From assembly GCF_004022265.1 (NCBI RefSeq), contig NZ_SAVB01000004.1:124001-188000 (forward strand): a stretch of 64,000 nucleotides of DNA, written 5' to 3'. The notes under the pieces were generated by a model. The model was not told the origin of the DNA, ran no database searches, and worked only from the letters and a program-made list of their open reading frames with translations. Made by a program: the position numbers and the translations under genes. Below are positions 1 to 64,000 of this stretch, piece by piece. Position 1 is the first letter of the stretch. Every line of letters starts with the position of its first letter. This DNA is from Paenirhodobacter ferrireducens. Lineage in GTDB: Bacteria > Pseudomonadota > Alphaproteobacteria > Rhodobacterales > Rhodobacteraceae.

Positions 1-1
1 C

Positions 2-1066
2 ATGTCCGGCTGCGCCGCCGCGCTGGCCTATGGGCCGAAGATGAAGCAGGGACTGAACTGGGCCGCCGTCCGAAAGGGCTGGGGCCGGTCCTGGACGCTT
101 TATCTCACCCACATGTTCACCACGATCTGGGCAATCGCCATCGTCTCGGGCGCGGCGCTGTGGTTCGGCGGCACCGCGATGCTCGAGCAGCAGGGCTATC
201 AGGTGATGGGCAGCGATCCGCTCGCCTTCATGATCGGCATCGCCACGCTGGGCCATCAGCTCGGCTACGTCAACATCCTGCCGATGTATGCGGTGCTGAT
301 GCTGGGCGCGCCCTTCCTGATCCGGCTCGGGCAGCGCAACCCGCTGCTGTTGCTGCTGTTCAGCATCGGCTTCTGGGCGCTCAGCGGCCTCTTCCGCTTC
401 GACCTGCCGAACTTCCCGCAGGAGGGGGGCTGGTTCTTCAACCCCTTCTCCTGGCAGATGATCTTCTCCTTCGGCATCCTCACCGGGCTGGCGCTGCGCC
501 ACGGCCACCGCTTCGCCCCGCTGAAGGGCTGGCTGATCTGGGTCGCCGCGATCTGGGTGGCGATCTGCCTGGTCTGGGTGAAGTCGGAGACGATCAAGGC
601 CGGCGTCGGCGAGTATGTGCACCACCTGCGCGACCTCGGCGTGCCGTTCTTCCTGGTCGAGTTCGACAAGACCTATGTTTCGCTGCCGCGGTTCGCGCAT
701 TTCATCGCGCTCGCCTATCTGCTGTCGCTGCCCTGGGGCGTGCCGCGCTTTGCCGCCTCGAAGGCGATGGCGCCGGTGCGGCTGCTCGGCCGGCACGGTC
801 TGCAGGTGTTTGCGGCGAGCACCGTGCTTGCGATCTTCTCGCAGGCGGTGAAGCAGGTGCATCCGGCGGGCTTCGGGCAGGACAGCGTGCTGATCCTCGG
901 CGGGCTGGCGATCCTGTGGGCCTTTGCCGGGATCCGCGACCGGATCAGGCAATCCGACAAGGCCCGGGCCGAGGCGCTGCACGCCCGCCACGCCGCTCCC
1001 CATGCACCGGGCGCGGCGGCCGCGACGGCCGACGGCAAGCCGCAGTATGCCGCTGCCGCCCGCTGA
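2..1066 (+). CDS. opgC: OpgC-type membrane acyltransferase, 5' partial
   Basis: Integral membrane protein of the OpgC family, which adds succinyl groups to periplasmic glucans in related bacteria. The visible 354 residues hold about eight hydrophobic segments and the family pattern: a QLGYVNILPMY stretch near residue 87, then GWFFNPFSWQMIF near 142. The C-terminal 40 residues are hydrophilic and Ala-rich. The N-terminal part of the family, with the first helices, is absent, so the gene almost certainly starts before base 1 and the ATG at position 2 is internal. Substrate and acyl donor cannot be told from the sequence. It converges on the LysR gene with no gap. Confidence 0.8.
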   Translation: MSGCAAALAYGPKMKQGLNWAAVRKGWGRSWTLYLTHMFTTIWAIAIVSGAALWFGGTAMLEQQGYQVMGSDPLAFMIGIATLGHQLGYVNILPMYAVLMLGAPFLIRLGQRNPLLLLLFSIGFWALSGLFRFDLPNFPQEGGWFFNPFSWQMIFSFGILTGLALRHGHRFAPLKGWLIWVAAIWVAICLVWVKSETIKAGVGEYVHHLRDLGVPFFLVEFDKTYVSLPRFAHFIALAYLLSLPWGVPRFAASKAMAPVRLLGRHGLQVFAASTVLAIFSQAVKQVHPAGFGQDSVLILGGLAILWAFAGIRDRIRQSDKARAEALHARHAAPHAPGAAAATADGKPQYAAAAR

Positions 1067-1969
1067 TCAGCCCTGCGGCGCGTCCAGCGCGCCGCAGCTT
1101 GCCGCCACGGTCTTCAGCGCCTTCAGCACCGCCTGCACCTTGGGCGTGCGGTGCAGGTCGACATGGGTCACCAGCCAAAGCGAGGATTCCCACTCCGGGA
1201 TCGGCGCGATCACCTCGATCACCCGAGGATCGCGCCGCGCCTCGATCACCGGCAGGAACCCAAGCCCCATGCCATCGCGCACCGCCGCCGCCTGACTCTC
1301 CGGATCGTTCGCCATGAACACCACCGAATCCGCCGGCTGGTTCGCCGCAAGCCAGCGGAAGAACGGCGCCCGGCTCTCGCGGTTCTCGGCCCCGACGAAG
1401 CGGTGCCCGGCAAGATCGTCGATCGACGCGGGCCGGCCCATACGCTTCAGGTAATCCTCGGAGGCATAGAGCGCGACGCGGTTGACGCCGAGCGGCTGCA
1501 CCACGTTGTCGGGCTCGGTCGGGCGACCGCCGGCGCGGATCGCCACATGCGCCTCGCCATATTCCAGACGGAACACCCGCTGATCGGTCAGATAGCGCAG
1601 CCGCAGCCCCGGATGGTCGATCATCAGCTGGGCAAGCGCCGGCAGCACGATCCCGGTCAGCGTCGGCAGCGAGGTGATGATGAGCTCGCCCGAGACCTCC
1701 TCCCCCGCCCCGGCGATACGCGCGGCAAGCTGCGAGAACTGATCCTCGGTCGCCTGGCCCACGGCCAGCAGCTGCAGCCCCGCCTCGGTCGGCGTATAGC
1801 CGCGCGGGTGGCGCTGGAACAGCTTGGTGCCAAGCCGCTCCTCGAGCGCATCGACATGGCGGATCACCGTTGCATGGTGCACGCCCAGCACCTCGGCCGC
1901 ACCGGATACGGTGCCCACCCGCGCGACCTGATAGGCAGTGCGGATCTCGTCCCAATTGTCGAAATTCAT
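1067..1969 (-). CDS. LysR-family transcriptional regulator
   Basis: 300-residue DNA-binding regulator. The N-terminal winged helix-turn-helix (about residues 3-62) reads VGTVSGAAEVLGVHHATVIRH, and the rest is a periplasmic-binding-like effector domain. I chose the ATG at 1969 because GGGTGAAC lies just upstream; an in-frame ATG at 1987 would add six residues and run into the likely operator. It is divergent from the azoreductase-like gene with about 100 bp between them, the usual layout of a LysR regulator and its target, so it probably controls that gene. The inducer is unknown. The ends of this gene and of opgC abut. Confidence 0.88.
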   Translation of the reverse strand: MNFDNWDEIRTAYQVARVGTVSGAAEVLGVHHATVIRHVDALEERLGTKLFQRHPRGYTPTEAGLQLLAVGQATEDQFSQLAARIAGAGEEVSGELIITSLPTLTGIVLPALAQLMIDHPGLRLRYLTDQRVFRLEYGEAHVAIRAGGRPTEPDNVVQPLGVNRVALYASEDYLKRMGRPASIDDLAGHRFVGAENRESRAPFFRWLAANQPADSVVFMANDPESQAAAVRDGMGLGFLPVIEARRDPRVIEVIAPIPEWESSLWLVTHVDLHRTPKVQAVLKALKTVAASCGALDAPQG

Positions 1970-2068
1970 CTGTTCACCCGCGAACACTCATTGCGCAATC
2001 ATGACAATTGAGTTCACGGGCGCAAGGGCATTTCTTTGCTGCAACAGCAAACACCCGGAGTCCTCCTC
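1970..2068. promoter_or_regulatory. Divergent LysR/azoR regulatory region
   Basis: Intergenic region with a perfect 10-bp palindrome ATTGCGCAAT at 1990-1999. It sits inside a looser inverted repeat, ACTCA at 1986-1990 and TGAGT at 2009-2013. LysR proteins typically bind dyads of this kind between themselves and a divergent target. The palindrome is read directly; its use as an operator is inferred. Confidence 0.45.
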
Positions 2069-2641
2069 ATGACCAAGACCCTGCTTCTTGAAACCTCCAT
2101 CAAGGGGCCGATGTCGGTCTCGCACAAGATCGCCCAGAAAGTGATTGCCAAGGTCGGCGGCGACGTGACCGTGCGCGACTGCACCACGATCCCGGCGATC
2201 GACGGCACCTGGATCGGCGCCGCCTACACCCCGGCCGAGAACCGCACCGACGCGCAGAAGGCCGCGCTTGCCCTCTCCGACGCGCTGATCGCCGAACTGA
2301 AGGCCGCCGACACCGTCGTCATCGGCTGCGGCGTCTACAACTTCGGCGTCACCGGCCCGCTCAAGCACTGGATCGACATGGTCTGCCGCGTCGGCGAGAC
2401 CTTCCGCTACACCGAAGCCGGCCCCGAGGGCCTGGCCGGTGCCAAGCGCGTGATCGTGGCCTATTCCTCGGGCGGCGTGCCGGCCGGGTCGGGCTATGAC
2501 TTCGCCACCCCCTACATCAAGCAGGTTCTGGGCTTCATCGGCATCACCGATGTGACCGTCGTCGCCGCCGAAGGCGTGGCGGTCGACGAGGCCGCGGCGC
2601 TCGCCCGCGCCGATGCGCAGATCGCAACGCTCGCCGCCTGA
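2069..2641 (+). CDS. azoR: FMN-dependent NADH-azoreductase-like flavodoxin-fold protein
   Basis: 190-residue protein of the AzoR / NAD(P)H dehydrogenase (quinone) family, FMN-dependent two-electron reductases of quinones and azo compounds in the cytosol. The N-terminus MTKTLLLETSIKGPMSVS is the phosphate-binding loop region; GVYNFGVTGPLKHWIDMVCRVG (written here only as the region around residues 88-109) is the FMN-contacting segment, and YSSGG near 132 is also typical. The start is the ATG after CGGAGTCCTCC; an upstream ATG at 2036 lacks such a site. Divergent from the LysR gene, which probably regulates it. Confidence 0.85.
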   Translation: MTKTLLLETSIKGPMSVSHKIAQKVIAKVGGDVTVRDCTTIPAIDGTWIGAAYTPAENRTDAQKAALALSDALIAELKAADTVVIGCGVYNFGVTGPLKHWIDMVCRVGETFRYTEAGPEGLAGAKRVIVAYSSGGVPAGSGYDFATPYIKQVLGFIGITDVTVVAAEGVAVDEAAALARADAQIATLAA

Positions 2642-2724
2642 TTCGGTCGCCGCGCCCCACCCGGCTTCGTGCTCTGCGCGGGATCGGGACGCGGTGGACC
2701 TGCCGGTTCTCCCAACCGGCTCGA

Positions 2725-2753
2725 GGCCCCTCGGTTGACTCCGGGGGGCTTTT
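2725..2753 (+). terminator. Terminator-like hairpin after azoR
   Basis: A GC-rich stem pairs GCCCC..CGG (from 2726) with CCGGGGG (to 2749) around a TTGACT loop, followed by a TTTT run. It is placed to end azoR transcription. A separate 7-bp hairpin, GCCGGTT/AACCGGC, lies just before it at 2702-2720. The same bases also hold the likely ffh promoter. Confidence 0.6.
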
Positions 2754-2763
2754 CGCCTAGAAG
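2735..2763 (+). promoter_or_regulatory. Probable sigma-70-type promoter of ffh
   Basis: A -35-like TTGACT at 2735-2740 and a -10-like TAGAAG at 2758-2763 are separated by exactly 17 bp. The -35 lies in the loop of the azoR terminator hairpin and the spacer holds its 3' arm and T-run. Predicted start is near 2770, giving a leader of about 128 nt. Confidence 0.5.
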
Positions 2764-2775
2764 GCCCCAGATTCC

Positions 2776-2877
2776 CCGGAGGCAGATTCCTCCGGTCCCC
2801 GCATGAGGCGGGGATCGCCACCAGTCAGCGCGTTGCGCCCACTGGTGCGCTTGTCGTTTGTCGTGCCGGCCTGCCGG
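2776..2877 (+). ncRNA. Structured 5' leader of ffh (four consecutive hairpins)
   Basis: Between the predicted transcription start and the ffh start codon the RNA can form consecutive perfect stems: CCGGAGG/CCTCCGG at 2776-2795, CCCCGC/GCGGGG at 2797-2813, CACCAGT/ACTGGTG at 2819-2847 with a nested GCGC/GCGC stem, and a short CCGGC/GCCGG at 2866-2877. The stems nearly abut, leaving little unpaired RNA. A conserved RNA motif upstream of ffh has, as I recall, been described in alphaproteobacteria; I cannot test the match here. It could autoregulate Ffh synthesis. No 4.5S-type GGAA tetraloop is present, so it is not SRP RNA itself. Confidence 0.5.
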
Positions 2878-2897
2878 TGCCCCGCATGGAGGTGGCC

Positions 2898-4403
2898 ATG
2901 TTCGAGAATCTCTCCGAGCGCCTTGGCGGCGTCTTCGAGCGCCTGACGAAACAGGGCGCGCTCTCGGCCGACGACGTGCGCACCGCGCTGCGCGAGGTCC
3001 GCACCGCGCTGCTCGAGGCCGACGTGTCGCTGCCGGTGGTGCGCGACTTCGTCAAGCGCGTCGAGGGCAAGGCCACCGGCGCCGCGGTGACGAAATCGGT
3101 CACCCCCGGCCAGCAGGTGGTGAAGATCGTCCATGACGAGATCATCGCCATGCTGTCGGGCGAGGGCCCGGCCGATGCGCTGAAGATCGACAACCCTCCG
3201 GCGCCGATCCTGATGGTCGGTCTGCAGGGCTCGGGCAAGACCACCACCACCGCAAAACTCGCCCGCCGCCTGAAGGAGCGCGAGAAGAAGCGCGTGCTGA
3301 TGGCCTCGCTCGACATCTACCGCCCGGCGGCAATGGAGCAGCTCGCCATCCTCGGCACCCAGATCGGCGTCGACACCCTGCCGATCGTGCAGGGCGAAAG
3401 CGCCGTGCAGATCGCCAAGCGCGCCAAGCAGCAGGCGACGCTCGGTGGCTATGACGTCTACCTGCTCGACACCGCGGGCCGCCTGCACATCGACGAAGTC
3501 CTGATGGGCGAGGTGCAGCAGGTCCGCGACGCGGTTTCCCCGCGCGAGACCCTTCTGGTCGTCGACGGCCTCACCGGCCAGGTCGCGGTCGAGGTCGCGC
3601 AGGAGTTCGAGGACAAGGTCGGCATCTCCGGCGTCGTGCTGACCCGGATGGACGGCGACGGCCGCGGCGGTGCGGCGCTGTCGATGCGCGCCGTGACCGG
3701 CAAGCCCATTCGCTTCGTCGGCCTCGGCGAGAAGATGGATGCGCTCGAGACCTTCGAGGCCGAGCGCATCGCCGGCCGCATCCTCGGCATGGGCGACATC
3801 GTCGCGCTCGTCGAGAAGGCCCAGGAGGTCTTCGAGAAGGAGCAGGCCGAACGCATGATGAAGCGGTTCCAGAAGGGCCTCTTCAACATGAACGACATGA
3901 AGTCCCAGCTCGAGCAGATGCTGAAGATGGGCGGCATGCAGGGCGTGATGCAGATGATGCCGGGCATGGGCAAGATGGCGAAGCAGGCCGAGGAAGCCGG
4001 CTTCTCCGACCGCGCCATCCGCCGCCAGATCGCGCTGATCAGCGCCATGACCAAGCAGGAACGCGCCCATCCCGAGATGCTGCAGGCCAGCCGCAAGAAG
4101 CGCATCGCCGCCGGCGCCGGCCTTGACGTGGCCGAGCTGAACCGGCTGCTGAAGATGCACCGGCAGATGGCCGACACGATGAAGAAGCTCGGCAAGATGG
4201 GCAAGGGCGGCATGCTGAAGCAGGCGATGGCCGCGATGCAGGGCAAAATGGGCGGGCTTCCCGACGCCGGCGACATGGACCCTGCGAAGATGGAAGAGGC
4301 GGCGAAGGCGCTTGGCCAGATGAAGGGCCTGCCGTCGATGCCGGGGCTTGGCGGCATGGGCCTGCCGGGCAGCCTGTCCGGGCTGATGGGCAAGAAGAAA
4401 TGA
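2898..4403 (+). CDS. ffh: Signal recognition particle GTPase Ffh
   Basis: 501-residue SRP54 homologue that binds 4.5S RNA and signal sequences and hands nascent membrane proteins to FtsY. An N-terminal helical bundle (1-85) is followed by the G domain, with GLQGSGKTT at 108-116, DTAGR at 191-195 and TRMDGDGRGG at 249-258. The methionine-rich M domain starts near residue 300. The last 60 residues form an unusually Gly/Met-rich tail. The ATG at 2898 is chosen because GGAGGTG lies six bases upstream; an ATG at 2877 has no such site. The stop overlaps the next gene (ATGA), so ffh starts an operon with the acetyltransferase and chorismate mutase genes. Confidence 0.97.
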   Translation: MFENLSERLGGVFERLTKQGALSADDVRTALREVRTALLEADVSLPVVRDFVKRVEGKATGAAVTKSVTPGQQVVKIVHDEIIAMLSGEGPADALKIDNPPAPILMVGLQGSGKTTTTAKLARRLKEREKKRVLMASLDIYRPAAMEQLAILGTQIGVDTLPIVQGESAVQIAKRAKQQATLGGYDVYLLDTAGRLHIDEVLMGEVQQVRDAVSPRETLLVVDGLTGQVAVEVAQEFEDKVGISGVVLTRMDGDGRGGAALSMRAVTGKPIRFVGLGEKMDALETFEAERIAGRILGMGDIVALVEKAQEVFEKEQAERMMKRFQKGLFNMNDMKSQLEQMLKMGGMQGVMQMMPGMGKMAKQAEEAGFSDRAIRRQIALISAMTKQERAHPEMLQASRKKRIAAGAGLDVAELNRLLKMHRQMADTMKKLGKMGKGGMLKQAMAAMQGKMGGLPDAGDMDPAKMEEAAKALGQMKGLPSMPGLGGMGLPGSLSGLMGKKK

Positions 4404-4939
4404 CGATCCTGCTCGACATCCCGGTGATCGAGACCGAGCGTCTGGTGCTGCGCGCGCCGGGCACGGACGACCTGCCCGCGATGTATGACTTCTACGATTC
4501 CGAACGCTCGCGCTTCGTCGGCGGCCCCTGCTCGCACGAGCAGGCCTGGCGCTCGCTCGCGATGGAGATCGGGCACTGGGCGCTGCGCGGCTATGGCCGC
4601 TGGAGCGTGGTCGAGAAGGCAAGCGGCGAGATCGTCGGCATGGTCGGCATCTTCAATCCCGAGGGCTGGTTCGGCCCGGAAATCGGCTGGGATCTCTACG
4701 AGGGCTTCGAGGGCCGCGGCTATGCGACCGAAGCCGGTCGCGCCGCCCGCGCCTATGCCTATGACACCCTCGGCATGTCGAGCGTGGTCAGCCTGACGCG
4801 GCTGGCGAACGAACAGTCGGCGCGCGTGGCACAGCGCCTTGGTGCGGTGCTCGAGGGCACCTTCCAGCACGAGCGCCACGGCATGATGAACGTCTGGCGT
4901 CACCCCTCGGCCGCCCAGCTGAAGGAGATGGCCGCATGA
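4400..4939 (+). CDS. GNAT acetyltransferase, RimJ/RimL-like
   Basis: 179-residue N-acetyltransferase of the GNAT superfamily, RimJ/RimL group: it starts with IETERLVLRAP (near 10-20) and has a GRGYATEAGRAA acetyl-CoA loop near residues 108-119. Members acetylate ribosomal protein N-termini, other amines or small molecules; the substrate cannot be read here. It overlaps ffh and the chorismate mutase gene by ATGA at both ends, so it is translationally coupled in the ffh operon, which makes a ribosome-linked role plausible but unproven. Confidence 0.85.
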   Translation: MTILLDIPVIETERLVLRAPGTDDLPAMYDFYDSERSRFVGGPCSHEQAWRSLAMEIGHWALRGYGRWSVVEKASGEIVGMVGIFNPEGWFGPEIGWDLYEGFEGRGYATEAGRAARAYAYDTLGMSSVVSLTRLANEQSARVAQRLGAVLEGTFQHERHGMMNVWRHPSAAQLKEMAA

Positions 4940-5232
4940 CCGATGCCATCACCCGCGCCGCCGAACTGCTGAAGGGGCATCGCGCCTCGATCGACCGGCT
5001 CGACGCGATCCTCGTCTTCACCCTGGCCGAGCGGTTCAAGCACACGCAATCGGTGGGCCGGCTGAAGGCCGAGCACGCGCTGCCCCCCGCCGATCCCGCG
5101 CGCGAGGCGCAGCAGATCGCGCGGCTCGAAATGTTGGCGAAAGAGGCCGATCTCGACCCCGAATTCGCCAAGAAGTTCCTGACCTTCGTGATCTCGGAAG
5201 TGATCCGGCATCACGAGCAATTCCAGAAATGA
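4936..5232 (+). CDS. Chorismate mutase, AroQ (type II) fold
   Basis: 98-residue all-helical chorismate mutase that converts chorismate to prephenate for phenylalanine and tyrosine synthesis. The family signature is clear: RASIDRLDAILVFTLAERFK with active-site Arg and Lys, then REAQQIARLEMLAKEADLD (residues about 55-73) and a final helix FVISEVIRHHEQ. Length is that of a monofunctional enzyme without a prephenate dehydratase domain. The start overlaps the acetyltransferase stop (ATGA). rpsP follows 42 bp later with its own Shine-Dalgarno GAAGGAGAG. Confidence 0.93.
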   Translation: MTDAITRAAELLKGHRASIDRLDAILVFTLAERFKHTQSVGRLKAEHALPPADPAREAQQIARLEMLAKEADLDPEFAKKFLTFVISEVIRHHEQFQK

Positions 5233-5274
5233 CGGGCATCTGCCCGCCCCCAGCCATCTGAAGGAGAGACACCC

Positions 5275-5628
5275 ATGGCTATGAAGATCCGGCTCGCCCG
5301 CGGCGGCTCGAAGAAGCGCCCGCACTACGCGATCGTCGCCACCGACTCGCGCATGCCGCGTGACGGCCGCTTCCTCGAGAAGCTCGGCACCTACAATCCG
5401 CTGCTCGCCAAGGACAGCGAAGACCGCGTCAAGATGGACATGGAGCGCGTGCAGTACTGGCTCGCCCAGGGCGCCCAGCCGACCGACCGCGTGGCCCGCT
5501 TCCTGGAAGCCGCCGGCGTCGTCGCGAAGACCGAGCGCAAGAACATGAAGAAGGCCGAGCCCGGCGACAAGGCGAAGAAGCGCGCCGAGGAGAAGGCCGC
5601 CAAGGCTGCCGCTCCGGCCGAAGAATAA
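5275..5628 (+). CDS. rpsP: 30S ribosomal protein S16
   Basis: 117-residue small-subunit protein with the S16 signature [19 protein letters not shown] near the N-terminus and [13 protein letters not shown] near residues 37-49. The bacterial core is about 80 residues; here a charged Lys/Glu/Ala-rich tail of some 35 residues follows, common in alphaproteobacteria. Preceded by AAGGAGAG. Part of the conserved rpsP-rimM-trmD-rplS order. Confidence 0.98.
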
Positions 5629-5662
5629 TCTGGCCCAAGGCCCGATTTCGGCTAAGACAGGC

Positions 5663-5686
5663 GGGCCGGGCAGCGATGCCCGGCCC
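5663..5686 (+). other. GC-rich intergenic hairpin between rpsP and rimM
   Basis: A perfect 9-bp stem GGGCCGGGC/GCCCGGCCC with a 6-nt loop, without a following T-run. It may protect the rpsP 3' end or attenuate transcription, lowering rimM relative to rpsP. It ends about 12 bases before the rimM Shine-Dalgarno. Confidence 0.45.
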
Positions 5687-5706
5687 GTTGCACAAGGAGG
5701 CCCCCG

Positions 5707-6216
5707 ATGACGAAAGAGGATCGCGTCTGTGTCGGCGCCATCGCCGGAGCCTTCGGCGTGAAGGGCGAGGCGCGGCTGAAGAGCTTTTGCTCGACCCCCG
5801 AGGACATCGCCACCTACGGGCCGCTCTGGCTCGAGGACGGCACGCGCAGCTTCACGGTCAAGCTGACGCGCCCGGTGACGGGCGGGCTGGGCGCGCGGCT
5901 GGCGGGGCTGGCGACCAAGGAAGAGGTCGACGCGCTGAAGGGTGCGACGCTCTGGGCCGACCGCGACCGCCTGCCCTCGCTGCCCGATGACGAATTCTAC
6001 CACACCGACCTGATCGGCCTGCCGGTCTTCGACGCGGGCGGGGTGCAGATCGGCAAGGTCCGCGCGGTGCAGAACTTCGGCGCCGGCGACATCCTCGAGA
6101 TCTTCGCGCCCGGGCGCAAGACGACGCTGATGCTGCCCTTCACCCGCGCCGTGGTGCCCACCGTCGATCTCAAGGCCGGCCGGATCATCGCCGACCCGCC
6201 CGAGGAACTGGAATGA
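5707..6216 (+). CDS. rimM: 16S rRNA-processing protein RimM
   Basis: 169-residue 30S maturation factor that binds S19 and helps assemble the 30S head. The N-terminal barrel begins [21 protein letters not shown] (residues about 7-27; GAFGVKGE is the family motif) and the PRC-barrel half contains [14 protein letters not shown] and the [15 protein letters not shown] region. The start follows AAGGAGGCCCCCG. It overlaps the sulfotransferase-like gene by ATGA. Confidence 0.96.
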
Positions 6217-7022
6217 CGCGGCTGATCGTCCATCCGGGCTTTCACAAGACCGCAACGACGACCGTGCAGACCCAGCTGGCCGAGGCCCGCGCGGTGCTGG
6301 CGCCCGACTGGATGGTGCTTCTGCGCGACGATCTGCTGGATGCACCCGCCGCCGCACGGGCCTATTGCGGCCCGCGGTCGCCGCTTGATCTCGGCCTGTT
6401 TCAGGCCGCGATGGCCGATGTGCTGGAGGCCCAGCTCGGAGCGCCCGGGGTGGTGATCTCCTGCGAGGGGCTGTGCGGCCATATGCCCGGCCGCCCCGGG
6501 ATCGAGGATTATTCCGCCGCGCCGGCACTGATGGCGGCCCTTGCCACGACTGCGCGCAAGATCTTCGGCGCCAGCCTCGATCTGCAATTCTATCTCTCGA
6601 CCCGGTCGGCGCAGCCCTGGCTGGAAAGCGTGCATTGGCAGCATGTGCGCACCGGCACGCTCACCGAGGGGTGTGCGGAGTTCTGCGCCCGGATGGCCGG
6701 GGCGGCGGCGCTCGACACGATCGCCGCCGCGATTGCCGAGGCGACCTCGGCCCCGGTTCGGGCCGTGCCGATCGAGGTCTCGACGCTGATGGCACAGGGC
6801 CCGATCACGCCCCTGCTCGACCTGATGGGCCTGCCCGAGCCCGCCCGCAGCGGGTTCCGGGCGCAGGATCGGCGCAACGGCCGCCCCCGCCGCGCCGATC
6901 CGACGAAACTGGCGAACCGCCTCGCCCAGATCAACCGCCGCTTCCCGCCGGCAGAGGCGCGCAAACGCAAGGCCGCGGTGCTCGCCCCGGCCCCGAAGCC
7001 GGCATCGAAGGAAACGCCATGA
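6213..7022 (+). CDS. Sulfotransferase-like P-loop protein
   Basis: 269 residues. The N-terminus [13 protein letters not shown] (residues 7-19) matches the phosphosulfate-binding loop style of bacterial sulfotransferase-like proteins, which often read GFHKTGTTS. The middle contains ISCEGLCG and a [15 protein letters not shown] segment resembling the 3'-phosphate-binding region. The last 40 residues are basic. No substrate can be assigned. It sits between rimM and trmD with ATGA overlaps on both sides, so it is translated within a ribosome-maturation operon, an unexpected place for such an enzyme. Assignment rests on the loop and overall pattern only. Confidence 0.6.
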
Positions 7023-7933
7023 GCGACGAGACCGACGCCCCCGACACCCCGCCCGCCCCCCGCCGCGTCGGCAAGGGCGCCGAGAAATACTCGACGAGCT
7101 ATCTGGCCGAGGCCGAGGTGCCGGCGGACGTCCCCACCCGCGCGATCGGCCGGCGTCATGTCGTCACCTCGCTTGCCGGTGGCAAGCTGCGCCCGCGCGA
7201 CCTGATGGAAGAACAGGCCGAACCCGCCGCCGGCTGGCGTGCGAAGGTCGTCACCCTCTTCCCCGAGGCCTTCCCGGGCGTTCTGGGCCTCAGCCTGACC
7301 GGCAAGGCGATGACCGAGCGGCTGTGGTCGCTCGAAACCATCGATCTGCGCCCCTTCGGCATCGGCAAGCACCGCAATGTCGACGACACGCCCGCCGGCG
7401 GTGGCGCGGGCATGGTGCTGCGCGCCGATGTGGTGGCGGCAGCGCTTGATACCGCGGCGGCGGGCACGCCCGCGGACCGCAAGAAATGGCCGGTGATCTT
7501 CATGAGCCCGCGCGGCAAGCCCTTCACCCAGGCCGACGCGCGCCGTTTCGCCGCGGCCGAGGGGATGACCATCCTGTGCGGCCGCTTCGAGGGCGTCGAC
7601 GAGCGGGTGCTGGAGCATTACGCGATCGAGGAGGTCTCGATCGGCGATTTCGTCCTCACCGGCGGCGAGCTGGCGGCGCAGGTGATCCTCGACGCCATCG
7701 TGCGGCTGCGCCCGGGGGTGCTGGGCAATGCCGAAAGCGCGGTCGAGGAAAGTCATTCGAACGGGCTGCTGGAGCATCCGCAATACACCCGCCCTGCCGA
7801 ATGGGAGGGGCGCACGATCCCCGAGGTGCTGACCTCGGGCAATCACAAGAAGATCGCCGAGTGGCGGCGCGCGATGAGCGAGGCGCTGACCAGGGCGCGG
7901 CGGCCCGACCTGTGGGAGAAGTTCGGCAAGTGA
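7019..7933 (+). CDS. trmD: tRNA (guanine-37 N1)-methyltransferase TrmD, N-terminally extended
   Basis: 304-residue SPOUT (trefoil-knot) enzyme that methylates G37 of tRNAs to prevent frameshifting. The catalytic body starts near residue 73 with [26 protein letters not shown]-like sequence near 210, [11 protein letters not shown] and [16 protein letters not shown] are standard TrmD landmarks. The usual length is about 245 residues; here some 60 extra residues rich in Asp, Pro, Ala and Arg precede the body. I kept the upstream ATG because it overlaps the previous stop as ATGA; the alternative ATG at 7205 would give a protein of canonical size. Confidence 0.93.
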
Positions 7934-7981
7934 TGCCACACGGCACGCGCGGGACCGGTCGCGCGGGGGCTCTGCCCCGCC

Positions 7982-8005
7982 GAGGTATTTGGGGCAAGAT
8001 GAATG
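7982..8005 (+). repeat. Dispersed Rhodobacterales-type short repeat, copy A
   Basis: A 24-bp core GAGGTATTTGGGGCAAG-ATGAATG just after trmD, preceded by a GGGGGC..GCCCC hairpin. The same core occurs at 33215-33238 and, inverted, at 33380-33403. Such intergenic repeats are common in Rhodobacteraceae genomes; their role (transcript ends, mRNA stability or mobile-element remains) is not established by this sequence. Confidence 0.7.
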
Positions 8006-8042
8006 GGGGGCGTGCGCGCCCGATTTCCCGAGGGAGGACAGT

Positions 8043-8471
8043 ATGAGCCCCATTCGATTGCAGCGCGGCCGGCTTTTCGATCACGTCCAGCTTGTGGTCC
8101 GCGACCTTGCGGCGAGTGCCGAGTTCTACAGGGCGGTTCTGGGCGAGCTCGGGATCGCGGTGACCGACACCGGCGCGGGCTGTTTCTTCGCCGATGAGCT
8201 GGTGGTGTCGGCGCTCGACAGTCCGACCGCCTCGGGCGTTCTGACCGGGCGCCAGCACCTGGCCTTCCAAGCGAAGGACCGCGCCACCGTCGATGCCTTC
8301 CACCGCACCGCCCTCGCCCATGGCGGGCGCGACAACGGCGCCCCCGGGCTGCGCCCCTACCATCCCGCATATTATGCGGCCTTCGTCCTCGATCCCGATG
8401 GCAACAACATCGAGGCGGTCTATCAGGGCGAAGCCCGACGCAGCGCGCCATCTGTGGTGATCGAGATCTGA
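8043..8471 (+). CDS. VOC-family (glyoxalase-fold) protein
   Basis: 142-residue protein of the vicinal-oxygen-chelate superfamily: FDHVQLVVRDLAASAEFYRAVL near residues 12-33 (first half-site) and YYAAFVLDPDGNNIEAVYQ at the C-terminus (second half-site with the metal-ligand Glu). The His of FDHV and Glu of NNIEAV are the expected metal ligands. The reaction cannot be named; the family includes glyoxalases, dioxygenases and antibiotic-binding proteins. The start follows GAGGGAGGAC. It lies between trmD and rplS but is separated from trmD by a repeat copy and from rplS by that gene's own promoter. Confidence 0.8.
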   Translation: MSPIRLQRGRLFDHVQLVVRDLAASAEFYRAVLGELGIAVTDTGAGCFFADELVVSALDSPTASGVLTGRQHLAFQAKDRATVDAFHRTALAHGGRDNGAPGLRPYHPAYYAAFVLDPDGNNIEAVYQGEARRSAPSVVIEI

Positions 8472-8526
8472 GGCGGCAGTGGTCGCGCAACCCGGACGGG
8501 ACGCGCCCCCCGCCACCACTTCCCCC

Positions 8527-8555
8527 TTGATCCGTTGGGCATTTGACCGTATGAC
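8527..8555 (+). promoter_or_regulatory. Probable promoter of rplS-rpmE
   Basis: TTGATC at 8527-8532 and TATGAC at 8550-8555 are spaced by 17 bp. Predicted start near 8562. A 14-bp perfect palindrome CCGGTCCGGACCGG at 8559-8572 lies on the start point and could be a repressor site or form the first hairpin of the transcript. Confidence 0.5.
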
Positions 8556-8561
8556 GCGCCG

Positions 8562-8768
8562 GTCCGGACCGGAATCGGCCCACGGACCCTTTGCCCGTTG
8601 CCTGTGGCCGCCTGCTTCGGCGGTCGCGTGGGGCGCCGGGGGGAGGCTGAAAAAGACGAACGATCCTCCGGCGGGCGCGCCTTTCCAAAGGCCCGGACCC
8701 GATCGAAGACCGGAGCTCTCGGGCGCGACATCTTTGCGGGCTTACCGCAGGCAACGAAAGGACATGCG
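8562..8768 (+). promoter_or_regulatory. Long 5' leader of rplS
   Basis: About 205 nt separate the predicted start from the rplS ATG, and no open reading frame with ribosomal-gene codon use is seen. A CCGCC/GGCGG hairpin falls near 8609-8624. A leader of this length before a ribosomal protein gene suggests autogenous control, inferred from position only. Confidence 0.35.
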
Positions 8769-9140
8769 ATGAACCTGATCGCGCAACTCGAGGCGGAACA
8801 GATCGCCGCCCTCGGCAAGACCATCCCGGATTTCAAGGCTGGCGACACCGTTCGCGTCGGCTTCAAGGTGACCGAAGGCACCCGCACCCGCGTGCAGATG
8901 TACGAAGGCGTCTGCATCTCGCGCAAGGGCGGCTCGACCCTCGCGGCCTCGTTCACCGTGCGCAAGATCTCCTTCGGCGAAGGCGTCGAGCGCGTGTTCC
9001 CGCTCTACTCGACCAACATCGACTCGATCGAGGTCGTCCGTCGCGGCCGTGTGCGTCGTGCGAAGCTGTACTACCTGCGTTCGCGTCGCGGCAAATCGGC
9101 CCGTATCGCCGAAGACACCACCTACAAAGCCAAGGCCTGA
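8769..9140 (+). CDS. rplS: 50S ribosomal protein L19
   Basis: 123-residue large-subunit protein at the 30S-50S interface. The start [13 protein letters not shown], followed by [16 protein letters not shown] (residues 21-36) and the basic [23 protein letters not shown] near 95-117 are diagnostic. The ATG after CGAAAGGACATGCG gives the standard length; earlier in-frame ATGs would add leader sequence. rpmE follows after 11 bp, preceded by GAGGAGCGG. Confidence 0.97.
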
Positions 9141-9151
9141 GGAGCGGACCG

Positions 9152-9373
9152 ATGAAAGCCGAAATCCATCCCGAATACCACTTCATCACCGTCAAGATGA
9201 CCGACGGCACCGAGTATCAGACCCGGTCGACCTGGGGCAAGGAAGGCGAAGTCATGTCGCTCGACATCGACCCGACCTCGCACCCGGCCTGGACCGGCGG
9301 CAACGCCCGTCTGATGGACACCGGCGGCCGCGTGTCGAAGTTCAAGAACAAGTACGCCGGTCTGGGCTTCTGA
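9152..9373 (+). CDS. rpmE: 50S ribosomal protein L31, cysteine-free form
   Basis: 73-residue L31, matching [12 protein letters not shown] at the N-terminus and a C-terminal [12 protein letters not shown]. The zinc-binding CxxC pairs of the C+ form are missing: the protein has no cysteine at all, so it is a zinc-independent (C-) type. Cotranscribed with rplS and followed at once by a strong terminator. Confidence 0.95.
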
Positions 9374-9398
9374 GCCCCGCCGCTTGCGGAACCGGAAA

Positions 9399-9422
9399 GG
9401 GCGCCCTTGCGGCGCCCTTTTT
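9399..9422 (+). terminator. Rho-independent terminator of rplS-rpmE
   Basis: Perfect 7-bp stem GGGCGCC/GGCGCCC with a 5-nt loop, directly followed by TTTTT (9418-9422); AAA before the stem extends it. Confidence 0.9.
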
Positions 9423-9557
9423 CATGGCCCCGGCGCGGGCAGCGGCGCCACGGCCCGGCACATTCGCCAACATCCCCTTGCGCCAGAGCGGAACCTTGGT
9501 TAGCCCGATTCTGACCATAAGCGCCCTGCCAGGCGCGTCAGAACCCGGGGGAAGAAC

Positions 9558-10367
9558 GTGGCGCATATCATTGTGACCGGAAACGAGAAGGGCGGTTCCG
9601 GCAAGTCGACCACCTGCATGCATGTCGCCACGGCGCTGTGCCGGATGGGGCATCGGGTCGGGGCGCTCGACCTCGACATCCGCCAGCGCAGCTTCGGCCG
9701 CTATGTCGAGAACCGCCGCGCCTTCCTGGCCCGCGAGGGGCTCGACCTGCCCACCCCTGAATATCGCGATCTGCCCGAGGCCGAGTCCGAAAGTCTTGCG
9801 CCGGGCGAGAACCCCTATGACCACCGCCTCGCGGCCGCAGTGGCCGAGCTGGAACCCGAGTGCGATTTCATCCTGATCGACTGCCCCGGATCGCACACGC
9901 GGCTGAGCCAGGTGGCGCATTCGCTGGCCGACACGCTGATCACGCCGCTGAACGACAGCTTCATCGACTTCGACCTGCTGGCGCGGATCGACCCCGAGAC
10001 CTCGAAGGTCCTGGGCCCCTCGATCTATTCGGAAATGGTCTGGTCGGCGCGGCAGCTGCGCGCGCGCGCCGGGCTGAAGCCGATCGACTGGATCGTGCTG
10101 CGTAACCGCGTCGGCGCACAGCAGATGCACAACAAGCGCAAGGTCGGTGCGGCGCTCGAACAGCTGTCGAAGCGCATCGGCTTCCGCGTGGCACCGGGCT
10201 TTTCCGAGCGCGTGATCTTCCGCGAGCTGTTCCCGCGCGGGCTCACGCTGCTGGATCTGCGCGACCTCGGCGTCGAGAACCTGAACATCTCGAACGTGGC
10301 GGCGCGGCAGGAGCTGCGCGAGCTGATGAAAGAGCTGCGGCTGCCCGGGGTCGAAGTCGACTTCTGA
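9558..10367 (+). CDS. mipZ: Division-site regulator MipZ (ParA-type ATPase)
   Basis: 269-residue cytoplasmic ATPase of the MinD/ParA superfamily. In Caulobacter and Rhodobacter relatives MipZ forms gradients from the ParB-bound poles and keeps FtsZ at midcell. The deviant Walker A is NEKGGSGKSTT (residues 9-19), followed by LDLDIRQRSFGRYVENR, a region characteristic of MipZ rather than ParA, and FILIDCPGSHTRLSQ for Walker B. Length matches the family. It stands alone between the rpmE terminator and a small minus-strand ORF that begins two bases after its stop. Confidence 0.93.
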   Translation: MAHIIVTGNEKGGSGKSTTCMHVATALCRMGHRVGALDLDIRQRSFGRYVENRRAFLAREGLDLPTPEYRDLPEAESESLAPGENPYDHRLAAAVAELEPECDFILIDCPGSHTRLSQVAHSLADTLITPLNDSFIDFDLLARIDPETSKVLGPSIYSEMVWSARQLRARAGLKPIDWIVLRNRVGAQQMHNKRKVGAALEQLSKRIGFRVAPGFSERVIFRELFPRGLTLLDLRDLGVENLNISNVAARQELRELMKELRLPGVEVDF

Positions 10368-10369
10368 GC

Positions 10370-10525
10370 TCAGGCCGAAAGGCGGCCCGGGCGGAAGGGC
10401 GAGACCGGGGCGTGATGGATGAGCTTGCGGTGGCTCTGCCGGCCAAGCGCGGATAGCCGCGCCTCGAGGATCGCGTCCCCCTCTTCCTCGCGGCAGAGAC
10501 CGAAGAGTTTCAACAGGCTGCGCAT
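10370..10525 (-). CDS. Small hypothetical protein, 51 residues
   Basis: Short ORF convergent with mipZ (2-bp gap). The ATG is preceded by GGAGGACGACG, a good Shine-Dalgarno. The product begins MRSLLKLFGLCREEEGDAI, then a basic, His-containing half ending in FRPGRLSA. No signal peptide or membrane segment and no family that I recognise. Support comes from the ribosome binding site and the fit between neighbours; comparison with related genomes would settle whether it is real. Confidence 0.45.
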   Translation of the reverse strand: MRSLLKLFGLCREEEGDAILEARLSALGRQSHRKLIHHAPVSPFRPGRLSA

Positions 10526-10632
10526 CGTCGTCCTCCAGCCATCCCGGGTGTTGCGGAAGTCAGACTCGGCCGTGATTGCGGCCGAATCTTGACCCGCTGA
10601 CGGAGATCCGGAGGCTTTCGCGGCGGGCGGGC

Positions 10633-11076
10633 TCAGCCCCGGCCGAGCAGCGTGCAGATCCGGCGCGTGGCGAGTGCATAGCCCTCGATGCCGAGGCCCG
10701 CGATCACCCCCTCGGCGCGCAGCGAGACATAGGAGTGATGGCGGAAGGCCTCGCGCTTGTGCACGTTCGAGATATGCACCTCGATCACCGGCCCCTCATA
10801 GGCGTTCAGCGCGTCAAGCAGCGCGACCGAGGTATGGGTCCAGGCGGCCGGGTTGATGACGATGCCCGCCGCGGCGTGGCGCGCCTCGTGCACCCAGTCG
10901 ATCATCTCGCCCTCGTGGTTGGTCTGGCGCAGCACCACCTTGAGCCCGCGCGGACCGGCCTCGGCGGCGCACAGCGCCTCGACATCGGCGAGCGTCTCGT
11001 GGCCATAGATCTGCGGCTCGCGCTGGCCGAGCAGGTTCAGGTTCGGCCCGTTCAGGATGAAGATCGTGTCGCTCAT
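10633..11076 (-). CDS. aroQ: 3-dehydroquinate dehydratase, type II
   Basis: 147-residue dodecameric type II dehydroquinase of the shikimate pathway, converting 3-dehydroquinate to 3-dehydroshikimate. [20 protein letters not shown] (residues 6-25) holds the active-site Tyr and Arg, and [18 protein letters not shown] plus [18 protein letters not shown] (about 98-115, with the catalytic His) are typical. It is 74 bp downstream of tex on the same strand and may be cotranscribed. Confidence 0.97.
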
Positions 11077-11150
11077 GCTTGCCTCCGTGGCCGCGCGCCG
11101 GCCCTGCCCCCTTCTGCGCCGGGACAGGGCCGCTTGCCAAGCCCTGCCGT

Positions 11151-13469
11151 TCAGCGCCGCTTCATCGCGTCCAGAAGCGCCGCTCCGAAAGCGCCGGTCG
11201 CGGCACCCGCGTTGCCCTTCGGCCCGGCGCTCATCGGCCCTTTCGGGCCCCGCCCCTTCGGCGCGCCCTGCGGCCCGCGCGCGGCGCGTTCCTCGCTCGC
11301 CGAGGCGCCGCCGTCCTTGCGCATGGTCAGCCCGATGCGCTTGCGCGCCACGTCGACCTCGGTCACCCGCACCCGCACCACGTCGCCCGCCTTCACCACT
11401 TCATGCGGGTCCTTCACGAAACGGTCGGCGAGCTGGCTGATATGGACCAGCCCGTCCTGATGCACGCCGATGTCGACGAAGGCGCCGAAGGCCGCGACGT
11501 TGGTCACCGTGCCCTCGAGCTGCATCCCCGACTTCAGGTCCTTGATGTCCTCGACACCGTCCGCGAAGGTCGCGGTGACGAAGCTCGGCCGCGGGTCGCG
11601 GCCGGGTTTCTCCAGCTCGCTCAGGATGTCGCGCACCGTGGGCAGGCCGAAGCTCGCATCGACGAAATCGGCCGCGTTCAGCCGCTTCAGCGCGGCGCTG
11701 TCGCCCATCAGGGCGCGGATGTCGCGGCCGCAGGCCTTCACGATCCGGCGCGCCACGTCATAGGCCTCGGGGTGCACCGCCGAGGCATCAAGCGGCTCAT
11801 CGCCCTCGCGGATGCGCAGGAAGCCCGCGCATTGCTCAAAGGCGCGCGGCCCGAGGCGGCTGACCTTCAGCAGTTCCTTGCGCGAGCGGAAGGCGCCGTT
11901 CACGTCGCGATGCGCCACAATCGCCTCGGCCAGCCCCGGCCCGAGGCCCGAGACATGGGCCAGCAGCGGCGCCGAGGCGGTGTTGAGATCGACGCCCACG
12001 GCGTTCACCGCATCCTCGACCACACCTTCCAGCGCACGGCCCAGCTTCGACTGATCGACGTCGTGCTGATATTGCCCGACGCCGATCGACTTCGGCTCGA
12101 TCTTCACCAGCTCGGCGAGCGGGTCCTGCAGCCGCCGCGCGATCGAGACCGCGCCGCGCAGGCTGACGTCGAGCCCGGGGAATTCCCGCGCGGCGAGTTC
12201 CGAGGCGGAATAGACCGAGGCGCCGGCCTCGGACACCACTACCTTCACCGGCGCCTTCACGCTGGCAGGTAGCAGCTTCAGCGTGTCGGCGACCAGCCGC
12301 TCGGTCTCGCGGCTGGCGGTGCCATTGCCGATCGCGATCAGCTCGACCCCATGCGCGGTGATCAGCCGCAGGATTGCCGCCTGGGCGCCGCGCACATCGT
12401 TCTTCGGCTGGAACGGATAGAGCGTGTCGGTGGCGACAAGCTTGCCGGTGGCATCGACGACCGCCGCCTTGACCCCGGTGCGGATGCCCGGGTCAAGACC
12501 GAGTGTCGCCTTCGAACCGGCGGGCGCGGCCAGCAGCAGATCCTTCAGGTTGCGCGAGAAGACGGCGATCGCCTCTTCCTGCGCCCGGCCGCGCATCTCG
12601 GCGGTCAGATCGAGCATCATCGACAGCGACAGCTTCACCCGCCAGGTCCAGCCCGCCACCGTGCGCAGCCAGACATCGCCCGGCGCCTGCGTGCGCGCAT
12701 CGAGCACCGCGCCGACCATCGCGACGGCACGTTCCGCCCCCGCCTCGTCGGGCCCGATGTCGAGCGTCACCACCCCCTCGTTCGAGGCCCGCAGCAGCGC
12801 GAGCGCGCGGTGGCTCGGGATCGTCGCCCAATCCTCGGCATGGTCGAAGTAATCCGAGAATTTCGCGCCCTTCTCCTCCTGCCCGGCGACGACCTTCGCC
12901 GTCACCTTCGCCTCGCGCGACAGGAAGGCGCGCAACTCGCCCAGAAGGGTCGCGTTCTCGACCAAACCCTCGGCGACGATCTCGCGCGCGCCGGTCAGCG
13001 CGTCCTTCACCGTCGGCACCGCCTCGGTCACGAAGCCCTGCGCCAGCGCCTCGGGATCGGCACGACGATCGGCCAAGATCCCTTCCGCCAGGGGGGCGAG
13101 CCCGTTTTCCCGCGCGATCATCGCCTTGGTGCGGCGCTTCGGCTTGTAGGGCAGATAGATGTCCTCGAGCTCGGCCTTGGTGCCGGCGCCGGCCAGCGTG
13201 CGGGCCAGATCGTCGGTCATCTTGCCCTGCTCGGTGATGCTCGAGACGATGGCGGCGCGACGGGCCTCCATCTCGCGCAGATAGATCAGCCGGTCGGCCA
13301 GCTTGCGCAGCTGCGTGTCGTCGAGCCCGCCGGTCACTTCCTTGCGGTAGCGCGCGACGAAGGGCACCGTCGCGCCACCGTCCAGAAGCTCCGTCGCGGC
13401 GCGCACCTGCTCGGGGCGGGCGTCGATTTCGGCTGCGATGGTGCGGGCGATGCGGGCGGCTGTGTCCAT
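11151..13469 (-). CDS. tex: Tex-family S1-domain RNA-binding protein
   Basis: 772-residue Tex homologue, a conserved nucleic-acid-binding protein first linked to toxin gene transcription in Bordetella. The N-terminal helical part (1-200) includes [17 protein letters not shown] and [12 protein letters not shown]; a YqgF-like RNase fold lies near 330-450 ([10 protein letters not shown]); helix-hairpin-helix repeats near 500-560; the S1 domain near 645-715 reads [18 protein letters not shown] Gly/Ala/Lys-rich tail follows. The start after GGAGGAGAGC gives the expected family length; a long upstream extension in the same frame is not needed. Divergent from pepT. Confidence 0.95.
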
Positions 13470-13536
13470 GCTCTCCTCCGGGGTTTGGAGCGCCTTTCTA
13501 GCCCCGCCCCCGGCCGCCGCCAAGGGCGGGTTTGGC

Positions 13537-13565
13537 TTGACAGCGGCGTGCCGCCGGGTCCTGAT
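13537..13565 (+). promoter_or_regulatory. Probable pepT promoter
   Basis: A perfect TTGACA at 13537-13542, a 17-bp spacer and CCTGAT at 13560-13565. The predicted start near 13572 leaves a short leader containing the AAAAGGAGAT Shine-Dalgarno of pepT. Confidence 0.45.
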
Positions 13566-13588
13566 CCGGGCCGAAAAGGAGATCCGCG

Positions 13589-14824
13589 ATGACCCAGTTC
13601 GAGCGCGATGTGGAAGAGCGGCTGGTCCGCTATGCCTCGGTCGACACGCAAAGCGACGAAAATTCGGCGACGCAGCCGAGCACGGCGATCCAGCTCGATC
13701 TCGCCCGGATGCTGGCAGATGAGCTGACCGCCATCGGTGCGGCCGAGGTGACGGTGACGGACTACGGCGCGGTGCTGGCGACGGTGCCGGCAACGGCCGA
13801 AGGGCCGGCGATCGGGCTGCTCGCTCATATGGACACCGCGCCGGCCTACAACGCGACCGGGGTGAAGCCGCGGGTGATCCGCGGCTATGCCGGCGGGCCG
13901 ATCCGCTTCCCCGACGCCCCCGATCTGGTGCTGAGCCCCGAGATCGCGCCCTATCTGGCCACGAAGATCGGCGATGACATCATCACCGCCTCGGGCCTCA
14001 CGCTGCTCGGTGCCGACGACAAGGCGGGGGTGAGCGTGGTGATGACGCTCGCCGCGCATCTGCTCGCCCATCCCGAGATCGCGCATCCGAAGCTGCGCCT
14101 CGCCTTCACCCCGGACGAGGAGATCGGCCGCGGCGTCGACCCGCGCCTGCCCGCCGATCTGGGCGTCGATTTCGCCTATACGCTCGACGGCGGCGCGCTT
14201 GGCGAGGTCGAGCACGAGACCTTCTCGGCCGATGGCGCCAAGGTGAAGATCACCGGCGTCTCGACCCACACCGGCACGGCGCAGGGCAAGATGGTGAACG
14301 CGCTGCATCTGGCGGCGAAGCTGATCGAGCTGTTGCCGCAGGCGACCCAGACCCCCGAGGTGACGGCCGGGCGCGATGGCTTCTGGCATGTCTACGCGCT
14401 CACCGGCACCGCGGCCGAGGTCGAGCTGAGCATCATCCTGCGCGATTTCGAACTGGCGGGCCTCGCCGCGCGCGGCGAGCTGCTGCGCACCGCCTGCGCC
14501 GCCATCGCCGCGACCGAGCCGCGCGCCAAGGTCACCTGCGAGATCCGGCCGCAGTATCGCAACATGCGTTATTGGCTGGAAAAGGACATGACGCCGGTGA
14601 CGCTCGCCCATGCCGCCTGCCGCGCCGAGGGGATCGAGCCCGTCGCCCGCGCCATCCGCGGCGGCACCGACGGTTCGCGGCTGACCGAGATGGGCGTGCC
14701 CTGCCCCAATCTCTTCACCGGCATGCAGGAGATCCACGGGCCGCTCGAATGGATCTCGGTGCAGGACATGGCGGCGGCGGTGCGGGTCTGCCTGCGGCTC
14801 GTGTCGCTGGCGGCACAGGCATGA
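13589..14824 (+). CDS. pepT: Peptidase T (tripeptide aminopeptidase)
   Basis: 411-residue zinc aminopeptidase of the M20B family that cleaves the N-terminal residue of tripeptides in the cytosol. Metal and catalytic motifs: LLAHMDTAP (residues 82-90), [14 protein letters not shown] (about 143-156), [11 protein letters not shown] (about 174-184) and [14 protein letters not shown] in the dimerisation domain. Length matches the family. It begins a two-gene operon with the hydrolase that follows after 11 bp. Confidence 0.96.
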
Positions 14825-14835
14825 AGGAGACAGAC

Positions 14836-15534
14836 ATGACCGATCTTCTGTTCGAGGCCCCGGCCCTGCCGACCCTGCCGGTGGCGGGTCAGTCGGCCCG
14901 CTACCCGGTGCGGCGCATCTTTTGCGTCGGTCGCAACTATGCCGAACACGCGAAGGAAATGGGCGCCGAGGTCGACCGCGAGTCGCCCGTCTATTTCACC
15001 AAGTCGGCCTTCGCGCTGGCGGCCTCGGGCAGCGCGCTCCCCTATCCGCCGGGAACCGAGGACCTGCATCACGAGGTCGAGCTGACCGTGGCGCTTGACG
15101 CGCCGCTCTTCCGCGCGAGCGAGGCCGAGGCGGCGGCGGCGGTCTTCGGATATGCCGTCGGGCTCGACATGACGCGGCGCGATCTGCAGGCGGCGGCGAA
15201 GGCAAAGCGCCACCCCTGGGACACCGGCAAGGATTTCGAGGGCTCGGCCATCATCGCCGAGATCACCCCCGCCGCCACCTTCGGTGCCGTGGCGGATCAG
15301 CCGATCGCGCTCACCGTGAACGGCACGCCGCGGCAGGGCTCGGGTCTGGGCGAGATGATCTGGTCGGTGCCGGCGCTGCTCGCGCATCTGTCGACGCTCT
15401 ACCACCTCGGGCCGGGCGATCTGGTGATGACCGGCACGCCGTCCGGCGTGGGGGCGGTCGGGCCGGGCGATGTGCTTGAGGGCACGATCGCCGGGCTGGC
15501 CCCGGTGCGGCTGACGATCACCGCAGCGGAGTAA
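14836..15534 (+). CDS. Fumarylacetoacetate hydrolase-fold protein
   Basis: 232-residue FAH-family enzyme of the short class (FAHD1, acylpyruvate hydrolase or oxaloacetate decarboxylase-like). The region RIFCVGRNYAEHAKEMG starts the domain; DLHHEVELTVAL supplies two acidic metal ligands (Glu-x-Glu) and the C-terminal TGTPSGVG is invariant. The start is the ATG after AAGGAGACAGAC; an in-frame ATG at 14821 overlaps the pepT stop but has a poorer site. Substrate unknown. It ends two bases from the stop of the convergent YeiH-type gene. Confidence 0.88.
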   Translation: MTDLLFEAPALPTLPVAGQSARYPVRRIFCVGRNYAEHAKEMGAEVDRESPVYFTKSAFALAASGSALPYPPGTEDLHHEVELTVALDAPLFRASEAEAAAAVFGYAVGLDMTRRDLQAAAKAKRHPWDTGKDFEGSAIIAEITPAATFGAVADQPIALTVNGTPRQGSGLGEMIWSVPALLAHLSTLYHLGPGDLVMTGTPSGVGAVGPGDVLEGTIAGLAPVRLTITAAE

Positions 15535-15536
15535 GG

Positions 15537-16541
15537 TCACGCCACCAGCTGCACCAGCGCGAAGGCGAGGCCCGAGATGAAGACCGCCGCCATCGCGCCA
15601 AGCGCCAGCGGCCGCAGCCCACGCGCCTTCAGCCGGCGGATGTCGGTCTCGAGCCCCATCGCCGCCAGCGCCACGGTGAGCAGGAAGGCGGTGCCCCTGG
15701 CAATGGCCGCATGCAGCGCGGGCGCGGGCGGCAGCACGGTGTTCAGCAGCACCACCGCGATGAAGCCGAAGACGAACCACGGCAGCGGCGGCCGCGCCGC
15801 GCCCTCGGCCCGCTCGCGCCGCAGCGCGCCCAGCGTCAGGATCAGGGGCGCAAGCAGCATCACCCGGCTGAGCTTGGCGATGGTGCCGAAATGCCCTGCC
15901 TCCTCGCCGCGGGCAAAGGCCGCCCCCACCACCTGCGCCACCTCGTGGATCGAGGCGCCGGTCCACAGCCCATAGGCGCGCGGGCCAAGGTCGATCGCCG
16001 CGGCCAGCATCGGCGCGCCCAGCATGGCGAGCGTGCCGAAGACGGTGACACAGGCGATGGCATAGGCGACATCCTCGTCATCTGCATTCGTCACCGTGTT
16101 GACCGCGATCACCGCCGAGGCGCCGCAGATCGAGCTGCCGGCCGCGATCAGCTCGGCCAGCGGCGCGGGCACGCCCAGAAGCCGGCCGAGCAGCTTCGTC
16201 ACGGTGAAGGTCGCGACCAGCGTCACCGCGATCACCGCCAAGCCGGAAACCCCGACCGAGGCCGCCTGCGTCAGCGTCAGCTGGAACCCCAGCAGCACCA
16301 CGCCCGCGCGCAGCACGCGCTTGAGCGAGAAGGCGATGCCCGGTTGCAGCACGGCGATGGTGCCCACGGTGTTGCGCCAGACGACACCAAGGATCAGCGC
16401 AAGGACAAGCGGGCTGAGCGCCGCGATGCCCAGCACCGCCTGCCCCCCCATCGCGAGCAGCGCAAGGGCAAGGCAGAGCGCAAGGCCGGGGGCGACAAGG
16501 CGCAGGGGCAGCGCCGGGCGGGGAAGGACGACAGAGGTCAT
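15537..16541 (-). CDS. YeiH-family (UPF0324) putative sulfate/sulfite exporter
   Basis: 334-residue polytopic membrane protein with about ten hydrophobic segments. Landmarks of the family: GVVWRNTVGTIAVLQPGIAFSLK (residues about 45-67), RAGVVLLGFQL and SSICGASAVIAV, a conserved re-entrant-like stretch. Members are annotated as putative sulfate exporters, and in several bacteria the neighbouring LysR regulator YeiE relates to sulfite. The start is the ATG at 16541 (MTSVVLPRP); an in-frame ATG at 16583 would place 14 basic residues in front. Divergent from the LysR gene. Confidence 0.85.
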   Translation of the reverse strand: MTSVVLPRPALPLRLVAPGLALCLALALLAMGGQAVLGIAALSPLVLALILGVVWRNTVGTIAVLQPGIAFSLKRVLRAGVVLLGFQLTLTQAASVGVSGLAVIAVTLVATFTVTKLLGRLLGVPAPLAELIAAGSSICGASAVIAVNTVTNADDEDVAYAIACVTVFGTLAMLGAPMLAAAIDLGPRAYGLWTGASIHEVAQVVGAAFARGEEAGHFGTIAKLSRVMLLAPLILTLGALRRERAEGAARPPLPWFVFGFIAVVLLNTVLPPAPALHAAIARGTAFLLTVALAAMGLETDIRRLKARGLRPLALGAMAAVFISGLAFALVQLVA

Positions 16542-16594
16542 GGCAGGAACTTTCGCTGGATGCCCCCTCTTCGCCTGACGCATTCAACAATTCC

Positions 16595-16637
16595 AATTCA
16601 TAATTCTGGTAGGATCGTTCGTTTTCATTTATGAATT
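16595..16637. promoter_or_regulatory. AT-rich inverted repeat between yeiH-like gene and lysR
   Basis: Perfect 9-bp arms AATTCATAA (16595-16603) and TTATGAATT (16629-16637), 25 bp apart, lie in a markedly AT-rich region between divergent genes and end four bases before the lysR start. This is the expected place for LysR recognition and activation sites. The repeat is read directly; binding is inferred. Confidence 0.5.
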
Positions 16638-16641
16638 TCAC

Positions 16642-17502
16642 ATGACGCCCGAACAGCTCCGCATCTTCCTGGCCGTCGCCGACCGCGCCCATGTCACCCG
16701 CGCGGCCGAGGCGCTTGGCCTGACGCAATCGGCGGTCTCGGCAGCGCTGGCGACGCTCGAGCGCGCCCATGACGTGCAGCTTTTCGACCGGATCGGCCGG
16801 CGCATCGTGCTGACCGCCGAGGGCGCGGCCTTCGTGCCCGAGGCGCGGGCGGCGCTTGACCGGCTCGAGACGGCGCGGGCGGTGCTCGATGATCTCGGCG
16901 CGCGGCCGCAGGGCGTGCTGCGGATCTGGGCCAGCCAGACCGTCGCCAGCTACTGGCTGCCGGCGCTGCTGGTGCGGTTCCGCGTGACGCATCCGCAGGT
17001 GCGGCTGCGGCTCGATGTCGGCAACACCGCGCAGGTCGCGGGGGCGGTGCGGGCCGGGGCGGCCGATCTCGGCTTTGTCGAGGGCGCGGTGAGCGAGGGC
17101 GCGCTGCGCGCCCGCGCGGTGGCGCGCGACCGGCTGGTTCTGGTGGGGCCTGCGGGGCAGCCACTGCCCACAGGCGCGGCACTGGCGCAGGCCCGCTGGA
17201 TCCTGCGCGAGGAGGGCTCGGGCACCCGCTCGGTCGCCCTTGCCGCGCTCGATCGGCTGGGCATCGACACGGCGGCGCTTGACGTGGTGCTGGAACTCCC
17301 CTCGAACGAGGCGGTGCTGGCCGCGGTGGCGGCGGGCGGCGGGATCTCGGCGCTCTCCGAGCGGGTCGCGGAACATGCCGTGGCCTCGGGCGCGGTCACG
17401 CTTGCCCCCCTGCCCGGCGCCGAACGGCCCTTCACCGCGCTCAGCCACCCCGAACGCCACCGCACCCGGGCGATGGCGGCGTTCCTTGAGCTTGCGGGTT
17501 AA
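16642..17502 (+). CDS. LysR-family regulator, YeiE-like
   Basis: 286-residue LysR regulator. The helix-turn-helix reads VTRAAEALGLTQSAVSAALATLE (residues about 16-38), followed by a periplasmic-binding-like effector domain. Divergence from a YeiH-type exporter makes a YeiE-like role (activator of that exporter) the best guess. Its stop overlaps the end of cobF by four bases on the other strand. Confidence 0.88.
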   Translation: MTPEQLRIFLAVADRAHVTRAAEALGLTQSAVSAALATLERAHDVQLFDRIGRRIVLTAEGAAFVPEARAALDRLETARAVLDDLGARPQGVLRIWASQTVASYWLPALLVRFRVTHPQVRLRLDVGNTAQVAGAVRAGAADLGFVEGAVSEGALRARAVARDRLVLVGPAGQPLPTGAALAQARWILREEGSGTRSVALAALDRLGIDTAALDVVLELPSNEAVLAAVAAGGGISALSERVAEHAVASGAVTLAPLPGAERPFTALSHPERHRTRAMAAFLELAG

Positions 17503-18251
17503 CTGCGCCGCAGCAGGTAGATGTCCATGATCCAGCCATGCGCGGCGCGCGCGGCGGCGCGGGTGGCAAGGATCTCGGGCCCCACCTCGGCCAGCGGGCC
17601 CGCGTGCAGCACCTCTTCGGCCATGCCGACGAAGGCCCCCCACCAGATCGTCACCCCCTCGGGCGCAAGCGTGGTGAAGGCGCAGCCGCCGTCGAGCATC
17701 ACCACCACGGTCTCGGCGCCCTCGGGCCAGCCGTCGTCGCGCAGCCGCCGCCCGGTGGTGATCATGACCGGCGCGCCGATCTCGTTGAGCGGGATCGCAT
17801 GGGCGGCGCAGAGCGCCTGCACCGCGGTGATCCCGGGAATGACACGGGTCGTCACCGGCATCACCCGGGCCAGCCGCGCCGCGATGCGCAGCGTCGAATC
17901 GTAAAGCGACGGGTCGCCCCAGACCAGGAGCGCCACCCGCCCCCCGGTGCCGATCTGCGCGCGGATCTCGCGCTCCCAGGCGGCGGCGATGGCGTCGTGC
18001 CAGTCGTCCACGCCTTGCCGGTAGGAGGGATTTTCCGCCTCGCGCACCGGCAAGGCAAAGTCGACGACGCGCGGGCCGGGTGTGCGCAGATGGGTTTCGC
18101 ACAGCGTGCGGCGCAGCCCGGCCAGGTCCGACTTCTCGGCGCCCTTGAGCGGGATCAGCACCAGATCGGCCGCGTTCATCGCGTCGATCGCCTGCAGCGT
18201 CAGATGCCCGGGGTTGCCGGTGCCGATGCCGATGAGGGTCAGTTCGATCAT
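17499..18251 (-). CDS. cobF: Precorrin-6A synthase (deacetylating) CobF
   Basis: 250-residue SAM-dependent C-1 methyltransferase of the aerobic cobalamin route, acting on precorrin-5 with loss of acetate. The tetrapyrrole methylase fold is visible: LIGIGTGNPGHLTLQAIDAM at the N-terminus and VALLVWGDPSLYDST near residue 105 with the GDPSLYD loop. CobF is specific to the oxygen-dependent pathway. It lies 45 bp downstream of the CbiM-like gene on the same strand and is probably cotranscribed under riboswitch 1. Confidence 0.96.
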   Translation of the reverse strand: MIELTLIGIGTGNPGHLTLQAIDAMNAADLVLIPLKGAEKSDLAGLRRTLCETHLRTPGPRVVDFALPVREAENPSYRQGVDDWHDAIAAAWEREIRAQIGTGGRVALLVWGDPSLYDSTLRIAARLARVMPVTTRVIPGITAVQALCAAHAIPLNEIGAPVMITTGRRLRDDGWPEGAETVVVMLDGGCAFTTLAPEGVTIWWGAFVGMAEEVLHAGPLAEVGPEILATRAAARAAHGWIMDIYLLRRS

Positions 18252-18296
18252 GCGTGCTGTCCGCGGGCGGCAGGGTGCCCCGCCGCCCGCAGCTCC

Positions 18297-18962
18297 TCAG
18301 GCGTAAAGCCGCGGGGTGACGAGCGACGAGCCGCGCAGCGCGTGGATGCGCTTCGCAACCGCCAACACGCCGAGATCGACGAGCGGTTCGACGAGGATCA
18401 CCGTCATGTAGGCCACGCCGAAAGTCGCAACCTCAGACACCGCACCGAAGCCCTGGCCGTAGAAGGCCCAGAAGCCGACCCAGGCGACGATGCCGCCCTG
18501 ATAGGCGGTCGAGAGCGCGAGGGCCTGGGTATAGCGCAGCTCGACATAGGGCGTGCCGGGCGCGATCAGCCGCTTTGCCAGCATCTGCAGGCCGAAGAGC
18601 GGCACCAGCAGCGTGGTCATGTTCATCCCGTATTGCGGCAGGTCGAAGGGCGCGAAGAACAGCCCCTGGATCAGCAGGCCAAGTGCCAGCCCGATCGCCG
18701 CCGGCGCCGCGCCGAGGATCAGGAACAGCGTCGAGCCGAGGATCAGGTGCACCTCGGACACGCCCACGGGCAGGTGCGGCAACACCTCGAAGAAGGTGAA
18801 GACGAGGGCGCTGGCGATCGCCGAGCGGGCGATCAGTGAAACGGCGCCCTGCGCACGGATCGCGTCAAAGGCGGTCTTCAGCGTGTAGACGCCAGCAGTG
18901 GCAGCGGTGGCATAGCTCAGCAGCAGCTTGGCGCCGGTGACGATACCGGGTTCGATATGCAT
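18297..18962 (-). CDS. cbiM: CbiM-like cobalt transporter membrane component
   Basis: 221-residue membrane protein with about six hydrophobic segments. It begins MHIEPG; in CbiM the free N-terminus and His2 bind the metal. No CbiN, CbiQ or CbiO gene is adjacent, so it either works alone, as some ECF S-components can, or with partners elsewhere. A cobalamin riboswitch immediately upstream supports a role in cobalt uptake for B12 synthesis. The start is fixed by the MHI N-terminus; GGAGAC lies a few bases upstream. Confidence 0.82.
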   Translation of the reverse strand: MHIEPGIVTGAKLLLSYATAATAGVYTLKTAFDAIRAQGAVSLIARSAIASALVFTFFEVLPHLPVGVSEVHLILGSTLFLILGAAPAAIGLALGLLIQGLFFAPFDLPQYGMNMTTLLVPLFGLQMLAKRLIAPGTPYVELRYTQALALSTAYQGGIVAWVGFWAFYGQGFGAVSEVATFGVAYMTVILVEPLVDLGVLAVAKRIHALRGSSLVTPRLYA

Positions 18963-18997
18963 GTCGGTCTCCTTGCCGTCACACCCGACGGCGGTTG

Positions 18998-19195
18998 AGG
19001 TTGCCTGCTGGCCGGTCTCCTGGCTCGCGGGTCGCAGCACCTCTTCGCCTTCCCGGGGGATCCCCAGTGGCAATGTGAAGGGCGCTCGCCGCATACAGTC
19101 GCGGGGGCGGCCGGGGCTTCGGGCGCCGCAACTGGGTCCGCCCTTCCCCGTTCCCGATGAAGCCCGGCGCTTTGCGCGTGATGGGCACCATGCAG
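18998..19195 (-). ncRNA. Cobalamin riboswitch 1 (upstream of cbiM-cobF)
   Basis: Read on the minus strand it has the expected blocks in order: a 5' GCATGGTGCCC region, the core CCCCCGCGACTGTA, GCCACTGG-like sequence, GGGAAGGCGAAGAG and the B12 box GCCAGGAGACCGGCC (complement at 19010-19024). It ends about 35 bases before the cbiM start, so adenosylcobalamin binding would reduce translation or transcription of the transporter and cobF. Confidence 0.93.
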
Positions 19196-19202
19196 AGGTT
19201 CA

Positions 19203-19231
19203 GATAAACGCCAACGGCGGGCCGAGGTCAA
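19203..19231 (-). promoter_or_regulatory. Probable promoter of riboswitch 1 transcript
   Basis: On the minus strand TTGACC (19231-19226), 17 bp, then TTTATC (19208-19203). The -35 overlaps the cobA stop codon at 19228-19230. The predicted start near 19196 is the 5' edge of the riboswitch, so the two predictions support each other. Confidence 0.5.
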
Positions 19232-19977
19232 GCGCCGCCGGTCTCTCCGGGCGGCAGACCGAAGGGGGCGAGCGGGCCATAGAAGATCAGCGCCGGATGG
19301 TCGGTGCGCGCGCCCGCCAGCACCTCGGCCAGCTCCGCCACAGTCGAGCGCAGGAAGCTTTGCCCCGCCTGCCCCACCGCCTCGGCCAGCATCGCGGGGG
19401 TATCGGCCGGCAGCCCGTGCGCGATCAGCCCGCGGGCGAGGTCCGGGAAGGTGCGCTTGCCCATGAAGACCACGGTGGTCACCCCGGGATCGGCGAGCGC
19501 CGCCCAGTTCAGCGTCTCGGGCAGGCCGCCGGTGATGTCGGCGCCGGTGACGAATTGCAGCCGCCGCGCGGTCAGCCGGCGGGTGAGCGGAATGCCCGCA
19601 TGCGCCGCCGCGGCACAGGCCGAGGGCACGCCCGGGATGATCTCGTAGCGGATGCCGGCGGCCAGCAGCGCGCCGATCTCTTCCTCAAGCCGCCCGAAGA
19701 TGCCCGAATCGCCCGACTTCAGCCGCACCACCCGCTTGCCGGCCTGCGCGTGCTCGATCAGCAGCGCGTTGACGTGTTCCTGCTTCGCCGAGGGGCGGCC
19801 GGCGCGCTTGCCGACCGCGATCCGCTCCGCCCCCGCGCCCGCATGATCCAGCACCGGCCCCGAGGCGAGATCATCGAACAGCACGACATCGGCGCGCTTG
19901 AGCCGGTCGACCGCCTTGAGGGTGATCAGCTCGGGATCGCCCGGGCCGGAGGAAACGAAGGAGACGAAGCCGGTCAT
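19228..19977 (-). CDS. cobA: Uroporphyrinogen-III C-methyltransferase CobA
   Basis: 249-residue SUMT that methylates uroporphyrinogen III at C-2 and C-7 to give precorrin-2, the entry step. Family motifs: SSGPGDPELITLKAVDRLKRADVV (from residue 9; GPGDPELIT is diagnostic), VVRLKSGDSGIFGR (the GD-IFGR loop) and EIIPGVPSACAAAA. Monofunctional, without the CysG oxidase domain. Its start overlaps the cobB stop (ATGA); it is the last gene of cobL-E-M-B-A. Confidence 0.96.
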   Translation of the reverse strand: MTGFVSFVSSGPGDPELITLKAVDRLKRADVVLFDDLASGPVLDHAGAGAERIAVGKRAGRPSAKQEHVNALLIEHAQAGKRVVRLKSGDSGIFGRLEEEIGALLAAGIRYEIIPGVPSACAAAAHAGIPLTRRLTARRLQFVTGADITGGLPETLNWAALADPGVTTVVFMGKRTFPDLARGLIAHGLPADTPAMLAEAVGQAGQSFLRSTVAELAEVLAGARTDHPALIFYGPLAPFGLPPGETGGA

Positions 19978-21308
19978 GCGCTGGCCTTTGCGATCAGGTG
20001 GAAGAAGGTGCCGGTGACGCGCCCGCCGCCCGGGGTGAGGCGCAGCGAGCCGGTCTCGGCCACCGGCACGCCGGTGGCGTCGGTGACGGCGGCAAGCGGT
20101 GCGTCGGGCTGCGCGAGGATCGTGGCATAATGGAACTCGTGCCCGCGCAGGCGGGTGCCGGGCGGGGCGACGGGCGTGGGCGCCGCAAGCGTGGCGAGTC
20201 GATATCCGAGATGCATCCGGCGTGTCGCGAAAGAGGTTTCGAGCCCGAGGAGCCCGGTCATAGGATAGCGCACCCCGTCGGCCGCGACGAGCCCCGCGCC
20301 AAGCACCATGTAGCCGCCGCATTCGCCATGCACCGGGCGGGTTTCGGCAAAGGCGCGCAGCCCGGCGCGGAAGGTCTGGGCGGCCGCGAGCCGCGGCGCG
20401 TGCAGCTCGGGATAACCGCCGGGCAGCCAGCAGGCATCGGCGCCCGGATCGGGGGCCTCGTCGGCGAGCGGCGAAAACGGCACGATCGTCGCCCCCGCCG
20501 CGCGCCACTCGGCCAGCAGATGCGGATAGACGAAGGAAAAGGCCGCGTCGCGGGCCAGCGCGATGCGCCCGCCCGGCGGAGCAAGGTGCGGCGCGGGCGC
20601 GGCATCCATCGGCACGGACGTGGCCACCGCCTGCATCCGGCCAAGATCGCAGCAGCGCGCGATCACCGTGCCCGCCTCGGCCAGCAGCGCATCGAGTTCC
20701 GAGGTCTCCTCGGCCTGCACGAGGCCCAGATGCCGCTCGGGCAGGCGGATGCCCGCGGCGCGCGGCAAGACCCCCAGCACCTCGATCGCCACCGCCTCAA
20801 GCCCGCGCCGGATCAGCGCCTCGTGCCGCGCCGAGGCGACGTTGTTCAGCACCACGCCGGCAAGCCGCACATCGGAGCGGTAGCGCGCAAAGCCAAGCGC
20901 CATCGCCGCGACCGATTGCGCCGCGCCCGAGGCATCGAGCACCAGCACCACCGGCCAGCCGGTCAGCGCCGCGATATCGGCCGAGGCGCCGATCCCCGCC
21001 TCTCCGGGCACCGCGACCCCGTCGAACAGGCCCATCGAGCCTTCGGCGATCACCAGCCCCGCGTCATCGGGCGCGGTCAGCGCGGCGATCTGCCCCGCCG
21101 TCATCGCCCAGCTGTCGAGATTGACCGAGGCGCGCCCGGCGGCGGCGGCGTGAAAGGCCGGGTCGATGTAATCGGGCCCGCACTTGAACGGCCGCACCGC
21201 GACGCCGCGCGCCCGCAGCGCGGCAATGAGGCCAAGCGTCAGCGTGGTCTTGCCGGTGCCCGAAGCGGGCGCGGCGATCAGCAGCCCCGCCGTCATCCGC
21301 CCCGTCAT
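19974..21308 (-). CDS. cobB: Hydrogenobyrinic acid a,c-diamide synthase CobB
   Basis: 444-residue ATP- and glutamine-dependent amidotransferase. In the aerobic route it amidates side chains a and c of hydrogenobyrinate before cobalt insertion. The N-terminal dethiobiotin-synthase-like domain has the P-loop [12 protein letters not shown] (13-24) and [10 protein letters not shown]; the C-terminal glutaminase domain has [11 protein letters not shown] with the catalytic Cys. Coupled by ATGA overlaps to cobM upstream and cobA downstream. The gene is distinct from the sirtuin also called cobB. Confidence 0.96.
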
Positions 21309-22087
21309 GCGCCCGTGTCCGGGAACCGCGGCGCCGCGCCGCGCGGACGGAATCGGCGGTCGTAATCGCCGGCGTAAAGACGGCTTTCGCCGAAGTCCTC
21401 GGCGCCGAGCGAACGGCCGACGAGGATCAGCGCGGTGCGCTCACCCTCGCCCACCGCCGGGTCGAGCGTGCCGAGCGTGGCGCGCAGCACCCTCTCGTCG
21501 GGCCAGCTCGCGCGCCAGACCACCGCCACCGGACAGTCGGCGCCATAATGCGGCGTCAGCTCGGCAATCACGCGCGGCAGCACATGCACCGACAGGTGAA
21601 TCGCCAGCACTGCCCCGGTCGCGGCAAAATTCGCCAGCGTCTCGCCCTCGGGCATTGCCGAGGCGCGCCCCGAGGTGCGGGTCAGCACCACCGATTGCGC
21701 GACGCCGGGCAGGGTCAGCTCGGCCCCCAGCGTCGCGGCGGCGGCGGCGAAGGCCGGCACGCCCGGGGTGACGTCATAGGGAATGCCGAGCGCGCGCAGC
21801 CGGCGCAGCTGCTCGCCCATCGCCGACCAGACCGACAGATCGCCCGAATGCAGCCGCGCCACGTCCTGCCCGGCGGCATGGGCCGCGGCGATCTCGTCGA
21901 TGATCGCGTCAAGGCCGAGCGGCGCGGTGTTCACCATCCGCGCGCCGGGCGGGCAATGGGCGAGCAGCGCCTCGGGCACCAGGCTGCCGGCATACAGGCA
22001 GACCGGCGCGGCGGCGATCAGGTCGCGGCCGCGCAGGGTGATCAGATCGGCGGCCCCGGGGCCCGCGCCGATGAAATGGACGGTCAT
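21305..22087 (-). CDS. cobM: Precorrin-4 C11-methyltransferase CobM
   Basis: 260-residue SAM-dependent methylase converting precorrin-4 to precorrin-5. It starts [24 protein letters not shown] ([14 protein letters not shown] is the family motif), with [17 protein letters not shown] near residue 80 and [23 protein letters not shown] near 105. Length is standard. ATGA overlaps with cobE upstream and cobB downstream. Confidence 0.96.
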
Positions 22088-22431
22088 TCGGTCTCTCCTT
22101 CGGACAGGGCAAGGGCGACGGTCACGCCGCCCGGACAGATGCGGCGCGGCACCGCAAGGCGGGCGCCGGGGCCCGCGGCGACCAGCGCCGCCGCCTCGGC
22201 CACCGATCCGGTGCCATGGGCCGCCAGAATGCGCGGCGCGCGGGTGGGGGTGGGCACGCCCGCGACCGCGACCGCGCGCACCGGCAGGCCAAGCGGCGCC
22301 ACCGCCGCGCGCAGCGCCGCGGCCTTCTCCGGCAGCGTCGCCAGCGCATCGAGCCGGCCCAGGGGGGCCAGCGCCGCCACGATCTCGGCCGCCGTCGCGG
22401 CCGCGCGGAACCCCACGCCCGCGACTCTCAT
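22084..22431 (-). CDS. cobE: Cobalamin biosynthesis protein CobE
   Basis: 115-residue protein corresponding to the C-terminal CbiG/CobE domain: [21 protein letters not shown] at the N-terminus and [20 protein letters not shown] in the second half. In the aerobic pathway the exact role of CobE is unsettled; a link to CobJ/CobM-stage intermediates is usually assumed. I placed the start at 22431, where ATG overlaps the cobL stop as ATGA, rather than five codons upstream. Confidence 0.9.
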
Positions 22432-23618
22432 CGGGTCACGCTCCACTGCACCACCGGCCGCGCCGGCTGCCAGCCGCGCCCCCGGCCAAGCGGCGCCACC
22501 TGCGCGATCTCGATCCGCAGCAGCGTGCCGCCGTGGCGGGCATGAAGCGCGATCAGCAGCGCCTCGGTTTCAAGCGTGACGGCATTGGCGACGATCCGGG
22601 TGCCGGGGGCAAGCGCCCCCCACAGCGCCGCGAACAGCGCCTCGGAGCCGCCACCACCGACGAAGACGGCATCGGGTGCAGGCAGACCGGCAAGCGCCGC
22701 GGGCGCCTGGCCTGCCACCGCCTGCATCCGTCCGCCAAGGCCGAACTCCGCGATATTCGCGCGGATGTTGTCGAGCCGGTCGGCGCGCGGCTCGACCGTG
22801 CAGGCGCGGCCACCGGCCAGGCACCACTCGACCGAGACCGAGCCCGAACCGCCGCCGATGTCCCACAAGAGCGCACCGGGTCGGGGGGCAAGGGCTGCAA
22901 GGGTCAGCGCCCGCACCGGCGACTTGGTGATCTGCCCGTCATGGGCAAAGGCCGCCTCGGGCAGGCCGGGGCTGCGCGGCAGGCCAGCCCCCGCGGGCAG
23001 GGCGGCACCGTCGAGCGCGACAGCAACGGGGGCCGCGATCGCGTCCAGATCGAAAGCATCGGCGCGGGTGCGGCGCAGCCGCTCGGCCGGGCCGCCCAGT
23101 CGTTCGAGCACGGTGATCTCGACCGCGCCGAAGCCGCCATCGGCCAGCCAGTGCGCAAGGTCGGCCACCGCCGCGCCGTCGCGCAGCGTGGCGATGACCC
23201 GCGCGCCGCGGCACAGCACCGGGCGCAGCCGCGCGAAAGGGGCGGCGTGCAACGCAAGGCAGGTCGTGTCCTCCAGCCGCCAGCCCATCCGGGCCGCCGC
23301 CAGCGAGCACACCCCCGCCACCGGGATCGCCCGCCACTCGCCGGGGCCGAACGCCGCCGCCAGCACCGCCCCCGCCCCCGCCCAGAACGGATCGCCCGAG
23401 GCCAGAACCACCGTGCGCCGGCCGCGCAGGGCCAGCACCGGCGCGATGTCGAAGGGCACCGGCCAGGCCCGCCCGCGCGCCCCGGCGCCGACCAGTTCGA
23501 GGTGCCGCGGCCCGCCGAAGATCACCTCGGCCGCGGCAAGCGCGGCACGGCTTGCATCCGGCAGCCCGGCAAGGCCATCTTCGCCAAGACCGACGATCAG
23601 CAGCCAGGGCTCAGCCAT
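22428..23618 (-). CDS. cobL: Precorrin-6Y C5,15-methyltransferase (decarboxylating) CobL
   Basis: 396-residue fusion of two methyltransferases. The N-terminal CbiE-like half ([15 protein letters not shown] from residue 4) methylates C-5; the C-terminal CbiT-like half, with the SAM loop [17 protein letters not shown] near 245-261, methylates C-15 and removes the C-12 acetate carboxyl. Shine-Dalgarno AGAAGGA lies eight bases before the ATG. The start codon shares the tetranucleotide CATG with the start of divergent cobK, so each gene's upstream region lies inside the other. Confidence 0.95.
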
Positions 23619-24372
23619 GACGCGCATCCTTCTTCTGGGCGGCACCACCGAGGCGAGCCGCATGGCCGCGGCGCTGGCCGCATCTGGCCTGCCCGCGCTC
23701 TTCTCCTATGCCGGGCGCACCGGGGCACCGGCGCCGCAGCCGCTGCCCACCCGGATCGGCGGCTTTGGCGGGGTGGCAGGGCTGGTGACCTTCCTGCGCG
23801 CCGAAAACATCGGCGCGGTGATCGACGCCACCCACCCTTTCGCCGCGCAGATGAGCCGCAACGCGGTTGCCGCCTGCGCCGAGACCGGCGTGCCGCTCGT
23901 CGCCCTCGAACGCGCGCCGTGGCGGGCGGGGCCGGGCGACCGCTGGACCGCCGTGCCCGACATCGCGGCCGCCGTCGCGGCGCTTCCCGAGGCGGGCGCG
24001 CGGGTGTTTCTGGCAATCGGCAAGCAGACGCTCGCCCCCTTCGCCGGAAAGCCCGGCAATCACTATCTGCTGCGCCTTGTCGACCCGCCCGAGGGGCCGC
24101 TGCCGCTGACCGATGCCGCGGCGGTGATCGCCCGCGGTCCGTTCAGCGCCGAAGGCGACAGTGCGTTGCTGCGCGCCCATGACATCACCCATGTCGTCGC
24201 GAAGAACGCCGGAGGCGCGGGGGCCGAGGCAAAGCTGATCGCGGCGCGCGCGCTTGGCCTTGGCGTCATCCTGATCGACCGCCCCGCCCTGCCGCCGCGC
24301 GAGGTCTGCGCCGAGGTCGCCGGGGTGAGTGAGTGGCTCGCCGCTCACGGCTTCACCCCGCGCGGCGTATAG
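23617..24372 (+). CDS. cobK: Precorrin-6A reductase CobK
   Basis: 251-residue NADPH-dependent reductase giving precorrin-6B (dihydroprecorrin-6). Motifs: ILLLGGTTEASRMAAAL at the N-terminus, VIDATHPFAAQMSRNA near residue 70 and VVAKNAGGAGAEAKLIAAR near 195. It is the only plus-strand gene in this part of the cluster. Its start overlaps that of cobL head to head, and its 3' end overlaps the cobJ 3' end by 28 bp. No strong Shine-Dalgarno is evident before its ATG. Confidence 0.95.
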   Translation: MTRILLLGGTTEASRMAAALAASGLPALFSYAGRTGAPAPQPLPTRIGGFGGVAGLVTFLRAENIGAVIDATHPFAAQMSRNAVAACAETGVPLVALERAPWRAGPGDRWTAVPDIAAAVAALPEAGARVFLAIGKQTLAPFAGKPGNHYLLRLVDPPEGPLPLTDAAAVIARGPFSAEGDSALLRAHDITHVVAKNAGGAGAEAKLIAARALGLGVILIDRPALPPREVCAEVAGVSEWLAAHGFTPRGV

Positions 24373-25082
24373 ACCCAGCGACCGACCCGCCGCGTCCCGG
24401 AATTGCCGACCAGCACCACGGTGCGCATGTCGGCCATCTCGGGCCGCGCCTCGGCCAGCGTCACGGTGTTGAGCGCCTCGTCGGGCGTGCTGACGGCGCG
24501 GGCGAAAGTGATGAGCCGGCCGGGCTCGCAGCCCGCGCGCAGGATCTCGAGCACACGGGCAAAGCCCTCGGGCCGCGCCTTCGAGCGGGGGTTGTAGAAG
24601 GCCATGGCGAAATCGCCGGCGATCGCGGCGCGCAACCGGCGCTCGATCACCGCGAAGGGCTTGAGGTTGTCGCTCAGGTTGATCGCGCAGAAGTCGTGGC
24701 CAAGCGGTGCCCCCGCCCGCGCGGCGGCGGCGAGCATCGCGGTGATGCCCGGCAGGATGCGGATGTCGGCGCCCGCATGCTCCGGCGCGGCCTCGAGCGC
24801 CTCGAAGAGCGCCGAGGCCATGGCGAAGACCCCGGGATCGCCCGAGGAGACGATCACCACCCGCCGCCCCTCGGCCGCGAGGGTCAGCGCAAGGGCCGCG
24901 CGGTCGAGCTCGACCCGGTTGTCGGAGGGGTGGAGTGTCAGCCCCGCCCGCGGCGCAACCCGCGCGACATAGGGGATGTAGCCCACGACATCGCTCGCCT
25001 CGGCCAGCGCCGCGCTGACCTCGGGCGTCACCAGCGCCTCGGCCCCCGGCCCGAGCCCCGCAACCGCGATCCAGCCGCTCAT
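24345..25082 (-). CDS. cobJ: Precorrin-3B C17-methyltransferase CobJ
   Basis: 245-residue ring-contracting SAM-dependent methylase that forms precorrin-4. It has IAVAGLGPGAEALVTPE at the N-terminus, VVIVSSGDPGVFAMASAL near residue 75 and FYNPRSKARPEGF near 160, typical of CobJ/CbiH. Translationally coupled to cobI by ATGA. It is the last gene of the long minus-strand operon and overlaps the cobK 3' end by 28 bp. Confidence 0.95.
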   Translation of the reverse strand: MSGWIAVAGLGPGAEALVTPEVSAALAEASDVVGYIPYVARVAPRAGLTLHPSDNRVELDRAALALTLAAEGRRVVIVSSGDPGVFAMASALFEALEAAPEHAGADIRILPGITAMLAAAARAGAPLGHDFCAINLSDNLKPFAVIERRLRAAIAGDFAMAFYNPRSKARPEGFARVLEILRAGCEPGRLITFARAVSTPDEALNTVTLAEARPEMADMRTVVLVGNSGTRRVGRWVYTPRGVKP

Positions 25083-25816
25083 GCCGCCTCCTCCGCCGCG
25101 GGCCGCCGGCCCTGACCATGCACCAGCACGATCGCGAAATAGGGGCAGTCGGCATCGTCGACCTCGCTCAGCCGGGCGATGCGCTCGCCCGGCATGGTGC
25201 CGCGTTCGACAAGCCAGGCCGCCTCGAGCCGCCCGGCCTGCGCCAGCGCACGCTTCACCCGCGGCAGGTTGCGCCCGGTCTTCATGATGACCAGCGCATC
25301 GGCACGCGCCATGTGCTCCGCGAGCTCGTCCTCGGGCAGGGTGCCCATCAGCACGGTCAGCACGTCGTCGCCCCAGGTGAAGGGCTCGCCCGTGGCGTTC
25401 CAGCAGCCGGTCATGCCGGTGATGCCCGGGATCACCTCGATCTCGACCTTGCCGCGCAGCCGCACGTAAAGGTGCATGAAGGAGCCGTAGAAGAACGGGT
25501 CGCCCTCGCAGGGGATGACGACATCGCCCGCCTGCGCCAGCGTCACCAGCCGCGCCGCCCAACCGTCGTAGAAGGCCGCCAGAAGCGCGTTATAGGCCGG
25601 GCTGTCGAAGGGGATCTCGGTCGTCACCGGATATTCCATCGGATGCTCGGCGACGCCCGCGGGCAGCAGCCCCTCGACGATGCGCCGCGCCTGCCCCTGC
25701 CGCCCCTTCTTGCGGAAATAGGCGATCTGGCGGGCACTGCGCAGCGCGCGGTCTGCCCGCACCGAGATCAGGTCGGGGTCGCCGGGGCCGAGCCCCGCAC
25801 AGATGATGCGTCCCAT
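25079..25816 (-). CDS. cobI: Precorrin-2 C20-methyltransferase CobI
   Basis: 245-residue SAM-dependent methylase producing precorrin-3A. The N-terminus RIICAGLGPGDPDLISVRA is the family motif; VVIPCEGDPFFYGSFMHLY (about 97-115) and EVIPGITGMTGC (about 128-139) follow. GGAAGG lies seven bases before the ATG at 25816; an ATG two codons upstream (25822) overlaps the cobH stop and is possible too. Coupled to cobH and cobJ. Confidence 0.95.
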   Translation of the reverse strand: MGRIICAGLGPGDPDLISVRADRALRSARQIAYFRKKGRQGQARRIVEGLLPAGVAEHPMEYPVTTEIPFDSPAYNALLAAFYDGWAARLVTLAQAGDVVIPCEGDPFFYGSFMHLYVRLRGKVEIEVIPGITGMTGCWNATGEPFTWGDDVLTVLMGTLPEDELAEHMARADALVIMKTGRNLPRVKRALAQAGRLEAAWLVERGTMPGERIARLSEVDDADCPYFAIVLVHGQGRRPAAEEAA

Positions 25817-25818
25817 GC

Positions 25819-26448
25819 TCATTCCTTCCGGCTGGCGAGGGCATTCACCGCGGCGACGGTGATCGCGGAACCGCCAAGCCGCCCCTCGACGATCAGGCAG
25901 GGCACCGGCGCGGCGGCGAACAGCGCCGCCTTCGATTCCGCCGCGCCGACGAAGCCCACCGGACAGCCGATGATCGCCGCCGGCCGCGGGCAGGCCGGGT
26001 CCTCGAGCATGTTCAGCAGGTGAAAGAGGGCCGTCGGCGCATTGCCGATCGCCACCACCGCGCCGCCCAGATGCGGCCGCCACAGTTCCAGCGCCGCAGC
26101 CGAGCGGGTGTTGCCCATCTCGCGCGCCAGATCCGGCACCGCGGGGTCATGCAGCGCGCAGAGCACCTCGTTCGCGGCGGGAAGACGGGCGCGGGTGATG
26201 CCCTCGCTCACCATCCGCGCGTCGCACAGAATGGGTGCCCCGGCCTCGAGCGCCGCGCGCGCCGCCGTCGCCATGCCGGGGCTGAAGCGCACTGCGCGCT
26301 CGAGCCCGACCATCCCCGCGGCGTGGATCATCCGCACCACCACGGGCTCCTCGTCGGGGGTGAAGCGGGCGAGGTCGGCCTCGGCGCGGATCATCGCGAA
26401 GGATTGCGCATAGATCTTCGCGCCGTCCTTTTCATAGTCGTAAGGCAT
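25819..26448 (-). CDS. cobH: Precorrin-8X methylmutase CobH
   Basis: 209-residue enzyme moving the C-11 methyl to C-12 to give hydrogenobyrinic acid. The catalytic His lies in VVRMIHAAGMVGLERAVRFSPG (near residue 43); GAPILCDARMVSEGI and AAIIGCPVGFVGAAESK (around 155) are diagnostic. Length matches the family. Its ATG overlaps the cobG stop by one base (TGATG). Confidence 0.96.
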   Translation of the reverse strand: MPYDYEKDGAKIYAQSFAMIRAEADLARFTPDEEPVVVRMIHAAGMVGLERAVRFSPGMATAARAALEAGAPILCDARMVSEGITRARLPAANEVLCALHDPAVPDLAREMGNTRSAAALELWRPHLGGAVVAIGNAPTALFHLLNMLEDPACPRPAAIIGCPVGFVGAAESKAALFAAAPVPCLIVEGRLGGSAITVAAVNALASRKE

Positions 26449-27584
26449 CAGGAAAACTCCGGCAGGGAGGGAATGTCGGCCGCACCGAGCGCGCGGCGGC
26501 AAGGGGTGTCCGCGGCGCGGCCACGGGCGATCAGGTCAAAGCCTGCGGGCGTCGCGGTCAGCGTCAGCGTGGCCGGCGCCGGATGGGCACAACCCTTGGC
26601 GCAGCCCGAGACATGCAGCACCGCCTCGGGCGGCAGCTGCGGTGCCAGCGTGCGGGCCAAAGGCCGGGTCTCGGCCAGCGCCTGCGGACAGCCCGGCGCG
26701 CCGGTGCAGGCATAAACGCGCAAGAGCGGCGCGGCCGGATCGGTGATCAGGCCCGGCAAGTCGGGCAGGTACGAAAGCCCCTCGATCAGCAGCATCCGCC
26801 AGGGCGTCAGGCGCAGCGCACCAAGGCCCGCCAACTCCGCCAGAAGCTCGGCCCGCATCTGCCCGAAGGGAAAGGCCACGAGCGCGCCCGTGGGGCACAG
26901 GCCCGGCCCGGGCGGAGCACAGGCGGATGCCGGGGCCAGCCGCGGAGCAAGGGCGCCCTCGGGCCGCGCGCCGCGCGCGATCAGCGCCGCCATCCGGCCG
27001 CGGCCGTCCGTCACGCCGCCCGCCGCCACGAACCACTGCGCCAGCGCGATCGCCGCCGCGGGGGCTTCGGCTGCGGTCACCGGCGCGCCCTCGGCCAGCC
27101 CCTCGGCGCGCAGGATCAGCCCGCCCGCCGCCGCTCGCTCCAGCCGAATGTCAGCCGGCGTCTCCCGCAGCACCGGCGCAGCGCCGGTATCGACGGCAAA
27201 GCCGAACTTGCCCGGCAGCGCCGGCGCGGTGGCAAGCACCCCGGCCAGCGCGGCCGCAAGCGCGTCGGTCGCGGCATCGGCAAAGGGGGTGACCAGGATG
27301 TTGCGCCGGGTCTCGGCGGCAATGTCGGCGTCGATGAGCCCCGCCCCGCGCAACGCGGCGATCAGCGGCGCGTGGCTCTCCCTCGTCACCCCGCGCAGCT
27401 GCACGTTCGCCCGGCCCGAGAGGTCGATGACCCCGCTGCCGAAGCGCAGCGCCGCCTCGGCCACAGCGGCCGCGGCACGGGTGTTCAACCGACCACCCGG
27501 CGGGCGCAGCCGCACCACCAGCCCGTCGCCCGAGGCCATCGGACGCAGCGCGCCCGGGCACCAGCCCTGCACCGTGAAACTCAT
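26448..27584 (-). CDS. cobG: Precorrin-3B synthase CobG (oxygen-dependent)
   Basis: 378-residue monooxygenase of the nitrite/sulfite reductase family that hydroxylates C-20 of precorrin-3A with molecular oxygen before ring contraction. Cluster ligands are visible as CTGAPGC and VSGCAKGCAHP near the C-terminus, expected to hold a [4Fe-4S] centre; the N-terminus GWCPGALRPMASGDGLVVR is typical. CobG marks the aerobic route. ATGA overlap with cobN. Confidence 0.94.
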   Translation of the reverse strand: MSFTVQGWCPGALRPMASGDGLVVRLRPPGGRLNTRAAAAVAEAALRFGSGVIDLSGRANVQLRGVTRESHAPLIAALRGAGLIDADIAAETRRNILVTPFADAATDALAAALAGVLATAPALPGKFGFAVDTGAAPVLRETPADIRLERAAAGGLILRAEGLAEGAPVTAAEAPAAAIALAQWFVAAGGVTDGRGRMAALIARGARPEGALAPRLAPASACAPPGPGLCPTGALVAFPFGQMRAELLAELAGLGALRLTPWRMLLIEGLSYLPDLPGLITDPAAPLLRVYACTGAPGCPQALAETRPLARTLAPQLPPEAVLHVSGCAKGCAHPAPATLTLTATPAGFDLIARGRAADTPCRRALGAADIPSLPEFS

Positions 27585-30500
27585 CGCAGATCCTCCAATG
27601 CCGCGGCGATCGCATTGCGCCGGCTGTGCCACAGCCCTGCCTCGGCCAGCCGCCGGAACAGGTCGCACAGCGCTGCAAGCGCCTCGGGGTTTTCCGCCGC
27701 CATGAAATCGGTCACCTCGGGCCGGCCCAGCGTCGCCTCGAAGTAGAGGTCGAAGAGATGCGCCGGCACCGCGTCTGCAAGCTGCGCGAAGGCGGCCAGG
27801 TGATCGGCCGTCGCCGCGATCTCCGCCGCGCCGCGAAAGCCGTGGCGCATCATCCCCGCCGCCCAGTCCGGGTTCGCGGCACGCGCACGCACGATGCGGG
27901 CGATCTCCTCGGTCAGGCTGCGGGCGCGGGGGCGAGCCGGGTCGGTGGTGTCGAGGTGGTAAAGCGCCGGCGCCGGCGCCCCGAGCCGCGCCATCGCGGC
28001 GGCAAAGCCCGCCTCATGGCCGGCGTAATCGACGGCAAGCAGCAGGTCGCTTTCGGGCAGGTCCTGCGCATGCACGAAGGCATCGGCGCCCGCGAGCCGG
28101 GTTTCGAGCGCCGCGCGCGCGGGCCGCACCGCGCCATCCGCGCCGATCGCATGGGCCGAGGCCGCAAGCCAGGCCTCGCCCGCCGCCGCCCGCGCCTCGG
28201 GGGTCAGCGCCGCGGTCACATCGCCCATGCCGAGCCCGTATTGCCCCGGCCGCGGCCCGAAGACGCGCGGGATACGGGCGGTATAGGGGTTGTCCTCGGG
28301 CGCTTCCTCGCGCCCCGCAAGCGCCGCGGCGCCGGTCTCGAAAAGCTGCGCAAGGGCCGGGAAGATGTCGCGGAAAAGGCCCGAGACCCGCAAGGTCACG
28401 TCGATCCGCGGCCGGCCCAGAAGCGCCGCCGCGATCACCTCGACCCCGGTCACCCGGCCCGATTGCGCGTCCCAGACCGGCGTCAGCCCGGCCAGCTGCA
28501 GCGCCATGGCGAAATCCTCGCCCGCGGTGCGCATCGTGGCCGAACCCCAGAGGTCGACGACCAGACCCCGCGGCCAGTCGCCGTGGTCCTGCAGGTGGCG
28601 GCGCAACAGCTCCTCGGCGTGCGTCACCCCCTGCGCATGGGCGGCGGGCGTCGGCACCGCACGCGGATCGACGGAAAACAGGTTCCGCCCGGTCGGCAGC
28701 ACATCCGAACGCCCCCGCGCCGGACTGCCCGAGGGGCCAGGCGCCACCCGCCGGCCGGCAAGCGCGGCGATCAGCCCCGCGCGCTCGGCCGCGCCACAGG
28801 CGCCCCGGCCGAAGACATGAAGCCCGTCGCCGAAGCGGCTTTCCTTCAGGTCGCAGACGAAACGGTCGATGCGGGTGATCGCCTCGGCGGGGCTGGCGCC
28901 CACGGGGAGGGCGAGGTCCTCGGCGACCCCGCTTGCCGCCGCTTCGTCGCGGATCGCGCCGATCAGCCGGTCGCGCCGCGCCGGGTCGAGCCCGTCGGCG
29001 GTCGAATATTCGTCGAGCAGCGCCTCGAGCCCGGCCAGCCGCTCGGGCAGCGCGGCCTCGGTCAGCGGCGGCGGCAGATGGCCAAGCGTGACCGCGCCCA
29101 GCCGGCGCTTGGCCTGCGCCGCCTCGCCCGGGTCGTTGACGATGAAGGGGTAAATGACCGGCAGCGGGCCCAGCAGCGCCTCGGGCCAGCAGGCCTCGGA
29201 CAGCGCCACCGCCTTGCCCGGCAGCCATTCGAGCGTGCCATGCGCCCCCATGTGCACGAGCGCGTGCAGCCCCTGCGCCCGCAGCCACAGGTAGAAGGCG
29301 ACATAGCCGTGCCGCGGCACCCGGGCGAGGTCGTGATAGTCGGTCTCGCGCGCCGCAACCTCGCCGCGCTCGGGCTGCAGGGCCAGCAGGATCTTGCCCC
29401 GGCGCAGCGCGGCGAAATGGAAGGCGCCGTCGTGGCAGGCGGGGTCCTCCGCCGGCGTGCCCCAGGCGGCGGCCAGATCGTCGCGCAGGGCCGCAGGCAG
29501 GGCCACAAGCGCCGCCTGATATTCCGCGAGCGGCCAGCTCAGCCGTTCGGTTGCCAGCGCCTCGCTCCCCGTCCCCGGCGCGACGTCATAGCCCTCGGCC
29601 GCGAGATCATCGAGCAGCGCCCCGGTCGAGGCAAGCGCATCGAGGCCCACCGCATGGGCCATCTGCCAGCTGCGCCCCGGATAGGTCGACAGCACCACGG
29701 TCACCGCCCGCGCCGGGGCCGGGGTCATGGCCAGCCGGTGCCAGGCCGCAACCCGCGCCACCAGCGCGGCGATCCGGTCGGGCTCGGGCGCGTGGATCAG
29801 CCGGGCGTGTTCCAGCACCGCATCGCGCGCGGCCGGCGCCTTGAACGAGACGACGCCGGCAAAGATCCGTCCATCGACCTCGGGCAACACCACATGCATC
29901 GCCAGATCGGCGGGCGACAGGCCGCGCTCGGCCGCGGCCCAGTCGGCGCGGGCGGCGGTCGACAGCGCACCCTGGAAGACCGGCACATCAAGCCCGTCGA
30001 AGGGCGTGCGCCCCGCCGCGCCCTGCGCCGAAAAGGCGGTGAGGTTGACCACCGCGACCGGCGGCGCCGCGGCCAGATGCGGGGCGAGCCAGTCGGCAAA
30101 GCCCGGCGCCTTGAGCGAGGGCGCAAAGCAGGCCGTGGCCTGAAACCCCGCCGCGCGGAGGGCCTCGATCAGCACCGCGACCGGCGCCATGTCGGCCGCC
30201 GCCAACCAGGCACGGTAACAGGGCACAAGCACCCACGGCCCCTCGCCCACAGGCGCGGGAGTCACCCCCGCCTCGGGCGTCCAGAAGCCGAAGTCGGGGA
30301 GCGCCGCCGGCGCATCCGGCGCGGGCGCGGGCAGGCCCGCGGCGCGGGCCAGGTGGCACAGCGCGGCGCGCGCGGCCTCGGTGCCTCCCGCATCGCACAG
30401 CGCGGCAAGGGTGGCGAGCGTCTCCGCGGGCAGGGTCGAAGCCTCGGCCAGCCGCGGATCGGGCCGGCCATCGGCCGGAAGAACGGCCAGCGCCATGCCC

Positions 30501-30819
30501 CGCCGCCGCGCCAAATCCTGCACCGAGGCAAGGCCATAGGGCCAATAGCCCTCGCCGCCGATCAGCCGGATCAGCACCGCCTTCGCCCCCCCCAGCGTGC
30601 GCTCGAGATAGGTATCGACCGAGACCGGGTGGCGCAGCGCCGCCAAGGGGGCAAGCCGCAAGGGCGGCAACGCCCCCGCCGCCGCATGCCAGCCCTCCGC
30701 GAAAGCGCCGAGATCGGAATCCGAGAAGGACAGCACCACCAGATCCGCGGGCGATTGCCCGAGATCGGTCGGCACCTCGGTCTCCTCGAGCCCGTGGCTT
30801 TCGCGGAAGACGACATGCA

Positions 30820-30820
<1 letters not shown>
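27581..30820 (-). CDS. cobN: Cobaltochelatase subunit CobN
   Basis: 1079-residue large, tetrapyrrole-binding subunit of the ATP-dependent aerobic cobaltochelatase, related to magnesium chelatase BchH. It is shorter than the roughly 1270 residues of the Pseudomonas denitrificans protein. Recognisable blocks include VHMGAHGTLEWLPGKAVALS (near 515), FIVNDPGEAAQAKRR (near 550) and MMRHGFRGAAEIAATADHL (near 992). It needs the AAA+ subunits CobS and CobT, which are not encoded in the window. Starts in a TGATG overlap with cobW. Confidence 0.95.
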
Positions 30821-31863
<1,043 letters not shown>

Positions 31864-31865
31864 GG

Positions 31866-32219
31866 TCACTCCTGCGGGGGGATGCGGGCAAGGCTTTGCT
31901 TGCGGAAGATCTCGGGGCGCGCGCGCCAGGGCACGAGCCCGTCGGCGCTGGCGGCATAAAGCGCGGCGCCGGAGAGGATCTCGGCGGCGTTCTCGGGGCT
32001 CAGGCGGCCGTAGATATAGCTCCACTTGCCCGGCGCGCTCAGCGCCACGGCACAGCCCTGCGCACAGGCCGAGAGGCATTCGACGCCTCGGATGCGCAGC
32101 CCCTCGGGGCAGGTGCCGCCGGCCAGTTCGGCCAGCAAGGCAGCACCGGGGCGCGCCCCCTCGCCGGGATCCTCGCCCGCCCTGCGGCAGGTGGTGCAGA
32201 CATGAAGTGTCGCGGTCAT
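31866..32219 (-). CDS. DUF1636 metal-binding protein
   Basis: 117-residue DUF1636 protein, resembling thioredoxin-like 2Fe-2S ferredoxins. Cysteines lie at CTTCRRAG near the N-terminus and VECLSACAQGCAVAL in the middle, enough to bind a cluster or metal. WSYIYGRLSPENAAEIL follows. These genes often occur with cobalamin genes in Rhizobiales and Rhodobacterales, but the function is not known. It is the first gene of the riboswitch 2 operon; the gap to cobW is 2 bp. Confidence 0.85.
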   Translation of the reverse strand: MTATLHVCTTCRRAGEDPGEGARPGAALLAELAGGTCPEGLRIRGVECLSACAQGCAVALSAPGKWSYIYGRLSPENAAEILSGAALYAASADGLVPWRARPEIFRKQSLARIPPQE

Positions 32220-32329
32220 CGCCCGTCCTTCCAGTTCGCGGAAAGGGGGCTGGCCAAGGGATCGACAGGCACACGGGGGCGACCGGCAATCCACCCGGTC
32301 GCGGCACACCCCGTCCGCCCGTAATCGTC

Positions 32330-32509
32330 AGCGCTGGCAGGTCTCCCGGCTTGCGGATCCAGGGTTTCCCCAACGGGCGCCCACCTTCCCGGCCAAAGGC
32401 CAGTGGCTTGGGCGACCTTTCCGGTCACGGTCGCGGGGGCGGCTGCGCTTCGGGCTGACAAGGCCCTATCGCATTCCCTCTTCGCCTGTCGTAGGACAGG
32501 AACCAACGC
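32330..32509 (-). ncRNA. Cobalamin riboswitch 2 (upstream of DUF1636-cobW-cobN operon)
   Basis: Minus-strand order of conserved blocks: GTTCCTGTC near the 5' end, GGGAATGCG, AGCCGCCCCCGCGACCGTG core, AAGCCACTGG, GGGAAGGTGGG and the B12 box GCCGGGAGACCTGCC (complement 32336-32350). The switch is about 110 bases from the DUF1636 ATG, so it should control the whole operon down to cobJ. The gene-free stretch 32220-32561 consists of this element, its promoter and the cobO leader. Confidence 0.93.
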
Positions 32510-32515
32510 GCGGCC

Positions 32516-32544
32516 ACCAGAGGCCCCGCCGCGCGATTTGTCAA
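32516..32544 (-). promoter_or_regulatory. Probable promoter of riboswitch 2 transcript
   Basis: On the minus strand a perfect TTGACA (32544-32539) is followed after 17 bp by TCTGGT (32521-32516), a weak -10. The predicted start near 32509 matches the 5' edge of the riboswitch. It lies only 18 bp from the cobO start codon on the other strand. Confidence 0.45.
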
Positions 32545-32561
32545 GCCGAAGGAGAGCCGCG

Positions 32562-33182
32562 ATGACGCCCGAGACCGAAGCCGACGCCGCCCGCCACGCC
32601 GCGAAGATGGCCAGGAAGAAGGCCGCGCGCGACCGGATGATGGCGACGAAGACCGGCGAGAAGGGGCTGATCATCGTTCATACCGGGCCGGGCAAGGGCA
32701 AGAGCTCGTCGGGCTTCGGGATGATCCTGCGCGCCATCGCGCATGAGATGCCCTGCGCCGTGGTGCAGTTCATCAAGGGCAGCTGGGACACCGGCGAGCG
32801 GCGCCTGATCACCACCCATTTCGGCGATCTGTGCCGCTTCGTCGCCTCGGGCGAGGGCTTCACCTGGGAAACCCAGGACCGCGCGCGCGACATCGCCGCC
32901 GCCCGCGCCGGCTGGGACAAGGCCAAGGCGCTGATCCGCGACCCCGAGATCCGTATGGTTCTGCTCGACGAGATCAACATCGCGCTGCGCTATGGCTATC
33001 TCGACCTCGACGAGGTCCTGGCCTTCCTGCGCGACGAGAAGCCCGAGATGACCCATGTCATCCTGACCGGCCGCAACGCCGCCGAGGCGCTGGTCGAGGC
33101 GGCCGATCTGGTGACCGAGATGACGCTGGTCAAGCACCCGTTCCGCGCCGGCATCAAGGCCCAGCCGGGCGTCGAGTTCTGA
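32562..33182 (+). CDS. cobO: Cob(I)yrinic acid a,c-diamide adenosyltransferase CobO
   Basis: 206-residue CobA/CobO/BtuR-type corrinoid adenosyltransferase that attaches the 5'-deoxyadenosyl group from ATP to Co(I). P-loop HTGPGKGKSSSGFGM (40-54) and VLLDEINIALRYGYL (about 127-141) are diagnostic, as is the FIKGSWDTGE segment. The first 30 residues form the basic helix of the family. AAGGAG lies seven bases before the ATG. Divergent from riboswitch 2. Confidence 0.96.
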   Translation: MTPETEADAARHAAKMARKKAARDRMMATKTGEKGLIIVHTGPGKGKSSSGFGMILRAIAHEMPCAVVQFIKGSWDTGERRLITTHFGDLCRFVASGEGFTWETQDRARDIAAARAGWDKAKALIRDPEIRMVLLDEINIALRYGYLDLDEVLAFLRDEKPEMTHVILTGRNAAEALVEAADLVTEMTLVKHPFRAGIKAQPGVEF

Positions 33183-33214
33183 GCCCGGACCGGGGGCCAG
33201 CCCCCGGGACCCCC

Positions 33215-33238
33215 GAGGTATTTTCGGCAAGATGAAAG
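33215..33238 (+). repeat. Dispersed short repeat, copy B
   Basis: Core GAGGTATTTTCGGCAAG-ATGAAAG, 21 of 24 positions equal to copy A, immediately after the hairpin downstream of cobO. Confidence 0.7.
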
Positions 33239-33379
33239 CAGGGAAGGCTTAAGAATGATGTGCCACGCTGACGGGGCGGTACAGGGAGAGGTCCCGATGA
33301 CCGCGCAAGGTGAAAGCGCCGCGTCTCCCCCGCTCCGCCGGCCCGAGGCGCGGCGCGGCATTGCTGGAACCGCCCAGCC

Positions 33380-33403
33380 CTTTCATCTTGCCTCAAATAC
33401 CTC
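33380..33403 (-). repeat. Dispersed short repeat, copy C (inverted)
   Basis: Complementary orientation; core GAGGTATTTGAGGCAAG-ATGAAAG on the minus strand, 22 of 24 positions equal to copy B. It lies 50 bp upstream of cobQ. B and C could pair to form a large stem in a read-through transcript. Confidence 0.7.
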
Positions 33404-33451
33404 CGCCGGAGGCTCCCGCAGTCTCGGCCGCACGACGGCAGGAGGCCGGGG

Positions 33452-34897
33452 ATGACGGCGCTGATGATCCAGGGCACGGGCTCGAACGTCGGCAAGTCGA
33501 TGCTGGTGGCCGGGCTGTGCCGGGCGGCGCGGCGGCGCGGGCTGAGTGTCGCCCCCTTCAAGCCGCAGAACATGTCGAACAACGCGGCGGTCACTGCCGA
33601 CGGCGGCGAGATCGGCCGGGCGCAGGCACTGCAGGCGCGGGCGGCGGGGCTTCTGCCCGTCACCGACATGAACCCGGTGCTGCTGAAGCCCGAAAGCGAG
33701 ACCGGGGCGCAGGTCATCGTGCAGGGGCGGCGGCGCGCCGTCACCGGGGCGCGCGACTATGCCACCTTCCGCGCCGGGCTGATGGGGGCGGTGCTCGAAA
33801 GCTTCGGCCGGCTTTCAGCGGCGCATGACCTTGTCCTCGTCGAGGGCGCGGGCAGTCCAGCCGAGGTGAACCTGCGCGCGAACGACATCGCCAACATGGG
33901 CTTTGCGCGCGCGGCCGGGGTGCCGGTGGTGCTCGCCGGCGACATCGACCGCGGCGGGGTGATCGCGCAGATCGTCGGCACGCAGGCGGTGCTGGACCCG
34001 GCCGACGCGGCGCTGGTGCGCGGCTTTGTCGTGAACAAGTTCCGCGGCGACCCGCGGCTCTTCGACGATGGCTATCGCTTCATCGAGACACGCACCGGCT
34101 GGCCCGGTTTCGGCGTGCTGCCCTGGTTCTCCGCGGCGCATCGCCTGCCCGCCGAGGATGCGCTCGACCTGGTTTCGGGCCCGGCCTCGGGCGGGGTGAA
34201 GATCGCCTGTCTGAGCTTCTCGCGGATCGCGAATTTCGACGACCTCGACCCGCTCGCGGCCGAGCCGGGGGTCGAGCTGGTGATGGTGCGCGCGGGCGAG
34301 CCGATCCCGGGCGATGCGCGGCTGGTGATCCTGCCCGGCACGAAATCGACGCGCGGCGATCTCGCCTTCCTGCGCGCGCAGGGCTGGGACATCGACCTCG
34401 CCGCCCATCTGCGCCGCGGCGGCGCTGTGCTGGGCATCTGCGGCGGGTATCAGATGCTGGGCCGCGTGATCGCCGATCCCGAGGGGATCGAGGGGCCCGC
34501 GGGCGAAAGCCCCGGGCTGGGCCTTCTCGACGTGACCACGGTGATGACGCCAGAGAAGCGGTTGAGCCGGGTCTCGGCGCGCCATGCGGGCACCGGGCTG
34601 GCGGTCGAGGGCTATGAAATCCACATCGGCCGCACCGAGGGGCCGGACCGCGCCCGCCCCTTCGCCGATATTGCCGGCGCGGCGGAGGGCGCGATCTCGG
34701 CCGACGGGCGGGTGAGCGGCAGCTATCTGCACGGGCTCTTTGCCGCCGACGACTTCCGTGCGGCTTTCCTCAGCGGGCTGGGCATCGCCGCCTCGGGCCG
34801 TGGGCACGAGGCCGGGGTCGAGGCGGCGCTCGAGGCCCTCGCCGATCACGTCGAGGAACATCTCGACGTGACGGGGCTTCTGGCGCTCGCGCGTTAG
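33452..34897 (+). CDS. cobQ: Cobyric acid synthase CobQ
   Basis: 481-residue glutamine-dependent amidotransferase adding four amide groups (side chains b, d, e, g) to adenosylcobyrinate a,c-diamide. [19 protein letters not shown] (6-24) is the P-loop region and [13 protein letters not shown] the next motif; the glutaminase half has [11 protein letters not shown] near 329 with the catalytic Cys, and [13 protein letters not shown] near the end. Starts after GGAGGCCGGGG. Its stop shares TTAG with the stop of convergent cobC. Confidence 0.96.
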
Positions 34898-35853
34898 CGG
34901 GCGAGCGCGGCGCTCAGCCGGCCCCATTCCGCCGCGCCGCCGGGCAGGCCAAGGCGCAGCCAGGTGGGTGACCAGGGGAAGATCCGCGACCAGATCCGTT
35001 CGCGGGCAAGGCCCTCCAGTGCCGCCGGTGCATCGGGCGTGGCATAGGTGCGAAACAGCGCCGTGCCGCCGACAAGCGACCAGCCCGCCCCCTGCGCCAG
35101 CGCATCGAGGCGGAGGGCCTCGGCCGCGAGCCGGGCGATGGTCGCCGCGCACCAGGGCGCATCGGCAAGCGCGATCCGGCCGATCTCGAGCGCGGGGCCC
35201 GAGACCGGCCAGGGCCCGGCCGCGGCCTCGAGCGCGGCGATCGTCGCCGCATCGGCGAAGACGAAGCCGAGGCGCAGCCCGGCAAGGCCCCAGAACTTGC
35301 CGAAGGAGCGCAGCACCGTCAGCCCATCGGTGCCGGCATGGGCAGCGACCGACAGCCCCGGCACCGGGTCGGCAAAGCTTTCATCGACCACCAGCCGGCC
35401 GACAGCGCCCGACAGCGCCAGCAGATCGGCGGGCGCGTGGGTCTGGCCGTCGGGGTTGTTCGGGTTGACGACCACGGCCAGATCGGCGCCGGCAAGGTCC
35501 GTCAGTCGTGCCACCTCCTCGACCTGCCAGCCGGCGGCGCGCAGCTGTGCGGCATGCTCGTTATAGGTCGGCGCCAGCACCCGGGCGCGTCCGGGCGGGC
35601 CAAGGCGGGGCAACATCTGGATTGCCGCCTGCGCGCCGGCCAGCGCCATCCCCGGCGCCGCGGTGCCAAAGGCTGCCTGCGCGGCGGCAAGCAGTGCGGC
35701 CTTGGCCGGCGCCGTGGGCAGCGCCGTCCAGACCTCGGGCGGCAGCGGCGGCAGCGGATAGGGCGCGCGGTTGATGCCGGTCGAGAGGTCGATCCAGTCG
35801 GTGCCGCCAAAGCGCGCCCGCGCCGCATCCAGATTACCACCGTGATCGCGCAT
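34894..35853 (-). CDS. cobC: Threonine-phosphate decarboxylase CobC (PLP enzyme)
   Basis: 319-residue fold-type I aminotransferase-like protein making (R)-1-amino-2-propanol phosphate, the nucleotide-loop linker, from L-threonine phosphate. It starts [14 protein letters not shown], has [13 protein letters not shown] (PLP-phosphate region near 132) and the Schiff-base Lys in [18 protein letters not shown] near 185. Named cobC in the P. denitrificans scheme and cobD in Salmonella. First base overlap with cobD (TGATG). Confidence 0.93.
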
Positions 35854-36791
35854 CAGATCCCCCAGACTGCCGCCGCCGCGAGGAGAAGCCCGAGCCCCGC
35901 CATCGCCCGACGGTAAAGCGCAAGGCCGCGGGCAAGGTCAAGCGGCGCGGGATCGGGGGCGGTGCCGTTCAGCCAGGGCTCGGCCGCCACCGTGGTGCCG
36001 TAGATCCGCGGCCCGGACAGCCGCACGCCAAGCGCCCCGGCAAGCGCCGCCTCGGGCCAGCCGGCATTGGGCGAGCGATGCGCGCGGGCGTCGCGCATCA
36101 TCACCGCAAGCGCGCGGCCGGGCGCGCGCGAGACCAGCGCGAAGACCACCCCGGTCAGCCGCGCCGGGATCAGGTTCGCGACATCGTCGATGCGCGCCGC
36201 GGCCCAGCCGAAGGCCTCGTGCCGTGCGGTGCGGTGGCCGATCATCGAATCGAGCGTGTTGATCGCCTTGTAGGCGGCAATTCCCGGCAGCCCCGCCACC
36301 ACGCCCCAGAAAAGGGGCGCGGTGATCCCGTCCGAGCTGTTTTCGGCCAGGCTTTCCAGCGCCGCGCGGGCGACGCCAGCCTCATCCAGCGCCGCGGGAT
36401 CGCGGCCGACGATCATCGACACCGCCTGCCGCGCAGCGCCAAGGTCACCGGCGACGAGCGGCCGGGCGACAGCTGCGACATGGTCGTGCATCGAGCGGAT
36501 CGCGACGAGCGGCCAGGCCAGCACGCCGCCGATCACGATGCCGAGCGGCCCCGCCGGCAGCAGCGCCTGTGCGACCGCCCCCGCCCCCGCCGCAAGGGCG
36601 ATGGTGAGAAGCGCGGCGAAGACACCGCGGGCGCGCCGCGCCGTGCCCTCGCGGTTCAGCCGGCGGTCAAGCGTCGCGATCAGCGCGCCAAGCCAGGTGA
36701 CCGGGTGGCCGATGCGGCGAAACAGCGCGTCGGGCCAGCCGAAGATCAGGTCGATCGCGCAGGCGACCAGCATCATCGCGGCAAAACTCAT
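35853..36791 (-). CDS. cobD: Adenosylcobinamide-phosphate synthase CobD (CbiB)
   Basis: 312-residue polytopic membrane protein that attaches aminopropanol (phosphate) to adenosylcobyric acid. Features: DLIFGWPDALFRRIGHPVTWLG at the N-terminus (about 14-35), SLAENSSDGITAPLFW (about 145-160) and AYKAINTLDSMIGHR. About five membrane segments. Operon partners on both sides provide the linker: an L-threonine kinase-like gene upstream (ATGA) and the decarboxylase CobC downstream. Confidence 0.94.
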   Translation of the reverse strand: MSFAAMMLVACAIDLIFGWPDALFRRIGHPVTWLGALIATLDRRLNREGTARRARGVFAALLTIALAAGAGAVAQALLPAGPLGIVIGGVLAWPLVAIRSMHDHVAAVARPLVAGDLGAARQAVSMIVGRDPAALDEAGVARAALESLAENSSDGITAPLFWGVVAGLPGIAAYKAINTLDSMIGHRTARHEAFGWAAARIDDVANLIPARLTGVVFALVSRAPGRALAVMMRDARAHRSPNAGWPEAALAGALGVRLSGPRIYGTTVAAEPWLNGTAPDPAPLDLARGLALYRRAMAGLGLLLAAAAVWGI

Positions 36792-37582
36792 CTTTCTCCT
36801 CCGGTGAAGCGGCGGATGCCGGTAAGGCCCGCGGCGCGCAGCACCGCCCCTGCGCCCGCGGGCAGAGTGCCCGGCACGAAGAGGAAGGCACGGGCGGCGC
36901 CGGTATGGGCAATCGCATACCCGGCGGCACCAAGCGCGCGGGCGATCCCGGCCGAGGGATCGCCCACGGGGCCGCGCAACGCAAGGGTGCGGCGCGCGCT
37001 TTCGCTGGCGAGTGCCGCCAGGGTGGGCAGATCGCCGCCCCGGGCCCAGAGCCGGGCGAGGTCGGCGATGTCGGGGAAGCCCGCGTCGCGCGGCTCGGTC
37101 CGGCGCGGCGGGCCCCAGAAACCGCCGATCGCGTGAAACCGCGGCAGCGCCGGCAGATGCGCCACCGTCCGCCCCTCGCGCGAGGCCCACAGACGCCGCG
37201 CGGGAGACGCGAACATCAGCGGGTCCGAGGCGCCCTCGGCCGCGACGCAGGCGCGGGCGAGCCCCTCGGGCGGGCCCTGCCAGCCCGCAAGCCGGGCGAG
37301 CGCCACCAGCGCAGCCGTCGAAACCCCGGTGCCCATGCCGGGCGGCGCGAGCGGGCGCAGCGCCAAGCGGCCGGGCAGCGGCAGGTCAAGCCGGGCGAGC
37401 AGCGCGCGCGCCTGCGCCGGCGGCGGCCCGCCATGCAGCATGAGCCCGCGCCCGCCGCTTGCCTGCGCGACGACGCCGAGCGACGGGCAGGGCAGCGTGA
37501 TCAGCGCCACCGGCCCGTCGGGGCCAAGCCGACCCTGCAGGAACTCGCCGAAATGGCCGGGGACGTGCAGGCTCCCCCTCAT
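36788..37582 (-). CDS. L-threonine kinase-like GHMP-family protein (PduX/BluE type)
   Basis: 264-residue GHMP-superfamily kinase. VPGHFGEFLQGRLG (7-20) resembles the N-terminal motif of PduX, and APPGMGTGVSTAALVAL (about 87-103) is the ATP-binding P-loop of the family. PduX phosphorylates L-threonine for cobalamin assembly; a kinase of this kind named BluE is reported for Rhodobacter. The gene lies directly upstream of cobD and cobC, the two enzymes using its product, which strongly supports the role. Coupled by ATGA to both neighbours. Confidence 0.83.
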   Translation of the reverse strand: MRGSLHVPGHFGEFLQGRLGPDGPVALITLPCPSLGVVAQASGGRGLMLHGGPPPAQARALLARLDLPLPGRLALRPLAPPGMGTGVSTAALVALARLAGWQGPPEGLARACVAAEGASDPLMFASPARRLWASREGRTVAHLPALPRFHAIGGFWGPPRRTEPRDAGFPDIADLARLWARGGDLPTLAALASESARRTLALRGPVGDPSAGIARALGAAGYAIAHTGAARAFLFVPGTLPAGAGAVLRAAGLTGIRRFTGGER

Positions 37583-38154
37583 CCGCAGACCCGGTTCACG
37601 CCGGCCACCGACCAGCCGCCGCCGGGCAGCGCCAGCAGCCGGGTGAGCGACAGCGGCGCCACCTGAAAGGCGAGCGCGCCCGGCACCGATCCGGTGGCGA
37701 GCGCCAGCGCCGCGCGCACGATGCCGGCATGGGCGACGACGGCCACCCGCCCCTCGCCCGCCGCCAGCGCCGCAATCGCCGGGGTGGCGCGGGCACACAG
37801 ATCGGCAAAGCTTTCGCCGCGCGGCGGGCGATGCGCGGCGAGTTCAGACGCAGAGAGCGTGCCGATATCGGGCAGATCGGCGAAGGGCAGCCCTTCCCAC
37901 TCGCCGAAATCCTGTTCCCACAACCGCGGATCGGTCTCGGGCTCCTGATCGGGCCAGAGCGCCGCCGCGGTCTGCCGGCAGCGCAGCGCGGGCGAGGCGA
38001 CGACACGCAAAGGCCCCAGCTCGGCGCGCAGCGCGGCAAGCGTGGCCGCGGCGGGCAGATCGGCCGGCACATCGCGGCGACCGGCCAGACAGCCGCCATG
38101 GCGCGCGGGCGCATGACGGATGAAGACCAGCTCGCGCATCCCCTCGGCGGACAT
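37579..38154 (-). CDS. Histidine phosphatase, probable alpha-ribazole phosphatase
   Basis: 191-residue phosphoglycerate mutase-like phosphatase. The catalytic motif is FIRHAPARHGG near residue 11 and the second His is in VVAHAGIVRAAL near 147. Given its operon with cobalamin loop genes it is most likely the alpha-ribazole-5'-phosphate (or adenosylcobalamin phosphate) phosphatase, CobC in Salmonella naming. The specificity is inferred from context. AAAGGAG precedes the ATG at 38154. Divergent from cobP with 66 bp between. Confidence 0.82.
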   Translation of the reverse strand: MSAEGMRELVFIRHAPARHGGCLAGRRDVPADLPAAATLAALRAELGPLRVVASPALRCRQTAAALWPDQEPETDPRLWEQDFGEWEGLPFADLPDIGTLSASELAAHRPPRGESFADLCARATPAIAALAAGEGRVAVVAHAGIVRAALALATGSVPGALAFQVAPLSLTRLLALPGGGWSVAGVNRVCG

Positions 38155-38220
38155 CTCGCATTTCTCCTTTCGCGGCTGCGCCGTTTCTGCTTTGAAGCCG
38201 GGCGGGGGACAAGAGAAACC

Positions 38221-38724
38221 ATGAGCCAGACCATCCTGATTACCGGCGGCGTGCGTTCGGGCAAGAGCGCGATCGCCGAGGGCCGCACCCTCGGCTTCGG
38301 CACGCCGGCCGTCTACATCGCCACCGCGCAGGCCTTCGACGGCGAGATGGAAACCCGGATCGCGGCGCATCAGGCCCGGCGCGGCGCCGAATGGCGGACG
38401 GTGCAGGAGCCGCTCGACCTTGTCGGCGCGCTGGCCGCGACCGATGGCGCGCCGCGGCTGGTCGACTGTCTGACGCTGTGGCTGACGAACCAGATGCTCG
38501 GCGGGCACGACTGGCAGGCGGCGGGGCGCGATCTGTGCGCCGCACTTGCCCGACAGACCTCGCCGGTGGTTCTGGTGACGAACGAGGTCGGTCTGGGCAT
38601 CGTGCCCGAGAACCGGCTTGCCCGCGAGTTCCGCGATGCCGCGGGGCTTCTCAACCAATGGGTCGCGGCCGTGGCGGACGAGGTGATCTTCGCCGTGGCC
38701 GGCCTGCCGATGAAGGTGAAATGA
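38221..38724 (+). CDS. cobP: Adenosylcobinamide kinase / guanylyltransferase CobP
   Basis: 167-residue bifunctional enzyme that phosphorylates adenosylcobinamide and then makes its GDP derivative. P-loop ITGGVRSGKSAIAE (7-20); the kinase His is in RIAAHQARRGAEWRTVQEP near 46; LVDCLTLWLTNQM (about 81-93) and VVLVTNEVGLGIVPENRLAREFRD are diagnostic. Begins the plus-strand cobP-cobT-cobV operon. Confidence 0.95.
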   Translation: MSQTILITGGVRSGKSAIAEGRTLGFGTPAVYIATAQAFDGEMETRIAAHQARRGAEWRTVQEPLDLVGALAATDGAPRLVDCLTLWLTNQMLGGHDWQAAGRDLCAALARQTSPVVLVTNEVGLGIVPENRLAREFRDAAGLLNQWVAAVADEVIFAVAGLPMKVK

Positions 38725-39728
38725 TGACATTCCAATCGCTTGCCGAAATCGCCGCGCTGGCGGACACGCTGCCGGCCGTGGACGAGGGCGCCCGCGCTGC
38801 CGCCCTTGCCCGGCAGAACAGCCTGACGAAGCCGCCGGGATCGCTCGGCCGGCTCGAGGATCTGGCGATCTTCATGGCGGGCTGGCGCGGCACCGACCGG
38901 CCGCGCATCGCCAAGGCGCAGGCGGTAATTTTTGCCGGCAACCACGGCGTCTGCGCGCAGGGGGTGAACCCCTATCCGCAGGACGTGACGAAGCAGATGG
39001 TGGCGAATTTCGAGGCCGGCGGCGCCTCGATCAACCAGCTGTGCCGGGTCAACGGGGCCGAGCTGAGCGTCGTCGCGCTCGATCTCGATCATCCCACCGC
39101 CGATTTCACCCAGGGCCCGGCGATGACCGAGGCCGAGACGCTTGATGCGATGAACCGCGGCGCGGCGGCGGTCGATCCCACGGCCGATGTGCTGATCCTC
39201 GGCGAGATGGGCATCGGCAATTCGACGATCGCGGCGGCGCTCGCCTCGGCGCTTTTCGGCGCGACGCCGGCCGACTGGGTCGGGCCCGGCACCGGCTCGG
39301 ACGATGCCGGGATCAGGCGCAAGGTCGCGGCGATCGAGGCGGGGCTGCGGCTCCATGGCGGCAAGGACGCGATGACGACGCTCGCAAGCCTTGGCGGGCG
39401 CGAGCAGGCGGCGATCTGCGGTGCGGTGCTGGCGGCGCGGGCGGCGCGGATTCCGGTGATTCTCGACGGTTTCATCTGCACCGCGGCGGCGGCGACGCTC
39501 TATGCCGCCGAGCCGCGGTTGCTCGATCATTGCCTCGTCGGCCATGCCTCGGCCGAGCCGGGGCACCGGCGCCTGCTCGCGGCGATCGGCAAGACGGCGG
39601 TGGTCGAATTCGACATGCGCCTTGGCGAGGGCTCGGGCGCGGCGCTGGCGCTTGGCATCCTGCGCGCCGCGCTCGAATGCCACAACGGCATGGCGACCTT
39701 CGGCGAGGCGGGGGTCAGCGAGGCATGA
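38721..39728 (+). CDS. cobT: Nicotinate-nucleotide:DMB phosphoribosyltransferase
   Basis: 335-residue enzyme making alpha-ribazole phosphate from 5,6-dimethylbenzimidazole and nicotinate mononucleotide. Motifs: [16 protein letters not shown] (about 34-49), [14 protein letters not shown] (about 72-85), [17 protein letters not shown] and [18 protein letters not shown], with catalytic Glu near the C-terminus ([13 protein letters not shown]). Named cobT in Salmonella, cobU in P. denitrificans; not the chelatase subunit CobT. Start at 38721 or 38724 (adjacent ATGs), overlapping the cobP stop. Confidence 0.95.
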
Positions 39729-40471
39729 TCCGCGCCCGCGCCGCCGAGGCCCAGCTGGCGCTGATGCTGCTGACGCGGCTGCCGGCGGGGCGGCTGCCCG
39801 AGCCCGCGCCGGCGATCGGCACGGCAGCCTGGGCCTTTCCGCTGGCGGGGCTCGCCGTCGGGCTGGTCGCGGCGGCGGTGCTGGCCGTGGCCGGCGCGCT
39901 TGGCCTGCCGCCGATGCTGGCGGCGGGGCTGGCGCTTGCGTCGATGGTCGTGACCACCGGCGGGCTGCACGAGGACGGGCTCGCCGATGTCGCCGATGGC
40001 TTCTGGGGCGGGCGTGAGCGGGCGCGGCGGCTCGAGATCATGCGCGACAGCCGGATCGGCTCCTATGGCACGCTGGCGCTGATCCTGTCGCTCGGCCTGC
40101 GCTGGCAGGCGCTGGCGGCGCTGACCGCGGCAGAGCACGGGATCGCGGCGCTGATCGTCATGGCCTGTGCCGCGCGGGTGGCGCCGGTGGCGCTGATGGC
40201 GGCGCTGCCGCCCGCGCGCGCCGAAGGCATGGGCCACCTGGCCCGCGGCGTACCGGGCGAAGCGGTGGGGACGGCGCTGCTGATCGGGCTTGCGGTTCTG
40301 GCGCTGATCCCCGGCACCGCGCTGGCCCTGCTGGCCGCTGCGCTGGCCACGCTCGGCGTCGGCCTGCTTGCCCGCGCGAAGATCGGCGGGCAGAGCGGCG
40401 ACGTTCTGGGCACCGGCGAGCAGGCGGCCGAGATCGCGCTTCTTATGGCGCTGGTCGCTCAGCTCGGCTGA
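39725..40471 (+). CDS. cobV: Cobalamin synthase CobV (CobS in enterics)
   Basis: 248-residue membrane enzyme joining adenosylcobinamide-GDP and alpha-ribazole(-P). The acidic motif [19 protein letters not shown] (about 79-97) with Asp ligands and [16 protein letters not shown] (about 106-121) are diagnostic. About six hydrophobic segments. Coupled to cobT by ATGA. Its 3' end overlaps the convergent lrp gene by 13 bp. Confidence 0.95.
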
Positions 40472-40917
40472 GGCGGCAGGCTCGGCCGGCTCAGCAGCCG
40501 CTCCATCACGAAGCGCGAGGTGACGGCGCGCATCGGCACCGCCTCGGTCAGGCGCCGGTAAAGCGCGTCATAGCTTGCCATGTCGACGGTGACGACGCGC
40601 AGCAGGTAGTCCGCCGCGCCGCCAAGGCGCAGCACCTCCATTACCTCGGGGATCGGCTCGAGCGCCGCCAGAAAGGCCGCGCGCCACGCCGGCGTGTGGT
40701 CGAGCGCGATCACCTCGACATAGACGGTGAGCCCGAGGCCGAGCGCCTCGGGCGCCACCCGGATCGTGCGGCCGGCGATGACACCGGCCTCTTCGAGCTT
40801 GTGCACCCGCCGCCAGCACGGACTTTGCGACAGGCCGACGCGATCGGCAAGCTCGGCGATCGGCAGCGAGGCATCGCCTTGCAGCTCGCTCAGGATGCGC
40901 CGGTCGATGGCGTCCAT
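40459..40917 (-). CDS. Lrp/AsnC-family transcriptional regulator
   Basis: 152-residue Lrp-type regulator: helix-turn-helix [30 protein letters not shown] spans about residues 18-47 ([13 protein letters not shown] is the recognition region), followed by an AsnC ligand domain with [14 protein letters not shown]. It starts 10 bp after the cysA stop on the same strand, so it may be the last cistron of the sulfate-uptake operon and respond to a sulfur amino acid. That link rests on position only. Confidence 0.9.
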
Positions 40918-40927
40918 CTGCCCCTCC

Positions 40928-41647
40928 TCAGGCGGTCAGGAACTCGCGCACGAAGGCCGAGGCAGGACGCGCGCGCAGATCGGCCGGGCGGCCCACCTGC
41001 TCGATCCGGCCCATCGACATCACCACCACCAGATCGGCCAGCTCCATCGCCTCCTCCTGATCGTGGGTGACGAAGATCGTGGTCAGTCCGGTGGTGTCGT
41101 GGATCTCGCGCAGGCCATGGCGCAGCTCCTTGCGGACCTTGGCATCGAGTGCGCCGAAGGGTTCGTCCAGCAACAGCATCCGCGGCTCGATCGCCAGTGC
41201 GCGGGCAAGCGCCACGCGCTGCCGCTGCCCGCCCGACAGCTGCGCCGGATAGCGCCCGCCGATCTCGGGCAGGCGGATCAGCTCGAGCAGTTTCGTCACG
41301 CGTCGGGCGATCTCCTCCTTTTCCGGCCGCAAGGCGCGCGGCCGGGCCTTCAGACCATAGGCGATGTTCTCGAACACCGTCATGTGGCGAAAGAGCGCGT
41401 AGTTCTGGAACACGAAGCCGGCGCGGCGCTCCTGCACCGTCAGGCCGGTCGCGTCATGGCCGTCGAACAGCACGCGGCCGGATTCGGGAAACTCGAGCCC
41501 GCCGAGGATGCGCAGCAGCGTCGTCTTGCCCGAGCCCGAGGGGCCGAGCAGCGCCACCAGCGCCCCCGAGGGGATCGACAGCGACACCGGCTGCAGCGCG
41601 GCGGTGCGGCCGAAGGTCTTCGCGATCTCGTCGATCTCGATATGCAT
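40928..41647 (-). CDS. cysA: Sulfate/thiosulfate importer ATPase CysA, short form
   Basis: 239-residue ABC ATPase: Walker [14 protein letters not shown] (about 34-46), Q-loop [13 protein letters not shown], signature [15 protein letters not shown] (about 136-150), Walker [14 protein letters not shown] and switch His in [14 protein letters not shown]. It stops soon after the nucleotide-binding domain; the C-terminal TOBE regulatory region of standard CysA (about 330-360 residues) is missing. AAAGGAG precedes the ATG. Energises CysT/CysW import. Confidence 0.93.
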
Positions 41648-41660
41648 GGCAGGGCTCCTT

Positions 41661-42545
41661 TCAGGCACGGCGGTTGGCGGAAAGTGCATCGGCATGACGC
41701 CATTCGAGCGCGGTCTTGAGGGCAAGGGTCACCAGCGCGAGGCTCGCGAGCAGTGCGGCAAGCGAGAAGGCGGCAACGGTGAGGTATTCGTTGTAGAGCA
41801 TCTCGATCGCGATCGGCACGGTCGCGGTGACGCCGCGGATCTTGCCGGACACCACCGCGACGGCGCCGAACTCGCCCATGGCGCGGGCGGTGGCCAGAAG
41901 CACGCCGTAAAGCAGTGCCCAGCGGATGTTCGGCAAGGTCACGGTGAAGAACATCCGCCAGCCCGAGGCGCCCAGCGTCAGCGCGGCTTCTTCCTCGGCG
42001 CGGCCCTGCTCGACCATCACCGGCAGGATCTCGCGTGCGACGAAGGGGAAGGTGACGAAGACGGTGGCCAGCACGATCCCCGGCAGCGCGAAGACGACCG
42101 GCATCCCCTGCCCCACGAGCCAGTCGCCAAGCGTTGTATTCGCGCCGAAGAGCAGCACGAGGCAGAGCCCCGCCACCACCGGCGAGACCGAGAACGGCAG
42201 GTCGATGAGCGTGATGAGCACCGCCTTGCCGGGAAAGTCGAAGCGCGCGATCGCCCAGCCGGCAGCCAGGCCGAAGACGGCGGTCAGCGGCACCGACAGC
42301 GCCGTGACCAGCAGCGTCAGCCGGATCGCGGCATGTGCCTCGGGCTCGGCCAGCGCGGTCAGGGCGGCGCCCGCGCCCTGTGACAGCGCCTCGCCGAAGA
42401 CGGTGACGAGCGGGGCGAAGAGCAGCACCGCCAGCAGCACGAAGACCAGGCCGATCAGGCCGCGGCGCAGGGCTGCGGGCTCCTCGGTCGCGGCGCGGAA
42501 GCGGCGGGCGGGACGGGGCGGGGCAAGATGGGCGGCGTCAAACAT
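41661..42545 (-). CDS. cysW: Sulfate ABC transporter permease CysW
   Basis: 294-residue inner-membrane permease with about six hydrophobic segments. The sequence [22 protein letters not shown] is characteristic of CysW, and the EAA-like cytoplasmic loop reads [23 protein letters not shown] (around 195-217). It overlaps the cysT 3' end by 8 bp. I used the ATG at 42545 (MFDAAHLAP), since an upstream ATG would be well inside cysT without benefit. Confidence 0.94.
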
Positions 42546-43368
42546 AACCGATCCTCCGGCGGCTCCAGACCTGGACCGCATTGATGAGCAGAAGCATGGC
42601 GAAGGAGATGCCGAGCATGGCGATGCCGATCGCGGCGGCGCCGTCGATGTCGAATTCCTCGAGCCGGATGACGATCAGAAGCGGCGCGATCTCGGTCTTC
42701 ATCGGCAGGTTGCCGGCAATGAAGATCACCGAGCCGTATTCGCCCACGCCGCGGGCCAGCGCGAGGGCAAAGCCGGTGAGCGCGGCCGGCATCAGCACCG
42801 GCGCCACCACCCGCCGCAGCGTCGTCAGCCGCGAGGCGCCAAGCGTCGCCGAGGCCTCCTCGACCTCACGGTCGATCTCGGCGATCACCGGCTGCACAGT
42901 GCGCACGACGAAGGGCAGACCGACGAAAACCAGCGCCACCAGAATGCCCGGGGGCGCATAGGCGATGCGCAGCCCGGCCCCGGCCGCGATCTGGCCGAAG
43001 ACGCCGTTCGGCGCGTAAAGCGCAGTGAGCGCGATGCCCGCGACCGCCGTCGGCAGCGCGAAAGGCAGGTCGATCGCGGCGTCGATCAGGCGCCGGCCGG
43101 GGAAGCGGTAACGCACCAGCACCCAGGCCACGACGACGCCGAAGACGAGGTTGAAGGCCGCGGCGATCAGCGCCGAACGGAAGGAGAGCAGGAGCGCCGA
43201 GCGCACCCGCTCGCCCGAGATCGCCGCCGCGAGATCGCCGAGCCCCATCCCCGCGCCGCGCACGAGCAGCGCGCCGATGGGCAGAAGCACGATCAGGCTC
43301 AGCAGGCTGAGCACCAGCCCCGCGCTGAGCGCGAAGCCGGGCATCGGGGATTTCGCGACGATGCGCAT
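42538..43368 (-). CDS. cysT: Sulfate ABC transporter permease CysT (CysU)
   Basis: 276-residue permease with about six membrane segments, EAA-like loop EVEEASATLGASRLTTLRRVV and DLPFALPTAVAGIALTALYAPNG in the CysT style. The start lies 7 bp after the sbp stop; it pairs with CysW as a heterodimer. Confidence 0.94.
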   Translation of the reverse strand: MRIVAKSPMPGFALSAGLVLSLLSLIVLLPIGALLVRGAGMGLGDLAAAISGERVRSALLLSFRSALIAAAFNLVFGVVVAWVLVRYRFPGRRLIDAAIDLPFALPTAVAGIALTALYAPNGVFGQIAAGAGLRIAYAPPGILVALVFVGLPFVVRTVQPVIAEIDREVEEASATLGASRLTTLRRVVAPVLMPAALTGFALALARGVGEYGSVIFIAGNLPMKTEIAPLLIVIRLEEFDIDGAAAIGIAMLGISFAMLLLINAVQVWSRRRIGYV

Positions 43369-43375
43369 GGCGACC

Positions 43376-44503
43376 TCACTTCGCGGTATAGATCTGGTCG
43401 AAGGTGCCGCCGTCGCCGAAGTGCTCGGGCTGCGCCTTGGCCCAGCCGCCGAAATCCTCGATCGTCACCAGCTGCAGCGGGGCGAAGCGCGCGGCATCCT
43501 CGGGCGCGGCCTTCGAGGCATCCCAGGCACGATAGAAATGCTTGAGCGCAAGCGCCTGCGCCTCGGGGCTGTAGAGATGCTCGAGATAGGCATCGGCCAG
43601 CGCGCGCTGCGCGTCGGTCTTGATGTTGGCGTCGACCACCGCGACCGGCGGCTCGGCGAGGATCGAGACCGAGGGCACGACGATGTCGAAGGCATCGGCG
43701 CCAAGCTGCTTCTCTGCCAGCCAGGCCTCGTTCTCCCAGGCGAGCAGCACGTCACCGATGCCGCGCTGCGCGAAGGTCGTGGTCGCCCCGCGCGCGCCGG
43801 TATCGAGCACCGGAACATGGCGGAAGAGATCACCGACGAAGGCCTTCGGGTCCTGCCCGTTCTTCTCGGCCCAGGCCCAGGCGGCGAGGTAGTTCCAGCG
43901 CGCCCCGCCCGAGGTCTTCGGGTTCGGGGTGATGACCTCGACGCCCTCCTTCACCAGGTCGCCCCAGTCGTGGATGCCCTTCGGATTGCCCTCGCGCACC
44001 AGGAAGACGATGGTCGAGGTATAGGGCGAGGAATTGTGCGGCAGACGCCCCTGCCAGTCGGCCGGCAGCTTGCCGGCGGCGGCGATCTTGTCGATGTCGG
44101 AGGCAAGCGCGAGGGTCACGACCTGCGCGTCGAGCCCGTCGATCACCGCCCGGGCCTGCGAGCCGGAACCGCCGTGCGAGACCTCGATCTTCGCCGCCTC
44201 ATGGCCCTGCGCGCCCCACCAGTCGGCGAACAGCTTGTCGTAATCGCGGTAGAATTCACGGGTCGGATCGTAGCTGACGTTGAGCAGCGTCTCGGCGGCC
44301 TGCGTCGGCTGCGGTGCCACGGCAAGGGCCGCAAGCGCCAGCGTCAGCGCCGTCACCGTGGTGCGCGCCGCCCGCACCAGGTTCACCGGAAATCCGGTGA
44401 GGATCTCGCGGCCGGTGGTGATGGTGACGCGCCCGTCGGGATGCGCCTCGACGAGCTGGCCCTGTGCGCTGAGGCGGCCGGCGAACTGGATCGTTCTGAA
44501 CAT
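43376..44503 (-). CDS. sbp: Periplasmic sulfate-binding protein with N-terminal extension
   Basis: 375-residue sulfate-binding protein (Sbp/CysP). The mature part begins around residue 71 ([19 protein letters not shown]), with ligand-site region [26 protein letters not shown] and the C-terminal [23 protein letters not shown] signal peptide covers about residues 44-70. Ahead of it lie some 40 unusual residues including [15 protein letters not shown]. The ATG at 44503 has an excellent AGGAGGG site; alternatively GTG at 44386 would start directly at the signal peptide. First gene of sbp-cysT-cysW-cysA(-lrp). Confidence 0.93.
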
Positions 44504-44548
44504 GCTTCCCTCCTGTCGTGCAGGGCACCTTGCCCCTTCACGTTTATC

Positions 44549-44565
44549 ACGACAGAGATTGTCGT
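44549..44565. promoter_or_regulatory. Candidate operator upstream of sbp
   Basis: Perfect dyad ACGACA-GAGAT-TGTCGT in an AT-rich part of the 186-bp region between the Rrf2 gene and sbp. On the minus strand it lies just after a TTGCAA -35-like hexamer, so a protein bound here would block sbp transcription. The adjacent Rrf2 regulator is the natural candidate; Cbl/CysB-type control is the alternative. Confidence 0.5.
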
Positions 44566-44689
44566 TATTTGCAACGGAAAAAACTCGCCTTATTTCATCG
44601 AGATTTTGGAAAATGATTCCCCGGCGCAGGATGTGGCAACGGGCCGCAGTGCGGCCCGGAGTTTCACGTCAGTTCAGGAAGATGCCGGA

Positions 44690-45154
44690 TCAGCCCGGCG
44701 GCAACGGCTGCGCAAGGATCTTCTGTGCCATCGGCGTGGCATGCAGCATGTCCTCGAGCGTGAGCGATTCGATCAGCACGAGATAGGACCAGTAGAGCTC
44801 GGCGAAGACGCGGCGGATCCGGCAGCTTTCCTCGTCGGAACAGTCGTCGCAGCGCTGGTAGGCCTTGCGCGACAGGCAGGGCAAGGGCGCGATCGGCCCG
44901 TCGATCATCCGCAACAGATCCGAGATCGGCACCTGCGCCGGTTCCTTGATCAGCGCATAACCGCCCGACCGGCCACGGGTCGAGGCGATATAGCCGGCGT
45001 TGCGCAGCTCGAGCAGGATGTGCTCGAGAAAGCGCTTCGGTGCACCGGAGCGCGTCGCGATCTCCTCGATGCGCAGCGCCTTGCCCTCGGCGGCCTTCTC
45101 GTCGCCCAGCACCATCAGCGCCTTCAGCGCATATTTCATCTTCTGCGTGATCAT
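44690..45154 (-). CDS. Rrf2-family transcriptional regulator
   Basis: 154-residue regulator: winged helix from residue 1 (MITQKMKYALKALMVL, IEEIATRSGAPKRFLEHIL), wing YIASTRGRSGGYALIK, then a Cys-rich part CLSRKAYQRCDDCSDEESC (near 95-113) with four cysteines, suited to an Fe-S cluster or redox sensing. Family members include IscR, NsrR and CymR (cysteine metabolism). Its position beside the sulfate operon and the dyad at 44549 suggest control of sulfur uptake. Confidence 0.88.
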   Translation of the reverse strand: MITQKMKYALKALMVLGDEKAAEGKALRIEEIATRSGAPKRFLEHILLELRNAGYIASTRGRSGGYALIKEPAQVPISDLLRMIDGPIAPLPCLSRKAYQRCDDCSDEESCRIRRVFAELYWSYLVLIESLTLEDMLHATPMAQKILAQPLPPG

Positions 45155-45349
45155 GTGCCTTGATACCGCAGCCCCGGCGCCCCCGCAACAAAACCGACCG
45201 CTCGGGTCGGGTTTTCCCGCCCTGCGCGAGCGCCCCTGCCCCGCCACACCCGCTTCTTGCCGCGCCGGCAATTGCCGCAAGGGCTTGCCGAACGCGCATT
45301 TCCGGCGCTTGATCGGACCAGAGCCCCGAAACCGGAAAGGGAGCGGAAG

Positions 45350-45625
45350 ATGAGCCTGAAGGACGAAATCACCCAGCTTCGCGCGGAATTTGACGCCCAT
45401 GTCACCTCGCAGACCGGGCGGGCGCGCAAGATGGCCGAGCCGGTGCAGGACACGGCCGAGGCCGCGGCAGCCGACAGCGCACAGCTGGAGGGGCTGATGG
45501 AAACCATCGGCGCCACGCTTGATGACATGTCAGATGAAATCGAGAAGTTTCCGAAGCTGACGGCTTTGGCCGCGCTTGGTGTCGGGCTGGCGCTTGGCGT
45601 GGTGATCGGGCGCCAGCTGCGCTGA
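45350..45625 (+). CDS. ElaB/YqjD-like membrane-anchored small protein
   Basis: 91-residue protein: a long hydrophilic helical region with heptad-like Ala/Glu/Asp content and one C-terminal membrane segment LAALGVGLALGVVIGRQLR. This layout matches the DUF883 (ElaB/YqjD) type, which in E. coli tethers ribosomes to the inner membrane in stationary phase. GGAAAGGGAGCGGAAG precedes the ATG. Followed after 11 bp by a YqjE-like gene, as in the E. coli yqjDE pair. Homology is inferred from layout, not a strong motif. Confidence 0.65.
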   Translation: MSLKDEITQLRAEFDAHVTSQTGRARKMAEPVQDTAEAAAADSAQLEGLMETIGATLDDMSDEIEKFPKLTALAALGVGLALGVVIGRQLR

Positions 45626-45636
45626 AAGGGAAAAGC

Positions 45637-46083
45637 ATGACCGGATTCGAATCGACCAAGTTCTACGCCCGTGTCGCGCTGATGCGGCGCCGGCTGCTGC
45701 TGAAGCAGATGATCCGCCGCGCGCTCGCGGGCATGCTCGCCGTCGCCGCGCTGATCGTCGCGGCGAGTTTTGCCACCCGGACGCTCTACCTCGCGCTGCT
45801 GGCGCCGCTGGGCGAGCTCGGCGCAACCGGCGTGCTGGCGGGCGGCTACCTGGTGCTTGCCGTCGGCCTGCTGCTTTTCGCGCTGAGCGAACCCGGCTCG
45901 GCCGAGATGACGGCACTGACCGAGATGGAGGAGATCGCCCGCGCCCGAGCCCTCGCCGAGACCCAGGGCACCGTCGCCGGCGTCGAGGGACGAATCGAAT
46001 CACTTGGCAGCTCGATCTCGATCGGGCTCAGCCTGCTTGGCATGCTGCGCCGGATCATGGCCCGGAAGAAGGCGGCGGAGTAA
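45637..46083 (+). CDS. YqjE-like (holin superfamily) small membrane protein
   Basis: 148 residues. A basic N-terminus (ARVALMRRRLLLKQMIRRA) precedes two hydrophobic segments near 32-53 and 60-82, then an acidic/Ala-rich helix and a weakly hydrophobic C-terminal stretch ending in basic residues. This fits the YqjE-type holin-superfamily proteins beside YqjD. Its 3' end overlaps the convergent AI-2E family gene by 29 bp. Confidence 0.6.
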   Translation: MTGFESTKFYARVALMRRRLLLKQMIRRALAGMLAVAALIVAASFATRTLYLALLAPLGELGATGVLAGGYLVLAVGLLLFALSEPGSAEMTALTEMEEIARARALAETQGTVAGVEGRIESLGSSISIGLSLLGMLRRIMARKKAAE

Positions 46084-47140
46084 GCCCGCCGTCCGAACTG
46101 CGGTCTTGCATGTACAGCGACCAGACCGCGACGAAGAGCGCCGCGATCAGCGGGCCGATGACGAAGCCGTTCACGCCGACGAGCGTCAGCCCGCCCACCG
46201 TCGACAGCAGCACGAGATAATCGGGCAGCCGGGTGCTTTTGCCGACCAGCGGCGGGCGCAGGAAGTTGTCGATCAGGCTGATCACCAGCATGCCCACCAG
46301 CATCAGCGCCACGCCGCGCAGCACCTCGCCCGAGATCAGCAGGTACAGCGACACCGGCAGCCACACGAGGCTTGCCCCCACCGCCGGCACCAGCGACAGC
46401 AGCGCCATCAGCACCCCCCACAGCAGTGCCGCGCGGATGCCGAGCGCGGCAAAGGCAAGCCCGCCGATCGTGCCCTGGATCACCGCGATGATGATGTTGC
46501 CCTTCACCGTCGCGCGCATCACTGCCTCGAATTCCTCGATCAGCTTGCCGGTGTGATGGTCGCTGAGCGGGCTGGCGCGGCGGATCGTGGCGGCCAGCGC
46601 CGGCCCGTCACGGAACAGGAAGAACAGCAGATAGAGCATCACACCAAAACTGACGAAGAGTTGCGCCGTCCCCTGGGTGATGGTGAAGGCGCGGGTGGCG
46701 ATGGTCTGGCTGACGTTTTCGAGAAAACTGGTGATGCCCGACTGCATGTCGCCGAAATCGCCCAGGTTCAGCGACGAGAGCACGTGCCGTGCCCCGGCGG
46801 GCAGCGCCGCGCGGACCTGGTCGAGCAACGCCGCGGGATCGAATTCGCGGCTGCTGATCGAGGCGGTGAGTGCCGAGGCCTCGCGCGCCAGCGCCGCAAG
46901 GATCAGCACCCCCGGGATCACCACGATACAGATGCAGGCAAGCACGCTGACAAAGGCGGCCAGCGACCGGCGACCGCCAAAGCGGCGCTCGAGCCTGACC
47001 TGCAGCGGCCGGAACAACAGCGCCAGGATCACCGCCCAGAGCACCGAACCATACCAGGGCAGCACGAGCCAGATGAAGGCGACGGAGACCAGCACGACCA
47101 GGGCGAAGAAGCTGGCATTCGGCGAAGGGGATCTGAACAT
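46055..47140 (-). CDS. AI-2E family transporter (TqsA/PerM-like)
   Basis: 361-residue membrane protein of the autoinducer-2 exporter / PerM family with about eight hydrophobic segments. WYGSVLWAVILALLFRPLQVRLER near the N-terminus, the hydrophilic middle with SSLNLGDFGDMQSG, and IDNFLRPPLVGKSTRLPDYLVLLSTVGG near 290-318 (the DNFLRP motif) are typical. The substrate may be AI-2, ions or other small molecules. The stop lies inside the YqjE-like gene end on the other strand. Confidence 0.88.
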   Translation of the reverse strand: MFRSPSPNASFFALVVLVSVAFIWLVLPWYGSVLWAVILALLFRPLQVRLERRFGGRRSLAAFVSVLACICIVVIPGVLILAALAREASALTASISSREFDPAALLDQVRAALPAGARHVLSSLNLGDFGDMQSGITSFLENVSQTIATRAFTITQGTAQLFVSFGVMLYLLFFLFRDGPALAATIRRASPLSDHHTGKLIEEFEAVMRATVKGNIIIAVIQGTIGGLAFAALGIRAALLWGVLMALLSLVPAVGASLVWLPVSLYLLISGEVLRGVALMLVGMLVISLIDNFLRPPLVGKSTRLPDYLVLLSTVGGLTLVGVNGFVIGPLIAALFVAVWSLYMQDRSSDGGLTPPPSSGP

Positions 47141-47440
47141 CGGGCGGAGCTCCGCAAGGGTCACGACGGGGAGCGGGCCCCGACAGCGGCAGCATATCGC
47201 AGCGCGCCGGCCGAGAACACGCGGATTGCCGCCACGGTTTCCGCCGGGCCGTAAACATCTTGTCAATAAATTGAAAAATATCGGATTTTGCTCCGACGAA
47301 ACAGTCGAAGACAGCGCATGGCCGCGTTGACAGAGCGGGGCTTTCGCGTCAGCCTGCGCGCAACCGCAACGCCGGCCCCTCCCTGCCGACCCCGCGTCCC
47401 GACGCGCCGGCGCGGGAACCGTTCCGGAAGGAGATCGCGC

Positions 47441-48463
47441 ATGATCCGTACAAAACAGGTGTCGCTGACTCGGGCCCTTCTTGTCTGCACCTGCCTCGGC
47501 GCCACGCTGCCCACTGCCGCCGCAGCCGGTGGTTTCTTCGACGATCTGCTGGTCAGACTCGGCCTGCGCGAGGCCGAGACCGCAATCGCCAGCTCGAACG
47601 GCCGGATCGAGGCGCAAAGCGTCGACGTCGCGCCGAAATACGCCGGGCGGATCACCGAGGTTGACGTGCACGAGGGCCAGATCGTCGAGGCGGGCGAGGT
47701 GATCGCGAAGATCGACGACCGTTCCTATCAGGCGCAGCTCTTGGCCGCCGAAGCCTCGGTGCTGCAGGCGAAGGCGGCGAAGGAGCAGGCGCAGGCCGCA
47801 GTGACGCAGGCGCAAAGTGCGCTTTCCGTGGCGCAGACCACCTATGACCGCACCGTCACCCTGCATGCCGAGGGCCACGCCGCGCAAAGCGTGCTGGATG
47901 ACGTGACGAACGCGCTTGAAACCGCGAAGGCGGCGCTTGCCGCGGCGCAGGCGCAGGTCTCGAACGGGGACGCGCTGATCGCTGCGGCCGAGGCGAGCGT
48001 CGAGCAGGTCAAGGTGGCGCTCGACGATCTGACGGTGCGCGCGCCGCTGCGCGGGCGGGTCGAATACCGGCTGCACGAGCCGGGCGAGGTGATCGCCGCG
48101 GGCACGCCGGTGGCGACGCTGCTCGATCTGACCGACGTCTACATGAACCTCTATCTGCCGGCGACGGTGGTCGGCACGCTCGCCTCGAATGACGAGGCGC
48201 GGATGATCCTCGACCCGATCCCGCAATATGTGGTGCCGGCGAAGATCACCTTCATCGCGCCCGAGGCGCAGTTCACGCCAAAGAGCGTCGAGACGCAGGA
48301 AGAGCGCGAACAGCTGGTGTTCCGCGTCAAGCTGACGATCCCGAAGGAGCTGCTCGAGAAGTTCGAGGATCAGGTGAAGGTCGGCGTGCGCGGCATCGGC
48401 TATGTCCGCACCCGCCCCGATGCCGAATGGCCGGCGAACCTTCAAGTCAAACTGCCGCAATAG
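47441..48463 (+). CDS. HlyD-family membrane fusion protein (YhiI-like)
   Basis: 340-residue periplasmic adaptor. A signal peptide or anchor covers residues 1-29; the lipoyl-like halves flank a coiled-coil rich in Ala/Gln/Glu (about 90-190), and AGRITEVDVHEGQIVEAGEVIAKID is the first lipoyl motif. It sits 7 bp before the RbbA-like ABC gene, as yhiI does before rbbA in E. coli, and should link that transporter to the outer membrane. GGAAGGAGATC precedes the ATG. Confidence 0.92.
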   Translation: MIRTKQVSLTRALLVCTCLGATLPTAAAAGGFFDDLLVRLGLREAETAIASSNGRIEAQSVDVAPKYAGRITEVDVHEGQIVEAGEVIAKIDDRSYQAQLLAAEASVLQAKAAKEQAQAAVTQAQSALSVAQTTYDRTVTLHAEGHAAQSVLDDVTNALETAKAALAAAQAQVSNGDALIAAAEASVEQVKVALDDLTVRAPLRGRVEYRLHEPGEVIAAGTPVATLLDLTDVYMNLYLPATVVGTLASNDEARMILDPIPQYVVPAKITFIAPEAQFTPKSVETQEEREQLVFRVKLTIPKELLEKFEDQVKVGVRGIGYVRTRPDAEWPANLQVKLPQ

Positions 48464-48470
48464 GCCGGTC

Positions 48471-51179
48471 ATGAGCTTTGCCGCGGAACTCGAGGGCGTC
48501 AGCCACCGCTACGGATCGACCGCCGCGCTTGCCGACGTGACGCTGAAGATCCCTGCGGGCTGCATGGCCGGGCTGATCGGCCCCGATGGTGTCGGCAAGT
48601 CGAGCCTGCTTGCCCTTGTCTCGGGGGTGCGCAAGCTGCAGTCGGGCACGGTCACGGTGCTGGGTGGGGACATGGCCAGGACCGCCGCGCGCCGGCGTGC
48701 CGCGCCGCGCATCGCCTACATGCCGCAGGGCCTTGGCCGCAACCTCTACCCGACGCTGAGCGTGCGGGAGAACCTCGACTTCTTCGGCCGGCTCTTTGGC
48801 CAGAAGGCGGAGGAACGTGCCGCCCGCATCAAGATGCTGCTCGAGGCGACGGGACTTGCGCCCTTTCCCGACCGGCCGGCGGGCAAGCTGTCGGGCGGCA
48901 TGAAGCAGAAGCTGAGCCTGTGCTGCGCGCTGATCCACGACCCCGATCTGCTGATCCTCGACGAACCGACGACCGGCGTCGACCCGCTGTCGCGGCAGCA
49001 GTTCTGGGAACTGATCGACAGCATCCGCGCCCGCATGCCCGGGATGAGCGTGATCGTCGCCACCGCCTACATGGAGGAGGCCGAGCGCTTCGACTGGCTC
49101 GCCGCGATGGACGACGGCAAGGTGATCGCCCAAGGCACGCCGGCAGAGCTGCGTGCGCAGGCCGGGGCGGAGACACTCGAGGAGGCCTTCATCCGCCTCC
49201 TGCCCGAGGACGAGCGCGCCGGCCACAAGCCGGTCGAGCTGCGCCCCCGCGTCGTCAGCGCAGACAAGGCGCCGGCGATCGAGGCGCGGCACCTGACCAA
49301 GCGCTTCGGCGCCTTCACCGCGGTCGACGACGTCAGCTTCGAGATTCCCGAGGGCGAGATCTTCGGCTTCCTCGGCTCGAACGGCTGCGGCAAGACGACG
49401 ACGATGAAGATGATGACCGGGCTCCTCGACCCCACCGAGGGCGAGACCCGGCTGTTCGGCGAGGAGCTGAAGAATTCCGACATGCAGGCGCGGCTGCGCA
49501 TCGGCTACATGTCGCAAAGCTTCTCGCTTTATACCGAGCTCACGGTGCGGCAGAACCTCGAGCTGCACGCGAAACTCTACGGCGTGGCGCCCGAGCGACG
49601 CGCGGCGCGGGTGAACGAGGTGCTGGCCGAGTTCGAGCTGGACGAGATCGCCCGCGAGATGCCCGAGAGCCTGCCGCTCGGCATCCGCCAGCGGTTGCAG
49701 CTGGCCGTGGCCACGATCCACGAACCGCGGATCCTGATCCTCGACGAGCCGACCTCGGGCGTCGACCCGGTGGCGCGCGACGCGTTCTGGCGCAAGCTGA
49801 TCTCGCTCAGCCGCGACAAGGGCGTGACGATCTTCATCTCGACCCATTTCATGAACGAGGCGGCGCGCTGCGACCGGATCTCGCTGATGCATGCGGGCAA
49901 AGTGCTGGCGGTCGGACGGCCGGCCGATCTGGTTGCCGAGCGGGGCGCACAGACCCTCGAGGCCGCCTTCATCGGCTATCTTCAGGATGCGCTCGGCCCC
50001 GAGCCCGCGGCGGGCAACACCGATTTCGACGGCGCCCGCAGCCCGCGCAGCCCGCTTCGGCAATCGCTGACCCGGCTGTGGGCCTACACCTGGCGCGAAA
50101 CGCTCGAGCTGGTGCGCGACCCGATCCGCCTGTTCTTCGCGCTGATGGGGCCGGTGATCTTGCTGATCACCGTGGGCTACGGCATCTCCTTCGATGTCGA
50201 CGACCTGTCCTTTGCCGTGCTCGATCAGGACCAGACCCCGGAAAGCCGGCGCCTGACCGAACAGTTCAGCGCGATCCGGCAGTTCAGCGAGGAGATGCCG
50301 CTAACCGGCACCGGCGACATGACCGCCCGCATGGGCAAGGGCGAGCTGACCGTCGCGCTCGAGATCCCGAATGGCTTCGGGCGCGAGCTGCATCAGGGCA
50401 AGGTGCCCGAGGTCTCGCTCTGGATTGATGGCTCGATGCCCTTTCGCGCCGAGACCGCGCGAGGCTATGCCCTTGGCCTGCTGACCTATTTCTCCGAAGT
50501 CTATGCGCGCGAGAACGGCAGCGCCGACAGCACGGGCGTTTCGATCGAGACGCGCTATCTGTTCAATCAGGCGTTCAAGAGCACCAATGCGATCATGCCC
50601 TCGGTGGTGATGCTGATCCTGATCATGATCCCGGCGGTGATGTCGGCGATCGGTGTCGTGCGCGAGGTCGAAACCGGCACCATCGCCAATTTCCGCTCCA
50701 CCCCGATCCGCAAGATCGAGTTCCTGCTCGGCAAGCAGATCCCCTACATCGTGATCGCGACCCTCAATTTCTGGATGCTCTTCGCGCTCGGCATGGTGCT
50801 GTTCCGGCCCCCCTTCACCGGCTCGCTCGTCGCGCTGGCGGCGGTGACGCTGCTTTACGTGATCGCCACCACCGGGATCGGCCAGCTGATCTCGTCCTTC
50901 ACCAAGACCCAGGTCTCGGCGGTGTTTGCCGTCGCGGTGATCACCATCATCCCGACAGTGAACTTCTCCGGGCTGATCGTGCCGATCTCCTCGCTGCAGC
51001 CGAGCGGCCATGCCCTTGGCCTCGCCTTCCCCGGCGCCTGGTATCAGACGGTGTCGATGGGCACCTTCCTGAAGGGCTTCGGCTGGGCCGATATCGGCGT
51101 CAACACCCTGGCAATCGCCGGCTTCGCCCTTTTCTACATCGTCGCCGCGGTCTTTGCGCTGCGCAAGCAGGAGGCCTGA
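48471..51179 (+). CDS. rbbA: RbbA-like double ABC ATPase fused to permease
   Basis: 902-residue protein. First ABC domain (1-240): GPDGVGKSSLL and LSGGMKQKLSLCCAL; second (265-500): LGSNGCGKTTTM, LPLGIRQRLQLAVA (degenerate signature) and LILDEPTSGVDPVARDAFW; then an ABC-2 type permease domain (about 540-902) with six hydrophobic segments. Same architecture and length as E. coli RbbA (ribosome-associated ATPase, about 911 residues). Whether it exports a compound or acts on ribosomes is not resolved by sequence. Overall operon HlyD-RbbA-permease. Confidence 0.92.
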   Translation: MSFAAELEGVSHRYGSTAALADVTLKIPAGCMAGLIGPDGVGKSSLLALVSGVRKLQSGTVTVLGGDMARTAARRRAAPRIAYMPQGLGRNLYPTLSVRENLDFFGRLFGQKAEERAARIKMLLEATGLAPFPDRPAGKLSGGMKQKLSLCCALIHDPDLLILDEPTTGVDPLSRQQFWELIDSIRARMPGMSVIVATAYMEEAERFDWLAAMDDGKVIAQGTPAELRAQAGAETLEEAFIRLLPEDERAGHKPVELRPRVVSADKAPAIEARHLTKRFGAFTAVDDVSFEIPEGEIFGFLGSNGCGKTTTMKMMTGLLDPTEGETRLFGEELKNSDMQARLRIGYMSQSFSLYTELTVRQNLELHAKLYGVAPERRAARVNEVLAEFELDEIAREMPESLPLGIRQRLQLAVATIHEPRILILDEPTSGVDPVARDAFWRKLISLSRDKGVTIFISTHFMNEAARCDRISLMHAGKVLAVGRPADLVAERGAQTLEAAFIGYLQDALGPEPAAGNTDFDGARSPRSPLRQSLTRLWAYTWRETLELVRDPIRLFFALMGPVILLITVGYGISFDVDDLSFAVLDQDQTPESRRLTEQFSAIRQFSEEMPLTGTGDMTARMGKGELTVALEIPNGFGRELHQGKVPEVSLWIDGSMPFRAETARGYALGLLTYFSEVYARENGSADSTGVSIETRYLFNQAFKSTNAIMPSVVMLILIMIPAVMSAIGVVREVETGTIANFRSTPIRKIEFLLGKQIPYIVIATLNFWMLFALGMVLFRPPFTGSLVALAAVTLLYVIATTGIGQLISSFTKTQVSAVFAVAVITIIPTVNFSGLIVPISSLQPSGHALGLAFPGAWYQTVSMGTFLKGFGWADIGVNTLAIAGFALFYIVAAVFALRKQEA

Positions 51180-51183
51180 GCCG

Positions 51184-52308
51184 ATGTGGCGAAGCCTGCT
51201 CAACACCCTGCGCCTGACCGGCAAGGAACTGCGCGCAATCCGGCGTGACACGGTGATGCTGGTGCTGATCTTCTACGTCTTCACCGTGGCCACCTACATG
51301 GTGGCCGACGCGATCTCGACCGAGATCAACGACCTCGCCGTTGCCGTTGTCGACGAGGACCAGAGCACATTGTCGCACCGGCTCACCGATGCGATCCAGC
51401 CGCCGCTGTTCAAGCATCCGGTAAGCCTGACCCCGGCGCAGGCGGAACAGGCGCTGAAATACGGCGATTACATCCTCGTCGTCTCCTTCCCGCCGAAGTT
51501 CGAAAGCGACCTGCTGTCCGGCCACGCGGCGACGCTCTCGATCGACGTGGATGCGACCGCGGTGGCCCATGCCGGCAATGGCGCCGCCTTCATGCAGGAG
51601 CTGCTGGCGGGCGAGCTTTCCACCTTCTTCACCCCGAACGGCTCTGCCGCCTCACTCGTCGACGTGGTGTTCCGCAACCGCTTCAACCCGAACCTGACCT
51701 CGAAATGGTTCACCTCGGTGATGCAGCTGATGAACTCGGTCACCATCCTCACACTGATCCTCGCCGGCGCCTCGCTGATCCGCGAGCGCGAACATGGCAC
51801 GATCGAGCATGTCCTGGTGATGCCGGTGCGCCCGCATGAGATCGTCTTCTCGAAGATTCTCGCGAATGGCGCCGTGATTCTCGGGGCCTCCGTCTTCAGC
51901 CTGCTGGTGGTCATCCAGTGGCTGATCGGGGTGCCGCTGGCGCAAGGCGTGCTGCCGCTCTTCATCGCGGGCACCGCGATCTATGTCATCGCCGTCGCCT
52001 CGATCGGGCTTCTGCTGTCGACCTTCACCCATACGATGGGGCAGTTCGGCCTGCTCATCATCCCGGTGATCATCGTGATGATCCTGCTCTCGGGCGGCAT
52101 GACGCCGATGGAATCGATGCCCGGCTGGCTGCGCGTGCTGATGCAGCTGATCAGCCCCGCGCCGCATTTCGTCGCCTTCACCCAGTCGGTTCTCTACCGC
52201 GGCGCGGGTCTTGCCCTGGTCGCCTGGGAGATCGCGGCGATGGCGGCAATGGCGGCAATGGCACTGGCCGTGGCGCTCGCCCGTTTCCGCCGGGTGCTGG
52301 CAAATTGA
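51184..52308 (+). CDS. ABC-2 type permease (YhhJ-like)
   Basis: 374-residue permease with one N-terminal membrane segment, a large periplasmic domain (about 45-180) and five C-terminal segments. LIREREHGTIEHVLVMPVRPHEI is the conserved coupling region. It completes the HlyD/RbbA/permease set four bases after the rbbA stop, the counterpart of E. coli yhhJ. Confidence 0.93.
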   Translation: MWRSLLNTLRLTGKELRAIRRDTVMLVLIFYVFTVATYMVADAISTEINDLAVAVVDEDQSTLSHRLTDAIQPPLFKHPVSLTPAQAEQALKYGDYILVVSFPPKFESDLLSGHAATLSIDVDATAVAHAGNGAAFMQELLAGELSTFFTPNGSAASLVDVVFRNRFNPNLTSKWFTSVMQLMNSVTILTLILAGASLIREREHGTIEHVLVMPVRPHEIVFSKILANGAVILGASVFSLLVVIQWLIGVPLAQGVLPLFIAGTAIYVIAVASIGLLLSTFTHTMGQFGLLIIPVIIVMILLSGGMTPMESMPGWLRVLMQLISPAPHFVAFTQSVLYRGAGLALVAWEIAAMAAMAAMALAVALARFRRVLAN

Positions 52309-52438
52309 TCCGATCGGCCAACCTGTTGCAGGAAGGACAGAACTCGCGCATAGCGTGTAGTCCACTCTGGCGCCGCCGGAATAATTGTGTGACAGTCAGC
52401 GGATACTGTCGGCGACGGCGAGCGCGAAAAAGAAAAGA

Positions 52439-55291
52439 ATGATGCCCGACAAGAACCGCATCAGACGAATCAACCTGATGATCGAGTTGGCGACCTATGT
52501 CGCCATCATGCTCGCATTCGTGTCGCTGTCCTACAACCTCGAACGGTTCTCGCGGCTTGCGGCGCAGGACCAGCAGATGGCCGGCCTTTATACCGCGCAG
52601 ACCCAGATCACCGAGCGCATCCACGAGGCGGTAAACCGCAAGGAGCTGTTCGCGCGCGGCATCGCGGCGGCAGTGGCGCTGCGCCCGAACATCTCGGAGC
52701 AGGAATTCGCGCGGCTCTCGTCCGGCATCCAGCTCGAGGACCCCTCCGTCGTCAACATGGCGCTGGTGCGCGACAAGTTCATCACCCATGTTTACCCCGA
52801 AGAAGAGAACCTCAGCCTGATCGGGCGCGACCTGCGCGACGTTCCGCGCCAGAGCGCCGTGCTCGACCGCATCGCCCGGACCGGCAAGTCTGCCCTCGAC
52901 GGCCCGATCTCGCTGTTGCAGGGCTACACCGGCTTCATCCTGCGCGAGCCGGTCTTCCTGCTCGGGGATGATGGCGACACCGGCCAGTTCTGGGCCGTCG
53001 CTTCGATCGTGTTCAACAAGGACACCTTCCTGGGCGAGCTTGGCCTCAACGACTTCAGCAAAGACTACCAGATCACCATCCGCGCCCACAACATGCTCGG
53101 CGACGAACGCACCATCTATGGCGACAACGCGGTCTTCGCCCGCAATCCGGCAGTCCAGCAGCTCCGCCTGCCCTCCTCGATCTGGACCATCGCCCTCGTG
53201 CCGGCGGCCGGCTGGGACGCCGTCCCCGCCCAGACCGAACGCAACCGGATGCTGACCGGCATCGCAATGATCGTCACCCTGGCGATGGCGTGGTACCTGA
53301 ACCGGCTGCGGGCCGCGAACTGGCGCAGCGCGGCGCAGCTGCGTGCGGCGGTGAATGTGCTGCAGTCGGGCTTCGTGCTCTTCGACCGCAATGACCGGCT
53401 GCAGATCTGCAACGAGCGCTACCGCGAGATCCACGGCCCGGCGAGCGACGCCGTTGTCAAGGGCGCGACCTTCGAGAGTATCCTGCGCGAAGGGCTGCGC
53501 CACGGCCTCTACCCCGATGCCACCGGCCACGAGGAGGCCTGGCTTAGCAAGCACCTCGCCCGTGGCGACCACAAGGCGAGCCGGTTCGAGCTCGAGCTCA
53601 GCAACGGCCACTGGCTGCAGATCCTCGAGCAGGAAACGCCCACCGGCGGCCGCGTCGCGGTGCTGAACGACATCACCGAGCTGCTGCACAGCCGCCAGCG
53701 CGCGCAGCTGGCCGAACAGCGCCTGTTCGACGCGATCGACGCGCTGCCGGTGGGCTTCTGGCTGTTCGATGCCGAAGACCGGCTGATCATGTTCAACCGC
53801 GTCGCCGGCAACATGCTGCCCGGCATGCAGCGCGCGCTGAAGGAAGGCCGCAATCTGGCCGAGCTGGTCGAGCGCCGCGCCGCGATCTCGAAGGAGATGC
53901 TGATCGGCGGCCGCCCGGCCACCAGCCCGCACGAGATCCTCGACAACCTGCACGCCGAGACCTCCGAGCTCGAGGTCTGCTATGACGGCGATCTGTGGTT
54001 CCGCTATTACACCCGCCGGACGTCGGAGAACGGGCTGGTGATGTTCCGCATCGAGCTGACCGACCTGCGCCGCCATCAGCGCCAGATCGAGACCTCGAAT
54101 ACCGAGCTGCGCGCGGCGCTGGCCGAGCGCGATGCCGCCGAGAGCCGCTTCCGCGACGTGGCCGACATCAGCACCGAATGGTTCTGGGAGCAGGACGAAC
54201 ACCTGCAGTTCACCTATCTTTCGGAAGGCTTCCGCCGCGCGATGGGACGTGATCCCGCCGATTTCATCGGCTGTTCCCGCGTCGAGCTTCTGGTCGAGCC
54301 GGACGGCAGCCCCGAGGCGGAGAACCTGATCGCCCTGCGCCAGACGATGGAGCGCCACGAGCCGTTCAAGGACGTGGTCTACAGCTATCGTTTCCATCCC
54401 GACCGCGAATCCTGGATCCGCACCAGCGGTAAGCCGGTCTTCGCCAAGGACGGCAGTTTCCGCGGCTACATCGGTACCGCGGCGGACGTGACGCAGTTCT
54501 ATGCCGCGCTGCGCCGCGCCGAACAGGCCGACGAGGCCAAGACCCAGTTCCTGAACATCATCAGCCATGAACTGCGCACACCGCTGACCGTGGTCACCGG
54601 CTTCAACAGCTTCATCTACAACTCGGACCGCCTGCCCTCCTACGTCACCTTGCACAAGCTGCTCGAGGCGCAGGACAACCCCTCGCTGCGGCGGCTGTTC
54701 GACGCCTATCGCACCGACATCCGCTCCTTCTCCGACCGGATCCGCAATGCCGGGGTGCAGCTGCAGACGCTGATCGACGACATGCTCGACCTCGCCCGGA
54801 TCGAGGCGAACACGATGCGCATCGAGACCACGCGCGTGGACAGCCTGCGGGTGACGCAATCTGTCCTCGACCAGATGCAGTCGATGGCCGCCGAGAAGCA
54901 CCTCGAACTGCGCTGCGAGATGGCTGACCTGCCGATCGCCGCCGACGAAATGCGCTTCCGCCAGATCCTGACCAACCTGCTCGGCAACGCGCTGAAGTTC
55001 ACCGATCACGGCTCGATCACCGTGCGCAACGAGCGCCAGGGCGACATGGTGGTGTTCCGGGTCGAGGATACCGGCATCGGCATTTCCCACGACAAGCTCT
55101 CGATCATCTTCGACCGTTTCGCCCAGGTCAACGAGGGCACTGGCACCACGCGCCGCAACCAGGGCGTGGGCCTTGGTCTGGCGATCTGCAAGGACCTGAC
55201 GCGGCTGCAGGGCGGCTGGATCCGCGCCGAAAGCCGGCTCGGCGAGGGCAGCACCCTGATCTTCGCCCTGCCCGCCTGGAAGGACGCCTGA
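52439..55291 (+). CDS. CHASE/PAS sensor histidine kinase
   Basis: 950-residue membrane sensor kinase. Membrane segments at about 12-32 and 271-289 flank a CHASE-like periplasmic sensor; three PAS-type domains follow (about 303-415, 430-545, 560-690), the first two of the PAS-7 style. HisKA has FLNIISHELRTPLTVVTG with His710, and the HATPase has NLLGNALKFTDHG, VEDTGIGIS and GVGLGLAICKDL. No receiver domain is attached. The start is one of two adjacent ATGs (52439/52442) after a weak AAGAAAAG site. A TTGCAG-17-CATAGC promoter-like pair lies at 52326-52354. The ligand is unknown. Confidence 0.92.
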   Translation: MMPDKNRIRRINLMIELATYVAIMLAFVSLSYNLERFSRLAAQDQQMAGLYTAQTQITERIHEAVNRKELFARGIAAAVALRPNISEQEFARLSSGIQLEDPSVVNMALVRDKFITHVYPEEENLSLIGRDLRDVPRQSAVLDRIARTGKSALDGPISLLQGYTGFILREPVFLLGDDGDTGQFWAVASIVFNKDTFLGELGLNDFSKDYQITIRAHNMLGDERTIYGDNAVFARNPAVQQLRLPSSIWTIALVPAAGWDAVPAQTERNRMLTGIAMIVTLAMAWYLNRLRAANWRSAAQLRAAVNVLQSGFVLFDRNDRLQICNERYREIHGPASDAVVKGATFESILREGLRHGLYPDATGHEEAWLSKHLARGDHKASRFELELSNGHWLQILEQETPTGGRVAVLNDITELLHSRQRAQLAEQRLFDAIDALPVGFWLFDAEDRLIMFNRVAGNMLPGMQRALKEGRNLAELVERRAAISKEMLIGGRPATSPHEILDNLHAETSELEVCYDGDLWFRYYTRRTSENGLVMFRIELTDLRRHQRQIETSNTELRAALAERDAAESRFRDVADISTEWFWEQDEHLQFTYLSEGFRRAMGRDPADFIGCSRVELLVEPDGSPEAENLIALRQTMERHEPFKDVVYSYRFHPDRESWIRTSGKPVFAKDGSFRGYIGTAADVTQFYAALRRAEQADEAKTQFLNIISHELRTPLTVVTGFNSFIYNSDRLPSYVTLHKLLEAQDNPSLRRLFDAYRTDIRSFSDRIRNAGVQLQTLIDDMLDLARIEANTMRIETTRVDSLRVTQSVLDQMQSMAAEKHLELRCEMADLPIAADEMRFRQILTNLLGNALKFTDHGSITVRNERQGDMVVFRVEDTGIGISHDKLSIIFDRFAQVNEGTGTTRRNQGVGLGLAICKDLTRLQGGWIRAESRLGEGSTLIFALPAWKDA

Positions 55292-55519
55292 CCCCGCCGG
55301 CAAGCCCCGGAGGCGATCCGCGTCGAAACGGCGGCACCGTGCCACGATTTCGACCTTTTCTATCCATAGTCCCGGACCAATTCGGTGCGACACCTGATGT
55401 TAACCACGAAGAAGCGGTGTCCCCCCGGGGTCTCCGGTCGGTAGAATCGGGCTGCAACGAGGTTCGGCATCCGACGGCACGGCGTTCAGGGGCTGATCAT
55501 TGATGGGGTTTTGTTGACG

Positions 55520-57037
55520 ATGGAACAGTCTGTTCGACTTGCCGTCCCGGCTGCGCCTGGGGCTTTTTCGCGCACGGCGCTTGCGTCGCTACAGGGGATG
55601 ACCAAAGCGACGGCGGACGCCGGCATCGCTCCGCCGGATCCGACCGGGGACGCAGGCGCGCGGCAGGTGATGGACGGCAATGCCATGGTCATCGTCTCCG
55701 GCCCGGATGGCCGGATCCGCGAGGTCAGCGAGAAATTCCTGCACGCCACCGGCTACCGCCGCGAGGAGCTGCTCGGCATGATCGCCGAGCGCCTCTATGC
55801 GGACGAGGGCGGGGTGCTGTGCGCCGAGATCCGCGAGACCACCGGTCAGGGCCGGATCTGGTCGGGGGCGCCGCAGGTCAGGGCCGCCAACGGCCACCTG
55901 CTCGGCACCCGCTGTGTCATCGTCCCGGTGCTCGACCCCGACGGCCGGAGCCGGCGCAACGTGGCGCTGCACCTCGAACTGACCGGCGCCCGGCTGACCC
56001 AGATGGAGCACATGATTGCCTCGGCCTTCAACAAGATGCGCGAGGCCGTCTATGTCGTCGACCCGGCCACGCAATACCTGTGCTTCATGAACGACTTCGC
56101 GCTGCACGAGCAGGGCTGGTGCCTGGGCGAGATCGGCACGCGCACCATGGCCGACACCGATTACCATGCCGAAAAGCAGGTGATCGACGATCTCTTCCGC
56201 ATGGTCGAAAGCGACGGCAAAGGCTCGGCCCTGTTCCAGTCGGACCACGGCGCGCGCACCTGCGAGGCCCAGGCCTATGCAATCACCACCGAAACCGGGC
56301 ACCATCGCATCCTGCTGCTGCTGCGCGACATCTCGCTGCAGGCCAAAGCCGAGCGCGACCGCAAGGAGTTGCTTGCGGTCATCACCCACGAGCTGCGCAC
56401 GCCGCTGACCAGCATCAAGGGCGCGCTCGAGCTGCTGAAGGCCGGGGCCGTCGGTGCGCTTTCCGAGCAGGCAAACTCGCTCGTCACCATCGCTGCGAAC
56501 AACAGCGAGCGCATGCTCGGCCTGATCCGCGACATCCTCGACATGGAAGAGATCGGCCAGGACAGCTTCGAAATCGAGAGCGAGCCGGTCGATCTGAGTG
56601 CGCTGGTGCGCAACGCGATCGAGGCGCACCGCGGCTATGGCGCGCATCTGGGCGTCAGCTTCATCGACGGCGGCACCACGCCGGGGGTCTTCGTCCTGGC
56701 CGAACCCGTGCGCCTGGCACAGGTCCTGTCGAACCTGCTGTCGAATGCCGCCAAGGTCACCGCACCGGGCGGCACGATCGAGATCTGGGCCAGCCGCGAG
56801 GCAGGCTGCGGCGTGATCTACGTGCGCGACCACGGCCCCGGCATCCCGCTGCAGCTGCGCGACAAGCTGTTCAGCCGCTTCACCAAGTCCGAGGCGCCGA
56901 ACCGCTCGCGCGTGTCGGGATCGGGGCTTGGGCTGAGCATCGTGAAAACCATTGTGGAGAAGCTCGACGGCGAAATCAGCTTCTCAACCGAGACCGGCAA
57001 GGGCACCACCTTCCGGGTAGCGCTGCCGTCGCTCTGA
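55520..57037 (+). CDS. Cytosolic PAS histidine kinase
   Basis: 505-residue kinase without membrane segments. PAS domain 1 about 51-155 (AMVIVSGPDGRIREVSEKFLHATGYRREELLG region), a second PAS-like domain about 165-275, HisKA with LLAVITHELRTPLTSIKG (His290), and HATPase with LSNLLSNAAKVTAPGG, VRDHGPGIP and SGLGLSIVKTIVE. No heme- or flavin-binding Cys/His motif is obvious. 228 bp separate it from the first kinase, so it likely has its own promoter. It converges on the Hpt/response-regulator pair. Confidence 0.92.
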   Translation: MEQSVRLAVPAAPGAFSRTALASLQGMTKATADAGIAPPDPTGDAGARQVMDGNAMVIVSGPDGRIREVSEKFLHATGYRREELLGMIAERLYADEGGVLCAEIRETTGQGRIWSGAPQVRAANGHLLGTRCVIVPVLDPDGRSRRNVALHLELTGARLTQMEHMIASAFNKMREAVYVVDPATQYLCFMNDFALHEQGWCLGEIGTRTMADTDYHAEKQVIDDLFRMVESDGKGSALFQSDHGARTCEAQAYAITTETGHHRILLLLRDISLQAKAERDRKELLAVITHELRTPLTSIKGALELLKAGAVGALSEQANSLVTIAANNSERMLGLIRDILDMEEIGQDSFEIESEPVDLSALVRNAIEAHRGYGAHLGVSFIDGGTTPGVFVLAEPVRLAQVLSNLLSNAAKVTAPGGTIEIWASREAGCGVIYVRDHGPGIPLQLRDKLFSRFTKSEAPNRSRVSGSGLGLSIVKTIVEKLDGEISFSTETGKGTTFRVALPSL

Positions 57038-57059
57038 TCCTCCGCCCCGCCGGGGCGCA

Positions 57060-57108
57060 CCCCAGACGAAGGCCGCCGGCACCGAGTGCAGGCGGCCTTC
57101 GTCTGGGG
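57060..57108. terminator. Long perfect inverted repeat, probable bidirectional terminator
   Basis: 18-bp perfect arms, from CCCCAGACGAAGG at 57060 to CCTTCGTCTGGGG ending at 57108, with a 13-nt loop. It sits between two convergent genes and could end both transcripts. There is no T-run on either side, so it is not a canonical intrinsic terminator. Confidence 0.6.
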
Positions 57109-57122
57109 GCGGGATAAGGGAA

Positions 57123-57482
57123 TCAGCCGTCGAAGGCCGCGTCTTCCATCAGATCCATCAGCCGCTCGAGCATGGCCGACAACCCGGTCGGCACCCTCGG
57201 CCGCGGCGTGCGCAGCAGGCGCTGCAGCTGCAGGTCGAGCGCCGCCGCCTGCGCACCAAGATCGGGAAAGCCGACGGTCGCGGCAACGCCGCTGATCTTG
57301 TGAATGATGGCCGCCAGCCTGCCGATCGCCCCGGCGAGCTGACCGGGCTCGTCAAGCGCCGCCTGCAGCCGTTCGATCTCGACGATCTGCGGCACGAGGC
57401 GCCGGATGAACTGCTCCCGTGCATCGGCCAGCGCCTTCGCCAGCTGGGCCGGCATCGGTCCGGAGAAGGAAGGAGCAGGCAT
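57123..57482 (-). CDS. Stand-alone histidine phosphotransfer (Hpt) protein
   Basis: 119-residue helical protein. AAIIHKISGVAATVGFPDL (about 58-76) matches the Hpt active-site helix, with His61, a Lys at +1, Gly at +4 and Gly at +10. The rest is helical with no other domain, so it should shuttle phosphate between receiver domains. It starts 26 bp after the response-regulator gene on the same strand, indicating an operon. Confidence 0.82.
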   Translation of the reverse strand: MPAPSFSGPMPAQLAKALADAREQFIRRLVPQIVEIERLQAALDEPGQLAGAIGRLAAIIHKISGVAATVGFPDLGAQAAALDLQLQRLLRTPRPRVPTGLSAMLERLMDLMEDAAFDG

Positions 57483-57508
57483 GAGCGTCGCCTTTGCGGC
57501 AGGGAGCC

Positions 57509-58492
57509 TCAGTTGAACAGACCGCGGAACTGCTGCAGCGCGCCCGACCGCGTCCGGGTCTGAGCGTAGGCCTGCGAGATCGTCTTCGCAATCAGGTCCT
57601 TCGGGCTCGTGTCGAACATCGAGGTATGGACCTGATCGCCGACCGAGACCGAGACGTTCATCGGCAGCCCGCAATCGATCGTCAGGCCGAATTCCGCCAG
57701 CGTCATGCCCAGCGCCACCTCGAGATCCTCGCGCTCGATGTCGTTCACCCGCGGCACGATCGCGACAAAGCTGCCGTTACCGTAATAGGTGATCATCACC
57801 TCGAGATGGCGCAGGTTCTCGAACACCGCCTCGGCGACGTCGGTCAGGATGCCGCGAAACTCGGACGGGCTGCTCATCGAATAGAGGCTTTCCACCCGGC
57901 GGATCTGGAAGCCGACCGCCGCCACCATGAAGCGGCGCAGACGGCTGAGCCGGTGCAGATAGTTTTCCATGGCAAGCGCGTTGATGACCCGCGGCACATC
58001 GTAAAGCGTGATCGGATCAGCCAGTTCGAAGGGCACGGCCTGGCCCTGTTGCAGGCTGTCGATCTCGGAGCGCAGCGCCTGCGCCGCCTTCACCGAATCG
58101 GAGGCGCGCTGCTGCTCGGAATAGAGCACCTGCGCCACCCGCAGCCGCGCGCCGAGTTCCTGCACTTCGATCGGCTTGGTGATGTAATCGGTGGCGCCGG
58201 TGGCAAAGGCTGCGTCGATGAACGGCTTCTCGGTGACCGAGGTCAGCATCAGGATCGGCGTGCGCCGGTGCAGCGGATTGGCGCGGATATGGCGGACGAG
58301 CTCGATCCCGTCCATCCCCGGCATCTTGATGTCGAGCAGGAAGGTGCTGAACAGATCACCGCCACGGCCGATCTTCTGCAACGCTTCCTCGCCGCTCATC
58401 GCATATTGCACATCAGCGTAACCGAGAGAGGACAGGACCCCTTCCATCAGCCGCAGGATGATCGGGTCGTCGTCGACCACAAGCAGTGCCAT
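57509..58492 (-). CDS. Response regulator with degenerate GGDEF-like output domain
   Basis: 327-residue protein. The receiver domain (1-125) has Asp7/Asp8, phospho-acceptor Asp54 in FLLDIKMPGMDG, Thr/Ser in LMLTSVT and Lys106 in ITKPIE: all expected residues are present. The second half (about 170-327) resembles a diguanylate cyclase fold but with YGNGSFVAIVP where GGDEF is expected and VSVSVGDQVHTS near the end, so catalytic activity is unlikely. ATG at 58492. Transcribed with the Hpt gene. Confidence 0.83.
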   Translation of the reverse strand: MALLVVDDDPIILRLMEGVLSSLGYADVQYAMSGEEALQKIGRGGDLFSTFLLDIKMPGMDGIELVRHIRANPLHRRTPILMLTSVTEKPFIDAAFATGATDYITKPIEVQELGARLRVAQVLYSEQQRASDSVKAAQALRSEIDSLQQGQAVPFELADPITLYDVPRVINALAMENYLHRLSRLRRFMVAAVGFQIRRVESLYSMSSPSEFRGILTDVAEAVFENLRHLEVMITYYGNGSFVAIVPRVNDIEREDLEVALGMTLAEFGLTIDCGLPMNVSVSVGDQVHTSMFDTSPKDLIAKTISQAYAQTRTRSGALQQFRGLFN

Positions 58493-58662
58493 CGTTTCGT
58501 CTCCGCTTCTGCAGGACGGGAACACGGCCATGGGCTACACACCCTGAAGGACCGCCTTCCCTGTTGCAAACAACCATGAGACGAACGTCAGGGTTAATTC
58601 AGGCGCATTTAAGGCAATTTTTGGGAAACCATCCCGGGGCGCCGTTACCGCGACGGCAGCCA

Positions 58663-58700
58663 CCGCGCCCCGGCGCCGCACTGCGGGCGCCGGAGCGCGG
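58663..58700 (-). terminator. GC-rich hairpin after lepA
   Basis: Outer CCGCG/CGCGG (58663-58667 with 58696-58700) and inner CGGCGCC/GGCGCCG arms form a strong stem directly downstream of the lepA stop on the minus strand. No T-run follows. Possible lepA terminator or 3' stabiliser. Confidence 0.4.
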
Positions 58701-58706
58701 ACCGGC

Positions 58707-60506
58707 TCAATCGTCCATCTTCAGCGCCGAGATGAAGGCCGATTGCGGAATCTCGACCTTGCCGAACTGCCGCATCTTCTTCTTGCCGGCCTTCTGCTTT
58801 TCCAGAAGCTTCTTCTTCCGGGTGGCGTCGCCGCCATAGCATTTCGCCGTCACGTCCTTGCGCATCGCACTGAGCGTCTCGCGCGCCACGACCCGGCCAC
58901 CGATCGCCGCCTGGATCGGGATCTTGAACATGTGCCGCGGGATCAGCTCTTTCAGCTTCTCCACCATCGCCCGGCCCCGGGCCTCGGCGCGGTCGCGGTG
59001 CACCATGATCGAGAGCGCATCCACCGGCTCGTCGTTCACCAGAATCGACATCTTCACGAGGAAATCCTCGCGGTATTCGCTGAGCTGGTAGTCGAAGGAG
59101 GCATAGCCCTTCGTCACCGATTTCAGCCGGTCGTAGAAGTCGAACACCACCTCGGCGAGCGGCAGGTCATAGACCACCATCGCGCGCGAGCCGGCATAGG
59201 TCAGATCGAGCTGGATACCGCGGCGGTCCTGGCACAGCTTGAGCACGTCGCCCAGATACTCGTCGGGCACCATGATCGTCGCCTTGATCCGCGGCTCCTC
59301 GATATGGTCGACATAGGTCAGATCGGGCATGTCGGCGGGGTTGTGCAGGTCGCGCACCTCGCCGTCCTTCATGTAGATCTTGAACACCACGCTCGGCGCG
59401 GTGGTGATCAGATCGAGGTCATATTCGCGCTCCAGCCGGTCGCGCACCACTTCGAGGTGCAAAAGACCAAGGAAGCCGCAACGGAAGCCGAAGCCGAGCG
59501 CCGCCGAGGTCTCCATCTCGTAGCTGAACGAGGCGTCGTTCAGCGCGAGTTTCTCGATCGCGTCGCGCAGCGCCTCGAAGTCGTTCGCATCGACCGGGAA
59601 CAGGCCGCAGAACACCACCGGCTGCGCCGGCTTGAAGCCCGGCAGCGGCGTCGCGCAGGGTTTCTTCTCATGGGTGATGGTGTCGCCCACACGGGTGTCG
59701 CGCACCTGCTTGATCGAGGCGGTGAAGACGCCGATCTCGCCCGGGCCCAGTTCCGGGAAATCGACCATCTGCGGCTTCAGCACGGCGAGCTTGTCGATGC
59801 CGTAGACGGCGCCGGTCTGCATCATCTTGATGCGGTCGCCCTTGCGGATCACCCCATCCATGACGCGGATCATCACGACGACGCCGAGATAGGGGTCGTA
59901 CCAGCTGTCGACCAGCATCGCCTTGAGCGGCGCGTCGCGGTCACCCTTCGGCGCGGGCAGCCGGTGCACGATCGCCTCGAGCACCTCGGGAATGCCGAGC
60001 CCGGTCTTCGCCGAGATCGGGATCGCGTCCGAGGCGTCGATCCCGATCACGTCCTCGATATTCGCCTTGACCGCATCCGGATCGGCCGCCGGCAGGTCGA
60101 TCTTGTTCAGCACCGGCACGATCTCGTGGCCCGCGTCGATCGCCTGATAGACGTTGGCGAGGGTCTGCGCCTCGACGCCCTGCGAGGCGTCGACGACGAG
60201 GAGCGAGCCCTCGACGGCGCGCATCGAGCGGCTGACCTCATAGGCGAAGTCGACGTGGCCGGGGGTGTCGATCAGGTTCAGGACGTAGGTCTCGCCATCC
60301 TTCGCCGGGTATTCGATGCGGACGGTGTTCGCCTTGATGGTGATGCCGCGTTCGCGCTCGATATCCATGCTGTCGAGCAGCTGCGCCTTCATGTCGCGCT
60401 CGGCCACCGTCCCGGTCATCTGGATGAGCCGGTCGGCGAGCGTGGATTTGCCGTGGTCGATATGCGCCACGATGGAGAAGTTGCGGATGTGATCGAGCTG
60501 GGTCAT
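58707..60506 (-). CDS. lepA: Elongation factor 4 (LepA)
   Basis: 599-residue translational GTPase that back-translocates or remodels stalled ribosomes. [19 protein letters not shown] (about 10-28) is G1, ERGITIKA the G2 region, DTPGHVDF G3, NKIDLP G4; the C-terminal LepA-specific domain ends [20 protein letters not shown] followed by ALKMDD. Full length. The start lies about 18 bases after the bioY terminator T-run, so lepA has little room for its own promoter and may rely on read-through or a very short leader. Confidence 0.98.
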
Positions 60507-60523
60507 GGCGCGCGTATAGCTGT

Positions 60524-60566
60524 AAAAACAAGGGCCGGGAAGAGGGATTGAGCGCCCTTCCCGGCC
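60524..60566 (-). terminator. Rho-independent terminator of bioMNY
   Basis: On the minus strand a perfect 10-bp stem GGCCGGGAAG/CTTCCCGGCC (60566-60533) is followed by CTTGTTTTT (to 60524). It lies 28 bp after the bioY stop. Confidence 0.88.
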
Positions 60567-60594
60567 GGTTTGCGCAAGGGGTTTGCGGTCCGGT

Positions 60595-61143
60595 TCAGCG
60601 CGGGCGCGAGAGCAGCGCGCCGGGGCGGTAGCGGGCGATGGTGGCAGTCAGCCAGCCGGCGATCGCGGCCTTGATCAGGTCTCCCGGCACGAAGGGCAGC
60701 GACAGCATCAGCGCCTCGAGCGGCCCCTTGCCCAGAACCGCCATCAGCCCGAGCGTGCCGCAGGCATAAAGCACCACGATGCCACCAAGCGCCGCACCAA
60801 GACCGGCAGCGATGCCGACATGCAGCCCGTGCAGTTTCTCGACGATCAGCCCGGTGACGAAAGCCGCGGGCAGCCAGCCGATGAGGAAGCCGACGGTCGG
60901 CCCGGCGAAGACGCCCAGCCCGCCGCGCCCGCCGGCGAGCACCGGCAGGCCGAGCGCGACGATGATCTCGACCACCAGCACGGCAAGCGCGCCGCGCATC
61001 GGGCCGAGCACCGCGCCCGCCAGCATCACGCCGAGCGATTGTGCCGAGACCGGCACGCCGGAGGCGAGCGGGATCGGCGGCACGAGGCCGAGCACCGCGA
61101 TCAGCGCGGCGAACAGCACGACGAGGGTGAAATTGCGTTCCAT
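60595..61143 (-). CDS. bioY: Biotin ECF transporter S component BioY
   Basis: 182-residue membrane biotin-binding protein with about six hydrophobic segments. [30 protein letters not shown] (about 23-52; [14 protein letters not shown] is the BioY motif) and the C-terminal [17 protein letters not shown] are diagnostic. It binds biotin with high affinity; with BioM and BioN it forms the tripartite transporter best studied in Rhodobacter capsulatus. Starts 2 bp before the bioN stop boundary. Confidence 0.96.
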
Positions 61144-61144
61144 G

Positions 61145-61777
61145 TCAGTCTCTCCCTTGGGGTGGGGTGGCCGGGCGCGGGGCAAGCCCGCCACGCGCAC
61201 GCAGCGCATCGGCCAGATGATCCGAATCGTCGAGAAGCGAGAGCGCCAGCGGCGCGATCAGCCGCGGCCCCGGCCGGCGGCGCGAGCGCGCCCGCCAGGA
61301 CAGCGCCAGAAGCTCCATCCGCCCGCGCAGCACCGGGATGAAGCGCAGCACCAGCGCGATGGCCAGCGCCGGCAGCCGCGGCGAGAGGCCGAAGCGGGCG
61401 AGCGGCCGCGCCAGCCGCTCGATCAGCGCGATGAGGTCCGGCAGCGGCGTGACCAGCGTGACGAAATTCGCCAGCGCCACCATGGTGCAGATCCGCAGGC
61501 CAAGGACGAGGCCGAGCATCGGCACCCCTTCCCAGACCTGCCAGGCGGCGATGAAGGCGACGATCCACAGCACCGGGCGCAGCGCGCGGGCGCCCTCGGC
61601 CACCGCGCGGCGGCCAAGGCTGAGATAAAGCCCTGCGGTCGCCGCCAGCGCCGCGGCAAGCGGCAGCGGGGCGGTGAGCCAGGTCAGCCCCAGCATCGCC
61701 GCTGCAAGCGCGCCGAATTTCAGCCCGACCGGCAGCCGGTGCGCCCAGCTCGTGCCCGGCAGCGCAAGGCTCAGCAT
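61145..61777 (-). CDS. bioN: ECF transporter T component BioN
   Basis: 210-residue transmembrane coupling subunit. About five hydrophobic segments, with the two Ala-Arg-like coupling motifs near MELLALSWRARSRRRPG and LADALRARGGLAPR at the C-terminus (ARG in the second), which contact the ATPases. Overlaps the bioM 3' end by 7 bp. Confidence 0.93.
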   Translation of the reverse strand: MLSLALPGTSWAHRLPVGLKFGALAAAMLGLTWLTAPLPLAAALAATAGLYLSLGRRAVAEGARALRPVLWIVAFIAAWQVWEGVPMLGLVLGLRICTMVALANFVTLVTPLPDLIALIERLARPLARFGLSPRLPALAIALVLRFIPVLRGRMELLALSWRARSRRRPGPRLIAPLALSLLDDSDHLADALRARGGLAPRPATPPQGRD

Positions 61778-62478
61778 GGCTCGTCCTGCGCGGCGGCCTG
61801 CATCGCCGCGACATAGGCGGGCAGCACTGCATCGGGCGGGCCGTCGGCAGCGACGCGCCCGGCCTCGATCCAGATCACCCGGTCATAGCCCGCGACGCGG
61901 GCCGGATCGTGGGTGATCAGCATCACGTTCTGCGCAAGCGCCGCGATCCGCGCCTCGATCCGCAGCGCGGCGGGGATGTCGAGGCTGTTGAACGGCTCGT
62001 CGAAGAGGATCCAGCGCGGCTCCATCGCCAGCACCGCCATCAGGCAGACCAGCTGGCGCTGGCCCTGCGACAGGGTGTGGCACAGCCGCTCCTCCCAGTC
62101 GGCATGGCCGAACCGGGCGAGCATGGCACGGGCACGCTCGCGCGCCACGCCACGCGGATGGCCCTGCTGCTCGAGCCCGAAGGCCAACTCCTCGATCACC
62201 GTCGGGAAGATGATCTGGTGGTCGGGGTTCTGGAACAGGATGCCGACGGCCGAGAGCGCCCCAGCCCGGTCGCGCGCCACATCGACGCCCGCGACCCGCA
62301 GCCGCCCCGCCTGCGGCGCGATCAGCCCGGCCACCGCGCGCAGAAGCGTGCTTTTCCCCGAGCCGTTGCGGCCGACGACGCCCACGCGCCGCTCGCCGAT
62401 GCGCAGGCTCAGCCCGTCGAAGATGCGGGTGCCCTCGCGCTCCAGCGTCAGGGTCTCGATCTCGATGCTGCCGTCCAT
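61771..62478 (-). CDS. bioM: ECF transporter ATPase BioM
   Basis: 235-residue ABC ATPase: Walker A VVGRNGSGKSTLL (about 36-48), Q-loop FQNPDHQIIFPTV in the ECF style, signature LSQGQRQLVCLMAVL and Walker B WILFDEPFNSLD. One ATPase gene only, so BioM likely forms a homodimer. I used the second of two adjacent ATGs (62478) because GGAGGG is five bases upstream; 62481 is possible. A TTGACC -35-like hexamer lies at 62526-62521 on the minus strand. Confidence 0.95.
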   Translation of the reverse strand: MDGSIEIETLTLEREGTRIFDGLSLRIGERRVGVVGRNGSGKSTLLRAVAGLIAPQAGRLRVAGVDVARDRAGALSAVGILFQNPDHQIIFPTVIEELAFGLEQQGHPRGVARERARAMLARFGHADWEERLCHTLSQGQRQLVCLMAVLAMEPRWILFDEPFNSLDIPAALRIEARIAALAQNVMLITHDPARVAGYDRVIWIEAGRVAADGPPDAVLPAYVAAMQAAAQDEPC

Positions 62479-62577
62479 CATGCCCTCCGGTCGCGGTGGT
62501 TTGCCCGCTTGTCGGTCGCGGGTCAAACGAAACCCGCGCCGCAGCGCCGGCGCGCAAGAAATTCATCACGCGGGGCA

Positions 62578-62606
62578 TTGACGCGGCGCCGGCGCGGGAG
62601 AATCTG
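62578..62606 (+). promoter_or_regulatory. Probable promoter of the metal-binding protein gene
   Basis: TTGACG at 62578-62583, 17 bp of GC-rich spacer and AATCTG at 62601-62606. The predicted start falls about 20 bases before the ATG, leaving room for AGGAGG. No MerR-type long-spacer dyad is seen. Confidence 0.4.
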
Positions 62607-62631
62607 TAGCGCAGAAGATCAGGAGGCACAG

Positions 62632-62820
62632 ATGATCCTTTCCGTCCCGAACATGACCTGCGGTCACTGCAAGGCCGCCGTCGAATCCGCCATCACCGAG
62701 GTCGGCGGCAAGGCCATCGTCAGCCTCGAGGACCGCGAGGTCGAGGTGAACGGCCTGCCCGAATCGACCGTACTCGCCGCGCTGAAGGCCGCGGGCTACG
62801 AGGCCGAGGTCATCGCCTGA
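62632..62820 (+). CDS. copZ: Heavy-metal-associated (HMA) domain protein, CopZ-like
   Basis: 62-residue single-domain metal chaperone. The metal motif MTCGHC (residues 8-13; consensus MxCxxC) is intact, followed by the usual beta-alpha-beta-beta-alpha-beta pattern ending AALKAAGYEAEVIA. Most such proteins carry Cu(I). No copper ATPase gene is visible in the window. AGGAGG is eight bases upstream of the ATG. Confidence 0.9.
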   Translation: MILSVPNMTCGHCKAAVESAITEVGGKAIVSLEDREVEVNGLPESTVLAALKAAGYEAEVIA

Positions 62821-62855
62821 GACGGCATGACCGGCCTCGGCAGACTCAAGCGGTT

Positions 62856-62871
62856 GGGCCGGCGACGGCCC
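62856..62871 (+). other. Hairpin with GCGA tetraloop after copZ
   Basis: Stem GGGCCG/CGGCCC closed by a GNRA-type GCGA loop, 36 bp downstream of the copZ stop. No T-run. Possible transcript-end structure. Confidence 0.35.
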
Positions 62872-62937
62872 GGCCCGCAACGGCTGCGATCGCGGTTCCC
62901 GGCAAAATTCCGCATCGGCGATTTTTCGCCTGTTTCA

Positions 62938-62966
62938 TTGTGAAACCTTGCGTGATCGGGTAGGAT
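62938..62966 (+). promoter_or_regulatory. Probable promoter of the small secreted protein gene
   Basis: TTGTGA at 62938-62943 and TAGGAT at 62961-62966 with a 17-bp spacer, about 55 bases before the ATG. A GGCGA/TCGCC hairpin with a T-rich loop lies just upstream at 62917-62930. Confidence 0.5.
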
Positions 62967-63026
62967 CGGCTGCTAATCGACGGGACTCGGGCAACGGCCC
63001 CACCCGCAGGAATGAGGCAGCAGCAG

Positions 63027-63323
63027 ATGAAGAAATCCCTCCTTGTGGCGGCCTGCATGATGGTCGCCGGTGCGGCCGGTGCCGGCCCGATCGACAGCGC
63101 CTGCATGAAGGCCGGGCGCGCCAACAACCGCGCGCTGTGCGGCTGCATCCAGCAGGTCGCCGACATGACGCTTGGCACCGCTGACCAGCGCCGCGCGGCG
63201 GCCTTCTTCAAGGACCCCGACAAGGCGCAGCAGGTGCGGATGTCGGACAGCGCCTCGGACAACGACTTCTGGGCCCGCTACAAGAATTTCGCCGCGACCG
63301 CCGAATCCTACTGCGGCGGCTGA
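63027..63323 (+). CDS. Small secreted cysteine-containing protein
   Basis: 98 residues with a clear signal peptide (MKKSLLVAACMMVAGAAG, cleavage near residue 19-20). The mature part of about 78 residues has four cysteines (SACMKAG, LCGCIQQ, SYCGG), probably two disulfides. Similar small proteins are widespread in Rhodobacterales, often labelled arginine transporter without evidence, as I recall; nothing here supports transport. The ATG at 63027 directly starts the signal peptide; an ATG five codons upstream is possible. It overlaps the phosphatase gene 3' end by 16 bp. Confidence 0.75.
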   Translation: MKKSLLVAACMMVAGAAGAGPIDSACMKAGRANNRALCGCIQQVADMTLGTADQRRAAAFFKDPDKAQQVRMSDSASDNDFWARYKNFAATAESYCGG

Positions 63324-63757
63324 AGCCGGGCGAGCAGAGCGCTTGCCCCCGCCTCGATGATGTCGAGGCAGCCGTCGAAATCGCGGGTATAATAGGGATC
63401 AGGCACCTCTTCGGTGCCCGTTTCGCCATTCAGGAACAGCTCAAGCCGCGCCCGGGTGCCGGTGGGGGCCAGACGCGCAGCATCGCGCAGGTTCTGCCGG
63501 TCCATCGCCAGGATCAGGTCGAAGCGGTCGAAATCGGCGCGCACCAGTTGCCGGGCGCGCAGCGCGGCCAGATCATAGCCGCGCGCCCGCGCCGCCGCCT
63601 GCATCGGGCCATAGGGCGGCTCGCCCGCATGCCAGTCGCCGGTGCCGGCACTGTCGAGATCGAGCACAAGGCCCGCCTCCTGTGCGAGCCGGCGCACCAC
63701 GCCTTCGGCGGCGGGAGAGCGGCAGATGTTGCCAAGGCAGAGAAACAGGATACGCAT
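63308..63757 (-). CDS. Low-molecular-weight protein-tyrosine phosphatase
   Basis: 149-residue cytosolic phosphatase. The P-loop CLGNICRSP (7-15) has the C-x5-R motif with Cys7, Cys12 and Arg13; the general acid Asp lies in EVPDPYYTRDFDG near 116-128. Such enzymes act on tyrosine-phosphorylated proteins or small phosphates such as arginine phosphate. Divergent from the sirtuin gene with 28 bp between starts. Confidence 0.95.
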   Translation of the reverse strand: MRILFLCLGNICRSPAAEGVVRRLAQEAGLVLDLDSAGTGDWHAGEPPYGPMQAAARARGYDLAALRARQLVRADFDRFDLILAMDRQNLRDAARLAPTGTRARLELFLNGETGTEEVPDPYYTRDFDGCLDIIEAGASALLARLQPPQ

Positions 63758-63785
63758 GACGCGTTGCTAACCGAGGAGCGGGCGG

Positions 63786-64000
63786 ATGGCCAGAATCGTG
63801 TTTCTCACCGGCGCCGGGATCTCGGCCGAAAGCGGCATCCGCACCTTCCGCGCCGCGGACGGGTTGTGGGAGGATCACCGGGTCGAGGATGTGGCGACGC
63901 CCGAGGGCTTTGCCCGCGACCCCGAGCTGGTGCTGCGCTTCTACAACGAGCGCCGCGCGGCGGCGGCTGCGGCCCGGCCCAATGCCGCGCATCGCGCGCT
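63786..64000 (+). CDS. NAD-dependent protein deacylase (sirtuin), 3' partial
   Basis: First 71 residues of a bacterial sirtuin (CobB type). [26 protein letters not shown] (about 6-31) is the NAD-binding start of the family: [14 protein letters not shown] is invariant. The following [24 protein letters not shown], with Tyr and Arg in FYNERR, is typical of class III enzymes that remove succinyl or malonyl groups. AGGAG lies eight bases before the ATG. The gene runs past the window edge. Confidence 0.92.

Follow-up and report, generated by a model that had tools for sequence, protein, structure and literature searches.

Four signalling genes were found in the analysed window, i.e. the whole stretch of 64,000 nucleotides, where a pair of histidine kinase genes (52439-57037, forward strand) converges with an operon encoding a response regulator (RR) and a stand-alone Hpt protein (58492-57123, reverse strand). 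The nearest named relative was UBA6796, and relatives in general pointed to Rhodobacteraceae. The first kinase, HK1 (52439-55291, forward strand), is encoded by an open reading frame spanning 52385-55291 with an in-frame ATG at 52439. Pfam searches identified CHASE, PAS_7, further PAS, HisKA and HATPase_c domains in this membrane kinase, the transmembrane helices being noted by reading the sequence. Its HisKA domain carries about 25 extra residues, and its ortholog in UBA6796 is 59% identical. The second kinase, HK2 (55511-57037, forward strand), is soluble and consists of PAS, HisKA and HATPase_c domains. The first-pass annotation had described exactly this arrangement, in which a membrane-bound CHASE/PAS kinase and a second, soluble kinase with PAS converge on an RR-Hpt operon, and the Pfam matches, the coordinates and an identical order of the same four genes in a same-genus genome (G046) bear it out. 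Its statement that neither kinase has a receiver domain also held, as no receiver match to Pfam was obtained for HK1 or for HK2.

The stop codons of HK2 and Hpt are separated by only 85 bp (57038-57122), and a receiver gene between them is therefore ruled out. This intergenic region contains a strong hairpin, probably a two-way terminator; the fold of 57036-57125 has an energy of -64.9 kcal/mol and a z of -7.9. In two other loci (L036 and L040), gene order places a receiver gene at the position corresponding to this gap.

The Hpt protein (57123-57482, reverse strand; 119 aa) scored 31.4 bits with the Pfam Hpt model (cut-off 24.6) when the longer open reading frame was scanned. Its presumed phosphoacceptor is His61 in the motif HKISG, which was invariant in all 13 aligned sequences. 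On the same strand and 26 bp away lies the gene for the RR (57509-58492, reverse strand; 327 aa), composed of a receiver (Response_reg, 90 bits; residues D7, D8, D54, T84, Y103 and K106) and a C-terminal part without any Pfam match. The phosphoacceptor Asp was kept in 44/44 RRs, and the switch residue was Tyr in all 44.

As VIA-align with the full-length RR was swamped by receiver domains, the output domain was folded separately. AlphaFold2 models were of high mean pLDDT (92.1 for the whole RR and 92.6 for the C-terminal part), and the output domain proved to have a GGDEF fold, with DosC (4zve) as the best structural match (Z 15.0, rmsd 3.0 over 149 residues). The diguanylate cyclases WspR, PleD and DgcR, which likewise consist of a receiver followed by a GGDEF fold, were the top matches of the whole RR and were among those of its C-terminal part. 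Unlike in these enzymes, both the catalytic motif and the I-site are missing here. The third position of the GG(D/E)EF motif, which is the metal-binding residue, was Gly in 44/44 RRs. At the c-di-GMP inhibitory I-site RxxD, no Asp was found in any of the 44 RRs and Arg occupied the first position in only one, the register being fixed by the GGDEF motif and the site placed by the residues of PleD. Given the Gly and the missing I-site Asp, activity of the RR as a diguanylate cyclase is very unlikely, so that its earlier description as GGDEF-like is right as regards the fold and wrong if an active cyclase was meant. Since a GGDEF fold without a catalytic motif is retained, the likeliest mode of action of the RR is binding to a partner protein (or a nucleotide) rather than synthesis of c-di-GMP. 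No PhyR-type general stress output was seen, the output domain being of the GGDEF fold. At 1e-8, matches to the output domain were found in 3 of 190 genomes of the class, all three listed under the same taxonomic family as the window, whose share of the 190 is not given. A family of response regulators with inactive GGDEF output can be defined.

We then asked how often these genes occur together. The RR-Hpt pair was adjacent in 14/100 genomes of the family, and in 11 of these 14 the fetched region also contained a free receiver, though in G012 and G091 not one of the single-domain receiver (SDRR) family described below. Defined by a threshold of 97 bits or more, the SDRR family was present in 12/100 genomes, 11 of which also have the RR-Hpt pair (Fisher p 3e-11, with genomes counted as independent). 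At this threshold it was absent from three of the 14 RR-Hpt genomes (G012, G087 and G091), and one genome (G088) contained an SDRR with neither RR nor Hpt in the fetched region. Homologs spanning the PAS and kinase domains of HK2 occurred in 9/100 genomes, and the RR-Hpt pair was present in 9/9 of them. Co-occurrence, suggested earlier as a check, was thus positive for RR-Hpt, HK2 and the receiver, the parts followed through the 100 genomes.

Named genomes provided 58 RR-Hpt loci, and a free receiver was located within 10 kb in 51 of them. The query behind these loci was an alignment of 13 RRs, each picked for having an Hpt neighbour, and the proportions 58/80 and 51/58 are therefore not unbiased frequencies. 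The receiver belonged to the SDRR family in 42 loci and was divergent only in nine (a split made from the BLAST list), while in the remaining seven neither a free nor a clearly fused receiver was found; one of these ends 448 bp past the RR (L103), another is a 3.7-kb contig (L113) and the other five are 17-21 kb long. The set thus recurs in many genera, mostly with a free receiver alongside, so the isolated module that had been supposed is not supported; the four genes are part of a signalling chain common to many related bacteria. Gene order around the RR-Hpt pair varies, as might be expected if these genes adjoin by chance and have different partners. This is hardly credible, however, given how many genera share the set and how far its co-occurrence exceeds chance.

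In the genus of the window, the SDRR is not encoded at the locus and its ortholog lies on another contig of the same genome (C33:1697-2083). This receiver was the best match in its own genome (57% identical, remaining matches 36% or less). It is 72.7-74.6% identical to the SDRR that adjoins the RR in UBA6796, and clade support is 100/99. The corresponding receiver of G046 is 98% identical and is located outside the cluster there too. The phosphoacceptor Asp was kept in 65/65 SDRRs. At the switch position, 51 of the 54 main-family SDRRs carry Val, an aromatic residue being mostly absent. According to PMC9981736, an aromatic switch residue is expected of output receivers and not of shuttle receivers, so Val in the SDRRs and Tyr in the RRs would fit shuttle and output roles, respectively. 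The link missing from the window is thus probably a small phosphate-carrying receiver encoded elsewhere in the same genome, as far as sequence comparison can tell. Of the two phosphate sources that had been considered for the Hpt, the neighbouring RR or a receiver elsewhere, it is the latter that gains from this finding, and the idea of a candidate split phosphorelay with two kinases is supported as well.

From these data we propose, with a probability of roughly 0.72, a Spo0-type phosphorelay with four steps (His-Asp-His-Asp) that is conserved across Rhodobacteraceae/Roseobacteraceae. HK1, responding to a periplasmic signal, and HK2, responding to a cytosolic one, would both phosphorylate the same free single-domain receiver; phosphate would pass from the SDRR to the Hpt and from there to the RR. 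In the genus of the window, where the receiver gene appears to have left the cluster, the SDRR step would be supplied from C33:1697-2083. The phosphorylated RR would then work through partner (or nucleotide) binding by its dead GGDEF-fold domain. What is expected of such a relay was found in kinases with HisKA and HATPase_c domains and without a receiver of their own (Pfam, with catalytic motifs by reading), in an Hpt with a conserved phosphoacceptor His, and in a module-associated free shuttle receiver with an intact phosphorylation pocket, unlinked in this genus and linked in relatives.

Another arrangement would be two ordinary two-component pairs with one regulator in common: the RR would receive phosphate straight from HK1 and HK2, and the Hpt, either alone or together with the distant receiver, would drain phosphate from the RR. 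Both kinases look canonical and adjoin the RR, no intermediate receiver is present in the window locus, and in three loci (L042, L058 and L061) same-family relatives of the RR have just one kinase next to them, no Hpt being found there. There is also a known case, LovK-LovR of Caulobacter, in which an HPt-like protein and a receiver together form a phosphate sink (PMC5964349). Nevertheless, we regard this arrangement as rather unlikely: across genomes, the SDRR family goes together with the RR-Hpt pair, and a kinase with a fused receiver lies beside the pair in 8/58 named loci, suggesting the order HK-REC-Hpt-RR. As the free receivers of these eight loci are all divergent, they may represent a sister version. 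The association of RR-Hpt with a free receiver likewise makes the Hpt less likely a mere sink, as had been envisaged, than a relay step.

Alternatively, the distant receiver might inhibit a kinase in the manner of Osp or FixT, the Hpt being fed by a hybrid kinase elsewhere in the genome. Osp, a single-domain receiver inhibitor, does exist in Rhodobacterales, and Osp and FixT are described in PMC9430884 as being without the two acidic residues that precede helix 1. A cobW-type gene adjoins the C33 receiver, and no kinase was seen, by reading, on its 12.9-kb contig. The C33 receiver has, however, kept the acidic pocket E11 D12 D13 (D12 is kept in 64/65), and an Osp-type CckA inhibitor was therefore judged unlikely, the comparison using the published description of Osp. 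We consider inhibition quite improbable.

The sporulation relay of Bacillus subtilis runs from KinA-E through Spo0F and Spo0B to Spo0A. The relay proposed here resembles it in its several kinases, free receiver shuttle, phosphotransferase, terminal regulator and scattered genes, and differs in having a Pfam-type Hpt instead of Spo0B, a degenerate GGDEF output instead of a DNA-binding domain, and another lineage. SdrG and MrrA are FATGUY receivers, in whose motif a Gly immediately follows the conserved beta 4 Thr; this residue is Ala in the C33 receiver and in 51/54 family members, and Gly in only 2/54. Sphingomonas uses Pak - SdrG - PhyT - PhyR, with SdrG and Pak genes scattered in the genome (PMC5898713), and Caulobacter uses kinases - MrrA - PhyK/LovK (PMC5964349). 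These relays are also alphaproteobacterial and pass through a free single-domain receiver, yet theirs involve a kinase-derived phosphotransferase and end in PhyR, where ours would use a genuine Hpt and end in a dead GGDEF domain. The putative HmrA/HmrX/HmrB relay of Caulobacter, which is likewise alphaproteobacterial and is tied to lifestyle control, also has lone Hpt-like proteins, but begins with a hybrid kinase, and no comparable terminal regulator is named in the available part of PMC11481889. In literature searches, no listed paper was recognised as a description of the present relay.

Neighbour genes of the RR-Hpt loci revealed no general target, since the commonest non-signalling clusters covered only 9/59 loci each. 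These clusters were a TRAP-transporter-like family, named by reading (9/59 loci), and a LuxI-type family (9 of 58-59 loci; two of the nine were scanned and confirmed). Some of the latter loci may be the same as topologies H, I and J of roseobacter kinase genes beside orphan luxI, reviewed in PMC3824088, where the word Hpt is absent.

The odd four-gene cluster thus becomes a testable five-gene circuit, with a candidate named for the missing part of the relay and an RR-Hpt core present in 14/100 sampled genomes of the family. The SDRR family need not serve only this relay, as second copies were found in three genomes (G036, G009 and G092). Tentatively, and as a possibility we hold somewhat below even odds, this may be a Spo0-type relay specific to Rhodobacterales and so far undescribed, with an enzymatically dead GGDEF protein at its end that serves as a phosphorylation-controlled binding module. 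Its shuttle receiver would have been released from the cluster in this genus and may have become a hub that other kinases share. If true, such a release would be a natural case of phosphorelay rewiring, and relatives with the receiver inside or outside the cluster offer a way to ask how relocating the shuttle alters a phosphorelay, or how the relay withstands it.

Pfam and sequence reading confirmed four signalling genes where the first-pass annotation had placed them. The histidine kinase HK1 (52439-55291, plus strand) carries CHASE, several PAS, HisKA and HATPase_c domains, and HK2 (55511-57037, plus strand) carries PAS, HisKA and HATPase_c; as had been claimed, neither shows a receiver. Converging on the kinase genes from the minus strand are a lone Hpt protein of 119 aa (57123-57482) and, 26 bp from it, a response regulator (RR) of 327 aa (57509-58492), whose C-terminal part is without a Pfam family match. 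A strong hairpin lies within the 85 bp separating the HK2 stop from the Hpt stop. Judging from sequence, this Hpt is probably the only free-standing one in the window's genome G000 (4.07 Mb, 61 contigs), since the remaining three of its four Pfam Hpt matches belong to open frames 642 to 877 aa long. In HK1 (open frame 52385-55291), the 66-position HisKA model was matched over 91 residues (718-808), hence about 25 extra residues, which could alter its partner choice. The HisKA match of an HK1-like kinase at the family locus L036 is similarly long (428-520). Immediately 5' of HK1 and also on the plus strand, an apparent ABC exporter set was read from the sequence (47288-52308: adaptor-like protein, double ATPase fused to permease, and a second permease, this last one alone scanned with Pfam); co-transcription with HK1 might occur. 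The exporter ATPase and last permease are also present at L035, the locus of the same-genus genome G046.

Next, the RR-Hpt pair was sought in 100 sampled genomes of the family. RR matches running past residue 240, and therefore including the output domain, were read from the match listing in 22 genomes. The single Hpt sequence matched ten genomes, with an RR adjoining in every one. From these 22 genomes the regions surrounding the RRs were retrieved (for G000, the window itself) and searched with profiles from the first hits, while Hpt was tested by single sequence only in the remaining 78; adjacent pairs were thereby found in 14 of the 100 (G000, G046, G036, G055, G012, G049, G092, G044, G006, G009, G025, G091, G087 and G050). 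A receiver-only protein was present within the fetched region in 11 of these 14 (L036, L037, L038, L039, L040, L045, L046, L048, L050, L052 and L056), those of L038 (G012) and L052 (G091) falling outside the module's family of free single-domain receivers (SDRR). It was absent from the fetched region in three, namely the window, its genus mate L035 and the 8-kb contig L053. Both L036 and L040 show the same convergent order as the window, with the receiver gene inserted between HK2 and Hpt.

The L036 receiver has one outstanding match in G000, at positions 1697-2074 of contig C33 (57% identical, E 3e-40), other matches being 36% identical or less (best E 2e-14). The C33 protein (1697-2083) comprises 128 aa with a Response_reg domain (Pfam), and its gene is flanked by CobW-type and phospholipase-D/cardiolipin-synthase-like genes (names read from sequence). 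The G046 receiver has the same flanks and is 98% identical to it. Among named loci, L080 (UBA6796) harbours the RR most similar to the window's (65% identical; HK1 59%, HK2 60% over 340 residues, Hpt 49%); there, the receiver gene directly adjoins RR on the opposite strand, and its product is 72.7% identical to the C33 protein (74.6% when trimmed). Of 65 receiver rows, ten (duplicates, a fragment and divergent sequences) were removed, and in the maximum-likelihood tree built from the other 55 the C33, G046 and L080 receivers form one clade (support 100/99). The best match in G000, the L080 identity and this joint clade together show that the window's genus carries the ortholog of the module's receiver at an unlinked site, and we infer that the receiver gene moved out of the cluster there. 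Between the window and G046 (contig C51), identity is 98% for RR and for SDRR, 86% for HK2 and 75% for Hpt; by this comparison, Hpt evolves within the genus at a far higher rate than the receivers with which it is expected to interact.

Counted at 97 bits or more (G018 and G080, at about 70 bits, being left out), the SDRR family occurs in 12 of the 100 family genomes, 11 of which have the RR-Hpt pair (Fisher's exact p 3e-11, kinship ignored; the 100 genomes represent 99 genera). The exception is G088, where SDRR adjoins a hybrid kinase. At this threshold SDRR is absent from three RR-Hpt genomes (G012, G087 and G091); G036, G009 and G092 each carry a second copy. HK2 homologs covering PAS and kinase parts were detected in nine genomes, each of which also has the pair (p 1e-9, kinship ignored; at most 15 candidates scored per genome); this count leaves out kinase-domain-only matches in G087, which has the pair, and in G062, which has none. 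The co-occurrence check proposed in the first-pass annotation, run for RR-Hpt with SDRR and with HK2, was thus positive. SDRR members were also seen in kinase-receiver pairs with no RR-Hpt in the fetched region, at L077 (7499-9587) and L160 (6573-9784, the kinase itself having receiver matches), so the relay may consist of two cassettes, kinase-SDRR and RR-Hpt, that can occur apart.

Contigs of named genomes were scanned with an RR alignment of 13 rows, all picked for an Hpt neighbour, and the scan therefore favours such loci. With this bias, RR-Hpt adjacency was found in 58 of 80 loci, near-duplicates included (L085 and L087); from their titles we take the 80 to be Rhodobacterales, e.g. Sulfitobacter, Roseovarius, Loktanella, Cereibacter and Marivita. 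Within the fetched stretches of these 58 loci from the biased scan, a free receiver under 200 aa is present in 51, an HK2-like kinase scoring at least 190 bits in 28, and a kinase with a fused receiver (cut-off 1e-15) in eight. When the 51 were split by BLAST, taking as SDRR family the receivers with at least 41% identity to the C33 protein, 42 contained an SDRR-family receiver and nine only a divergent one (L084, L098, L101, L102, L125, L132, L134, L135 and L155); the fused-receiver loci are eight of these nine. Neither a free nor a fused receiver was found in seven of the 58 (L088, L090, L103, L107, L113, L116 and L149). According to Pfam (ten proteins, six loci), the CHASE kinases of L080 and of L036 lack a receiver, and that of L159 has one. 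At the family locus L045 (5481-8792), the module's HK2-type kinase bears an N-terminal PhnD-like binding domain (PF12974), indicating that the input of this kinase differs between lineages. Near the RR-Hpt pair, one gene family cluster recurs in nine of the 58 loci (L089:7016-7624, L090:7470-8255, L097, L108, L121, L136, L140, L143 and L159), and the two members scanned, from L089 and L090, are LuxI-type autoinducer synthases (PF00765). Perhaps these are the orphan luxI topologies with kinases described for roseobacters (PMC3824088).

As for the regulator's output, AlphaFold2 models of the whole RR (mean pLDDT 92.1) and of its C-terminal part (92.6) were compared with PDB. WspR and PleD were the top matches of the whole model. 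For the C-terminal part, the best 50 Foldseek and 50 VIA-align matches listed were all GGDEF-containing structures, identified as such by title apart from DosP and a few others known to contain the domain, and the best was E. coli DosC (Z 15.0, rmsd 3.0, 149 residues). A profile search of PDB sequences also found GGDEF proteins (E 5e-6). At E 0.01 or better, Pfam GGDEF matched 3 of 44 RR members, the window's own RR not being among them. The motif is mostly Y-x-G-x-G-x-F, its metal-binding third residue is Gly in 44/44, and the I-site Asp is found in none of the 44. Of the earlier description of the regulator as GGDEF-like, the structure matches thus bear out the fold, whereas the third motif residue speaks against a cyclase motif. 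The output domain is a GGDEF relative that should lack cyclase activity and is probably a binding module. Across 190 genomes sampled from the class, its profile gave matches in three, each belonging to the window's own family.

The acidic pocket, phosphoacceptor Asp and Lys are kept in both SDRR and RR receivers. The switch position, three residues before Lys, is Tyr in 44/44 RRs; in SDRR it is Val in 51 and aromatic in one of 54 main-family sequences, 11 of 65 receivers (divergent ones, a fragment) being set aside (over all 65: Val 53, aromatic 3, gap 2). Bruderlin et al. (PMC9981736) describe Thr-Tyr/Phe coupling in terminal receivers and a variable switch position in the CckA intermediary receiver. 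This supports a shuttle role for SDRR and a terminal-output role for RR, although it is no proof of either. The best reading of these sequence data is that HK1 and HK2 would pass phosphate to SDRR, which would hand it on to Hpt and thence to RR as the terminal output. Free receivers are established as alphaproteobacterial shuttles both in Pak-SdrG-PhyT-PhyR, with scattered SdrG and Pak genes (PMC5898713), and for MrrA, to which at least six kinases donate phosphate (PMC5964349). Unlike these, the window's system has a true Hpt and a different output domain, and SDRR differs from the FATGUY class in being without that class's Gly. The window's genus can be regarded as a natural case of a putative shuttle placed outside its gene cluster.
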